A stretch of 64,000 nucleotides of DNA. Origin: Paraphysoderma sedebokerense (Eukaryota > Blastocladiomycota > Physodermatomycetes > Physodermatales > Physodermataceae). The notes beneath the pieces are model-generated. The model was not told the DNA's origin. It worked only from the letters and a program-made list of their open reading frames with translations, and ran no database searches. Of this stretch, positions 1 through 64,000 are shown piece after piece. The position numbers and the translations under genes are program-made. Each line of letters opens with the position of its first letter. Position 1 is the stretch's first letter. The stretch spans positions 48,240 to 112,239 of the forward strand of contig JAHLJZ010000076.1 in the NCBI GenBank assembly GCA_025602915.1, read 5' to 3'.

Positions 1-425
1 CGCTATATCGTCCGACAAGTAATTTACAAACACCTGGGCCACGGGAATCCGCCCCGACACCACCTACGGTTGCTCCTAATCAAAATGTGTCATCAAACAT
101 ATCGAACGGACAAACCACTTCTTCTAATGCATTTCAAACCCCATCAATGTTGCCTTTTATGGGATTAGGTTTCAACCTCGGTATGCCTTCTTTGGGAATG
201 AATAGTTTACCTATGTCAATGAACTTGCCGATGAACGTACCAGGAATGAATGGTATGAATATGGCAGCGATGGGTTTGGGTGTACCAGGAATGAATGTGA
301 TGGGAATGCCTGGTGCTCCGTCTGGAATCTATAATCCGAATGCGTTTATGAGCAATGGAGTTGGCCCAGGTCAAGGACAAAACCAGCGAAAAAGCGGAAA
401 CATCGATGTTGTTGAGCGATCGTGA
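1..425 (+). CDS. 3' end of a Met/Gly/Pro/Asn-rich protein (partial)
   Basis: The frame is open from position 3 to the stop at 423-425, so the gene begins left of the window. The visible 140 residues are low complexity: a Pro/Thr/Ser/Asn-rich stretch, then about 70 residues dominated by Met, Gly, Pro, Leu and Asn with repeated short units of the type G-M-N, G-M-P and P-M, then a polar tail ending in a basic/acidic patch (KSGNIDVVERS). Such tails occur in RNA-binding, coat-adaptor and transcription-associated proteins, but no domain is visible, so no function is assigned. It converges on the IFT140 gene, with about 450 bases between the two stops. The consistent frame and composition make coding likely; identity is unknown. 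Confidence 0.6.
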   Translation, partial: LYRPTSNLQTPGPRESAPTPPTVAPNQNVSSNISNGQTTSSNAFQTPSMLPFMGLGFNLGMPSLGMNSLPMSMNLPMNVPGMNGMNMAAMGLGVPGMNVMGMPGAPSGIYNPNAFMSNGVGPGQGQNQRKSGNIDVVERS

Positions 426-875
426 TTTTGCTCGATTTATTCTCTTTTTCCTAATTTTCAAAGAAACCCAATTTCATGCTGCTTCCGTGCGCCACAGAAC
501 CGGGCAATTTCACCCACTGAATTAAATTCTGAATTTTGTCTGATATTTATAATCGCGTAGACCCTTAAAGAATGTGAAGTTCGTTCAATTGCTTAATCTT
601 TTTTTAATTCGCTCGGTTTCATTCAATGTAAATTCTTATCAAAAGTCAGCAAAAAGATATGTATATAGGTTTTAGGCGGGTTTGCATACAAATTATATAC
701 TTTTTATATACCACGAATAAATTTTGGAAACTTTCTATAGAGTAACAATGCTAATATTGCTCAGCTTGGAAGCCAAACGTCAACATAACACTGTGGAATG
801 TTCATAATAAAGAATCAAATCATTTTAATTGTTGTCTTATTAATTACATGATCTCCGTCAAAGGTATCGTCATAA
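426..875. other. Intergenic space between convergent genes
   Basis: AT-rich sequence between two stop codons that face each other. It contains AATAAA-like signals on the plus strand (around 716-721 and 808-813) that could serve the left-hand gene. No reading frame of substance or RNA gene was seen. Confidence 0.5.
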
Positions 876-3800
876 CTACATCCCGATATTTTCTTCCACC
901 ACGTCATAATCAATATCACCGTCATTGGATTTCTTCCTTTCCATTAATTTCAATTTAAACCCAGGATCCACACTTTCCAAAACGACAGGATCGAGGTAAT
1001 AATCTATATGATGAATCGGAACTTTATCCATCATTCTTTGCAACAACTCGAATGCTAATTGACTTTGATGATTCGCATGTGCGGTTTCAATGAGAAGTGC
1101 GAAAATGTCGCCAATTCGGATAAATTGCTAATGAGCCGTAATCATTTATGTTAAGGAAAGTAAGATAGACATTAAAGAAAACGGAATTCCCTACTTCAAT
1201 GTTGGGTTCTTTCAAGAGTTCACCACATATGATGTTCATTTGATTCTGATCAATTTCAGACAGCTTTCGAGCTTGTACAAATTTTGTGATCAAATCGATT
1301 TTGTGCTGTAAAGCGTTTATCTTGATGTCTTTACTCATTGCAGTTTTAGCTCGACTCATGCACTTGATCGATTCCTTAAGAGCACCGAGAGCCTATCAAA
1401 CGATTGTTATCAACTTTATCTGTCTTGTTCAGAGAGACCAAACATTACCTTTTCATAATTCTGATATTCGTCAATCTCAACTTGCGCACACGCTTCAAAA
1501 AATCCGGCCAGATTTTCAAACGCTTTTGCCTAGTAATTTGCGGTTATGGAGTTATTTAAACAGAAGATCATTTGGCTTCAGGCTTACCTTTGTATAAAAT
1601 GCCACAATATTCTTCATCAGATTAGCGTCTGACCTCCAATCTAAAGTTTGCAAATAATTCGCCGCTATGATCAATATTTCCTTTTGCTTTCCACCGGAAA
1701 TCGAGGCAAAAACCATAATTTTTTCGGTATCCCCGGTCTTCAAAAGTGCTTTTATTGCTTTGATTCGGTCGCCAGCCTGCGTGGATTCAGATATTTTTGT
1801 CCGCTAAGTAGTCTTACGGATTTCCACAACATACATCGATGAATTCTTACCTGAGTATACATTTTACAGGCAAGATGATAGTTCTCTTGTGACATGCAAA
1901 CATCTGCTATTTTGGTGATGATAACCATTTTGTTTGGATCACTATACTTAGAAAGGTCAGTCGAGAGTTTCGTCGCGAGCTCCTCATCTAATATAACATT
2001 TCGGCGGAGACATATATCAAGGGCCTAAACAATAATCGTGTTTAGAAACTCCAGGAGAACGTTTGAATATAGTTTCCACAGACCTCATTAACTTTCGAAG
2101 CCGAGACCAACAAACTGACAGCTTTATCGTACTGCTGGTGTTGAATCATGTACTCGGCTGCGTTCTCCAGTAGGCGCTTATCGCAGCTATCGCCCAGACT
2201 TTCAACTAATATTGATTTCGAATAAATAGGTCAATCCTGCCGCAAAATTTTATACTTAAACTAAAGGCTTACCAATGTCGCGAAGCACTTCGAACTGCTC
2301 GGTTTGATATGCGACTTCCAAAGCCTTTGAGGTGTTACCACCCTTATGATATAGTGTCACTGCTTTATCATTGCATCCGATAGATTCATAATACCTTTTT
2401 GAGATAAGAAATAGATTAATAAGATTATGGGTTCGATATCAAGTGTAAAAAAAATCGTAAGTGCGATTTACTTTGCAATACTAATTTTCAAAGTGTTTGA
2501 ACAAAGTAAGGCAAGGTGAAGCAATTCGTCTTTGAGTTCATTCTCCTTTGCCAGTCGAACCGCACGAGTGAAACATTTGGCTTTGGCGTAAAACTGTATG
2601 GCTTCCTTTATCTAGTTGTAAAATCGCTGTTGGATCTTGTTTCGCTGGTTCCATTGAAATTGTGACGTAGCCCAACCTTTCCGTTAGATTCATAATAATG
2701 TGCAAGATGGTATTGGGATCCTGGGTGAGCCGTTTGATCCGTCACGTCGATTGCCTTTGCGAGATTTCCGCGGTAACAATGAATCCGGACAACAGATAAG
2801 GTGTCTCCGGCGGATTCGTAATACTGTATTGCGTCGTCATAGTTTCCTTTGGACTCAAGATATTGTGCCCACCATTTCATGAGATCCTTGATAAAATAAT
2901 TAACTTCAAATCGGGACAATGACAATAAAAAATTAAAGATTTACCTTATCGTCCCTATTCTTGACATACTTTTCAAGCTCCGCCGGAACTCCTAACAACA
3001 TTCGTGGGATTTCGGAGCTTGTTGAATGTCAATTACCGTTCAAAATGTAAACTCTAACTAAATCACTACAGACCCAATTACCCCGGCTTTCTCATACATA
3101 TCAATAGCTGTTTTGAATTCACCCATCTGTTCCGACCACTTACCCTGACGGTAGTACGTATTTCTGATGTTTATGCGATCGTTGTCATTAATACATTTTA
3201 TCGCTTCATCCCACTTTCCTTGAACTTGATACAATCTACTTAAATACGAATAATTTCGAGACTCAGAGAGAATGGTTTCGGCATCTTCCATCATTCCTAT
3301 AAATGCTAATTTAACATTGTTTTTAAATTGAACAGCAAACTTTACTCAACTCACCAAGATGTGCTGCCAGTATCCCAATTTTGGCTTCGACATTATCTGA
3401 ATTAACCTGTCGTAACAGCCGAGCAGTCTTTGCATCCTTCATATTCCCAAGACAAATCAAGGCAACATCTAAACGACCCGTTTTAACGCAGAGTTGTGCC
3501 AAATTCTTCCATACATTATCCGATTTTAATGATTTGATACTCTACCGCAAATTTAGGGTCATTAATATTTCAACTTCAGAAACAGACGATATGTGTTACC
3601 TTGAATGCCTCGTCCATGTTACCTAAACACAACCAATACCTAAAATCCATCATTGCACTTACAGTTTTTATATCAATAGACTGCTTAGGCATACCAATGA
3701 AGTCGTTTAAAAGCATTCGAAGAACACCGATTTCGCGTTGAGGTTTCATATTTTGCGTAGATCCCTCGCTAACTGATATTTGGCAGCTGAAGAAGATATA

Positions 3801-6800
3801 TGGCATGGAAACGGACAAAAAATGTTTTGACTGGGACGGCACTTGAATTATGTCTAACTGGAGAATTGGATGGGTGGACGAGCAGATAAATGAGTGTATC
3901 CGCGATCGCAGAGCGCCGTCGGTGTTATCTAACTGGAAACGTCAATCCTTTGTTTCTGGCTATCGTAATAAAGATATTCCGACCCAAACCTTTATTGTAT
4001 CCCTCTACCTCGCAAAATAACACACGGGGATCAACATTATCCCAGCTCATATTCAGCGGCTTTATCATTCATTAGCATATAACTTTGAGGTGACGTAACG
4101 AAACCGCATACCGTTCCTTTAAAAGATTCTATGGATACTCTATCTTGTTCAAAATCGTGAACGAATAGTTTTGCATTTGCTAAATACTACAGGTTAGTTA
4201 CAAATGGACTATTACGACGGAGAAGCATGCATCAAAGTCACCATCACCCACGGCATGACCGAACATCGCCAGATGTTTACCCGACCCGTTTATTTTAATC
4301 ATGTTGATCTCCTTGAGATTAGGAATGTAGTCAGATAAATCTTTGCGAGGGAATAACGCGACTGGCTCTCTTTTTGAGATATCAAATACACATAAACTAT
4401 TCGTCGTGCTGACCTATTTCAGTTAGATAAATGAAGAGTTAAAAACATTGGGACTCCGATCACTAGTAACATGGAAAATTACCACAGCAAGGAAATCCGT
4501 TGCCAAATCTATCAATTTAACACCCGGTATGGAAGATCCTGTTTGATCGGAACTTATATCTTGCGTAGAGGAAGAATTTAATCCAACAGAACCGGAAACA
4601 ATATCAATCACATTCTTTCGTATTCCATTGAAGTCATAAATATCTATTTGATGATCACGACTAATATAAATGCTTTTCTGGCTTTCATCAATAGCGATCA
4701 ATCTTGACGATGTCGATCCGGAGATGCTAGAAGAATTGGAAATCGAAATAGAGGATAATAGGCGAGAACCTTAAAAACCGCAATTAAGCATTTTGTATCA
4801 CATGGTTAGAGAAGAGCAAAGGAGCAAAAGAAGTATACCACGCCAATTCCAAACTTCTGCCACTTTATCAGTGCAAACGACAACAGTTTCTGTCGATACG
4901 CATAGGCCGGTAATTTTTGAACTCGCCGTCAATTCAACTTGTCCTCCTGTCATTCGTTCTATCATATCGTTTTTGCTTTTACTTTTGACATTGTTCTCTT
5001 TTTCGCTTATGATTCCATTAGCGTTAACACCAGATTGCTCAGATTTATATGGTACCACCACAACAGAATTCATCGAAACCTGAACGGCAAATGCGGAATG
5101 ACATGATGCAATCAGCTGAGTCTGTTCAGTCCAAATCTGGACAGTTGTACTTGAAATTGAACACAAATGATGCGGATTTGGGCCGAATGAAAGAGACTTG
5201 ATTATCGAATTTTTTGTCGTGATACGGCTAACAAGCTAGAATAATGAGTTGTTTTAGTTGCGCTCAAGAAAGACTGCCATTTCGATATAAGAAACTTACG
5301 TACATCCCATGTCCTTGTCATTCCGCCGTCCCGAGCAATTGATACGCGCAACTTCCAAAGAAAAACAATCCCGGTATTTGTTCCGACTGATAATATTAAA
5401 ATAGGATGTTAGAAAACTTATGTGTGGTAGTTTGAGTACAGTTGATTACCTGCGAGTCTCTTAAAGCGAGAGTCGAAGGAAATACTAGTTGCCCTGGCCT
5501 CTTGATCTGTTTGCGACAAATTGAACAGGTTAGAAGTTAATTCAAGTCATGAAAGACATATAAATCAAACCTGGTAGGTCCAATATCTGACTGTCTTGAT
5601 TCTTTAAGTCCAAGAATCGAATCGATCTAGATCCGTTGCAAATAGCCAAAAGTCCATCGGTAGCAAATGTCATGTCAAACGTGTGTATTTCGGACGACAA
5701 ATTTGAGGCTAGCTTGATCTGGTGGTGGTTTCAATACAAGAATATCAATAAATACAGTGGCTGAGATGTTAAGTAATAATGCCCACGACTCAAACCTGTG
5801 TGATATTCCCAACTTTTCCATCAACAATTCTAATCTGTGTCAACACGCTGCTCGCCGATAACGCAAGTAGCATGTTTTCCTCAGAATACCAAAGTAAACT
5901 TGATAGTTTCGATGATTGTGCATTGGCTGAATTTCCTTGAAAAACATCTGTAACTGACCCCCCTGGTGGTACGATGCAATTAATACCGCCCGATACGGTT
6001 GCAACATAGACGTTCGGATTCAGATTTGCATCGGGCAGTCTAGTTGACACATAGGTCATGCAATAAGATAAATGAGATTCGCAGATGTTATAGTACAACT
6101 ATGCATTAGCAAGCGTCAGGGATTGTACCACATGAAATGGAAGGTATCAATACCTCGAGTCTACCGTAGCAAAAAGGCAATGCGAAATTGCAGATTTTAG
6201 GTGATAAGTACACAACGAGAATAATCGACATTTATGATCGAGTTTCCAAACTATAAGTTTGCCATCCTATATTCAAGTAATGTCATAAGTGGATCAAAAG
6301 ACAGAAAACAATGTTGATCAGTTGAAGATCAAAAGGAGAATGCATTGGTGTCGCTCAGTCATTAGCCACTAAAACCAAAGACATCCTTAATAGAAGGTTG
6401 CGATTACCTCGTCCCCGCTAATGAGTTTTGAAGTGTTAGATGAGAATTTCAGACATGTTATCGCAGATGAATGCTGTTTGGATTCTCTAATACTACCGTC
6501 GGAGTCAAGATATAGTACAAAGAATCCTATCATCGGAAACCAAATCACGTTGCAGATAATTGTTATCAGTACATGCTGATTAATTTTGATATTATCAGCT
6601 TGCCAATTACAAATAATACAAACCGCTCTGATATCCAACAGCACATATTTTTCTAGCCGTTGGGTGCTTGCTCCATGTTAACGTTGTTACTTTATCGTTT
6701 TTCTCGAAGATGGTACCGATTCGATCGCCTTCGTCGTTAAAGATATTCACTGATCCTGCAGCTGTTGAGACAGCAAGAGAAGTATGTGTCGGATGCCACT

Positions 6801-6849
6801 TTGCATCAGCGGCTTCCACAGGAAGTGATGTCTCTGCCCAGACTGACAT
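876..6849 (-). CDS. IFT140: Intraflagellar transport protein IFT140 (IFT-A complex)
   Basis: A long multi-exon gene read right to left. The N-terminal half holds WD40-type segments (starting [19 protein letters not shown] near 6849, with further blades to about 4200). The C-terminal half is TPR-like: the segment at 2880-2660 includes [20 protein letters not shown], and 1740-1560 includes [12 protein letters not shown] and [11 protein letters not shown] followed by [11 protein letters not shown], which match conserved IFT140 sequence as I know it. The C-terminus (…[13 protein letters not shown]) is acidic as in other IFT140 proteins. IFT140 is a core subunit of the IFT-A complex, which works with dynein-2 in retrograde transport along the axoneme and in membrane-protein entry to the flagellum. 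Non-flagellated fungi lack IFT, so this gene is the strongest lifestyle marker in the window. Introns are numerous; exon edges were not all resolved. Confidence 0.93.
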
Positions 6850-7091
6850 TGTTGGCTTAATGTAGATGATCTATATTGAGATTAGAGATATGCTTGCAAC
6901 ATTTGCTAATACGCGCAATGCATCTGATCACTTAAAATGATGACACAGACCACAAGATTAAATACATAAGATTTAAATTTATTGATTAAGAAAAACTCAA
7001 AACCACGTGCATCTTCAGATTTTTTCCATAACATAGTTCCAGAAGCAATATGACATGTCAACCATTCTAAAATGTTGAAATTTAACCATTT

Positions 7092-8200
7092 CTACCAAGC
7101 TACCCCAAATAACGATCGGAAGGTTTTCGCAGCTCCCGCCCATTGCTGGAACAACATTACTGAAACCTTACTCAGCTCAGTGGAGAATGCATCTCCAAAG
7201 ACGCTCCAGGCCAATAAATATATGCAGGACAGACAGCCGACCTCGAATGTGAATGACCTGGCTTGATCCATATCGATCAGATAAAAGAAGTAGAAAACAA
7301 TACGACTAATCGTGTGAATGAGAGCAAAACTGCAAATTAGATGGCAGGAATATCGAGGTAGGGTTGATCCGATGGATGAAAAGCATCGGATACCGTGGAT
7401 TGAGAAATAATGAAGACAGTTAGGAACAGAGCAGCTCGTCTTTGGTCACCAGAATTGAAACTTACGCTACTCGGGCCTTCAACTCGACCTTTTTAGCATG
7501 TGCAATCTATGGTTTGGAGTATTAGAAATAGATACCGGCGAAACGGTCATCAATAACATCGCGGACGCCACCGTTGGATAAACCGAAAGTTGAAAAAGAA
7601 AAGATGAAAGTTGACTCGAACAAAATGTAAAATCAACTTACGATTATTGCACCAAGAAACATAGCCATACCCTCAACTAAATTTTGGTGGGCAGCATAGC
7701 ATCTTTGAGCAAACCCACTAGCTTCTGTGATAGCTGCCCTTGGGTTCTAAACGTGCGAAAACAAAACATCAACGAGCGCTCAGTAAATGCTTCCAAATAA
7801 AGCACATTTGCAGAAGTCTATGCCAAAGAAGGTATGAATAATACATACACTGTTATCCATTCGACCAGAGGTTATGAGATGAGCTACTCGGGCAAATTGG
7901 GGACTAAGGACATAGGTAAATATCACTAAGAATAGGAAACATGCGAAAGGGATATCTCGCTTGTCTGCGATGTTCCAGATAAAATCGACAATAAGTCAGC
8001 AATAATATTAACAAATAATGCAACGATGAAGAGAGAACAAAATATGTTGGGCCAGTCAAGTTACCAACGTATTTTGTGAGTTCGGGGACAACAAAACGAT
8101 CAATTGAGCCCCCATGGTAGAGCATGATGGTGAAGGCATTTGAAAGCACAATCAAGATTGGGAAAATGACGAATGTTTGCGGAATGTTGTATGTCGCCAT
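7092..8200 (-). CDS. MAPEG-family membrane protein
   Basis: Exons joined by eye give a protein of about 205 residues with five hydrophobic segments. The start at 8200 (MATYNIPQTFVIFPILIV) gives an N-terminal membrane helix; an intron (gtaact to cgcag, about 8062-7962) leads to DKRDIPFACFLFLVIF, then GRMDNSNPRAAITEASGFAQ and CYAAHQNLVEGMAMFLGAII. The NPR and AAHQNxxE motifs are the family signature of MAPEG proteins (membrane-associated proteins in eicosanoid and glutathione metabolism). The tail ends KTFRSLFGVAW at the stop at 7092-7094. Family members conjugate glutathione to lipophilic substrates in ER or other membranes; the bacterial-type subgroup resembled here is mostly uncharacterised. 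The extra N-terminal helix compared with the usual four is noteworthy. Substrate unknown. Confidence 0.75.
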
Positions 8201-8451
8201 GATAAGTATATCTGGATGATAACAATATGAAATATATCTTGGATGGAATGAAAATAGTGGAGTTTTCGCCTGTTCGGCACATTGTTGAAATTCCGCGACA
8301 TGTCCAGATTGCCATTGTCCACACATACATTATGTCCCAGAGTGGAACGTGAACTGTAAATCGAATTATTGAAACAAACTATAAAGTACAAGAATAGGAA
8401 TTTAATTCTAAGCATCACCGTTTCATTAAAATCCGGCAAACAAGTCTACTT

Positions 8452-10209
8452 TCATTCTTCTTTCTCTCCCTTCAGCTGGTCTTCGCCCTTTTTTATCACG
8501 GCTATCCTAAACTTGGCCATCAAATTCCTCGCTGCATTTGAATGGTTATATACGCCGCCGTTATACATATGTGTTACGTCCTTCCCCGAGTTACTTTTCA
8601 GATATCCAGGACCTCCGGGGTGAGTTTCAATGAATTTGGAAACATCATAAACCATCCGATCGATAATCAGCAAATTTGGAGTACGATGACATTGTTTGCG
8701 GACTGCCACAGAAAATAAATGAAATATAAATTAAAAGATGGCTCAGTAAGAGGATAATCGGATAACACATGAACATACAATCTTCAATGGTCCATTGTGG
8801 CAATTTTTCAATTGGGACTCCCCAATCTAACCTATGCATCTGCCCATCAATTTTTCTCTGCTGCATCTGCAATCGCCCTTTCTCAATTTCATTTGAAGAG
8901 AATTCAAGTAAATTGTATGTGAACCCAAAATATGAGCATAACTGTATCAGCCATTTGGTCGGGTCATAATGGTAGAATTTAATCCCGTTTCGGTAATCTA
9001 ACGTATCACGAGGTGAAGAGTTTAGATTAAACAAACACATGACGCAGCTTTAGAATGCACAATCAATAGAGAGGCAATACATTACCCTGAGGGAACTCGT
9101 GATGGAAATTCTGAATTAAGTGGAATGCGTTAAATGCATTATCAATTTAGAGACGAGTTAGCGGCGAAGGCTAGAAACCCCGCAACCTGTGTGGTAAATC
9201 GATAATGAACTTACGTGATATCCCTCACCAAACGTTATTAGCGCAGTGATAAAATGGTCTCTTGGTGATCGATTATCATCATACGTTGCCTAATTTTCAA
9301 TGTCAATCATAAATGCCACATCACTATACCCTCCTACTGAAAGATTCAGATAAGAAACGTACTTCACCCAAGTAATGTGCCAGACTATTCACACAGAATG
9401 TAGCATGATGCAAGAATACTAATCTAGCAACACCAGCGATATAGAATCCGCCTCGATAATCGCCCCATCCCAGTCCCGCGACTATCGATGGAAATACGAA
9501 TCCCATGAAGGCTGCTAGATAAATGTAATATCTATGCTGCCATCGCACCATGGGGTCAGAGAGTAAATCTGAGATATCAATTTTTCGCAGGTACCCTTGA
9601 TCGGATCGTAATATCAGCCAGCCGATGTGACAGTGCCATAGGCCTTTTTGAGCAGAATATGGGTCTTGATCCGTATCTGTGTATCTATGATGTGCTCTAT
9701 GACCTCGACACCTTAACATAAGCAGATTAAAAAGAACAGATATTACTACGGCTTTATGTCTGTAATAAAATTGCTTAACAAATTATCGTAAGATAGCATG
9801 GATTATCCGTACCACCACTTGATAGATCCTTGAATCGCCCCGGTTCCCGCCAACATCATGAAGAACCGATAGATGAGATTTCCTTGATACGATTTGTGTG
9901 ACCATAATCGATGATAACCGGATGTTATTCCCATTCCAGTAATAAAGTAATACACGATCTATTCAGTTGTCAGTTCATTCGTCAGTCCCAATTGAAAGTG
10001 ATCTGAAGATTGACGAGAATGAAGCACCAAAAAGAATAGACAGAGAACCGCAAGAGGCCAGAGGTCGCACAAAAACCACATACCGCCCATAGCATCGTTT
10101 TCCTTTGCAGTTCAGTCGTCAAGACACCATACACTGCAAGTACCGGTGTCAAGGTCAGTAGGATCGTATGGCCCCAATGGATTTTCTTTATCCAAACTTT
10201 CAACGACAT
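8452..10209 (-). CDS. OLE1: Acyl-CoA delta-9 desaturase with C-terminal cytochrome b5 domain
   Basis: A multi-exon gene. The start at 10209 (MSLKVWIKKIHWGHT) precedes membrane helices. The three histidine boxes of the stearoyl-CoA desaturase family are all visible: HRLWSH in the exon near 9910, GHRAHHRYTDTDQDPY near 9700-9650, and NFHHEFPQG near 9085-9110, plus the NSLAHYLG motif near 9385. The C-terminal exon (about 8700-8452) is a cytochrome b5 domain with the heme-ligand motif HPGGPGYL and a second histidine in VYNHSNAARNL. This is the fungal Ole1 layout, where the desaturase (di-iron site) receives electrons from its own b5 domain in the ER membrane and makes palmitoleate and oleate. Upstream in-frame codons exist but no earlier ATG was seen. 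Same strand as the MAPEG gene, about 250 bases apart. Confidence 0.92.
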
Positions 10210-11300
10210 ATTCAGGCTGTTTTCACCAGAGAGCAGGGGGGATATCAAAGTGAATGCAAGACTCAGATTTGAGTACGTATGATTGGGGGAACTGTTGTTA
10301 GTGTTTGGATTTTATGGACGGTTTATGCTTTTTCTTGACAATGGATTAGTCAATGGCGCTCGATTGGTTTGTTATCGCTTGACGCGGATCGTATCTGCCT
10401 TTGGAATTGCTTCCGTGTGTGGAGTCAGGAGGTGGATGTCTTTGTGTAATGATATGTGCAGAACGGCTTCTTTTAGAATATTAACTTTGTATAGTGACGA
10501 CGGCTAAATTCGTGTCCAGCCAGACGTCTCAATATTTCAAGACGCTCTCGTTGACTGTAGAATAGGGACACTTAGTTTAGTGGCCGCCCGTCGTTGCCGC
10601 CGAAATCACGATTCATAGTTGTGCCTCCTTAGAACCGATCCATTTGGCTGATATTCACTCTGGCCTCTAAATAAATGGACGCAACCCACATTCGGAAAGA
10701 ACGAGAGTCGGCAAATCCATTCATCTCAACCGTGTGAATAATATTGGCAGTAACATAACCCCATAAGTTCCTCTTGTCAATGCTCAGTTGCGCTGGGACA
10801 AATCTATAAATATAAATAAAGTAATAGAGTCGAAAGGTAATTGCTCTCCTAAATATAAAAGAATTTTTCTAATTAACATAATGTTTTTGGAATGTAGTGA
10901 TTTCTTCTAATTAACGAGAAATTATCCTCGTAATCACAGATCACCTCTCCGACGACGGATAGTTTAGGTTATGTTCGAACTACCTTAAAACTAGCCTACA
11001 AATCATAGCATGCCTCGGCAACTACGTATCGAGGGAAATCTCTCCATATACCTCCACAACTGACTGCAAGTTTGCAAAGACTTGCACACTCTCTTATCAC
11101 GGCAAATCAACACAATCGCGAAATGACCAAGATTCAGTCGATAATATTAATCCCATATTGAGCGAAGAGGAACACGCCGCGTTGGCCCGCCCACCTCCAT
11201 TTTAGCAGCCGAGGCCGAAATTGATTCCGTTCCTCTCATCCACAACCACAAACATTTTTTCCCCTCAAAACTCCTTTCTTAAACACTATCTACAGTCATA
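10210..11300. other. Intergenic region between divergent desaturase and GAPDH genes
   Basis: About 1.1 kb that must hold both promoters. The last 80 bases before the GAPDH start are pyrimidine-rich (runs of CCTCTC, TTTTTTCCCCTC), a feature common in strongly expressed fungal genes. A 74-codon frame at 10283-10507 was judged spurious. No RNA gene seen. Confidence 0.5.
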
Positions 11301-13198
<1,898 letters not shown>

Positions 13199-14967
13199 AC
13201 GTTTTTGGGTTTGTTAGAGTTTCCTTCTGACATTTCTCCAGTTGTTTTGACTCGTCTAATCTTTCGATCTTTGCGGCAACTAACTTTATATCTTATATAC
13301 ACAGAATCCAAAAAATCAAACTTATAATCTCCTAGTTTGGTTGCAGTGACGAACTCAACCGGACATCGAAAGTGACATGAACGGAAAATTAAACTCGAAA
13401 AAGAAAGAAAAAATTGTAGTTGCAAGCTGTGATTTGTTATAATAAACTAATAAAACAGTTATCCATCATTGACTTAGTTGAATTTCTTCCATGTGTCAGA
13501 TACACTTCCATGCGTTTTGAATTAGTTCTAAATACCAATCGGTTGAAGGGGTCGTGAAGTCCCAGAAAAGAATTTGTAGATTCTACTTCGTAAGATCAGA
13601 ACAGTTTTAAAGATTAGATCCGAAGCGACGACATGTCCTCAAACACGGGAACTTCTGGGATTGCTAAACCATCATAGCTTCATGAAGGACATGTACGATC
13701 ATTGTATGATGTCCTTGCGGAAGGAATTTGAGGCCGCTGCTATGCTGCAGTTGTGTCACAGATTGCAAACGCACGAATAATTCTCCTTTGGTGAGCTCAG
13801 GCAATGAGATTGCAGTGGCGGGGGCGAAATGATGAAGTCATACTCATGATGTTATGAAAGGGCGGAGACTGGAGAACCAACAGAAATGGGAATCAGAATT
13901 ACAGATTTATTTGACTCCCCGTGGCCGATCGACGAGAAGTGTACCGAGTCCGTGCGTTCGCGCATAGTGTTTCCTTTGTGTAATAAGCATTGTTTTAGAA
14001 ATTTCACACATCTGGCAGGTTCACACATTAACAGAAAAAGTGATATCCATTTCTAATTGAATTGTAATAAATCTATACTTTTTGCTCCGGTTATACATTG
14101 TTAAACTCTCTCCGCCCTTTGCAGGCTAACAACTTAACTACTAGCAGAGAGTTTAGACATCGGCCCGGGGCCCCCCTAGAGCAGCGAGGAATGTCCAGGA
14201 ATGTCCCTCGACCCTCATCCGATAACGTCACAACACAGTTACACATATCTCAATGGTTGATTGAAGTGAGGCAAAATATGGTAATAGCGTAGGTGGAATC
14301 TGGATGGATGTTCGCCGCTCGGGTTGGATTGAACATTGATTTGACCCAGACTGTATACTCAACTGTACCCAGAGGCCAGAGTCCTAGACCAAGGCATCGC
14401 CGGCGGCCGGACCCTGAGTCCCTGAGACCTGAATCCCTGACCGTACGTCGGGGGATGTCTCCCTGAAGGACATTGTCAAGTCATTGTCAAGTCATTGTCA
14501 TTGCCTCATTGTTATGAAGTTTGAACTTTGAACAAGTTATGAACAGAGAAAAGAGAATAGCAGGCATAACAGATCAAAGGCTGTCAAAGCGGTCACGCAT
14601 TTGTCTCACTTTCACAAGTCTCGCAGTCAACATTCTTAGAAACTGAAGAGTGAAGACGTTATATATGTTCAATGATGTGAGGAGGCATGAGAAGTATATT
14701 CGTGAGTTTATATTTCGCGTCTCGCTTTACCTTTTCAATTCCACAATTTACTCAAAGTTCGACAGATAATACTGATAACTGCACTCAGCACTGTGAGTAT
14801 CGGCGGTTTCAAAACATACGAACGCTAACATTATTGGGTGTAGGCCGAGGTTCCGGTTCTTTCAAGATTGTTTAATATCACCGATGTCAGGAGACTTGGA
14901 TTAACTCATCAAATACTCTGATTTTTCAGTGACGATAATTATAGACAAATACAGCATCTGTTCAGAT
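13199..14967. other. Long intergenic region
   Basis: About 1.8 kb with no convincing gene. It holds the GAPDH 3' UTR (AATAAA-like signal near 13440) and, from about 14150 to 14460, a GC-richer patch unlike the surroundings with short direct repeats (GGAATGTCC twice near 14189-14205; CCCTGAG and CCTGA runs near 14410-14440). Frames of about 60 codons here look like chance. Confidence 0.5.
14471..14500. repeat. Short tandem repeat, 11-bp unit
   Basis: CATTGTCAAGT occurs twice in a row from 14471 and continues as CATTGTCA followed by a further CATTG-like piece. A minor microsatellite-type repeat in the promoter region of the class C receptor gene. Confidence 0.7.
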
Positions 14968-17900
14968 ATGCTATTCAAGATGCCAGGACTCATCTGGTCT
15001 ATTATTGCCTCGTTTCTTCTACATCAGGTAGCACTAGCTGCAAAAATAACAGTGAAGAATGCTACCTTCAACAACGTAGAGGTAGCATTAGATAATTTCG
15101 ACCCTAAATACTTAATTGGCCAACAAACCTATTATGTTTCCAATGACAACAGCAGCAGCAGCATCGTGGAAATGGTAAATTTTCCTTACAATCGAGGTCA
15201 ATCAAACAATACAAATTCATCAATGTGGAATGATTTATAAATAGTGGACTCCTTGGGATAAAGATCATATAATCACCATCCTGCGCGCAATGTCGAAATA
15301 CGTCGACTTAACAGACGTGCATTTTAATCTAGTTCAGACAGGGTGGGGTAAGTTCAAATTATAACTTGAAGTTACTTCTGAGTAGAAGTTGAGTTGTCAG
15401 ATGTGCTTCGTCGACTTATATTGTTTCTTATCTTATTGTCATTCAGGGGAGGTGGCGGCTGCTCCAATATGTCATAATTCCACCGCTCCTTGTCCCGACA
15501 TAATCTCTCTCGGTACAACTCAACTTGCAGGAAGAGTACTCGACGGCACTGTAGAGCCACTTGATTCTTACTTGGCTGATTGGCAATATGAAAAGGGGTT
15601 TCCACTCACCGACGAGTAAGGTTTCTTTAATTGCTCCTAGGTTAGGTTAGGATTTAATCCTCCGATTTTTAACAAATTGACAATTTTGCATGTAGTATCG
15701 TGAAATTTGCATTCTATGACTACTACATAAATGGTTCATTTGCGGGTCTGCCTATAATTTCCGACTATCGTTTGCTTTTTTTCAATCGAACAACGTTTGA
15801 CAGACTCAATCTGGTGGGTCTTTTCCTCGGTATTCCATATTATTACACAAATGCCTGAATGACACGAATGTGTAGACTTACCCACCGCCGCTCGGAGACT
15901 GGGGGCTTCCAAGTTGGCAAAACTGGACGTGGGAGAAGTTTACAGAATACGCCATAGATATTGCCAACGATTTGGGCCACGGAAACGGCTTTAAATTTTC
16001 AAGCGGGTGGGACGAAGAACTTAAAGTTTTTCAAGCCTTGTAAGTAACGTCCATAATCTATATCGATTGATACTTAACATAATTTAACGTGAATTTGAAT
16101 GAATAGGTTGCAAAACTACGCCACCGGTTTTTTAGATTTTCGTACTGGAAAATGCGGCCTGGAATCCCCGGCAGCAATTTCTGCCATCAAAAATGTCATC
16201 TATAAACTCTACGTCGAAACAAAGGCGGCAGACACGAATTTGTTTTTTCCAAATGACACTGGACATATTAATTGGATACAATCGGAATTAAAAGATCCGC
16301 TTAAAAATCCGATGATTTGTTGTACGGTATGTATTTAAGTTTTCAACATTCCATATATTGCTTCATGTTTAATTATTAATAAGAACCAAAAATGCTCAGA
16401 ATGCTTGGGATCAGTTTGCAAATGGTATTCCTGGAATGGCTATTCATGTCCCAAAGCCTGAAATTATGGGTACAGCAAACTGGACATTTTATGATACTCA
16501 AAGATTACCGAATGCTTCAGACATTGGAATTGCTCATTTACCAGGAAAGACTAATTTTTTGGGTACGTGTTGGATTACACGTTAAACTTCTGTAGTTTGA
16601 CTCGTACGCTTAACGCATTGCTTGAAATCTACTCAAAGGTGGCTCTGGACTTATCTTAACGAAGAAGGGCAAAAACAAAAAAGTAACATGGCAAGTGGTG
16701 AAATATTTATTGAATTCGAACAATGATTTCCTAGACCAAATTGGTTCAACTCAAGGAACCCTTCCACCGTATGAATCAGCGTTGGTATGTAATATAATGA
16801 TATTTGACTAATATTCGTGCGAATCTAATGGCTGACATGTACTTGCATACTTTGGGGAACGAAAGTTGAAATATCCTTGGAACACGAAGGCATACGAAGT
16901 CTCAAGAGAAGCATTAAAACGGTCAGTTTAAGGATTTAAGCATTACTATTGAAAATTAGTTTAAAAAATCAGCGTATTGATATTCTCGTTTCGCCTTCGC
17001 CAAATAGTGCCGTACCACCTCAGTACCCATTGACGACTTTTCCCGAATTCGCGGAAATAGAAAGTCGAAAACCTTTTCGATTGATGATGGCAGAGATGAT
17101 TCAAAAAAACCTTACTGTTGAACAAGCGGCCAACCGTGCCTGCCAAATCATCGATTACATTTTTCAGTTTGTTGATACTCTGTTCCTATTAATACCCAGG
17201 AACGATCTAATTCTTCAATTTTAAACCTAAATCTAACAGACCGAAATGCACGAAAAATGATATGAAAGCCCTACAATCTCAATGTCACGCCAACGGTTCA
17301 GTCATCATCGACTTTGCCTGGAAATCTCCAAAAGTTTGTCGAGACGGTGTGCTTCCCAACATCACCATGATACCTTGCGCGTCTCTTCCATTTGAGAGTG
17401 GCCAATCCATCGCCTTACTCGTATTGACCGCGATTTTGACACTCGTAATACTCCTCGCGTTTGTGGGATTCGTCGTTTTCAGATCCAGGGCTGCAATAAA
17501 ACGGTCTGGCTTTGCCTTTGGTCTGGTCACCATTTTTGGCATGTTCCTCTGCGCCATATCGATAATCCTTGGGTTATTACCTCCAACAAGTCTGAGTTGT
17601 GCATCGTTTGGTGTTTTATTATCTTTCGGGTTTTCATTAGTTTACGGAGCGTATATCACAAAATTGTATCGCATTTTTAAAATTTTTAACAACAAGAAAA
17701 CGACCAAGCAGTCTTTATCAGATGCGGTAATTCTGCGGTATCTCTTAGCTATTGCCAGTGTTGAAGCCGTGGTGTTGATGTTGTGGGTATTCATTGATCA
17801 GCCTGGAGTATCGATGTACTCTACACTGGTTCCCGACGCGGGAGCCGTTCAACAGCCCGTTTGTAAATTTGGATCCTTCGCTGTGATAGTTTTATTGGTT

Positions 17901-18527
17901 TATAATGGCTTGCTGGTTTTCATTGCGTCGGTCATTGCGTGGAAAGGTAACTAGTACTTCCACAACTAATTAAAAACGTCACAAAACCTTCGAAGCTAAC
18001 TGTCCTCTTGATACAGTCAAAGATGTGCCAAGTGACTTCAACGAAACGAAATCGCTGATATTTGCAATGTAAGTAGACATCCACCTGTTATGTACCATCG
18101 GTCCATTTTTGACGCTATCCCACATCCTAGCTATTCTGTTGCATTTCTCTTAGTGATCGTTATCCCAACGACGACTCAGATTGTACAGCCGCAATCTTTC
18201 CAGTCACTTATCCTTTTTAGTACTTTCGCAGCCACTTTTACAACGGTGATTGCATTCACGCTCCCAAAATTATTGGCCGCCTCGAAGAATCATCAATCAA
18301 AAATGAGCAATGCTGCTGCGGTCGGTAATACAAAGGTAACTAGTTCTAATGGCAGTAGCGGTAATATTATATGGTAAATATTCGATCCTTATGAAAATCC
18401 ATAGCCGATACTTCAATGTGATTTAACAATAATTTCATTCATTTATGGCAGCCCCCACTGCAGAAAGGTAATCGTTTTGGGAAGTGCAAATTCGAACGAA
18501 TCGAAGCCATCAGTGAAGCCGCTCTAA
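14968..18527 (+). CDS. Class C (7TM_3) GPCR with a bacterial-type solute-binding ectodomain
   Basis: The ATG at 14968 gives a signal peptide (MLFKMPGLIWSIIASFLL…ALAA). The ectodomain, read across introns from about 15240 to 17390, resembles bacterial family 1 extracellular solute-binding proteins (MalE-like): segments such as DSYLADWQYEKGFPLTD, FAGLPIISDYRLLFFNRTTF, NGIPGMAIHVPKPEIMG and GSGLILTKKGKNKKVTWQ fit that fold, with many N-glycosylation sites. From about 17390 there are seven hydrophobic segments (beginning SIALLVLTAILTLVILLAFV); the last ends in FTLPKL, resembling the class C TM7 motif. The short cytoplasmic tail after an intron near 18374 ends at 18527; that last join is less certain. 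The likely role is a plasma-membrane G-protein-coupled receptor for a small extracellular solute. The ligand is unknown. The classical class C cysteine-rich linker was not seen, so it is GABA-B-like in layout. Confidence 0.8.
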
Positions 18528-18878
18528 ATCATTGCTCATTAAATTTGTCTGTCTTGGGTATTAAGTGAATTTATCATTAATAATTATTAATTAAAATGGC
18601 ATACTTTACTGATAATTGCTTTGTAATAAATATATGCTTATAAATATGATTTAAATTGCATTAATAATATGGCAGAGAAATATACGAGAATATTCCACTT
18701 TGACCCTCTGAAATTTTTGAACTCTCTTGAAAATCTTGGAACCGAAATCTAGGAGAGATCGGTTGACACGTAGTTTTACGCACGTGATGTGCTAAACACA
18801 CACTCTGTTCGGATTATTATTGAAGGTCAATCTGAATTGTGACAGTTGATCTATAACATTTCAACATACATTAATATA
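18528..18878. other. Intergenic region between two plus-strand genes
   Basis: AT-rich, about 350 bases, with TAATAAAT-type sequence near 18620-18635 that could end the upstream transcript. Nothing else seen. Confidence 0.45.
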
Positions 18879-20803
18879 ATGCAACTCCAAGTACCTCAAT
18901 GGAAACCTTCAACTTGGCTCGCTATCGGCGCCACCGTGCTGGGTCTTTCCTATGTCATCTATTTTGATCAGAAGCGTCGAAATGATCCTGACTTTAGAAG
19001 GAAATTAAGTACGTCAATTAGTCATAATGTTTGCTGCATTATATGATTATCTGAATATAGCTATATCTTCTGTTGTCATTCTATTGCTAACTCGGACCGT
19101 TCTCCTCATCTTAATTTCTATGGCTGTGTTCGTTAATGTCTCTCAGAGAAACAACGTAAGAAGGTTCAAAAGATTTCAGAGAAGGCAAAGTCTACGACAT
19201 CTGAATCTGCCGCTCCGAGCGCCGAAAATGCATTGAGTTTTGTGGAAGATGAAGTCTATCCTACCGCCCCGGAAGAAAAGGAAAAATATTTCATGGAACA
19301 ACTCGCTAAAGGCGAAACTATCAGCAAAGGAGGTAAAACATCGATCTTTATCTCTAAGTGGCTTTACGTTTCGACCAATTTACTAAATAAATCTTTACAC
19401 TTACCCATTATTCGAATCTTATAATAATCCACCCGACATCAAGGTCCCGCTACCTATGAGGCCGCCGCCGCATGCTTTTATAAGGCCCTTAAGGTATATC
19501 CTAACCCGGTCGACTTAATCATGTTATACCAAAAAACCATTCCGGAGCCTATCTTCAATCTGGTTATGGGGATGATGACAGCGGAAGTGAAGAAGAAACA
19601 AGAGAAATATTACGAACAATTCCCTCCTTCGGAATATAATGTTAAGATCAAAGAAGTTGTCAATGGAGTAGCACCTGACGGTCAGACGGTAGTGAAGAGA
19701 GCGGTTGTCGCTGAAAAAGATTTCGAAGTGGGTGAAGTAATTTATGCTGAGGAGCCTATCGTCGCGGCTTTGGAACCCCAATTAGAGGTAGGTTGATTTT
19801 GACACCGACATATGCAGAAGGATCTGCTGAAGTAACGACTATGAATTTTGCTTCGTTAGGGCGAATTTTGCACTTTCTCATTGCAACAGATAACTCCCGA
19901 GGTTGATGAGTGGTCCGTCACATCTGATAACACCAAACTGAAATATTCCTCCCAACCGAACCGAGAACTCGCCGAAACGAAATACGAAAGTCTTCTATAT
20001 CCCACACCTGATTCAGACACTCTTCAGATCCATCAGTTATGTAACGATCACGAAACTAAAATTCCTATCATGGTCGCTAGATTTTTGGCGTTGATGGTTA
20101 TCGAAGACCAACAGCGAGGGGAGCAAGGAAACACTGAGGAATATTCAATTTGGGATCACATTGAAAGATTGAAGTATTTGGAATTGGAATCCACAGAAAA
20201 AGAGAAAAAGGAAGCAGATATGCTGAGGAAAGTGTTGGGCAGCAAGGTTCCTGGCCTTGATGAATGTAAGTTTGTTACTTTTCCTGTAACTAGTATAGTA
20301 TCATCCCCTGCTTGCATAGTATATGCTTACCCTTAATACCTATTTTGGTAGTTTTGACCGACGAACGATACCTTTTATTGAAAGGCAAATTCTTGTACAA
20401 CCAATATGCCATTTCTACAGCAGTGGAATCAAGTAGCTTAGATATTAAGGTACCTTTTTTTCTTTATGCAATCCTTGAATCAAGCATTCTAATTTTGCTG
20501 CGTTTGCAACAGCAATCGGCGGAAACAACCCGTTTCAGCACACCAACCCCAACGGGAGCTGGCTTGTATCCAGTTTCATCTTACCTTGGCCACTCATCAG
20601 AACCATCCGCAGAAGTCGATTTCCCTGAAGGCACGTCTAAGATGTCAATCAAAGCAAAAACACCAATTAAAAAGGGTGATGTAGTCACCGTGTCATACGT
20701 GAACCCAGAAAAAACGCCTAGCGAGCGGAAAGATCTGTTAAGCAAAGGATGGAGATTCCAGGATGAAGAACTTGCCACCGAAAGTTTGCAAGAAGTCGAA
20801 TAA
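18879..20803 (+). CDS. TOM20: TOM20 (MAS20) import receptor fused to a degenerate SET domain
   Basis: Start at 18879: MQLQVPQWKPSTWLAIGATV provides an N-terminal anchor helix followed by YFDQKRRNDPDFRRKL and a basic linker, typical of Tom20. The TPR-like core follows in exons near 19145-19335 and 19441-19790: KEKYFMEQLAKGETISKGG, ATYEAAAACFYKALKVYPNP, IPEPIFNLVMG. Instead of ending there, the frame continues across introns for about 270 residues that look like a SMYD-type SET domain: VVAEKDFEVGEVIYAEEPIV, GAGLYPVSSYLGHSSEPSAE and KGDVVTVSYVNPEKTPSERK. The canonical NHSC motif reads GHSS here, and no post-SET cysteine cluster is present, so methyltransferase activity is doubtful. Tom20 docks presequences at the mitochondrial outer membrane; the SET part would face the cytosol. 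Introns join in frame throughout, supporting one gene. Confidence 0.85.
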
Positions 20804-21030
20804 AATAATAATGTTAGATGTATTCGAAAACTCAGTGAGACATGAGCGGCATGATGGATTGTCATGATAATATGGAAGAATTGCTGATGATTCTGATACT
20901 GCTAGTAGTGTAAAAGTAAATTTTTTTGTCATATTTCTAGTACTTCCTTTAGCAAAACGAGAAATATATCTTTGCAAGAATGAGACCAGATTCCTGCAAT
21001 CTTGCCCCTATGATGAGTGAAGTTTGGAGA

Positions 21031-21108
21031 AGTGATAAGAGTACTGGCAGTATAAAAGTGATAAGAGTACTGGCAGTATAAAAGTGATAAGAGTACTGGC
21101 AGTATCAA
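21031..21108. repeat. Tandem repeat, three copies of a 26-bp unit
   Basis: The unit begins AGTGATAAGAGTACTGGCAG and repeats at 21031, 21057 and 21083; the third copy has one change near its end. It sits between the TOM20-SET gene and the MEA1-like gene and is not part of a reading frame. Confidence 0.95.
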
Positions 21109-21353
21109 AGACTAACTTTTACAGTGTCTGCTTCATATTTCAGGTCTACCATATTATAGATATGGTAGCTCATGCAGCAGATATGATCATACTTGAATGT
21201 TTTTAGATTATTACCATATCCCTCAAATGATTAAATCATTCACATGGACTCGATTTTCGCGCTGATACCAGCATAGTTCAAGATGACTTGGTTGACCCGC
21301 CGTAACTGAATCAGCGACCTAAAAGTTCTCTATCTCGACATCCTGACAGAAGA

Positions 21354-22287
21354 ATGTTGTCAGCCGGTACTTTATTTTCCTTTTTATTGTGTTCATATGT
21401 GTATTTACTAATATGTAGCTTCTTCTGCGTTTGGCTATTCCCACAATGCAGGCGATCTCGGGCCGTCCTCACAGACTGAGCTCGCTCACCAGCCTGAGAA
21501 TGACACCACTGCTTATGAAGAACTGAATGCATCTGCAGCAGGTTATGAACTAATTGGAAATGAATTGGAGGACTTAAATGAGGATATAGATGCTGAAAGC
21601 AGTCGAGGTGAAACTCATTATGAATGTTACAACGAGTTGGAAGTTCAAGGTGATGGTCTGGAAAAGGTATCAGCATTTCATATGGATGTATTTCGTAGAA
21701 AGAGATCCCGAGGTGGAAAATATTCTGATAACAAACTGTTAACTTCCAATGAATTGACGGAACGATTATAGATATCCAATCTAAGCATTGCTTATCAGCA
21801 ATCCGAAGTAGAAATGTCTGCCACATCCGACGAAACTCATACACAAACAAGCGGAGATAGCCTCGATCCGAAGCCGATCGAAATCAAGAAGAGTGAAATT
21901 GTCAATAGCAATGTGGAATTAGAGGACGGTGTGTTGGTTTCTTCCTTCCACTTGCAGTCTTTCTAATCTTCCGGACAATGCACTTTGCCAACTGAAACAA
22001 TTATTAGAACAACTAACTTAAATGTACCTGAATTGAAAACTAACTTAGAAACTGTGGATTTAATTAAGAACATCATGACTGGCATCGTTCTTCCCGATTC
22101 CGCAATCCCAGGTTCTTCTTTTCTGCTTCTTTCGGCCGTGCATATCTTTCGCTTACTGACTGCCACCTACCCTTCTGTCTTAATCGATTATGCATGTATC
22201 AAATTTCAAGATTGGGCGAAAATAATTCCGGAAGAGAAGTGGATGCCAAAGATTGTACCGGAGACTAGTCAATCTAACCGAATGTAG
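21354..22287 (+). CDS. MEA1: MEA1-family (male-enhanced antigen 1) homologue
   Basis: Five exons inferred. Exon 1 (21354-21366, 13 nt, MLSA plus one base) is followed by an intron ending in a TACTAAT branch site and TAG. Exon 2 (21419-21666) is acidic and Ser/Thr-rich and contains AAGYELIGNELEDLNED. An intron of 105 nt (21667-21771) keeps frame. Exon 3 runs from 21772 to about 21930. A further intron probably ends near 22040, then VDLIKNIMTGIVLPDSAIP; another intron (gttctt to ttcaag, about 22111-22211) leads to DWAKIIPEEKWMPKIVPE and the stop at 22287. The C-terminal block matches the MEA1 signature as I recall it from the human protein (V-E-L-V-K, M-A-G-V-x-L-P, V-P-x-W-A-R, Q-W). MEA1 is a small conserved acidic protein of poorly known function. 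The third intron's borders are the weakest part. Confidence 0.7.
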
Positions 22288-22683
22288 AATGGTGTGTGGA
22301 CTTCACTAACTCCACATTATGTACATATTCTTCAAATGTGGCCTCCTTTTAATGTAATAAAAATTCGAACATCAACGTGATGGACAGTCAAGAGTACGGA
22401 CGTCTGGTCCTTGGTCTCGAATGTATGAAATTCAATTTATGAGGGTGCAGCAATTTCTGTGACCGTCCCCTTTTCCACCGGCATCTTTTAGATTGCTGTT
22501 CTCTAAATTGGTTTTTTTTCGGACGTATTACATGATTACTGTGGACTCTGCTTGATGATGGCGCCGAAAAGACGAGTTTCCGATCGCCACGAGCCGAATT
22601 TGGCCAAAAGGACTATTTCCGTGCTGTTCTTCCGAACACTTCAACCAAGAGAAAAGAAAAACAGTCTGACAAAACTACCGATA

Positions 22684-25046
22684 ATGACAGTGACAGTCGA
22701 ACCAACTCTCCAAAAATTCTTTGATCACATTTCAAAGAAGCAAAACGAATATGTAGCGAAATTGAAGGAGGCTGTCGGCATTAAAAGGTAACGACCCCTG
22801 TCCCTGACTCAGCTCACGGGCTTGTACTATGATATGATCAATTTGGGCTTCCATCTATCTTTTGCGTGGAGAACTTAACATTGAAGTTGCTTTGTTTCAT
22901 GTACTATTCTTCGAAATAGCGTATCAAGTGACGCCGCCTATCGACCCGAGGTTTTCAAAATGGGTGAATGGATGATGAATGAAATGAAGCGGCTGGGGAT
23001 CAGGTTTGCATACTTTGGCTTTCTCGCGGCTTCATTGCTAAAGCATTGAGTGAGAATGTGTTTTTGTGTTGATTTATTGTGCATTTGATGTCCTACTTAC
23101 TGCCCATAACTATTCAGCGTTCAACCACACGAACCTGGAACGCACGTCTTAGACGGAAAAGAACTCAAGTTACCGCCTATTCTTATGGGGAGCTACGGTA
23201 ACGATCCAAAAAAGAAAACCGTATTAGTATATGGTAGGACTCTCTGCAGTACTACGATTTCATTACAGTTGTGGGGCTATCAAACTGAAAACATATGTAC
23301 TTTCTCAGGTCATTATGATGTGCAGCCTGCTTTGAAGGAAGATGGTTGGGCAACTGATCCTTGGACTCTAACTGAAGATAGCCAAGGGAGAATGTTCGGA
23401 AGGGGTTCTACTGGTATGTGATTACACCGAATTATGTTGAGCCGATCCCGTTTAATATGTATAGCTTGTTAATGCTCGGAATGTTATCTGTAGATGACAA
23501 AGGACCTATTATCGGATGGCTTTGGGTTGTTCAAGCCCATCAAGAACTTGGCATTGATTTACCTGTCAACCTAAAATTTTGCTTTGAAGGAATGGAAGAG
23601 AATGGCTCCGAGGGACTGGATGAACTCATCTACAAGGAAGCAAAAGGATATTTCAAGGATGCCGATGTTGTCTGTATTAGCGACAATTGTGCGTTATCAC
23701 TTCGTTTAGTTTCTCTTTGTTTGCCGGCACATTGACATTTGACTCTTGTAACCCCAGACTGGCTCTCAACTAAGAAACCATGCCTCACATACGGACTTCG
23801 TGGTATCTCTTACTTTAAGATTAATATCTCCGGTCCAGCTGCAGATTTACACAGTGGTGTGTTTGGTGGAACTCTTCACGAACCGATGACCGATTTAATT
23901 CACATGATGAGCAGACTTGTTAAACCAAATGGTGAAATTCTCGTACCAGGGATTATGGATTCCGTCGCTCCATTGACAGGTTTAATTCCATTTTCTTCTG
24001 CCTTCCCTAAATTTGTGTGCGACTTAAATGAAATTGATCGTAGCTAATAACGCCATTTCGTGTTTATAGATCAGGAGAAGCAACTTTACCTTGGTTTAGA
24101 AGTATCGTTGACGGATTTCACTGGTGCGATCGGTGCCAACAATTTGATTTACGACAATGTTACTGATACCTTAATGCATCGCTGGAGATTTCCGTCGTTA
24201 TCCCTTCATGGGTATGCTTTCTTTTCTGTTGTGTGTTCGTCTTGTTCATATATATATCGTCTCGAACTGTTCAAACTATGTAGTATCGAAGGAGCTTTCT
24301 ACGCGCCGGGTTCAAAGACTGTCATCCCTGCAAAAGTATCTGGGAAGTTCTCGATCCGTACTGTGGTATGTGATGTAGTTTCTGGCATATTGTTTTCCAT
24401 CTCTTAATGTTTTTATTGGATCTTATCCTCCTACTATTTAGCCGAATCAAACGCCTGATGAAATCAAAACAAAAGTTGTCAATTACTTGCAATCTGAGTT
24501 CGCTAAATTGGGAAGTAAAAACAAGATTTCAATTGAAGCGTTACATGGCGGAAAGTCGTGGGTGGCTGATGTCAATCATTATAACTACGGTTCGTTTCAA
24601 TTCATAGTTTGAGATACTTGTTTGGTCATTGTGCTGAAATTTTCTGTGTCTGATTTTTAGTTGCCGGGGCCAAAGCGATTGAAAAAGTTTTTAAAGTCAA
24701 GCCTGACTTTACAAGAGAAGGAGGTAAGAAGAAGGCGCACCCTTGACTGTATTCCAAACCCATATTCATCGAACATTGTCTTTAACATTTCATGTAGGCT
24801 CAATACCGGTTACTCTTACCTTCCAAGACGCACTGCAAAAAAATGTACATGTCGCTATCATTTGATGAAAGATCTATTTTCCTTACAAATTCTGTCTTCC
24901 AACTATAGGTTCTCCTTCTCCCGATGGGTCGATGTGATGATGGCGCTCACTCCATCAACGAGAAATTAGATAGATTGAACTATATTGAAGGGATAAAGCT
25001 ATTGGGTTGCTATTTGCACGAAATTGCCAATGTCACAAAGTCATAG
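22684..25046 (+). CDS. DUG1: Cytosolic M20 metallodipeptidase, Dug1/CNDP2 type
   Basis: About ten exons. The product starts [19 protein letters not shown] and shows the M20 di-zinc residues: the histidine in [10 protein letters not shown], the aspartate in [12 protein letters not shown] (formed across the splice near 23413), the glutamates in [15 protein letters not shown], the aspartate in VVCISDN, and the histidine in [11 protein letters not shown] near the end. The catalytic dimerisation segment includes [20 protein letters not shown] and [13 protein letters not shown]. The family hydrolyses Cys-Gly and other dipeptides; in yeast Dug1 acts in glutathione turnover. The last exon, which begins after an intron ending CTATAG near 24908, runs to the TAG at 25044-25046. 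The frame stays open upstream to ATGs at 22555 and 22558, giving an optional 43-residue basic extension that could be a mitochondrial leader, or simply 5' UTR. Confidence 0.92.
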
Positions 25047-25424
25047 TGTGGTTGTAGATTGGATAGGCTTGATCTAATTCAATTCATTCAAGTCATGTGC
25101 TGTATGTGATGCTGATAGATTTGATTGTTAAATTTCGAGGGATTACGGTATTGCTGTTGCGTCACGAAATAAAAACATCTTGATTAGTAAGATTCTGTTT
25201 CTTTGAACGTAAAACCACTGCTAAATGTCGAAATATTAGTGAAAAGTGGCCAAATTTGACAAAACTCTAATTCGACTATAAAAAATATCGTTTATTCACA
25301 AAATCTATGCGATATACATCCTTAATATAAAAATTATAATTTTAATACTACAACGCAAGGTATAATCTATACACATTAAAGTTTTCTATGAAACGGTTTG
25401 GGACGAGGAAGTATTCAAATCGCC
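25047..25424. other. Short gap between convergent dipeptidase and calcium channel genes
   Basis: AT-rich 3' flanks of two convergent genes, with AATAAA-like signals on the plus strand (CGAAATAAAAAC near 25167). Nothing else seen. Confidence 0.45.
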
Positions 25425-28400
25425 TTAAGCCTCCCTGTCTTCATCGAGTTGATCTACCAAGATTTCAATCTGATCAGGGTCCTCCAATCGCCGCATCTGG
25501 TGTGAAGAGTTTCGATCCATCGACAGTTCTCGCTTCGAAGTCGGCCAAAGAGACTGAATCCACACAGGATCAGCAGGGCCCCCATCAGCAGGGTCATCGA
25601 TATCACCATTTAATTCAGATTCATCACCCTGCCCTGAGCGTCTGGGGGATCTACTAGTTCTCGTTTTACGGCGTTTCAACTCAGCATTTAAATTAGTTTC
25701 TTTAACCAACAACCTAGCCAATGTAGATTTTTTAAGACTTCCTTCTGTGATGTTATTGCTTTCGACACTGGAGGTTGTACTGCTTTTTCTGGTTCGTCCT
25801 AGAGTACTTCCCAATCGTGAAAGTGTAAACGATCTTTTCCGTTTTGGCCGACCATTCCGTTTTAACCAGCGTTTGACAGCGTTTTGAATCAAAATTGCTG
25901 CATACAACCTGGCTACATTCTCGAAAACGAACTCGGCATATACTTCATCAAATGGTCTCGGCTCAAACATTCGCACTAATCTAACAGTCATTCTTGTTTT
26001 CTTTGCTTTTTCATATGTCAGCTGCTTCACGATTTCATTCGGTAAGTCACGACCCCACGTTGCGACAAATAAACTATTCAGCACGTCAATGTAAATAAGC
26101 CTATCTCCGTATACATTCACATCCGAAAAGGCGGCCTGGATGTGTAACTTTCTGTTATCTTTGAATGCTAACGGAGGCTCAAGTCGTTTATAAAGCTCAA
26201 TAAGATCTGAGAGTTGGATTATCTGGGCATGACCATAATCATATTGGATCCATAATGCGTGAAAATGGTCAATGGATTTTTCAATGTCGACGATAAGTTC
26301 ATTGTTACCAATCCAGTAATGAAATGAATCGACAACAATGGCGATGAAGGCGTTGAGTAGTATCCAATTCATAATAAATTGGAGACTAAGGAAAAATATC
26401 GGAGCCCACGGATAGCCACTGTTGATTGCCATTAGGACATGATGTGAGTTAAAAACTGGAACAACCAAGGCGGAATTACTTTAAGAGCGACTACATACCA
26501 GTTGCCTTTTTCGACCTCGCAGAATGGGGGTTGAACCATGCAATTTGCCATGATGCCTGGCCAATTCTATGGCGTGTAAAGTGAGAAAAATACAATAAAA
26601 TTTGACAGTGGAAGCACCCATACCTCTCCAGATGACATTGTATAGACCGTCAACAACGACTTTCCGAAATTCTGAAAATTCAAATCACTATTTAACCCAC
26701 CTTTATCAACAAATTTCATAGTTCCGAAGAATTGGACTCCTAACAGAGCATACGAATAGCATAACAGAAACATCAACACAAATACATTGAATAACCCAGC
26801 GGCGTTCATAATAAAAGATAGTATCAATGCATTAAAGCCTTTCGCGGTCGGAAATAATTTGATGACTCGAAGTATGCGAAGGAGGAGAAACACGTTGGGG
26901 ATCGTCACAGCAAATACGGATCGAACGATAAGAGACACAATGCCAAGTACAACAACAAGAATTTTGAGAATGTTCCACTTATCGGACACGAGGACACGCC
27001 AACCAAGTCCCAAGTACAGAAGAGATATCTCGATGATATAGAGGCAAGTGAAGATAATTTCCATTACGTTTTGGAACAGTTCAAATGTCAGATCATCAGA
27101 TCGGTTTATCAGGAGAACAATAATATTAACAGCGACAATAGTCAATCCCAGTCGACGAAACGTAGAGGTAGTCACAACTTTTTGAATTTTTCTACGGAAC
27201 TGAGACTTCTGAACTGTAGGGGGTCGGGGTGGTTTGATCAGGAACAAATATTTCATATTTGTCAATAGCTGTTTTTGTTCTTCCGATAACAACTTTAATC
27301 CATGGAGGTTATCTTGATGGCGCTGGAGTTGGTGCGGAGAAGCGTTATTTCAAGGAATACAGGACACTGTCTTGGAAGGGGAACAAACCTTGAATAAATC
27401 AAATATAAGACCAGTAACGACGGAGAGGAAAAACCAATTGCCAATCTTAAACCGAGGAAGGAGTCAACAGAAATCCAAAAAGTGAATGAAGAAAGCAGTA
27501 CGCACCAATTCGACGCCAACGAAAAATACTGACGACGATAAGCTGGCATCTCGAACGGGAGGACCATCAATGTCTTGAATATCTATATATCGGTACATAT
27601 CGTCCGGCCTGCGGAAGTACACGAAATAAGAATATAAAATAAGCAACTAAACATATCGACAAAACCTACCATCCTTCCTGCAACACAATTACGAAAGTAG
27701 AAAGCAGGCTCTGAAAGATATCATCGTAATACAGACGATGAGGATGCCATATCCTTGGCACTGGCTCAACTTCGTTCGGAGGAATGAAAGAACCGGTGCA
27801 TTCGGCTTTACTTTTTGAAATGTCGGTACACTAGTATTTGTAGAATACCAATGTGATCAGTACAATATATTCGCCAACCTATAATGTAAATGAAAACTAC
27901 CTGATATCCAAATCCGATAAACATATGAAGACCGAGAATTGCCGAAGCAAACAGGAAAGTGATGAATGGAAATAAAGCGGTCTGTAATGTCGGTAGAGTT
28001 TTCAGGACAGCTGTCGTGACAACTCTCAAAGGTTTTGCCATTTTTATCAGTTTCAATAATCGAACGGTACGAATTAGACTCCAGAACCTGATATTTGGGT
28101 ATAAAACATCAACAAAGGCAATCCAATTCATTAAAACGACCACGGCATCAACAGAATTCCAAAATCTATGAAGTGAGGTTTCTGATTTGAGTACAAAATT
28201 GGTGCCGATAACATTGAAAATCAATTCAAAAGTAAATAGAGAAGCAAAAACGACATCTAGGTTGCGCCGAGTTCTTATTTCATCGGATGTAGCTATTGCA
28301 GTCGGCGGTTCAAATGCCAAGACAACACACGAGGCGAGAGTAATTGCGAGGCAAGGGTATGTATAAAATCGTGTTCGAACGGCTTCGGCAATTTTCTTAT

Positions 28401-30831
28401 GTAGTGCTAATATGTATGAGCGAGGGGACGAATTCGACGACGAGTGTTCTTGCAATGGGCCAATGACGTCGTCAGATGAAGAAGGACTTGGAGAGTTCAA
28501 TAATTTGGAACGAAGACGGCGGTAGATTGGGTTTAATAGAAAATCAGCAGAGGAGGCAGTGCCGCCGGATACCATATCTTCTTGTCCTTCAGAGACACTA
28601 TCTCCGATTTTCACATCCAAAGGAACTTCTTCAGAATTTAATCTACCTTGAAAATTCTTCGTATTCAGTCGGTTAAAAAATTGGGGCAAGCTGACTTTCC
28701 TCGAGACGTCCAAAAGAGATCGTGATTGGCTTAGATTTCGGAATTCCTTGAAGTGTTCTACCAGAATAATAAGCGGTAAATAAATGTTCTATTTTCAGCT
28801 ATGCTAATCAATCAGGTCTTACCAACAACAATCGTCCATGGATTACTGGGTAGTCTATTCGACAAATCTTTGAGGAATGTGGAAATGATAATGGCCAGAA
28901 GCATTTGGCTTAGTATATATGCGCCAATTATAATGACCATCACGGCAAACAATGTACTCCATATTCCTCTCCCTTGAGCTAACGAAGCTTCGATATCATT
29001 CCAATTTTCGACACTGTACAGCTGAAATATACTTAGGACAGCATACACAAAATTATCGAAGTTGGCTCTTGGCAATCCTTTATCTGGCGCAGAGGGGTCC
29101 AAGTACAGGTATCCACTGAAGAATTGTATTCCGATACAAGCAAAGGCGACAATACTCAAAATCCAAATAGCTATGAGAGACCGAAGTAATGGCCAAGCTG
29201 AGAGTACAATTTTGAGTAGTCGCCGAACTTGAGGGAACAGTCGCATCAAACGGAAAAGGGTGACAGTTCTCAAAAACGCTCGGACAAGCCGAAGTGTAGT
29301 AAGTGGGCCTAACTCGTTTCTTCTATCCGCTAGTTCGACTATGGCAACGACCGTAACGGTGAAATCAATAATGTTGACAACAGATGTGAAGTACTTTTTG
29401 GCGAGGGCTACGAGTTTGATGATAGCTTCTATGGAGAAGCAAGCAGTGAAACCGTAATTGGCGATCGTCAAGGCAGAGCGGTAAGACGGAGACATTCCAT
29501 TATAAATTGCGCCAAGAACAAAAGCATTACTGATAATGACAACAGCGATGAACCGATCAAAAAATCGATGAATGTAGATATCGTATGCCAGCTTTCGAAA
29601 TCTTGGCAGTTCTGCATACTCCTCCCCTGTGAGTCTTACATCGTCGGTACTATCATAGTCGGACTGACTACTAACAGTTGACAGTTGACTAACAGAAGCA
29701 TTAAATTCTGGTGTGGACATAGGCTGGCGCCCCGAAGCAGATAGTGGAGTTGGAGACGCCGAGGGACTTGTCAGGGATGAGGCATCTGAGTTTTCATTTA
29801 AAACGCTTAGTAAGGAATTCGCGGCGACCGAAACCAACAACTGAAGGAGAATGTAGTTCCCGAAAAATATAATCGTCAAGAAGTAAACGATCGAAAGCAC
29901 GCCCGTTCCCTGTTTAATGTGTACCATAATGTCCGACCAACCTTCGGCGGTCAAAATCTGCAAGAATTCATGATTACACAAATTATTAGTTGTTGATACA
30001 TAACACGGTAGTTTTTAGTCTTACCTGGAAGATAGTCAACCATGACGACAAGATATTGTCAAAAGACACGGTCTCGTCTGGGTTATTCGCAACAGACAAA
30101 CATTGCGATCTACTCGGACATGTAAAACCGACCACTGTTGAATTTGAGCATATAAAAGGTGATCCTGAAGGCATTCTGAAAAATGTCCCATCTTCCAACA
30201 CGCATCTCCTTCTCAACACCCCTTCGAATAGTTTCATTCCCATAATTCCCCAAATTAAGAAAAACATGAAGGTCAACACAGCAATGTCTTTCACCAACGG
30301 AATCGACCTTTTCATGGCAACAAGAATAGTGTTGACGCTGCTCAATCCAGGGATCAGTGGTAACACTTTTACAATCACAATCAACCGTAGGGGCGATAGC
30401 GACCCATCATTCAAGTACCAAGTTATGCAGGAAGCGGCGGTGATAAGAAGATCTGTGACATAGAAAGGTTGTGTGAAGAATTGTTTGAATCCAAAGAACA
30501 CGAATTTGAAGAATAAATCGATACTGAATGCTAGAGTTAAATAGTGATCGATAGTTTCCACAGACTTTGTCCATGAAGAAATCGACGACGGTCGGCGGGT
30601 ATACGTTGCCAGTATGGCTGTATTGAAAAGAATAATTATTATAGCGAGAAAAATATAGTATTTTGATTGAAAAAAGATTCTTCCGGCTTTTCGAAACTCT
30701 GAAAAACTAGTCGAGAGGGTTCGAATTGAAGTCATGTTAACCTCTTTTTCATTGGAAAAGTCGTGCCCGAGGTTTGAATTCGTTTGTAATTTCATAAGAA
30801 TGTCGCTTGTTTCATTAGAAGAATCTTCCAT
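25425..30831 (-). CDS. CCH1: Voltage-gated calcium channel alpha-1 subunit, Cch1 type
   Basis: Four ion-transport repeats in order. Repeat I: about 30700-29800, opening YYIFLAIIIILFNTAILATY. Repeat II: about 29590-28810. Repeat III: about 28400-27450. Repeat IV: about 27190-26350. Each S5-S6 loop carries a glutamate at the selectivity position: ILTAEGWSD, LYSVENWND, VLQEGWPDD, and MSSGENWPG, the last formed by splicing across an intron that starts after GGAGAG near 26622. This EEEE pattern matches calcium-selective channels. The S4 segments are positively charged (for example LRLVRAFLRTVTLFRLMRL in II and LLLRILRVIKLF in IV). After S6 of repeat IV the cytosolic tail has an IQ-like stretch (YAAILIQNAVKRWLKRN) and a basic Ser-rich end. 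Cch1 with Mid1 forms the fungal high-affinity plasma-membrane calcium system. The start at 30831 (MEDSSNETSDILMK) gives a very short N-terminal region; an upstream exon is possible. Confidence 0.92.
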
Positions 30832-31282
30832 TGGTAATAAGCATGATGTGTTCTCAAAGGTCTAACGTAAGAAAAGTAATGGAATTAGCCACCATCCCTA
30901 TACAAAGCCGTCTTGGAATGTTGTGAAAATAAATACCAGAGAGTACTAAATCAAACACCGAAGAGCTACAGACATATACGGTAAATAAATTAGAGAATCA
31001 GTGCATTCATATGTGGTTAGTTGATGTCTGGATGTGCCGAAATCAAATTTTTCAACCGGAATCACCAAAGCAACACGGAACGCCCTTGCCACAATGAACT
31101 TGCTTCGTTAGCTCCCTTTGGAACTTCTTACAATCAGTACACTACTATATATTAAAAATAACACATTGAACATTATCGAGTAGAATAGATGTATAGACAT
31201 GGACACTATTTTGTGCGTTGTAAACTGCCTAAAAAATGCATACACTACATGAACGAAGGAGATACAACAGTATTCACTGTAA
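30832..31282. other. Gap between two minus-strand genes
   Basis: AT-rich sequence, calcium channel upstream flank and deacetylase 3' flank. A 60-codon hydrophobic frame at 31108-31290 on the minus strand overlaps the deacetylase stop and looks like chance. Confidence 0.4.
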
Positions 31283-32721
31283 CTAGACAAACAACATTGC
31301 CAATGCAGTAATTCCTAACAAGATTACAGACGGTGCGCTGATGAAGGCGGACGAGGCACCGGTTGCGGCAGGGGGCTTTGTGGTGCTCTTGGCAGCATCA
31401 GACAAGACCTTGTCGGATGGTACATTGTTATCACCTAAAACGACAAGGAATGCATTAATTTCAATCCAAATTAACAGAATAAAAGAATTGTATCGGACAA
31501 TTACCTCTATAAGCAGCAGAATCACCTAAACATTCCTGCATGTTAATAATCTTGAATCCTCTAGCCTTAACATTGGCGATCAAATCTTCAGTGATAGCAG
31601 CAGCGGCAGCATTTAAATCGTGGTGTAAAGCGATGAACGAGCCTCCCTTATTTTGTTCGAGCTGATCATAGTAGACTTTGTGAATTTCACCACCAGGAGC
31701 TCCAGAGAAGTTGGCGAAACGGTAGTCTCTATAAATTGATATATCATTAGGTTCGACGACGGCTGCAACCACAGAGACGTTTAAAAAAGCTAATTTACCC
31801 AGAATCGATACTGTGGGAGGTAACGGTGAATCCCATCACGGAAGCAATGTTCACCACTCTATCATCATATTGCTGGTAACTGAACCTAATAACGCATAAC
31901 TTCAGTCAATACCGATCAACATTCATAACAATCTGCAAAAAAGTCATATGTATTATTTATTTTACCTGACGTATTTGGGATATTTTCCGGTGACCTTTTG
32001 AATTGTTTCGGACTGCGCAGCTGATTACGGCAAATAAAAGATTTTTTTCAATTAGATATTCCCATTGGAAACTAATCAGTAAGAATTATCTTACCCAACT
32101 CTTTCGCCAATTCGGTGTTACTCATTTGCATTGCATTCATGGCAGGGTTGAACCTCAAACCAATAATGTGGCCCTCTTCTACGGCCCTCTTTACGACGTT
32201 TACTCCAGACCGGAAAGAGGAAATAACAGGGGGATTGAAATGAAAAGTGACTTGCACTTTTTGATTTTTAAAAGCATCAAGGTACTTGTCGAGAGCAAGA
32301 CTATACAGACCGGAAAGTGCACATCATTAGCCGCTGCAAAAAAAAGGAGGAAACAGAAAGTGCATAATATACCCAGGGCCTGTGAAGAAACGATAGAATC
32401 GCATTAGTGATCTAGGGTTTCAGTATTTCAAAATCGAGATAAAGGGAATATTTACCATCATCGAAAGTCATGGCTATAGTTTTAGAAGCTTGGCAAGTGA
32501 CGGGGACTTCGTCTGTAACATTTCAAGATTGAAAGAAAGGAGAAAAGGGAATCAAGTCAAAAAAAATGAACCAGTTTTTTTCAATGTGTCCTAGAATTTG
32601 AATCTATCATTATCTATAAGAGAACTGGAGATAACTTACCGGCAGTGCCAGCATTACCGACTGCGCAAAACGAACCAAGAGCCAAAAATAGCAAAAGAAG
32701 ATTGAAAGCTGTCTTTGCCAT
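31283..32721 (-). CDS. GPI-anchored polysaccharide (chitin) deacetylase-like protein with degenerate active site
   Basis: Start at 32721: signal peptide MAKTAFNLLLLFLALGSFCA. The NodB-type first motif is kept (KTIAMTFDDG, spanning a donor site near 32455). Later motifs are altered: the exon at about 32260-32095 reads VQVTFHFNPPVI and EEGHIIGLRFNPAMNAMQMS where active deacetylases have a zinc-binding S-H-x-x-S-H-P; the next exons read FSYQQYDDRVVNIASVMGF where R-P-P-Y-G is usual. Overall order (ETIQKVTGKYPKYVR, then DDRVVNIA, then FIALHHDLN) still follows fungal chitin deacetylases. The C-terminus (Ser/Thr/Pro linker, then AFISAPSVILLGITALAMLF) is a GPI-attachment signal. The likely location is the cell wall or outer membrane face. 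It may be a catalytically dead carbohydrate-binding homologue or have a changed metal site. Confidence 0.78.
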
Positions 32722-33500
32722 GTCTGATTTCTATATCAACGGATGTCTACTCTGATAGTTATTTCTGAAAGCTATTGCAAAATAATTCAATATTAGAAGA
32801 CGGAGTATCTAGATTATATGGAGTCCTTGGTAATTTAATAGAGTGCGAGAACGGTTTGGAAAAATTAAAAAAAAAACGATTCGGCCTATGAGAGGGCGCG
32901 GCCATGGGCCTCGGGGCGGATCGCGCCATTCCCTCACTCCTTACTAAAAATAGCTTTGTCCTACAATCGCATCATAAGTCGGACTCAACAATATTGCGAG
33001 CATGAAAAGAAGACTTCAATGGGACAGAATAGACATTGGTCTTGTCGCACCCCTTTGAGTCTTTTACCCGCGCAAAATTCAGAATGCCATGTCCTTGACT
33101 CATAACACTCGAAAACCCTATTTTAAAGTTCTCATCTGCCATAACTTTCTCTGTCATTACTTTCTCATTATTAACCGATTTATATGTTAACCGATTTATA
33201 AGAGATGAGAAATTTATAACAGATGAAGTATTTATGAGTGAGGAAACATTATATAAAGTCTCAGGTGGACTGGCAGGCCCGCAGAAGTTAGAACGCACCA
33301 TGTATTAATTTGGTCGACAGTGATGAGTTCGAATCGCGGAGCAATCGCTGCATAGTATGGGCTTGTAGAGAAATTTAAAGACTTCATCGCAGGGAAAGAC
33401 CAACTCTAATGCGAATTTCTAACACTTGATCTCAATGCAAACCTCTTTCTCCCAGTGCTTAATAAGATTATTTAAATTATTCAATGGCAAGGATTTGTTA
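32722..33500. other. Intergenic region with degenerate short repeats
   Basis: Holds the deacetylase promoter and the 3' flank of the crotonase gene. Between 33140 and 33245 there are imperfect repeats of TTAACCGATTTATA and GATGA-type words. A 109-codon minus-strand frame (33301-32972) runs through them; its Ser/Ile/Val-rich, repeat-like content has no recognisable domain and I do not call it a gene. Confidence 0.4.
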
Positions 33501-34807
33501 TTATTCTTTCTTCACTTTTTTCGTTCCCGCCCGCTTTACTGCTTCTTGATTAGCCGGCGCACCCCAAACTTTTCCGAACCAGGCTCTCTCGTTCTCCAAG
33601 CTTTCTTGGAATGGCTTATCCACCGCACTTACGACGATGGATTTCATTCCTCTTATGGCTTCCAAATCAAACTTTCCTCCTTCCCTTCCTAACCAACTCG
33701 GTGATCCGGTGAAGTTACTTTCTATATATGAGTCAGCTTTTGATTTGTCACTGTATGCCTCGTCTTCATTCTCGTTGTAAGGGGATTCATCCACTTTTTC
33801 AATGTTAAGCCACTTCTGAACGATTTTGACAGCCTTTAACACGCATTCGCCCTCATTCGCACCCCAATCAACTAATCCAATCTCTTGCCCTTTTTCTATT
33901 CCGACTTTATCGCAGCTAAGCAACAATCTTAAAGCATTTTGATGTCCCACTAATTTCGAAAGTCGGGTACCACCGCCCCACCCTGGAACGACCGACATTT
34001 TTAGCTGCACGAACGAAATATACGATTTCGGGGATAATATCCGGAAGTCAGTCACTGTTGATAATTCAGCGCCACCGCTGCGTAGGGGATAAGCTGAATG
34101 AGTGGATTTGAATTCATGTAATACTGTTAAAATTGAGATTAAAGATTATTTACCCCAAAGAGTATCCTTCTATGGCTGCAAAGGAAACAAGCGGAATGTG
34201 CCGTATTCTGGATAAAGTGTCGTGCATCTGCCAAAATGTGACATGTAAGTGCCCAAATTTGAAGGCCAGAAGAGTGATGCAAACATACCAATAGAGACAT
34301 TTCCTTCCCAGCTTGCGGTGTTAATATATGATCTTTTGCAACTGACAGGTCTGGATAAACATATATGTGTTAGTGATTCTGTTGCAGAAAACACTTGATA
34401 GGCAAGCACCATATAACTTCCTACATACCTAATCCGGCACAAAACGACTTTCCACCTTTTCCAGTTATGATTAAAAATCCCAATCTGTTCTGGTAATGTT
34501 GCAACGTATCCACAGTCTCTGCCAACTCAGCCAGCATTTTTCCACTCAAAGCATTGTGTTTGGTAGGGTTGTTAATTTGTATCAAGCCAATTGGAAGGGA
34601 GCGGTGATACAAAAGGTCTATAGAGCCTGCACCAAGAGATTTCAACGACTGCCTGATCTGGTGGATGTAGCTTGATGAAGTAGGTTTGGCAGCGGACGAA
34701 TATTTTCGGTGAAGCCGAGGAATAAGAGTTGAAGTAACGTTGCACAGTTTGCTAATACTCTGAACCGAAATCGGCGAGAGTATAAATCGATCTAGATAGC
34801 ATATCAT
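33501..34807 (-). CDS. Mitochondrial crotonase-family enzyme, ethylmalonyl-CoA decarboxylase (ECHDC1)-like
   Basis: Start at 34807. The N-terminus is basic and Ser-rich (MICYLDRFILSPISVQSISK … RLHRKYSSAAKP), fitting a mitochondrial presequence. Crotonase-fold motifs follow: LIQINNPTKHNALSGKML, GGKSFCAGLDLSVAKDHIL (joined across a splice near 34433), IPLVSFAAIEGYSLGGGAEL giving the oxyanion-hole glycines, then MSVVPGWGGGTRLSKLVG. The end has WFGKVWGAPANQEAVKRA, which I associate with the ECHDC1 subfamily that removes ethylmalonyl-CoA, a side product of fatty-acid metabolism. A plain enoyl-CoA hydratase is the alternative; the P-G-W-G-G-x-T-R-L segment is common to both. An acidic insert (VDESPYNENEDEAYSDKS) between the core and the C-terminal helices looks lineage specific. 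Confidence 0.8.
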
Positions 34808-35564
34808 GACTCTTATCGTAGGCCTGAAGTGTTCTTCACCGAAGTGAATGAACTTGGAAGCTTCGTGTAATTCTGATTTGGTGACAGGTTGATCAAGAAG
34901 TTGTGAACTCTTGTAGAGTGACCATGCACTCCGTAGGAAAACTGAAATTAATACTATTATTCGTCACTCACTATCAAAAATATACAATTTCATCCGCCTG
35001 ACAATCTGAAAGGACTCGATTTGGAGTGGAAAGTCAATTTTCAGGGTATCTAAAATCACTGAATTCAACGTTGCGACATTGAAAACTTTAGTGTAATCAT
35101 ATGTCAAATTTCACGGGCAAAGTAGGATATATCACCAATAATTCCACTTTCGAAGAACGTATCAGCAAAGAAAAGAATCGTAACGGCTTGCAAAAGTCTT
35201 GTAAATTCAGGGAGTCCATCCAGCGTATCATAGCTATAGTTGACATCAATTACCAGCCTAAATGGTTTATCCTTGATAATGTACGACTTTGGCTGTATAT
35301 TTATAAGCACAAATACAATAGCTTGTGGCACTGCGATGTGGGTGCAGATGAGGGGAGCGGATTGTGATATTCAAAGCGTCAGCATTCAATTGACACAAGC
35401 CTCCATCGTTGACACCAAATTCCCGAGTAACTTTCAATTAAGGGTGCGGAAGGTTGTGTGACACAATATACTGGACGGATTTTTGATAAATAGCGAGATA
35501 CTTCCCTTGCTCTATCTTTTACAGTCTCAAATTTTATACCTCTCTCTAGACAACAGATTGTATT
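34808..35564. other. Intergenic region between divergent genes
   Basis: About 750 bases carrying promoters for the crotonase (minus) and the membrane protein (plus). Overlapping short frames on both strands around 35100-35460 have no domain-like content. Confidence 0.4.
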
Positions 35565-37665
35565 ATGAATCTCAATCAGAGTGATCAGCGAATTCGCCCG
35601 CTTTCTTCGACTGCATCGATTACCAGCGACACCTCCACCATCACCATCCATACAGATGTAAATGAATATGATTTGGAAAAAATAACAAAAACCGTTGATA
35701 GTAAACGGCGGCGAAGGCGGTTCATAATATGTGGTTTTCTCTCGGTATTCGGATTAATTATGGGTTTAATTACATACTTTGTGATTATTCCTGCAATGAT
35801 TAGAAATGGAATAGCGAATAATCCGTTTTACATCTATCCCGACAACGTTACTGCGGCCCTCACGGGGTCTAAATCCATTAATTTCAACTTCAGTGGTGAA
35901 CTATTTTTAAGCGGTAGGTTGTCCATATGCAAACTTGGGCGCGCCCTCGAGCTAATAGGGAAAGGTTTTAACATAAATCTTTTACATAGGACTACCAGTA
36001 AATTCAAAAATTGATGCCGGCGCTTTCACATTACGAACAACTCTAGGCGATCCTTTGGTGGAATTGAAATTCCCGATGTTAGATACATTTACTTCTTCAA
36101 GATCTAAGTTAGATTATGCCGGTAGCATCGAAATCATAAATGTGGAAAAAATGGCGCAATTATTGAAAGGAATCAGTGAAGATGGTACAACTGATGAATT
36201 AACAGAATTAGTTGCAACATCGACCTTAGGAATTGCAGCCTTCGGAGTGAAGTGGTATCCGAGTCTCACTGTAGAAAGACGGTTTCCGCTGAAAGATATT
36301 ACTATATCAAGAATTCTTGATTCTCTTTTGACTGGCCAAGAACTTCCAGGATGTTCGTAAAATCTTCGTATTCGTTTTTTCTGAAAATCTTTGTATTAAC
36401 TAAGGTTTCACATCATTAGTACTTGGGTCAAAAATGCCAGCAGATCCAACATTAGAGAAGAATCCTCGCCCTCAGTTTCCTGCAATCGAACTGCTCATCA
36501 ATGCGCTTACTCGAATATCTTTCATGGAGCAAGGAATCACGGTGAACACCGATGTGAGACATTATTCTTTTCTTGATCATCAGTTAGATAATTACTCATA
36601 TGTAGCATGCGTAGGTGGGCTTCAAAAATGTTATTCCGTTAGGATTTACGATTCCCACCTCCTCACTGGTGGTCAAATTACAAGACTTGGCAGTCATCAA
36701 AGGTCGGGTCCGTAACTTGGGTTTAAAACCTTCATCTCAGATGGAAAAGTTAGCCCCCTCGTTCGACGTTCTGTTCCTGTCAGACATTCCGGAAGTAGTC
36801 AAACGAGCGGAAATAGCTTTTCAACAATTCAAGGCAACCGGTAACCTAGGATTATCAATTTCTGGTCCCATCGAATGGCCGGGACCAGTGGAGTTGCGAG
36901 ATGGGAAGGATGTCCCAGGATCTTATTCTCCTGGTGCGGAACCTGCCTCGTGGTTGAGCGAGATGACGAAATATTTCAAGATCGATATCCCTGTACTGCA
37001 ACTCATTACGTACGCTCTATCTCGTGGGACAGACATACAGCGGATCGTCAATTCCACTTCAATAAATACTGCATCAAGATTCGAGAGCGGTCTGACAGTT
37101 ATTTCGGTGAATCTAACAATGCAGAATGTTGGGATCCTACCTTCGCTTGCACTACAGTATAGATTTGGAGCGGCGATCGCTATTGCAGGTGCAGACGTCT
37201 TAGACATTGGAGTAAGGTATGTGCACATTATTTAAGCCGCAATGTTGCAAGTGTTGTTCTAACTTGATTCCGCTGGCTGCTCCAACTTTGAAACGTAGAA
37301 ACATCGCAATTCTGTCATCACCGAATAACAGTCGAGTTATATCCTTCGAAGTAACCATTGGAAACGCACTAACCGCCCAAGCTATCATGCAAGCCATTAC
37401 CAACATCTTCAATGCGCCTTCAATGACAATCAGAAGACTCACAGTGACTCGAACTTCTAACGATGTCGATCCGTGTGCGTGGTGCGAGAGAGCGCTAGCC
37501 AATGTTGAAATCAAGGACCTCCCTCCAATACCACCGTTTATCATGGATACTATTCGACAACGTCTGCCTGAAATATTGCGGCTCCCATCATTGCCAACCA
37601 TACCACTCCCATCGCTACCGAGTTTGCCAAGTCTTCCAATACCATCCTTACCGCTAGGAATTTAG
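35565..37665 (+). CDS. Type II membrane protein with LEA/DUF3712-like repeats (Tag1-like)
   Basis: Start at 35565. A polar cytosolic N-terminus of about 50 residues (MNLNQSDQRIRPLSSTASIT) and a basic KRRRRR stop-transfer patch precede one membrane helix (FIICGFLSVFGLIMGLITYF). The long outside or lumenal part shows repeating beta-rich units typical of LEA-like DUF3712 proteins: IDAGAFTLRTTLGDPLVELK, FPAIELLINALTRISFMEQG, GFKNVIPLGFTIPTSSLVVK, ATGNLGLSISGPIEWPGP, GLTVISVNLTMQNVGILP. Exons join in frame, e.g. 35912 to about 35990 and near 36560 to 36614. The C-terminus is a striking Leu-Pro-Ser repeat (PSLPSLPSLPIPSLPLGI). Fungal members sit in vacuolar or other endomembranes and have lipid-transfer or signalling roles proposed; function here is not established. 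Confidence 0.72.
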
Positions 37666-37939
37666 AAATCAGGGCAATATTGATGAGCCTGTATTGGGTA
37701 GCTTGTTGAATAGTAAATAAAAAGTGATATACATAATAGCTAGAAGTCATCTCCAAAATAGGAGTGGCTGTATGTCAAATGAAACAGGATATGGAAAAAA
37801 ATAAAGTAATGTAATATAACCCGCACGACAGTCCTGAAGACAACAGATGGCTTAGGCAAAGAACAGCGGTAAGAAAACCTTATGATTCCACCTTGATTGC
37901 TCAAATAGTCTAAATATATTAAGTCAGGCCACATAATAA

Positions 37940-39352
37940 TTACAGTTTTCTAAGAACTTTCATCGCCTCTTCGTACACCGTAAACACTGAACCATGGAGA
38001 GTGGTGAGTATTTGGTTGATTGGCTAAGTGAAGAGGTATAACTTACCAATACCACCACTGAATAACAACCTGCTTAAGCGCGGGGTAGCACCTTTCCAGA
38101 ATGCCTTGACGCCCTCAGATTTTGCGGTTTTTATAAAACAATCTATCGTACTTTTATACTGATTTGCCTCTAACGATTGCATCTTCGTTTTGATCACATC
38201 AAAAGGCATAGTTGTGTATACGGTAACCTGTAGGTATTTTTCACGGTTAACCGGTTTTCTGCAATTGTGAATATCGTTGTCTACATACAACACCGGCCGC
38301 CATACCAATAACGAAAGTTGTTCCTGGATGAACTGCCACACTGCCTTCTAGATTTGATGCAGCGATTTCTTTCAAAGTTCCGTATGTTCCAAATCGTACC
38401 ATCTGGTTTGCTCCCTACTCGCAAAGTGGATTTTATTTGAGTAAGGTAATCGGCGAACGGCTGAAAAAGGGCCAATTGAACTTACTTGTCGTAACATCAC
38501 TGCACTTACTCCTTGATATATTCCCCGAAATCCGTCGTCTCTTAATATCTGCGTTATTCCATGCACCATCCCCTGATACCTACGGTTTGCTCCTCGCCTT
38601 GAGTCATCAATAAGTTTAGTTTTGATCGTTTCACTCGGCGTCACCACCAGGACCGCTGATTTCAATACTCAATTAGGATACTTCCAGAGTTTCATTGAAG
38701 TGAAGTCAAAATAATCTTTTGTACCTTCTGTCATACCCGCACATAATCCTGCTAGTAGTAGCCTTGGCTTCGTCAATTGTCCTCCCTCGTTGGTGAATAA
38801 CCTTTTAAACTGTTCATAAGAGAGGAACCGGACGGCGGCTTTTGCTCTAACATCATGCACCATTAAAAAAATCTACCTCAAATGATCTATATAACTTGAA
38901 AACAAACCCTGTCCCTATAACCATAGGAGTCAGCCCACGATATAATGCTGTGATTCCATTTTGTCGAACAGTTTTAACAAGACAGTCAACTGGTCCGGAA
39001 AATTGAGATGCAACTTTGCTACCAGATTTCGATTGTAATTGCAATTGCTATCAGACAGCATATACAGGCAAGAAGACAGTCTAGATAAGTACTTCTGGTA
39101 TTGCGAAGGTACTGGCGGTATAAATTTTAAGATAGATCATGGACTTACAGTTTTCACAAATTCGGTGGGGTAAGTTATGGTCGCTGAAAGCCGGAGCGGT
39201 TGATAGTGAAATTGTCAGATACGAAAGAACATGAATTGATAATCCTATCGATTTAGTAACAGTCAAAACAAATGGTGATTACCTTCCACACTTCCAGCAA
39301 ATGCACCGGCGAGGAAGCTATGAAATGGATGGTCTTTGGTTCGGGCCGCCAT
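37940..39352 (-). CDS. CTP1: Mitochondrial tricarboxylate (citrate) carrier, SLC25A1/Ctp1 type
   Basis: Start at 39352: MAARTKDHPFHSFLAGAFAG begins the first carrier repeat. Subsequent exons carry LQLQSKSGSKVASQFSGPVD, ALYRGLTPMVIGTGF, then KAAVRFLSYEQFKRLF, the second repeat with VVTPSETIKTKLIDD and GIYQGVSAVMLRQ, and the third repeat with TTMPFDVIKTKMQSLEANQY and FWKGATPRLSRLLFSGGI, ending EEAMKVLRKL and the stop at 37940-37942. The P-x-[DE]-x-x-[KR] signatures of the three repeats appear as P-S-E-T-I-K and P-F-D-V-I-K, with the first split by an intron. The order and the P-S-E-T-I-K-T-K-L segment are typical of citrate carriers, which exchange mitochondrial citrate for malate and feed cytosolic acetyl-CoA to lipid synthesis. 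Exons are short and numerous. Confidence 0.9.
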
Positions 39353-39706
39353 TTGAGATGATAGGAAGGCGGTTATATCTATTCAAAATGTCTACGCAAT
39401 GCGCTGAGATATTCTCTAACCAAATCGGTGAAAAAAGAAATCACAAATATAGATGTTTCGACAGAGAAAATTTAGATAAATGATGAAAAAGTTGGCAATG
39501 GATGATTGATAACTCTGAGACACGGTTATCAGATCCAGTTTCAATTTCACTCGGGCCGAAGCAAATGATACCGCAATTGATGATAACATGTAACGGCTCT
39601 TTCCACAGTCGTATTCGTATTAAAAAAAATCAGGTATGATACAATGCCGCTGTATTGAATTATTAACAACAAGAACAATATGCCGTCCGACCACAGACTC
39701 ACGAAA

Positions 39707-41876
39707 TCACTCAATGAAACATCGTCGCTCCACGTCGATATACCTAAACCACTTCCCTAAACTACTCAACAATACGTCTTCCTTTCTTTCAGCTGTGATA
39801 TCACTCAATCTCAACGTGTTATCTGAATCGGTAACTCTGACTCCACCTTCCAACCACTTTTTACCGACACTACCTAAAACTGGGATGGCATTATTTCTGG
39901 CCGACAGTCCAAGGATTCTTCTCACTTCTCGCCAGTGATGTTCGTTTGGAAATCTCAGGGCTTCGATATCAATATTTTCCTCGGCAACATAACGTTTTGA
40001 AAAATCGTTGAGCACCAAGACATGGTAAAAAGGTTGGTCAGACCCACGATCAAGTCGATCAACATTCATTTGTAATTTCCATTCGGCGCTGGCAAGACAT
40101 GTGCCGTCCGCGGCTGTGATAACAGCATAGTAATCTGGATTAAAATCAATTTAGAAGGAGAAATCGAATGTGAAACCGATAAACTGGGCAACAAACCGTA
40201 TCGTTTATGTTTAAACACCAATCCAGCTTGGAACAACGGACAATTAGTCTCGGCTTCACTTGCATCCACCCCATCCACGAATTGATCGAACAATTTCCCT
40301 TCCTCATCTAATTGGTAGACACTTTTGATGCACTTTTCATAAGCTTGGTGCATCATTAGAAGATTCCACTGGGAAAGCATAGGTTCGGATGCATAGGATT
40401 CTTTCAACGTGTCTAAGTATTCCCCATACGTATCGACCTTGTACCAAGTGTATCCTGCCTCAAGCACCCCGAACAACAGCGAACGACAATTCCAATTAGG
40501 TTCTAACGGATTCACGAATATTATGTTTTCGCAAATGGCGGATATTAGCGTAGTCTTCTCTTCTTTATCCATTGTATCGAGATCGTCTTCTGAATCCTCC
40601 GACTTGAGAGCTGCAAATACATTTCGCAGCACTAAACACCAACCAGTGAATATAAGTTTAACAAGGGCTAAAATTAAATCAGATCATTGAATGCTTTACC
40701 TCTCTGATACACTTCTTCATCGCTCGCTGGTGCCAAAAAGTCATCATGAAAATCAGCAATACCCCCTGGGAACATTCTCATACAGTCTTCCCTTGTCAGT
40801 ACAGCCGGAGTTTCTTTTGAATGATAATTAAATGTATCTAAATACAGATATTTGACCTCTTCTGACGACTCGCGGTCATCAATAAAGCGAGTCAGGAAAT
40901 GAGAGGGAAATCCAATCATGTCAATATTCACTCCGAGCCGTTTACAGACTGATTGAAATAAAATCGAAAGTGTGATCGGTATCCCAGTACGGTTAATTAA
41001 GATCTCATGGAGATATGAATTCTTAATACTGTAATATCGCTCAGTATTCCCTTGGAAAGCGAGAGTTTTGAAGAGATAATCAGCGATAATGATGACTTTG
41101 TCGTAAGTGAGTGAAGCAGAAGTAAAGTCGGGTTTGGATTGAATTTTTGAGACAAAAGATTCCACTTCCTTGATGAGTGTTTCGACTATCAGTTGCGGGT
41201 TAATATGAAGATATCGAAGTGCGTTGATAAGAGAGAATCCGAATAACAGGTCAAAAGCTGACGAATCCGATACAAATCGTACCCACTGAGCTCGAATCCA
41301 ATTGTAATGGATCTTTTTGATTAATATCTCGGCATAAAATCGCTCTGATAATGTCAAACTTTGCGAATTTCGGTCAAGATAGTAAAGGTAATCGAGTTGA
41401 GGATGTCTTGAAAACTCGGAGTTCAACGGAACTAGCGACGTCATTTTGGAAATACGATTACGACGGGTACTGACCAATGTCAGAAACTGTTTATGTATAT
41501 CGATATCTGTCTGATATCGGCTTCTATATGCTGCTTTGTAAAGATTTGGACTAGCGCCCGAGTTGAGGTCGGTGGATTCTACGGACGACGATAGAATAGA
41601 GTCTCTCCAAATTGTCCATCTGATATTCCACAAAATATGATTTTAGCAACACTGCATAGCGACAAAGGTGATAAAGGTTATTAGAATCATAACTGACTTT
41701 CGGCTCAACTTTTTCCAGTATATTTCAGCATCTGCAATTCGCCTCAGTCTGCGGCAAAGAACAGAGCAATTCGCTAAAGATGGGCCATCCAAAAAGTCCA
41801 TAACGGACCTGATGATATCGTCAGGAAAATCCAGGAATAAAAACGGTTTGTGGCTAACCGCTGATGATGCTGCCAT
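39707..41876 (-). CDS. F-box protein with SirB1-type and YccV (HspQ-like) domains, FBXO21-like
   Basis: Start at 41876. The first exon encodes an F-box (FLDFPDDIIRSVMDFLDGPS, LANCSVLCRRLRRIADAEIYW). The second long exon (about 41600-40680) has the transglutaminase-like SirB1 N-terminal domain: LIVETLIKEVESFVSKIQSK, ADYLFKTLAFQGNTERYYS, NSYLHEILINRTGIPITLSI, and VNIDMIGFPSHFLTRF. The last exons hold the hemimethylated-DNA-binding/HspQ fold: GLVFKHKRYG, then AVITAADGTCLASAEWKLQ and FYHVLVLNDFSKRYVAEENI. This three-domain order is that of FBXO21, a substrate-recognition subunit of SCF ubiquitin ligases. Targets in fungi are unknown. Intron-joined exons stay in frame; the gene converges on nothing, with the citrate carrier following on the same strand. 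Confidence 0.85.
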
Positions 41877-42174
41877 GATTATAAGTAAGGGAGAGATGGA
41901 GGATGGAGAGGCGTAATGCCCGCACTAAATACTCAAGATTTCAGGACAATGTACTCTGGTCGGGATGCCACGATTGCTGAACTAAATTTGAATGTTCTTA
42001 TTTGCACTTGGGTGGCCAGTAATATAAGATATAAATAACAGTCTTAATATTTTAAACAGCATATGTAAACACACTCTACTCTAACTCCCTGCTATACGTT
42101 GAAGTCTAACTACAAGAACGCAAGCCAGGACAATAGCCCAATGAATGAATATCAGTTCGAAATCAGCTACGTAT

Positions 42175-43815
42175 TTACACAACCATGGCAGCAATCAATG
42201 CACCAGCGAGACCAGCGAGACCAGTCACGATCAAGTTCACATGAGAGGCCGCGCTATTCGTTTCCTTCTCATTTCCCTTGATGTTACCATTGATGGCGTC
42301 TTCAACATTCTTTGGCAATTTCACATCACGTAGAGATGCAAGCGAAGGTAATGGTTTGCCTTGGGCTTTCAAAGTGTTCAGGTAAACTTCGACAGCTTTG
42401 AAAACAGGTTCCATCTGAGAAATTCGTTCGGGAGGGATGTTGAAAGACTTCAAGAATGATTCTTGCAAGTCCTTGAGATTTGGAACAATAATATCTTCGT
42501 TGGTAGGGGGAGCAGGGGAGCCAGATGGAGCGGGTGTTCCACTGGAAGTTGGAGCACCCGTGCCAGTGGGCGTAGCTGAAGTGGCAGTTCCGGTTGGAGT
42601 GGATCCGCCATTTCCGCTGCCTCCAATGTTTTCATAACGGTAGCATAATCGGTTCTGATAGTCATCAACATCAGTGTTTCGGTAGGAGCCCATGGAAAAT
42701 GCACCGCCTGAGGGGAAAAGATGGTGAATTAGCTATGGCACAAGAACAGAATACCTCCCTAACAGAACTTACCATCATAAGCACCATTGACACTTGATTG
42801 CCACTGTGCCCACCAAAAGTCGACACCAGTATGATGCATCCTGGTAGATCGAACGAGTCAATACCACCGTTCTAAAAATAGTAAAAACACCACTTCACTT
42901 ACCAGAACAGAGGATCCCATGGACTTCTAGTCAAATCAGCCATGTTACCGCCAATACCGTTGTGTACCAAAGCTATAGCAGAATTAAAATTAATAAGGGA
43001 AATTTGCCGACTCAATATGATTATACTTACCATGTGGCCCGTACTCAATCGCAGTGCTCAGGCGGCTATAAGATCGGATACCACCCGCAATACCACCCAT
43101 AACAACATTCGAGGCCCAAGAACCTCCATTGAAACCTGTATCAATACACCATATGTGTGAGTATGTCTGTCATAAATACAAAGTTGGCCAAATCAAAGAA
43201 TATGACAATCTTACCTCTCTCAACACATCGTCCATTGTCTTCAGTCCAGCCAGAGGCGGGACCTTCTCTAATACAACCATTGGCCGCTGAACCCATGTAG
43301 GCGGCAGTCAATACAACCGAATTTCTAGGGTTTCTCGCATCCTGAGTTGAATCCCTGTGTCATAAAATATCCTGTGTGAGAGATTTTACCCGATTTCTTC
43401 ACACACGAAAAGCTGAACATACCAATAAGGAAGACCTGTCAAACCGCCTTCACTGGCGCCGACGAGTTCGTCTTCGAACAATTTCAACATCACACGATGT
43501 CTTGCAAGAAATTCGGGCACACTGCGGATGACGAGAATGAATCAGCGACGGTGTTCACACGGTCAAAAAGGCGCAGTAGCAAAAAAAGTCAACTTACTTG
43601 TGAGAAACACTGCTCATTTGGACGTGCATATCGACGAATCTCTTGATGGAGCCGTTTCTGTACAAAGCGTTGAGTGCTCTTGAGAGCGCAGCTCTTTCAT
43701 TTGAGGAAAGGTTTTTGATGTCTTTGCGGATTCTCTGCGGACCGCAGGATTGGGCATCCGCGTTGAGGGAGACTGACAAGAGGACAATCAAAGCGAGGAC
43801 GGACTTTAACATCAT
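42175..43815 (-). CDS. Secreted GPI-anchored tyrosinase
   Basis: Start at 43815: signal peptide MMLKSVLALIVLLSVSLNAD. Copper site A residues appear as FVDMHVQMSSVSHK and EFLARHRVMLKLFEDELV (His-Arg pair), and copper site B as EYGPHALVHNGIGGNM and SPWDPLFWLHHTGVDFWWAQ, with LPYWDSTQDARNPRNS between them. This is the common tyrosinase pattern. After the catalytic core comes a Gly/Ser/Thr/Pro linker (GGSTPTGTATSATPTGTGAP), a helical segment (LQESFLKSFNIPPERISQM), and a hydrophobic C-terminus (VNLIVTGLAGLAGALIAAMV) that fits a GPI signal. Tyrosinases oxidise monophenols and diphenols to quinones, contributing to melanin or wall cross-linking. The GPI-like end implies a wall-bound enzyme. Exons near 43100-42950 are short (HALVHNGIGGNMADL). 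Confidence 0.92.
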
Positions 43816-44189
43816 ACTTGCGAACAGGGCAATCCGTTTATAGAGGAGATAGATGGGGAATACTCTTTCCGGGCTGAATCCAGTATTTTTAGGTCAGAGG
43901 AGACAGAGCGGAGCGGAGTTCCCTCTTAAGTAGCTCGGCTATTTTTGAAGTTCCACGGCGCCCGTCTAATTGGGTGTTCGCTTGGCAGGGACGCGCGCTC
44001 ATTGGCCGCACTAATGAAGCGGGGCCGCGCATCGCGTCTCTGATTGGACGGCGAAATGGGCCGCATTCTCAGTGGATCATGACTTTGGGTCACAAGAGAA
44101 ATCAAACACTGCGACGGCAGGAAATCACATTATTGTTTATTGACAGCAAATTACACACATTTTCAGTTGTTGCTATGTTCATCATGTCA
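43816..44189. other. Tyrosinase promoter region
   Basis: About 370 bases upstream of the tyrosinase start. It is GC-richer than average from 43960 to 44060 (GGGACGCGCGCTCATTGG and similar). ATTGG boxes occur at 43999, 44044 and nearby, possible CCAAT-type elements; GGGCGAAATGGGCCGC-like words follow. Functional meaning is inferred only. Confidence 0.35.
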
Positions 44190-45136
44190 CTATGAGTACA
44201 CATTCCTGATGGGGACTACGGCTGGTACGCCTGCGCTCTTTTCCGCAGAGGTTGCCACAGCGGATTCCAGAGGGTTGGTTGTCTCTTGGACAGGAGCTGG
44301 CGATTCAACAGGAGCAGGAACAGGAACAGGAGCAGGAGCAACTTCCGGATTCGGAGATTGATCAGGACTACTCTTCTTTTCGTCTTGGGCAACTGCAACG
44401 CTCTCGGGGCTCTGCTTTGATTCTTCTAAACTCTTTGGATCTTGTTGGGTGATCCAGAAAGGTGGGGACTTTTTGACAAATCGAGTTCTGTCCCAGTTAA
44501 GGGTGGATGATTCGTATTCCAATTGGTATTTTCCGTCTTTCAAAGAGCGCGGGATACTCCAAGTTGTCTCTCCTACAGAAATAAAAAGCGCATACGTTTC
44601 TTAATTGGATTCTCAATCTCTATCCAAAGAACTAAAAATGATTGTACCTTTTCCCCATCGTGGCCTTCCAATACCCAACACTCGTTCTTCATCAATAAAA
44701 TTGATTTCTTTCATTTCCATAATGGGTGTACCGCCATTCAATCTTTTGCCTTCAGCGTCAAGTAAAAACAGCTTGGAAACACCGACACCCTGACATTTTG
44801 AGGCGTTAATCACTCAATCCATCTTCTCAATCTTGTTGTCAACGACTGGGAATTAATGTTGAACTCACCCAGAAAGATCCTAAGCCATAAGTACTTGCTT
44901 TAATCGGTACTTTTTCACCTTGTTTCCAAACCGTACCTTTGGTGGGAACTATAAATTCGAATTTTGCACCGTCTTGCCCTGCGTCGATTTTAAGGAACCC
45001 TCAGTTATTTTGGGCTCGCATCTGATTATGAAAGAGGTGAAAATAAAGACTTACAATCTCTGCGTACCAATCCAGCGTTGGAAAGGGAGGTAGAACAGCA
45101 AAGGACGAAAACGAGAGCAAGAACGGGCAGATACAT
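44190..45136 (-). CDS. Secreted Kre9/Knh1-like wall protein with Pro/Ala/Val-rich tail
   Basis: Start at 45136: signal peptide MYLPVLALVFVLCCSTSLSN. Next an Ig-like domain of the Kre9/Knh1 N-terminal type: AKFEFIVPTKGTVWKQGEKV, VPIKASTYGLGSFWVS and, after introns near 44860-44800 and 44650-44575, RWGKGETTWSIPRSLKDGKY and QLEYESSTLNWDRTRFVKKS. The tail is low complexity with Glu/Ser then Pro-Val-Ala repeats (PEVAPAPVPVPAPVESPAP). No clear GPI signal, so it is probably secreted. Kre9/Knh1 proteins take part in beta-1,6-glucan assembly in yeasts, but the domain is also found in many fungal surface proteins of unknown role. It neighbours the tyrosinase on the same strand. Confidence 0.65.
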
Positions 45137-45766
45137 GGTTACTTTGGAAATAAGGAGGACAGACAAGACGTCGTAGTTGAACCAAAGGTTATATAATGAT
45201 CAACCATGTCCTTTATTTTTCCGGTCTCCACGTTGTGGAATGCAGCATATCATCACAGTGTGGTATAGTTGGGGCAATATTAAAAACGATTCTTATGGTG
45301 GGTCTGAAACTCGTCCTTTCCCCTGAGTCCCACCGACGCGAAGCGCTCCGAGGCATCATGCTTCATCAGCGAGGAAGTCGGGATGAGATCAAGATCAAAT
45401 TGCACACCAGCAACCACAATTGGAAGGTCTTGCACGGGTGTTATCTACCACAGTAATGCCAAGGATCAATGATTCATTTGTCCCTGAGAGCAGTTAGTTG
45501 GCATCCTTCACTCGTCAAAAATAGATACTGGGTAGAATTCATAGTAAAAATGTCATGGCCACGATAGGCTCTCCGTCTCATTAAATATTCAATACTATTA
45601 TAATACATGATCACTACTTATTTACATTGAATCATATATTACATGACTTCGTTCATTTAATACGCAACTCACTTTATGGTTTGTTCTGATGAACAACCAA
45701 CATTACTCTAAGCCACTTAGAATTGTAAGATTACTTAGACGGAATTGCTTCTATAAATGGCTATCA
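45137..45766. other. Gap between two minus-strand genes
   Basis: About 630 bases. It carries the Kre9-like gene's promoter (TATATAA near 45189 on either strand) and the 3' flank of the NIPA gene. An 86-codon plus-strand frame at 45196-45456 lacks any recognisable feature and is not called. Confidence 0.4.
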
Positions 45767-47737
45767 TTAATTAGACACCGTTGCATCTTCAATTATAACA
45801 TCTGTCATTTCCTGTTCATGCGTATGATGTGTGTTACGGGTTTGCTCTACTTTCAAATCTTCATTTTGAGTTCCCTCATTCGCCTGGTCGGGGATACCTC
45901 GAGACTCGGTTCCAGAGGAACACGAGAAATGCGGGATCGAACGCCTTCGCTTGTTCTGTGGGGAGATGATTTTAACAGAATTGACGGAATCTATGATTTC
46001 TATTCGATCACATGTTTCATCTAGTATACGTAGACTGTTGGGTTGTTGATATTGTCCGCCCGAAGGATCATTTACCTGAGGATTCAAACACAGCTGTGAC
46101 GAGTCTTGAGATTGCGGGTTGGAAGTAGGTGAAACTAGAGTAGCGTTGGATTTAGAGATTGTATTCGGATTGGATGCCGAGGATGACATCATTTTTTCGA
46201 TGAATTTAGGACGACGGGTAGTGTCAAAGAACAATGTTCTCAATGAATTCGAATTCGTGGTGGCGATACTATGCCTACGGATCTGCGACATCTCACTCCT
46301 GTTCGAACTCTGGCGATCAGTGTTTCCGGTATGCTTTCTCTCCCCGTCCGTCGTTTCTACAACAATCGGAACAATCTCTTCTTTATAAGCCGCTGACGCT
46401 GGCTGGGTTACGTTGATGCTAGCATCAGGTGAGAGAGAAAGGAGAGAGCTCGGAGTCGCGGCCATGAGAATAGATGATACGACCGATATTTTGGAGGTTT
46501 GGAGGAGCGTAACGCCGGAGCAAATGACTAGAAACGACATGACCGATGTTGTGAATGATATCGGATCAATGGTAAATCCTGTAGGTAAACAAACAAAACA
46601 TTGAGTACGGTGATGAGGTAAAGCTGAAACAGACAAAGACATTACCTTGGTACAAAATTGCAGAGCTAATCAAGGTAATTGTAGTGAACACTACATAGTA
46701 GACAGGGGTAACAATCACCGTATTGAACAAATTCAAAGCTTTGTTTAAATAATATAACTGACAAAGCAACAAGACAATGTCAATTGGCAGCAATACCCAA
46801 AAGAACCAGTACTTGATTTGGCTCTCCCCGCCGGAAGCCGAGAATACGACAGCACTGCCTACTCCTTGAACGCCTACGACCGATAATCCTCCGCATAGCG
46901 AACAAACAGAAATATAAACCAATGCATTCGTGTTCCCGTATCGAGGAGCGACTTTGACAAGTAAAACAATTGATGTGATAATTGAGAAGAAGAACCATGC
47001 CAAGAAACTAGGTGTGAAAACGAACGATTGAAACTCCGGGATAGTCTGCGCAGGCGTTTGGGTGGGTGAATGTAGGATGAGAATCACTGAACCCAACACA
47101 CATAATGCGCAACCTATTTTACCGGAAAGTGCCAACCGTTCGCGGAGGAAAACGCTTCCCAAGACTGCGCTAATAACAACTGACAATGCCCCAAGTGGAG
47201 CAACAAGGATGGCGGATGTGAATGCATACGCCGCAAGATTAAGTGCTTCCCCGGTTAACATGATAATTGTTCCTAATCGTTCAAAATGAGGTTAATGGGA
47301 ATTACGCAAGTTCGCTTCTCGATGATACATGATGAAAGGACACTAACCGATCCACCAAGAATGTGATTTCAAATAATGCATTCCTTCACCCGCAATATGT
47401 CCTAAAAATGAGTGATATTCGTTATAAAAGGTTATTGGTTTCCCAAACTGAAGCGACAACGTCACAGGCATGAACATTGTCTCTTACCTTTTTTTTCCAA
47501 CTTATTCATTCCTCGCTTCTGCAATACAAAACTTGATCCGATCAATAATGAACTGGATATTGCCAAAATGAGTCCTACAATTTTTTTTGTATCGAAGTCG
47601 GACAAATTACTCGTTTTTGAGGATGCATCTGCACTTGCACCGAGATTTTGAGAGAAAAATGACGAAGGAGAAGACGGAACAGCGAGTGCCATAGTTGCCA
47701 TCGATGCAACAGTTAAAAAGAAAGTGATTATATTCAT
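45767..47737 (-). CDS. NIPA-type magnesium transporter
   Basis: Start at 47737 with an N-terminal signal-like helix (MNIITFFLTVASMATMALAV) and a Ser-rich stretch, then the NIPA (DUF803) core: KKIVGLILAISSSLLIGSSF, VLQKRGMNKLEKK, a small exon near 47400-47350 (HIAGEGMHYLKSHSWWIG), then LTGEALNLAAYAFTSAILVA, APLGALSVVISAVLGSVFL, and repeated membrane helices to TPVYYVVFTTITLISSAILY. About nine membrane segments are visible. The G-E-x-x-N-x-x-A-Y-A-F and P-L-G-A-L-S motifs are family hallmarks. NIPA proteins transport Mg2+ at plasma or endosomal membranes. The C-terminal 200 residues are Ser/Thr/Asn-rich and probably cytosolic. A cleavable signal peptide before the first helix is slightly unusual. 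Confidence 0.88.
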
Positions 47738-48654
47738 CGTGATATTTAAAAAGATCCGTCGAATTTATGAGTGAAAATTGAAGGTAGCGATAGCTGATTC
47801 GGGAACTGACAGGAAGGAATGATGCGAATTGCGCTGTAAGGGAATAGACCTAAATAAACACTACACAACAGCGATAGAGATAGCCAACACCGAGAAATGT
47901 ATGGATTCACTCCTTATAATAGCCAATAGCTAAATTTATGATCCATTGGCAGTATTATCGTCCTTGTTGCTTCTTTCGTGAAGGGGCAGGAATTTAATAT
48001 TTGGTACAACGGTACAGGCGCGACGTGAGAAAAAATGTGGCATCGCCTCTCGAGAATTGTCTGTTCGGTAAGACAAAATAAATATCAAATTACACTCAAT
48101 AATTATTAGTGACAATTAAAATATTGGACGGATAGCAGTGCGGGTTCATTCTTTGGAGAATTCTATACTAAACTCGATATGAACAAGTAGAAAACGGGAA
48201 GCCATCTCATCTGCGGATCGATGTCGCAAGCTTTTAATTTCGTTAACTCAGCACCTTATTATGTCGATGCAAAAGTGACATGTGGCATGGTAGGGTCGTG
48301 GGGATTGATTCTGCGGATTCTATATTCTGGGTTAAATTACTTATTTCATTTCGATCTGCCAACAACAACTAGGTGGATAATTTGAATTCGGAAGTCACTG
48401 AATTATCAAGTTTGAACAATAAGGATAGTATTCTTTACTCCTTTATTCCTGCGTGCCCATTTATGTCTTTGCCAAGATTACGAGATCAGTGTTGCCATCA
48501 CCCTTACCCTAAAGACTAAAGTCACCTGCCCCTCATGCTCGGTCGAGATTGAATGGACATCAGTAATTCGACCCTCGTCGTCGTCTGCTGTCTTTCGTTA
48601 AAATCGATTACCCTCCACATCTATCCTATTTTCACTCAACCCCAATTGTCTAAA
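47738..48654. other. Intergenic region between divergent transporter genes
   Basis: About 920 bases with promoters for the NIPA (minus) and MFS (plus) genes. No gene, RNA or repeat recognised. Confidence 0.4.
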
Positions 48655-51014
48655 ATGATGGCACTACCAAGTCTAATTTGGCCCAAAATTCTTTACTTCT
48701 TTTTCTTTGTCTCACTATGTACGTACAATTCCAAACTCCAGAAGCACAACATCCACACTTTTGATTCCTCGCCGTAATGAAATGAAATATATTTTTATCA
48801 CCCACATTAAATCCAAACGGGCTCGTGTTCGGTTTTTCAGGTTCGATGTCGTTTCTTCCGATTTTCTTGAAATCATATCTGCAATTCTCGACATCGCAAA
48901 TTGGATTCCTAATATCTTTACAGCCATTTGTTAGTATGTATTAAACACATTTTGGTGCCATCATTATGTTATCGCTTCTTAATGCATTTCCTTTAGCATT
49001 TTTTTCGTTCCCTGTGTGGACATTCTGGGCAGATACACTTAAAAAGCATAAACTCTTCTTAATTATTACGCCAATTTTGAGCTGCATCGTTACGTCGACC
49101 GTGCCTCTTGTTGCGGCCATCACACTCTTGAATGATTTCACTTTATCCTCCCCTTCCTTTTTCTGGACAGTGGCAGCACTGTTTTGTCTGAGTAGTTTTA
49201 TTGCTTCTAGTACTTCCGGGCTCTTGGACACCTTGGTGATCGGCGCGTTAGGGCCGGAAAAAGAATTGTACGGCAGGCAAAGGTCAGCATCCGAAATTAC
49301 CGACGGTTATGGCATCATTTTGCAGCCGCTCACCAGATTTTAGGCTATGGGGAACGATTGCTTGCGGTCTCACTACACCGTTCGTCGGATGGCTTCTCTC
49401 TATGACCAATACAACCAATCCTTCGGGCCAGCTAGAAAATGATTATCGCGTTATGTACTTTGTTTACGTCTTTGCCACTCTGATATTTTCGATTCTTGCA
49501 TGTTTCAGTCCACTTGGATCGGTTACTGTTGAACTTAAACAGAAAGAAAAGCGATTAAGAACACGGACGCGTTCAAGGCTTCCGTCGACTACACAGATTG
49601 AATTGTTAAGTAACAACGAAAGTTTGAAGTCTTCACCACATTTCAGCGCTGAACTCGGTTCCAGTCCTCTCCGTATTCCTCAATTCCCCATAACAGAGTC
49701 GAATGTTAGAGTTCGCTCGACAACATGTCCTCAAGTGGAGAGGCCGAATTCGACTTTTCCAAGCGGATACTCCCCTCTGCCACAGACATCGACGGAGTCC
49801 TCTCCTTCCCGATCAAGGAATCGTCCACGAATACGAACAATTACCACAAACTCAGCGGACGAACTCATTGCGATCCCTTCCGATGATTATCAATTGCTTC
49901 CGGCAGAATCTCATATTGAGAGCGAGTTTGAAATAACAGAAGAACCAGAGGAACCAGAACCACTGCTAAATACCCTTTTAGTCCTACTTTCCGGAAAAAT
50001 TGTTTTGGTATTTCTGTTCGTGATGTTGTGTAATGGAATCGGAAATTCCGTGATTTCAAATTTTTACTGGATTTATTTGATGGATTATATCGGAGTGGAG
50101 TATGCAACTTCCCTCTCTTGTGTTTCATTCGTCCATATTAGTGATTAATGATCTCGTACTTATTAGCGAGAAGCTATTGGGTTTAACCGTGCCATTTAGA
50201 ATTATTCTCGAGATACCTTTTTTTTATTATGCCAATAAGGTATCTGTTTTTGTTCTATTCGATGGTATTTCAAGCTTGAACACCTCGAAATGCGCTAAAC
50301 ATTATTTTTGTTAAGATTCTACGATTGTACTCTCTCCGAACCGCTATTATACTCCCCCATATCACTACTATCATTCGACTACTGTGTTACTCATTTTTAC
50401 CCAAACACGCTAGTGCGTGGATTATCCTACCCATTGAGCTGTTTCATGGAATCAGTTATGCATTATTTTTTGCAGCCGCGGTTCAGTTTGGCGCTATTAT
50501 TGCACCGAGAGGAGGCGAAAGTACTGTACAGGTATCTTGATTGCAAATTATTTTTGAAGAATCGATTTTTGGAAAGTTTCGCTAATGCGTGAAATTTTAC
50601 AAGTCACTGATAACAGGTACTTATGCGACGCTTGGTGGCGGAATCGGGTAAATGACACTGCTATACCCTATTGTACACCAGAATAAGGACTGAGAATAGG
50701 ATTATTCTGATATTCCTTTCTCCCATAGTGCTTTGCTCGGTGGTTTTCTTCTTGAGCGAACTTCCGGATTCGTTTTATGGTTTAGCACAGCGATGTTAAT
50801 CCTTGCCTCACTAGCACTTTTTGTGATCATTAAGGTAGAGGAGTTCAGCGATAAGGATAGCGTGTTTGATGAGTTTGATGATGAGAATGAGTGGGATGGT
50901 GTCAGAGGAGAGACCGAATACCTCAGGCTCAGTCAAGACGATGAAGTTGGTGTAGACGTGAAGTGCGAGAACGAGATCTCAGTTCGAAATGGATTCTTGG
51001 AGAGTGAAGAGTAA
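48655..51014 (+). CDS. Major facilitator transporter, MFSD6/MFS_1-like
   Basis: Start at 48655 (MMALPSLIWPKILYFFFFVS). Exon 2 (about 48842-48913) gives SMSFLPIFLKSYLQFSTSQI and GFLISLQPFVT, typical of the MFS_1-like family's first helices; exon 3 gives FFSFPVWTFWADTLKKHKLF, with the A-motif-like D-x-x-K-K-H-K loop. YGRQR joined to LWGTIACGLTTPFVGWLLS across an intron at about 49281-49342 is characteristic. A long cytosolic Ser-rich loop (about 49540-49960) separates the two halves. The second half includes ILVLL…NGIGNSVISNFYWIYLMDY, IILPIELFHGISYALFFAAA and GGFLLERTSGFVLWF. The C-terminus is acidic. Substrate unknown. Some introns between 50100 and 50730 were only approximated. Confidence 0.75.
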
Positions 51015-51540
51015 AGAATGTCTGATGTCATTCTATCTGCAAGAGTTCCCAGTTCCCAATATTTTCAGTTTATTTTTTATACTGTAAATCATGTATAGCG
51101 TAATCATAGCAAACAAATCCCTGTTCCGCATTCGAACCACTGAATGAATTCATAGAGACCGTTCTTGTCTTGTCATTGCAATTCAAACTGACCATTGGAT
51201 AGAGTCCTTAGCAATATCTCGTATACATTTCATTTTTAAAAATTACAGCAATCTCAAGATCTCGTCCTGTCCTATGGTCCATATCCTTGGTCGCACGAGA
51301 GGAAAAAAACCGAATTCCGCCCACTCAGCCACACATCCATTTGACATCCAAAAAGAGGAATTCTCCATAAAGTATCCACATCTTAACCATCACTCTATCT
51401 CTTGTATTTATTATAGCAACTCTCACATTTATAGTCTAGATTTTATTCCATCCACATAGTAGATTGACGATACAGTTTATCTGCCATAATTTATCTCCTA
51501 TCTCAACCAAAGCTTCGCCAGAAGAACGAAAATAGTGAGA
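51015..51540. other. Gap between two plus-strand genes
   Basis: 3' flank of the transporter gene and promoter of the next gene. A 61-codon frame at 51274-51459 is not supported. Nothing else seen. Confidence 0.35.
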
Positions 51541-52559
51541 ATGACTTTGCCCGACAAAAATACTTCAAACTCCTCATCGTCGCCTAACCATAACTCACCC
51601 AAGCTTTCCGATCAGTGCAAGTTCTACCATTCCAAATTCTCCGTCTACTTATCTTCTTCGCCCACTTCGTCTTCCCCAGACTCACTCAACTCTTCCAGTG
51701 TTAAACCTTCGACTGAAGAGTCCTCGAAATTAGAACCCAAGGATCAAAAAGAAAACAATGAAATTTGTTTTTGTGTAAATAGACTATTTAACTTGAGTCC
51801 GTCCAAGGAGGGGCAGATATTACAGAACAAGACATGGTGTGTTCGCAGGGATGAGGTGAGTTCTGTTGTCTTCCGGTTTTAGGAATTTTCGCCATTAGTA
51901 TTGATGTGAATGAATCTACAGAGCGTTTTACGGAATCGACAGAACAAGTGGAATCTGCTGGAAGGATATTATCTTCGAAGGAGCACATCAATTGTTCAAC
52001 TATCATCAGGTATAGTTCTGTTTGTGCATTTCGCTGTCTCTCATTCCATGAATACCTATTGACAATCTTGAATTCATGCGTCGTTGAATTGCAGATTTTG
52101 GCCAAAATAATAATGTCACACCAAGGTATTCTTTTATCCTAATCGTATGCCACACATGAATTACTTGCATTAACCATTCGATTATTTCACAGCGCTTTAA
52201 AAGAGGAATCAACTGATGTATCGATTGGAGAGGAATTGATTAAAGCGGGAACACATAGTTTGTATTTTAATCATTCTGGGCTTACAGATCCCTATGATAT
52301 CCGTACAGTATTTTGTATTAACTGGCTTTTGTGGTTAGCAACAAATGTTGTCAAAAAAACTTTTACGCCGCCAATTCAGATGTTTTCCAGATATTTTCAA
52401 GGATTTATCGACGGATCTCACGCAAGAGCCATTCAACGTTATAGCGAAGCAGTTGTAGAGGTGAAGGCTGCGGAGGTTGCTAAAAAGATGGTGGACGTGT
52501 GGGCGCATAAAATGGAAGATGAAGAGGAGGAAGCGGCTGGAAAGAGTGAAAAATCTTAA
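51541..52559 (+). CDS. Uncharacterised protein, Ser-rich N-terminus
   Basis: Not recognised. The ATG at 51541 opens a Ser/Pro/Asn-rich region of about 75 residues, then CFCVNRLFNLSPSKEGQILQ and NKTWCVRRDE. A donor near 51856 (gtgagt), a short exon 51923-52010 (SVLRNRQNKWNLLEGYYLRR), a mini-exon near 52094-52124 (DFGQNNNVTP) and a last exon from about 52194 all join in frame. The end carries EESTDVSIGEELIKAGTHSL, DPYDIRTVFCINWLLWLATN, QMFSRYFQGFIDGSHARAIQ, and a Lys/Glu-rich tail. One moderately hydrophobic segment (VFCINWLLWLATNVV) may touch membrane. Four exons with consistent phases support a real gene; I cannot assign a family. Confidence 0.65.
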
Positions 52560-53126
52560 AATTCAAAGTTCGATTTGGTATATATATATTTGTCTGTCAG
52601 CCGATGGCTGCGTCTCTTAATTCGAGTCGAATCTCCAACCCATTTGGTCGACTGTAAATGAGCTTTGTGGAACTGTAGAATATGAATGCATATATTGTTT
52701 TAATGGATCAATACTATCAATAACGGTATTCAAAAAAATAAAGATGAATATCCACGGCATGCCAGAAATGGAACATTTCAGCAAATATCAACCAGATTCT
52801 CTACAGCGATCCCGATTCCGCTGTCCAAATTGATGACCAGAACTTTCGTAATTAATTTAGTAGTGTCAAAATAAGCAAAAAAACCACAAAATTGAGTTTA
52901 AAACCTAGTCCAATAGCCCAACTGTTTACTATAATATATCGTGACGAAATACTGACGATGCTGAGATGTCTGGAGTCATCCAAGGTTAACTCTCGACTTA
53001 TATATCATTGAATATCCGAACACCTTTAGGCTAAATTTGGCGCTATCTCGCGGATTCGCAAACTGTTCTCAGCATTTTTGGCAGCTTTTTCAAAATTGCA
53101 AAAGGTCGCCAATCGTCTATATCTAG
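52560..53126. other. Intergenic region upstream of the class A receptor
   Basis: AT-rich, about 560 bases. A first exon of the receptor gene probably lies in the right-hand part (53000-53126) but I could not fix it. No other feature seen. Confidence 0.35.
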
Positions 53127-54356
53127 CCTTTTTCAACATGCTCCCTTCAAGATGGGATAGGCGAGAAAGAAGTACTCACACCAACTATCATTGGATGTCT
53201 CTTGAACACATTACTTCTAATTCGCATTTACAAATGTCGAAAAACTTTGAAAGTATTTCATATGGCGCTTGTGAATATGGTTTTAAGTGACACATTGTGT
53301 TCTTACTCTAGTCTGGTGTATTATGGTGCACTTGTAGTGGATTCAATTAGCCCAGACTATTTTTGGTGCCCCTTTAGCAGTACAGAATTGGTATTGCTAT
53401 TAGGTGAGTTTCACCTGTTGCTACTGAAAATGTGATGGATATTATTCAAATATTTGTTTCTGCTTTACAATATTATCTATGTGCCGTTGTTTTCATTTAG
53501 GTTTGTCCTTTACCTCTGCAGCCATTATTAGTGTGGAGCGATATTTTCAGATAGTGTCAGGAAAGACAACTACCTATAAAAAAATGTTCTGGGTTCTGTG
53601 TTGTGTTTGGGTGTTCCATATTTCAGTTGGGGTTTATCCAATTATGGTAAATATGGACATAGTCAGTCAGGCGTCTGAGGTTCACTGTTTGCCGGACTTT
53701 CGCCGGAGCGACATAGTGCATCAGTCTTATGGAGCGTTTTTGGTAACGCTAGATGCTTGTGTGTTGCTCATTATAACTCGTTCATATTACAAAATCTGGC
53801 GAAAAGCTATTGCCGATGGCTTCAAATGGAAGGACAAATCCTTCGTTGATGCCAACGCGATGGAACAGCCCCAGAGACGTATACAAGACCAACCCGCAAG
53901 ACTGGAGGAGGATGAAGCCAATACCTTGTCTCGGATTCCTACAGAATCTTCCTATGGTAGTGTGATGTTTCCAAAGAAATCGCTAGGAGGAACACATAGT
54001 TCAGAAACTGCGACTTCGCGGCAACTAATTACTGCCCATTCTCAACAAATGGCGATGACGAAAAGGCTCGCCACAATTACCTTTGCCTTGTACCTTGGTA
54101 TGAAGTATCTTCTTGACTTGCCGAGCCCCCATCAATTGTTAATACTGTTGTTAATTTATTAGCCTGGGTAGGTAGCCTGTTTTCTTTTTCGTATCAAATG
54201 TATACGGGAGAACACGTCAGTGCCCTTCTAGACTGGTCTCTGGGATCGCTTCATTACAGCCACTGTATTCTCAACCCAATAATCATTCTAATAATGGACT
54301 CTCGATGGAAAATTAATTTCACATTACCGCGGCGTAATCTGGCTTATGGTATATAA
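53127..54356 (+). CDS. Rhodopsin-like (class A) seven-transmembrane receptor
   Basis: Exons joined by eye give seven membrane segments with class A landmarks. TM1: LTPTIIGCLLNTLLLIRIY, with the TM1 asparagine. TM2: LVNMVLSDTLCSYSSLVYYG, with the L-x-x-x-D pattern. A cysteine before TM3: SPDYFWCPFSSTELV. TM3 ends SAAIISVERYFQIV, where E-R-Y replaces D-R-Y. TM4 has tryptophans (MFWVLCCVWVFHISVG). TM5: GAFLVTLDACVLLIITRSYY. A long third loop (about 80 residues, Gln/Ser/Glu-rich) precedes TM6. TM7 is HYSHCILNPIIILIMDSRW, with N-P-x-x-[IL] replacing N-P-x-x-Y. The expected retinal lysine in TM7 is a histidine, so it is not an opsin. The last exon starts after TTATTAG near 54161. The true 5' end is unresolved; the start given is an acceptor site. 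It should couple to heterotrimeric G proteins; ligand unknown. Confidence 0.72.
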
Positions 54357-54460
54357 TAATGTTGTCTGAATTGATCTTAATATTATAAAATAACTTGTAA
54401 CTGCAAAGATGTCAAATTGTAACTGTAGATTGTGTAAAACGATAGCTGGCCGGCAATAAT

Positions 54461-54892
54461 CTAAAACACATCCGTGGACATAGTCGGTGGACGGTATTCC
54501 ACTTTCTTGTTTTTGACATCACTATTATAGATTTGAAGGCCAGACGTAATTGCTAGATAAATACTTTTCAGGCCATTTGTTGCTTTTCGTTCATAGAAAA
54601 CTTTTTCAGTATTTTTGGCTATGAGTCTAATACCTAAGCACATATAATCTTGATCGGAATGCAGTATGATGTAAAAGAATATTGAAGGTAAAGAAGACAA
54701 ATGTATTTTAGAACTGAAATATTATCTTACAACATTTATCGAACTTTGAGCAACTCTTGGAATGTCACTGCGCATGAACGGAAGCAATCGACTCAAATCT
54801 GAAAATCTCGCTGCCTCGCAAGGTAACGATTTTACATATAAATTAATTTGCGAAATTCGAGCGTTCTTGCGACAAGTGACTTGATCATCCAT
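54461..54892 (-). CDS. Possible small uncharacterised gene (two exons)
   Basis: On the minus strand an ATG at 54892 opens MDDQVTCRKNARISQINLYV and continues CEAARFSDLSRLLPFMRSDI to a gtaaga donor near 54729. Downstream, in a different frame, DYMCLGIRLIAKNTEKVFYE and RKATNGLKSIYLAITSGLQI lead to a stop at 54461-54463. Both pieces look protein-like, but I could not find an acceptor that joins them in phase, so a frameshift or a missed splice remains possible and the gene may be decayed. No family recognised. It lies between the class A receptor and the subtilisin array, and its start abuts the left edge of the duplicated protease unit. Confidence 0.35.
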
Positions 54893-55226
54893 CCTATGAA
54901 ACCCAGTTTGCTCGTGACTTATTCAACTGAAATGCTATGTTTATTACCCCTGTGGCCATAATTAAACGAAAGAAAATTATATCAAACGATGCCCTCTTCG
55001 TCAGGATCGGTCTTCGTTTAGTCTGATAATGTCGACATAAAGAAAGCATCTTCGCCACAACTTATACATTCGCGTGAAGTCTGAAGCGTTGCCTCCTAAT
55101 AAGTATCATTCAAGAAGAGTCGCCACAAAAAATACCATTCTGGTTTTAGCTAGTACAAAACTCAAAAGCGGTTGTTCGTGAATAAAAATTGTCGCCCTGG
55201 ATGTGTAACGCGGTCTGTTGAATCAT
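54893..55226. other. Upstream flank of subtilisin copy A (duplicated with copy B)
   Basis: This stretch aligns by eye with 57496-57848 upstream of copy B: shared words include ATGCTATGTTTATT, GATCGGTCTTCGT, GAAGCGTTGCCTCC and AATAAGTATCATTC in the same order. It marks the 5' part of the duplicated unit. No separate gene seen. Confidence 0.6.
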
Positions 55227-55366
55227 GTGGCAAAAAGTGAAAAATCGCGTAAAACACGATGACTTACAGCCCAAAAATTATACTAACATGTCTGGCGACC
55301 GGGTCAAGCGACATGTCTGCAAACCGGTTAGCAAACTGAATTCCGAGAATTGAGATATGTATAAAG
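55227..55366 (+). promoter_or_regulatory. Shared protease promoter elements, copy A
   Basis: Element 1 at 55227-55262 has GGCAAAAAGTGAAAAATCGC followed by an AACACGATGA core. Element 2 at 55293-55312 reads TGGCGACCGGGTCAAGCGAC. A TATAAAG box lies at 55360-55366, about 45 bases before the ATG at 55411. The same order is found upstream of the other three subtilisin copies. Regulation is inferred from conservation only. Confidence 0.6.
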
Positions 55367-55410
55367 AGCCATCTCGGTCTCCAATTAACTTTTGACTCAG
55401 AAATTTCAAC

Positions 55411-57206
55411 ATGACTTAACTTCTCATCGTAACCATACTCGCGTTGTGTTCCCTTCTGATACATTCTGCTCCTTTAGATTCCAATGAATATATTGTTCAA
55501 CTAAAAAATGACGCAAGTTCGACAACTTGTATGTTTACTTCCATTACTTCCATTTGATCCTGCTTCATCATATTTGTTACTACTCTCTAAACCCAAGTTT
55601 ACCTTCCATGCAACCATAGACACAAACCATGCACAAATCATCAGCGGTGATTTTTCAGCCATGGGCGCCCAAAAAGCTATATCCCACAAATTCGAAATCG
55701 GCAGTGGTTTCAAGGGATACTCAACTCGTCTTTCACAGAAACAAGTTCAGCAACTCAAAAATTTGCCAGATGTTGTACGCATAGTGCCGAACTCAAAAGT
55801 CAGATTATTTGACAATGTTTTTACACAAAAAGAACAAGTGATTGAAGACTCAGATATGTGGGGATTGGATAGAATCAATGCCAAACAGGGTCTTGATAAA
55901 AAATATACTTGGACTGTTGATGGTTCCGGCGTTGATTGCTATGTTGTTGACACTGGAATCATGTCCACACATAATGAGTTCAAAGGCAGGGTAATTCAAG
56001 GAGGTACGTTCTATAAATGAATCTATTTTCTAGATTTTAGATTTGACCTTTCTATTAAATTTGCATTAGCATCCTTCATTGAGAATGAAGATACCGATTT
56101 GCACGGACACGGTAAGTGACTGCTGTTCCGGAGTCGCGGAATGATCTAGGAAATTTAACAGCACTTTTTAGGCTCCCATGTGGCCGGTATTATAGCCGGA
56201 GAAACTTACGGTGTGGCAAAAAATTGTACTCTTGTGCCCGTAAAAGTCGTTAGCAATTCAGGGGGAGGTTCTCTTGAGACAATTTTGGCCGGTCTCAGTT
56301 GGCTTTCTGAATCTGCGAAGCAAAGAAAAAAACCTTCGGTAGTAAATATGAGTTTAGGGACTCCTAAAGTGTATTATTTCATTTATTTCCTCTTCAAAGC
56401 CATTCTTGACTTACGGCATCCCATTTCCCTTTTCATATCAGGAAATGGCCATCGATGACGCAGTAAAGGCTCTTGGTAATTATCAATGTATTAAAAAACC
56501 AACAATCCCGACAGTTTCGAGTACTAATTCATGTGTATATAGTCGATCAAGGAATTGTCGTAGTTGCCGCTGCGGGGAACGACGGCTCAGACGCCTGCGG
56601 ACTGAGTCCGGCTTCAGAACCGAGTGTGAGTCTTCGCTACATTAAAACCCATTCAACAACTCAGTTGATGGTTATTGTCTTTTCAGTTTACTACCTGAAT
56701 TAAACTTCGTTTGTTTACATCTATATCCAGGTCATCACAGTGGGCTCTACGAATAAGGAAGATTCTGTTTCATATTTCTCAAATCAGGGCGGCTGCTTGG
56801 ATGTGCTCGCACCCGGCGAGGACATAAAATCCGCTATCGTCACCACCCCGAATGCATCTGAGATTATGTCTGGCACCTCGTATGTTACAATCGTATTTTC
56901 TCCTGTCTTTCATTCCTAAACTCATCATCAAATTGTTATTTCAGCATGGCTAGTCCTTTCGTAGCGGGTGTTGCAGCCCTTTATCTCTCTGCCAATCCAT
57001 CCGGATCACCTGATACATTCGCAAGATTCTAAAGAACACTGCTACGAAAGATGCTATTGAGGTAATTTTTAATTTTTATCCGATGTATAGCTGTACTTCG
57101 TGCTGATGTCGATGTCTTGCAGCCGAGCTCTCTCCGCGAAAAATTACAAAATCTGCTAGTGTACAGCGGGCTGGACACTAATGTCACCCAGTCTGCCAAT
57201 GAATAG
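55411..57206 (+). pseudogene. Subtilisin-like serine protease, copy A (proteinase K family), disrupted
   Basis: Homologous throughout to copy B. The ATG at 55411 is followed by ACT and then TAA at 55417-55419, a stop at codon 3 inside the signal peptide. The rest of the leader and I9 propeptide are recognisable (EYIVQLKNDASS, NHAQIISGDFSAMG). The catalytic region is preserved: aspartate in VDCYVVDTGIMSTHNEF, histidine in DLHGHG, serine in IMSGTSMASPFVAGV. Near 57024 one base is missing relative to copy B, giving a stop at once (…DTFARF) and loss of the last 45 or so residues. From 55919 to 57024 it reads the same as copy B, introns included. A sequencing error could explain one lesion but two independent ones favour a pseudogene. 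An ATG at 55508 opens a frame that reads through intron 1 into the propeptide; whether it is used is unknown. Confidence 0.85.
55919..57024 (+). repeat. Identical block shared with copy B (first partner)
   Basis: By eye every line I compared between 55919-57024 and 58532-59637 (constant offset 2613) is the same, including four or five introns, while sequence on both sides differs at many positions. Sharp identity borders inside otherwise diverged paralogues suggest gene conversion or a very recent unequal exchange; an assembly collapse error is the other option. Confidence 0.85.
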
Positions 57207-57848
57207 TACTCATTTTCCATGATATGCTAAGTAAATCTTACGTGAATATGAATGCATCCATAACTACCCAGGTTTATCTGTATATTCTAATGTTTGGGAA
57301 TGTTATAGCATCTATGATGCAAAATAAATATATTAATATTATCTCCGCTGGACGATCCCACCAATCAAAGATTAATTTAGTTCGATTTTACTACAAAAGT
57401 ACAATCGGTAGTCTCAGTGGCAAATTATTCGCGAAGGGCAGGGTTTTCATATTTGGTAAAGCTCTGAAGGTGCGAGAAGAGAAAAAAATGTGTCTTGATC
57501 ATCCGGCCATGAAACTCAGTTGGGTCGTATTCATTTATAATGCTATGTTTATTCCCTACTGTGGCGATTATTATACGGAAAGAATGCCAAATCATATCAG
57601 ACGGTGTCCTCGTCGCCATGATCGGTCTTCGTCTAGTCCGTAAATACAAAATATAATGTACCCATCTTCAGTACAATTTATAGTTTTCTGCGTTAAGTAT
57701 GAAGCGTTGCCTCCAAATAAGTATCATTCGTGCAGAGTCGGCACAGAAAGTCCCACACTGGTTTTGCCAAATTTTTACTCAAACGCAATTGTTCGAAAAA
57801 AAACTTGTCGCCCTGGAAGTAAACGTCGTCTGTTGTTATTTCAGTCCT
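57207..57848. other. Spacer between subtilisin copies A and B
   Basis: The left part (57207-57400) resembles the 3' flank of copy B (59830-60010): shared words such as ATGAATGCATCCAT-like, TTTATCTGTAT and TTCTAATGTTTGGGAA. The right part (from 57496) resembles the upstream flank of copy A. Thus the duplicated unit includes roughly 500 bases of 5' and 200 bases of 3' flank. Short frames here, some reaching 139 codons, have no domain content. Confidence 0.55.
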
Positions 57849-57989
57849 GTGGCAAAAAGTGAAAAATCGCGTAGAACACGATGACCAAAAAGAATATAGG
57901 CATCCGAATAAGTCTGGCGACAGGGCCAAGCGACCTGTTTGCAGCCCGGTTAATTAATTCACTTCCGGGACTGATGTGTATATATAAAG
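57849..57989 (+). promoter_or_regulatory. Shared protease promoter elements, copy B
   Basis: Element 1 at 57849-57884 (GGCAAAAAGTGAAAAATCGC, then TAGAACACGATGA), element 2 at 57915-57934 (TGGCGACAGGGCCAAGCGAC), and a TATAAAG box at 57983-57989, 43 bases before the ATG at 58032. Element 1 ends 147 bases before the start codon, almost the same as in copy A. Confidence 0.6.
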
Positions 57990-58031
57990 TACCGTCACTC
58001 AAATTACCGTTAGATTAGCAGAACCTTTAAC

Positions 58032-59829
58032 ATGACCAAACTTCTCATTGTAACCTCTCTTGCATTATGTGCATTAGTACATTCAGTTCCACTCGATTCA
58101 ACAGAATATATTGTTCAGTTGAAGAAGGATGTGGGCCCAGCAACCTGTATGTTCTGTCTTTCACTAGAGTTTTTCCATCACGCGATCAGATCACAATCTA
58201 AATTCTTCGGTATATGATTATAGACGCAAACCACGCTCAAATCATTGGTGGTGACTTCTCGGCAATGGGATCCCGCAAAGCTATATCCCGCAAATTCAAG
58301 ATCGGCAATAGTTTCAAGGGATACTCTACCCGTCTGTCACAGAAACAAGTTCAGCAACTTAAAAGTTTACCAGATGTTTTACGCATTGTGCCGAACTTGG
58401 AGGTCAGATTATTCGACATAATCGACAATGTTCTTACTCAAAAGGAACAAGCTGTTGAAGACTCTGATATGTGGGGATTGGATAGAATCAATGCCAAAAA
58501 GGGTCTTGATAAAAAGTATACTTGGACTGTCGATGGTTCCGGCGTTGATTGCTATGTTGTTGACACTGGAATCATGTCCACACATAATGAGTTCAAAGGC
58601 AGGGTAATTCAAGGAGGTACGTTCTATAAATGAATCTATTTTCTAGATTTTAGATTTGACCTTTCTATTAAATTTGCATTAGCATCCTTCATTGAGAATG
58701 AAGATACCGATTTGCACGGACACGGTAAGTGACTGCTGTTCCGGAGTCGCGGAATGATCTAGGAAATTTAACAGCACTTTTTAGGCTCCCATGTGGCCGG
58801 TATTATAGCCGGAGAAACTTACGGTGTGGCAAAAAATTGTACTCTTGTGCCCGTAAAAGTCGTTAGCAATTCAGGGGGAGGTTCTCTTGAGACAATTTTG
58901 GCCGGTCTCAGTTGGCTTTCTGAATCTGCGAAGCAAAGAAAAAAACCTTCGGTAGTAAATATGAGTTTAGGGACTCCTAAAGTGTATTATTTCATTTATT
59001 TCCTCTTCAAAGCCATTCTTGACTTACGGCATCCCATTTCCCTTTTCATATCAGGAAATGGCCATCGATGACGCAGTAAAGGCTCTTGGTAATTATCAAT
59101 GTATTAAAAAACCAACAATCCCGACAGTTTCGAGTACTAATTCATGTGTATATAGTCGATCAAGGAATTGTCGTAGTTGCCGCTGCGGGGAACGACGGCT
59201 CAGACGCCTGCGGACTGAGTCCGGCTTCAGAACCGAGTGTGAGTCTTCGCTACATTAAAACCCATTCAACAACTCAGTTGATGGTTATTGTCTTTTCAGT
59301 TTACTACCTGAATTAAACTTCGTTTGTTTACATCTATATCCAGGTCATCACAGTGGGCTCTACGAATAAGGAAGATTCTGTTTCATATTTCTCAAATCAG
59401 GGCGGCTGCTTGGATGTGCTCGCACCCGGCGAGGACATAAAATCCGCTATCGTCACCACCCCGAATGCATCTGAGATTATGTCTGGCACCTCGTATGTTA
59501 CAATCGTATTTTCTCCTGTCTTTCATTCCTAAACTCATCATCAAATTGTTATTTCAGCATGGCTAGTCCTTTCGTAGCGGGTGTTGCAGCCCTTTATCTC
59601 TCTGCCAATCCATCCGGATCACCTGATACATTCGCAAAGATTCTAAGAAACACTGCTACGAAAGATGCTATTGAGGTTATTTTATCTTATTTAAGTTTTT
59701 ATCGGATGTATAGTTGTACTTCGTGCTAACGTTGATGTCTTGCAGCCGAGCTCTCTACACGAAAAATCACCAAATCTGCTTGTGTACAGCCCGCTGGACA
59801 ATAACGTCACCCCGTCTGCCAATAAATAG
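58032..59829 (+). CDS. Secreted subtilisin-like serine protease, copy B (proteinase K family)
   Basis: Intact gene of nine exons or so: 58032-58146, 58224-58616, 58683-58724, 58785 onward, then further exons to the stop at 59827-59829. Signal peptide MTKLLIVTSLALCALVHSVP; I9 inhibitor propeptide (STEYIVQLKKD … QKQVQQLKSLPDVLRIVPN); mature S8 domain starting near WGLDRINAKKGLDKKYTW. The catalytic triad is visible as VDCYVVDTGIMSTH (Asp), DLHGHG joined to SHVAGIIAG (His) and IMSGTSMASPFVAGVAAL (Ser); the oxyanion asparagine is in VVVAAAGNDGSDACG. It should be exported as a zymogen and self-process, digesting external protein. The C-terminus is short (NVTPSANK) with no anchor. Middle 1.1 kb equals copy A. 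Confidence 0.93.
58532..59637 (+). repeat. Identical block shared with copy A (second partner)
   Basis: Partner of 55919-57024 at an offset of 2613 bases. The block ends where copy A lacks one A in the GCAAAGATT run at 59634-59642. Confidence 0.85.
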
Positions 59830-60512
59830 TACGCATTTTATCATATTATGCTGAAGCGAAATTTACATGAACATGAATACATCCATATCTACCCAGATTT
59901 TATCTGTATGTTCTAATGTTTGGGAAATGTTGGAACAGTTACTGTCATATTTTGATACAAAATAAAACTATTATTAATATCTCCGTTGGCCGATGCAACT
60001 GATCAAACCGCAATTTCACTATGAAAATGTCCCTTCTGCAAAGACAGCAGTCGCGGGTTTGTTGTTAATCGCATTGATGAATGAAACTGAATCTCCCATC
60101 CTGAATATAACAAATTGAGGGGTATATTGTGGTAATGCGTAAATCTCTGGTCAACATCATATGTTATATTGGAATTCATATTGCCTCTTTAAATTTCTGT
60201 CGGCTTTCAATCAGTAATCGAAATGCCTGCAGCCATTGGCACGTAAAGTTTAATCTCCTTCACGGTTCATGACTTACGTGATTAACCGCGACGCTTGTGT
60301 CACCTGATGACAAGCGAGATGCAACGGAGTAGCATATCTTGTAGCTAATACACCCACACAGAAACTGATAATCGTAACAGAAACTGATTACCATTTAGTT
60401 ATCACGTGAAGTCACATTGCATCTGAGCATGCTTGATAAAAATGAATTGATTTTCGAATCGCGTGTTCGTTTATATGTTCCATTATGTATGCGTTTTGCA
60501 GTCATTACTCGT
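59830..60512. other. Spacer between subtilisin copies B and C
   Basis: The first 180 bases match the flank after copy A; the remainder (60010-60512) has no counterpart that I saw in the other spacers. No gene, RNA or hairpin recognised. Confidence 0.45.
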
Positions 60513-60649
60513 TGGCAGAGAAGTAAGCTCGCGAAGAACACGATACTTTACTGCCGCAAAAAGGAATGAAAGTCTTTCCAAAAGCCTGGCGACATTGGTC
60601 AACGGACTCCGGAGATGATACGTTCTAGCAGAAACTTTGAGGTATAAAG
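60513..60649 (+). promoter_or_regulatory. Shared protease promoter elements, copy C (diverged)
   Basis: The core CTCGCGAAGAACACGATA sits at 60528-60545, but the A-rich GCAAAAAG word that precedes it in the other copies follows it here (60555-60562). Element 2 is at 60587-60607 (TGGCGACATTGGTCAACGGA), and TATAAAG at 60643-60649, 67 bases before the ATG at 60716. Confidence 0.5.
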
Positions 60650-60715
60650 AGGCTATGGAATCAGAGACTGCTAACCTTATACCAGCATATCAAGCAAGAC
60701 TCAGAAAACTTTATC

Positions 60716-62488
60716 ATGTTTAGACTTTCCCTCATCACCGCTTTTGCATTATATGCCCTCGTGCAATCAGCTCCACTTGAGCCCACTGAATATATTGTTC
60801 AATTGAAGACAGATGCGAGCCTTGAGACATGTACGTTTCCTCAGAATTCTTGTGCAAGCAGCGTGCTCTCACAAAAACTCACGCGATCAATCATTTTAAA
60901 GTTGCCAACCGTCTTAACAACCTCAGCGGTGAATTTTCGATCATGAGCTTTACCGAAACGATAGCCCAACAATTCAAAATTGGCAACGCGTTCCAAGCTG
61001 CATACACAACCAAACTTTCTCCTCAACAAGTTGAGCAAATCAACGCCCTACCAGAGGTCGCAAGTATTGTACCAAACTTGGAATTCAGCGTATTTAATGA
61101 CATTCCGTCACAGAAGGAACAATTTATCGATGACTCGAATATGTGGGGATTAGATAGAGTCAACGCTAAGAAAGGTCTTGATCAAAAATACACTTGGACT
61201 GTTGACGGTTCCAACGTTGATTGCTATGTCGTTGACACGGGGATCATGGCCTCGCATCATGAGTTCGAAGGAAGAATCATACAAGGAGGTATGTTGCCGG
61301 TAAAAATATACCCCCTTGAATGAAAATTAATTTATATTATTACGTTTAGCATCTTTCATTCAAAATGAGGATACTGATTTACATGGACATGGTAAGTATT
61401 ACAAATTTAAATTATCTTGGCATATATTGACGCAAAGATAATTAAATCTTAGGTTCACATGTGGCCGCTATTATGGCTGGTGCATCCTACGGTGTTGCAA
61501 AGAACTGTAGCATTATCCCTGTTAAAATATTTAACCGCTTGGGCAGAGGTTCCTTCACGACAATTATAGCGGGACTCAGCTGGATTGCAGAATCTGTTAA
61601 ACAAAGAAAGAAACCCTCTGTCGTAAATATGAGTTTAGGTGGCCCAAAGGTAAGCTCATGTCCATAGTTAGATTTCTGCATTTGTTCATAACTTTTTTTT
61701 TAGACACAAACTTTGAACGACGCAGTCAAAGCTCTTGGTACGTGAAACTCCCGAGGTCTAACTTTATGCGATTGAAATACTCACCAGTCATTTTATAGTC
61801 GACCTGGGCATCGTCGTAGTAGTTGCCGCTGGCAATTCTAATTCCGATGCATGCGAATTTAGCCCAGCGTCAGAACCAAGCGTAGGTATTCCTTTCATGA
61901 GCGGTGGCAAATTATATAATATATAATTATGGTCACCCGAATTGAGTGCCACAATTAAAAAATACTGAGTGCTTTTTTAAATCCCTAAAATCTTAAAGGT
62001 AATCACCGTGGGGGCAACGAATAAGAGCGACATCCGTGCGAAATTTTCTAATTATGGCCAGTGTTTGGATGTATTTGCTCCGGGTGAGGACATCAAGTCT
62101 GCAGGTGTTTCAGATGCAAACGCATCTGCTATTATGTCTGGCACATCGTAAGTTGCGGCTACATATTCTTCAATGTTCCACTTGTATTGGAACCAACCTT
62201 TTTGATTTGCCTCTTAGTATGGCTACACCATTTGTTGCTGGAGTTGCAGCCCTGTATCTTTCAGCCAACCAATCCGGAACTGCGGCATCATTCGCAGAAG
62301 TTTTGAAGAAAACTGCAACGGCTGACGCTATTGAGGTAATAACCGTTCACTAACTGTTGTTGTATTATTCACTGACAACCTGTGTGCCATCTTAGCCGAG
62401 TTCCATCATGGCGAATTCACCCAATCTCTTGGTCTATAGCTTACTTGACTTTAATAGCTCTGAACCTATCAAGGAACAACATGATTGA
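60716..62488 (+). CDS. Secreted subtilisin-like serine protease, copy C
   Basis: An intact but more diverged paralogue with the same exon plan as copy B. Signal peptide MFRLSLITAFALYALVQSAP, propeptide (PTEYIVQLKTDASLET … SPQQVEQINALPEVASIVPN), and catalytic motifs VDCYVVDTGIMASHHEF (Asp), DLHGHG with SHVAAIMAGASYG (His), and IMSGTS joined to MATPFVAGVAALYLSANQSG (Ser). The oxyanion region reads IVVVVAAGNSNSDACEF. The C-terminus differs from copy B: LVYSLLDFNSSEPIKEQHD and the stop at 62486-62488. Some substrate-region positions vary (NRLGRGSF against SNSGGGSL in copy B), which could alter specificity. No anchor, so probably fully secreted. Confidence 0.92.
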
Positions 62489-63215
62489 ATACTCGAAGGC
62501 CAACTATTATATTAGCTGTAGACTGAAGGAACTTGATTTTACGATTTATCTGTTTACAAACAGTTCAAACTTCCCAACTTCTCCATAACTGAATATGTTG
62601 AAATGTATCTTAATTATTGACTAAAATCAAATAAACACGCGTTGATCGCGCTTTACATGAATTCGAAAAGAAAATAAACTGCAACGTTTATACGGTACCT
62701 TCTCCAACCATTAACCAGAATCTCCGACCGAGTGGAAGAAATGCGTCGCGGCATTAGTGATCAGGTTGGGCAGATCAAGTAGTTAGGCAGGAGTTTCATA
62801 CATTATATTCCGAATATTTACAAATTGTATGCGGCAGCTCTGGTGACTTTTCTAGACATAAACTGTTGATGACTCGGAGACGAATGTATATGACGTCACG
62901 ACTGATGGAGTTGCGCCCAAGTTAATCATATTCCTTGCAGCTCAGAGGATTAATGAATTTACCATCTCTCACCAACTTTTCCGCAGTTCCTCGTCAGGCG
63001 ATCGGGTGCGAAATCAGGGTTCAGTGTTCACAATGACAAGAAAGGACTTTGAATTAATATCAGGCAACCATAACAAACAAGTTGTGTCATTCATATATTC
63101 GCCGACCGTAATGTTAGAGCCATTCTGATTTTGCCTGTTTTGGTCTGAAATAATTGATTTCAGAATCGCTTATTTCGTCCCATGCGATATTGTGAGCCAC
63201 TGGTGGTCGTGCGCG
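62489..63215. other. Spacer between subtilisin copies C and D
   Basis: About 730 bases. AATAAA-like signals near 62628 and 62670. No gene or RNA recognised. Confidence 0.4.
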
Positions 63216-63366
63216 TATGGCAAAAAATGAAAAAAACGCGAAGAACACGATGAGTTCAGTGTCCCAAGAATATAAACCCCACTGAAGAGACTGGCGATCA
63301 CGGTCAACCGATGTATTTGCAATTCTGTTGACAAAGTTTGGCAGAATCAGTGATGTATATATAAAG
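63216..63366 (+). promoter_or_regulatory. Shared protease promoter elements, copy D
   Basis: Element 1 at 63216-63253 (GGCAAAAAATGAAAAAAACG, then CGAAGAACACGATGA), element 2 at 63292-63311 (TGGCGATCACGGTCAACCGA), TATAAAG at 63360-63366, 51 bases before the ATG at 63417. Order and spacing follow copies A and B. Confidence 0.6.
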
Positions 63367-63416
63367 ACACAGTATGGGAGCCCAATCTGTTATACACACA
63401 CCAGCGAAACCTCACT

Positions 63417-64000
63417 ATGCTTAAGCTTTCCCTCTTAACCACTCTTGCATTATGTGCATTGGTACATTCAGCTCCACTCGATTCAACAGAATATATTGTT
63501 CAGTTGAAAAAGGATGCCGGCCCAGCAACCTGTATGTTCTGTCTTTCACTACATATTATTGATCACACTGTCTTCTCAACAATCTAACTGTTTCTGTATA
63601 AAACTATAGATGCAAACCACGCTCAAATCATCAGTGGTGATTTCTCGGCTATGGGTTCCCGCAAAGCTATATCACGAAAATTCAAAATAGGCAGCGTTTT
63701 CAAAGGATATTCCACCCGTCTTTCTCAGAAACAATTTCAGCAACTTAAGAATCTGCCAGAAGTTTTGCGCATTGTGCCCAATTTGGAATACAGAAAATTC
63801 AACGATATTCCTTCAATCAAAGAGCAAGTTGTCAGCGATTCCGAAATGTGGGGATTAGACAGAATTAATGCTAAGAAGGGTCTCGATCAAAAATACACCT
63901 GGACAGCCGATGGCTCTAATGTGGATTGCTATATTGTTGACACTGGAATTATGGGCTCGCATACCGAATTCGAGGGCAGAGTGATCCAAGGAGGTTTGTG
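63417..64000 (+). CDS. Secreted subtilisin-like serine protease, copy D (5' part, cut by window end)
   Basis: Start at 63417: signal peptide MLKLSLLTTLALCALVHSAP, then the propeptide STEYIVQLKKDAGPAT, an intron to about 63609 and NHAQIISGDFSAMGSRKAIS. The mature domain begins SEMWGLDRINAKKGLDQKYT and includes the catalytic aspartate in VDCYIVDTGIMGSHTEFEG. The window ends just after the exon 2 donor, so the histidine and serine exons are not visible. Sequence is closer to copy B than to copy C. Nothing disrupts the visible frame. Confidence 0.9.

Follow-up and report, generated by a model that had tools for sequence, protein, structure and literature searches.

A dispersed and probably disabled copy from a large predicted class A GPCR family of Paraphysoderma sedebokerense

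A receptor locus at ~53.1–54.36 kb on the + strand of the window, the whole stretch of 64,000 nt analyzed here, is assigned from sequence to the class A (rhodopsin-family) GPCRs, a membership made firm by its family. With reasonable confidence we favor the reading that it is a dispersed copy of that family, frame-shifted by a 20-nt deletion and likely without a seven-helix product, and that the intact members are chemosensory. The window covers positions 48,240–112,239 (forward strand) of contig JAHLJZ010000076.1 (C76) in the P. sedebokerense assembly GCA_025602915.1, which comprises 27.3 Mb in 195 contigs.

Results and Discussion

A sequence-only reading of the window had presented 53127–54356 as one receptor stretch. 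Receptor sequence is indeed there, but it is not continuous: the listed motifs are spread over three open frames, in fact three exons and two introns (Table 1). Position 53127 is merely the first codon after a stop, TAG preceding it, and is not the gene start. Joining 53403 to 53501 and 54097 to 54163 gives a single open frame to the stop codon. Both introns are placed identically in 24 accepted paralogue models, where the first measures 53–102 nt and the second 58–109 nt, and both are directly visible in the sequence of the sibling L021_3076. The exon boundaries predicted for the window gene are settled by these paralogues. A frameshift in TM6, as the frame change at 54098–54162 might suggest, was rejected, this segment being the conserved 65-nt intron common to the paralogues.

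Table 1. Predicted features of the receptor locus and of the class C receptor exon in the window
Feature	Position	Strand	Details
7TM exon of class C (7tm_3) receptor, separate gene	17211..17954	+	PF00003, E 8.8e-27
Remnant of original start	53138..53171	+	ATG and N-terminal codons, MLPSRW.. versus siblings' MVVSRW.. / MVPTQW..
Net 20-nt deletion site, frame-shifting	53171..53176	+	N-terminus / TM1 start; pairwise alignment with nearest sibling, gaps of 17 and 3 nt
Exon with TM1, TM2 and first half of TM3	53163..53403	+	Receptor frame; homologous to paralogue TM1–TM3 exons, ≤71% identity; start codon not found
Intron 1, 97 nt	53404..53500	+	GTGAGT...TTTAG, inside TM3
Exon with second half of TM3, TM4, TM5, long ICL3 and TM6	53501..54097	+	ERY at 53536–53544; KAIADGFKW at 53803–53829
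Intron 2, 65 nt	54098..54162	+	GTATGA...ATTAG, inside TM6 just 5' of the conserved Trp
Last exon	54163..54356	+	TM6 end, TM7 with NPIII (NP 54273–54278), helix-8-like MDSRWK, stop 54354–54356

Paralogue models were assembled from 49 second-exon candidates in 20 loci. Eleven lacked a first- or last-exon match, leaving 38 with all three; of these, 26 were joined by a script seeking introns at the expected places, which failed on the other 12. Two models (L028_4303 and L034_7455) were dropped as faulty, so that the alignment holds 24 paralogues and the window copy, and 13 of its 25 rows are in alignment A1. A motif following TM5 in ICL3, K-A-x-A-D-G-F-K-W, appears family-specific, its GF being invariant in 13 of 13 aligned members. 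It is possibly a signature of G protein or arrestin contact.

The class A features named by the sequence-only reading (TM1 Asn, TM2 LxxxD, a pre-TM3 Cys, ERY, and NPIII in TM7) are all present in the window sequence, the Cys preceding the Arg of ERY by exactly 25 residues. An alignment of 13 family members from the same genome keeps TM1 N, TM2 D, pre-TM3 C, the RY of ERY, TM4 W, ECL2 C, TM6 W and TM7 P invariant (N15, D43, C69, W117 and C143 in window-protein numbering), and the Glu of ERY nearly so. The best paralogue of the window protein matches at E 6.3e-61, with 56% identity over the TM3–TM6 exon. Invariance across the family and this close paralogue match argue that the motifs are not there by chance. 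Two canonical motifs are incomplete. The Trp of the TM6 CWxP motif is invariant and its Pro is Gly in the window (AWVG); most aligned family members lack this Pro too, and two aligned siblings have TWSP. TM7 keeps NP with the Tyr of NPxxY replaced (NPIII, that is, NPxxx), and NP occurs in 48 of 62 family TM7 segments, a set from the fetched loci that includes one segment counted twice (overlapping loci L003 and L005). Hydropathy analysis at a strict cut-off found six of seven helices in the window frame, missing TM2, and seven in three of four siblings.

The 7tm_1 profile check proposed in the sequence-only reading gave matches for most family members tried and none for the window protein by itself. 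Searched alone against Pfam with hmmscan, the window protein matched nothing at E 0.1, and only Srx at E 0.75. The listed motifs by themselves would thus be insufficient, and it is the family that settles the class: Pfam 7tm_1 matches 10 of the 13 members at E ≤0.1 (best 6.3e-21). A profile of the 13 members matched 708 PDB sequences at E ≤1, the best being the beta-2 adrenergic receptor (E 9.5e-18). The best 60 of the 708 were all class A receptors, some matched over TM1–TM7 and many over TM1–TM5 only, and in two printed alignments TM6 and the NP motif of TM7 are matched correctly. We give almost no credence to the alternative of a cAMP-receptor-like or fungus-specific GPCR with class A motifs arising by chance. 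The missing Pfam match and the incomplete NPxxY and CWxP motifs of the window protein would fit it; the 7tm_1 and PDB matches of the family stand against it. Moreover, of the 10 families that one or more of the 13 members match at E 0.1, none is the cAMP-receptor family (Dicty_CAR), and ERY and NP stand where fungal cAMP receptors, as described in PMC3251606, have N(S)xY and NS(A)xxY.

The sequence-only reading took the receptor for class A, and for no opsin on account of a His at the retinal-lysine site. Both parts of the proposal are supported, but the reason given for the second is wrong. Six residues ahead of the Asn of NP in TM7, at what we take to be position 7.43, the window protein has Tyr, and the His residues of TM7 lie seven and four before that Asn. 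Across the 62 TM7 segments this position holds F (22), A (8), V (8), S (7), N (4), L (3), I (3), M (2), G (2), Y (2) and E (1), with Lys in 0 of 62 segments from the fetched loci. The Tyr of the window copy and the lack of Lys in these segments speak against a type 2 opsin. The opsin-like class A GPCR of Spizellomyces punctatus differs in carrying the retinal lysine, whereas those of other chytrids lack it (Ahrendt et al. 2017, PMC5410147).

The window copy belongs to a large family. Searching the genome with the 7tm_1 profile gave 44 exon-level places at E ≤0.001, none of them on C76; the same profile had no matches in 14 control genomes. Exon-level searches with the window protein and with a distant sibling gave 109 (E ≤1) and 120 (E ≤0.001) places, respectively, selves included. 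Merging yielded 77 class A loci on 24 contigs, and as these include fragments (e.g., on C8, C58 and C110), we estimate a family of 65–75 genes. Many are clustered. Contig C35 carries ten consecutive minus-strand class A genes at 31.0–48.6 kb (loci L021 and L022), spaced by ~1.5–2.4 kb, and further clusters lie on C53 (7), C58 (10), C16 (5), C90 (5), C8, C24, C9, C18 and others. The TM1 exon of at least one C35 array member (L022, about 4212–4051) is interrupted by an in-frame stop. The window gene, which stands alone, is related by sequence to this array. One scan of viral contigs with a sibling protein found no relatives.

A distinct intronless class A group is found on C9 and C24 (L001, L003, L005 and L008), with LHGILNP in TM7 and CW[AS]VY in TM6. 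Its best 7tm_1 match reaches E 9.6e-24, and two of its members, used as the tree outgroup, stand apart at 100/100. On C58 a G-alpha gene (76.4–77.6 kb) was observed ~3 kb from about ten class A receptor loci at 51.4–73.5 kb.

The nearest kin of the window copy is L021_3076, at 57% identity. The tree pairs the two at 93/93, a support that narrowly misses the tool's 'starred' mark, within an 11-row clade supported at 100/100, and gives the window copy a branch of 0.70 versus 0.34 for its sister. dN between the two is 0.21 and dS is saturated (3.7), which points to purifying selection over most of the history of the copy and to a lesion that is young at most. The NG86 method returned –1 or large dS values, so no dN/dS is given for the window branch. 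Two crude tests of constraint were applied. Unique changes at codon positions 1 and 2 number 24 in the window copy and 2–19 in nine relatives. Of otherwise-invariant positions the window copy changes 11 of 90, two of them adjoining the deletion where the alignment is unsure, compared to 0–6 of 79–85 in eight of nine close relatives; L026_2514, in which no 5' lesion was seen, changes as many (12 of 91). When the divergent L021_4911 is included, the counts become 5/56 for the window copy, 7/58 for L026_2514, 28/79 for L021_4911 and 0–3 of 51–54 for the other eight. Taken together, the branch length, the changed invariant positions and the unique codon changes indicate relaxed constraint on the window sequence.

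The 5' end of the window copy departs from the family pattern. All 24 aligned siblings have a Met in the TM1 exon, 29–40 residues before the TM1 Asn, as a rule with a conserved Trp after it. In 25 of 26 modelled genes the TM1 exon offers an in-frame Met ahead of TM1; the exception is a faulty model. A missing 5' exon was considered, but with the sibling Met inside the TM1 exon it does not fit the general pattern of the family. The homologous ATG is retained at window position 53138, where the first 29 nt are 20/29 identical to L021_3076, an identity reached by 1 of 100000 shuffles. Relative to L021_3076, a net 20 nt are lost between this ATG and TM1, so that it is out of frame with TM1 and runs for 50 codons in another frame before a stop. 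The receptor frame itself has a TAG just before 53127 and its first ATG at 53262, the start of TM2; no in-frame ATG was found before TM2 in the TM1 exon of the window. Fewer than seven helices in the real transcript, which the sequence-only reading had named as evidence against its class A call, may well for this reason apply to the window copy, but not to the family. Probably, then, the copy is a pseudogene, and a fairly young one.

Two other readings were weighed against this one. An intact, expressed gene that makes a working seven-helix receptor, its N-terminus supplied by a non-homologous new 5' exon or by a non-AUG start, is unlikely in our judgment, though it has some evidence in its favor: apart from the 5' end the frame is open over all three exons, both introns are canonical, and the comparison with the sister carries a purifying signal. 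Among 26 formal ATG plus GT..AG combinations in an upstream exon search of 52700–53215, one passes a simple consensus filter (ATG 52833, GT 52848, AG before 53127). It would, however, require a 279-nt intron, longer than the 53–109 nt of the family models, and the old ATG is still there, out of frame, at the place where all 24 aligned paralogues start. The remaining TM1 stretch is also short and has Pro where nine close relatives have Leu. Distinctly improbable is an ordinary intact gene in which the 20-nt deletion reflects a fault of assembly or sequencing, or a single allele. The deletion is seen in a single assembly, and some stretches of that assembly look doubled, yet base-calling errors do not usually look like a net loss of 20 nt. 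An error would also sit poorly with a branch twice as long as the sister's and with conserved positions changed more than in eight of nine close relatives.

The doubling just mentioned was seen as pairs of class C and G-alpha hits with identical scores, at about 15 and 39 kb on C17 and on C54 and C103. It suggests that the C17 and C54/C103 stretches are doubled in the assembly, as haplotigs or recent duplications.

Our favored account of the window copy is thus one of dispersal followed by decay. The copy would have left, or been copied from, the C35-type subfamily with its three-exon structure kept. It would then have been hit by the frame-shifting deletion at the start of TM1, and it probably no longer yields a seven-helix receptor, a presumed loss of function. 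For intact members we propose that the TM bundle would hold a ligand that is extracellular or carried in the membrane, as opposed to covalently bound retinal, and that the ERY/TM6-Trp/NP switch would couple to a heterotrimeric G protein. Given the short N-terminus, a small ligand seems likelier than a large protein. G-alpha matches occur on several contigs (one control genome also matches, below the cut-off), so a partner for class A receptors exists. The likely role is chemosensing, probably by zoospores; both the ligand sensing and the zoospore role are presumptive, the latter resting solely on the flagellar genes of the genome.

These genes also bear on the organism. Radial_spoke_3 (E 2.0e-50), IFT46 (7.8e-44) and the fungal Chitin_synth_1N (2.2e-18) all match in the genome, and each is absent from the 14 controls. 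The sequence-only reading, blind to the source of the DNA, had placed the receptor in a fungus; the Chitin_synth_1N match bears this out, and RSP3 and IFT46 mark the fungus as flagellated. By gene content the genome is that of a zoosporic fungus. Five Zn_clus matches, all weak, were of no further use in placing the species.

The sequence-only reading further implied that a class A GPCR in a fungus is a surprise. That is not supported: such receptors have been known since 2012 (PMC3251606) and now form fungal GPCR class 15 (PMC12842992). Krishnan et al. 2012 described 12 rhodopsin-family GPCRs from Allomyces macrogynus, Batrachochytrium dendrobatidis and Spizellomyces punctatus (3, 1 and 8, respectively), all with ERY and NPXXX (PMC3251606). 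As described there, that set has in common with the present family the TM2 D, ERY at the end of TM3, the ECL1/2 Cys and NPxxx in place of NPxxY, as well as zoosporic hosts with class C receptors (PMC3251606). The present family differs in its 65–75 loci, many in tandem, versus 3, 1 and 8, a comparison made by description only (PMC3251606). The class 15 (7tm_1) survey of Liu et al. 2025 counts 984 sequences, mostly from early-diverging fungi and concentrated in Entomophthoromycotina, and reports class C as abundant in Blastocladiomycota and Chytridiomycota (PMC12842992). The accessible part of that survey mentions no flagellated fungus with a large class A set (PMC12842992). Conidiobolus coronatus, which shares a large set, has 125 GPCRs; for 112 the assignment is to 7tm class A rhodopsin-like, the 7tm GPCR superfamily or the 7tm_1 superfamily (PMC12387763). 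It differs in being an insect-pathogenic member of Entomophthoromycotina, and tandem arrangement and gene structure are not described for its set in the accessible text (PMC12387763). A 2026 review calls the fungal 7tm_1 class XV uncharacterised, as far as its accessible part goes (PMC13308352). The literature listing on chemotaxis and GPCRs, partial in its texts, named no receptor family for chytrid zoospore chemotaxis. Nor did the accessible literature, which lies largely outside subscription journals and so gives weak evidence of absence, show a flagellated fungus with a large class A family in tandem.

The window gene therefore belongs to a known class and matters little by itself. The family offers more. 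It is compact, its gene structure is uniform, its intracellular motifs are conserved and many of its members look intact, so that it supplies concrete candidates, and so large a tandem class A family may be the sensory repertoire of the spores of this fungus. In animals, class A GPCRs serve as the main sensory receptors. Animal chemoreceptors such as the nematode sr genes and the olfactory receptors are class A-like and form large, tandem, lineage-specific families with broken copies. The tandem arrays, divergence and broken copies seen here resemble those families, although only weak Srx and Srsx matches connect the two and there is no evidence of descent. Tentatively, and leaning slightly against rather than for it, we consider that a flagellated fungus may have independently evolved an olfactory-like class A repertoire of ~70 genes, duplicated in tandem and turning over by birth and death, for zoospore chemotaxis. 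Its dead or dying copies would then include the window copy and one or more array members.

The class C receptor reported near the locus by the sequence-only reading is real, lying at 17.2–18.0 kb of the window. So is the closeness of two receptor classes within 40 kb, but it is near chance expectation. The genome has 50 exon-level 7tm_3 places, from which 29 class C points were picked by hand, and 2 of the 77 class A loci (on C76 and C32) have such a point within 40 kb. When 26 class A and 22 class C sites are roughly placed at random, 1.6 such cases are expected, and two or more arise with a probability of 0.47. By this rough test (2 seen versus 1.6 expected), a functional pair of class A and class C receptors is unsupported.

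One observation points in the opposite direction. On C32 (143.7–149.8 kb) a class A gene lies 5 kb from a class C gene and is a close relative of the window gene, from the same subfamily. The class C gene of C32 ranks third by score, after those of C93 and C42, among the four nearest relatives of the window's, with 48% identity. Two members of this small class C subgroup (C76, C93, C42, C32 and C118) thus lie within 40 kb of dispersed class A genes of the window gene's subfamily. The C76 pair (65.5–102.4 kb in contig coordinates) and the C32 pair differ in order and distance, and a copied block is not shown. The parallel pairing, noticed after the fact, may be chance.

Other genes in the window were noted in passing. 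On the – strand at 25425–30861, five ORFs resemble parts of a large voltage-gated-channel-like protein; the one tested, 26567–27349, matches Ion_trans at E 4.7e-25. Downstream of the receptor locus, the similar-looking neighboring genes at 55505–56919 and 60826–61323 look subtilase-like by eye and are apparently a tandem pair. The first of these, the one tested, contains a subtilisin-type propeptide (Inhibitor_I9, E 7.7e-9).
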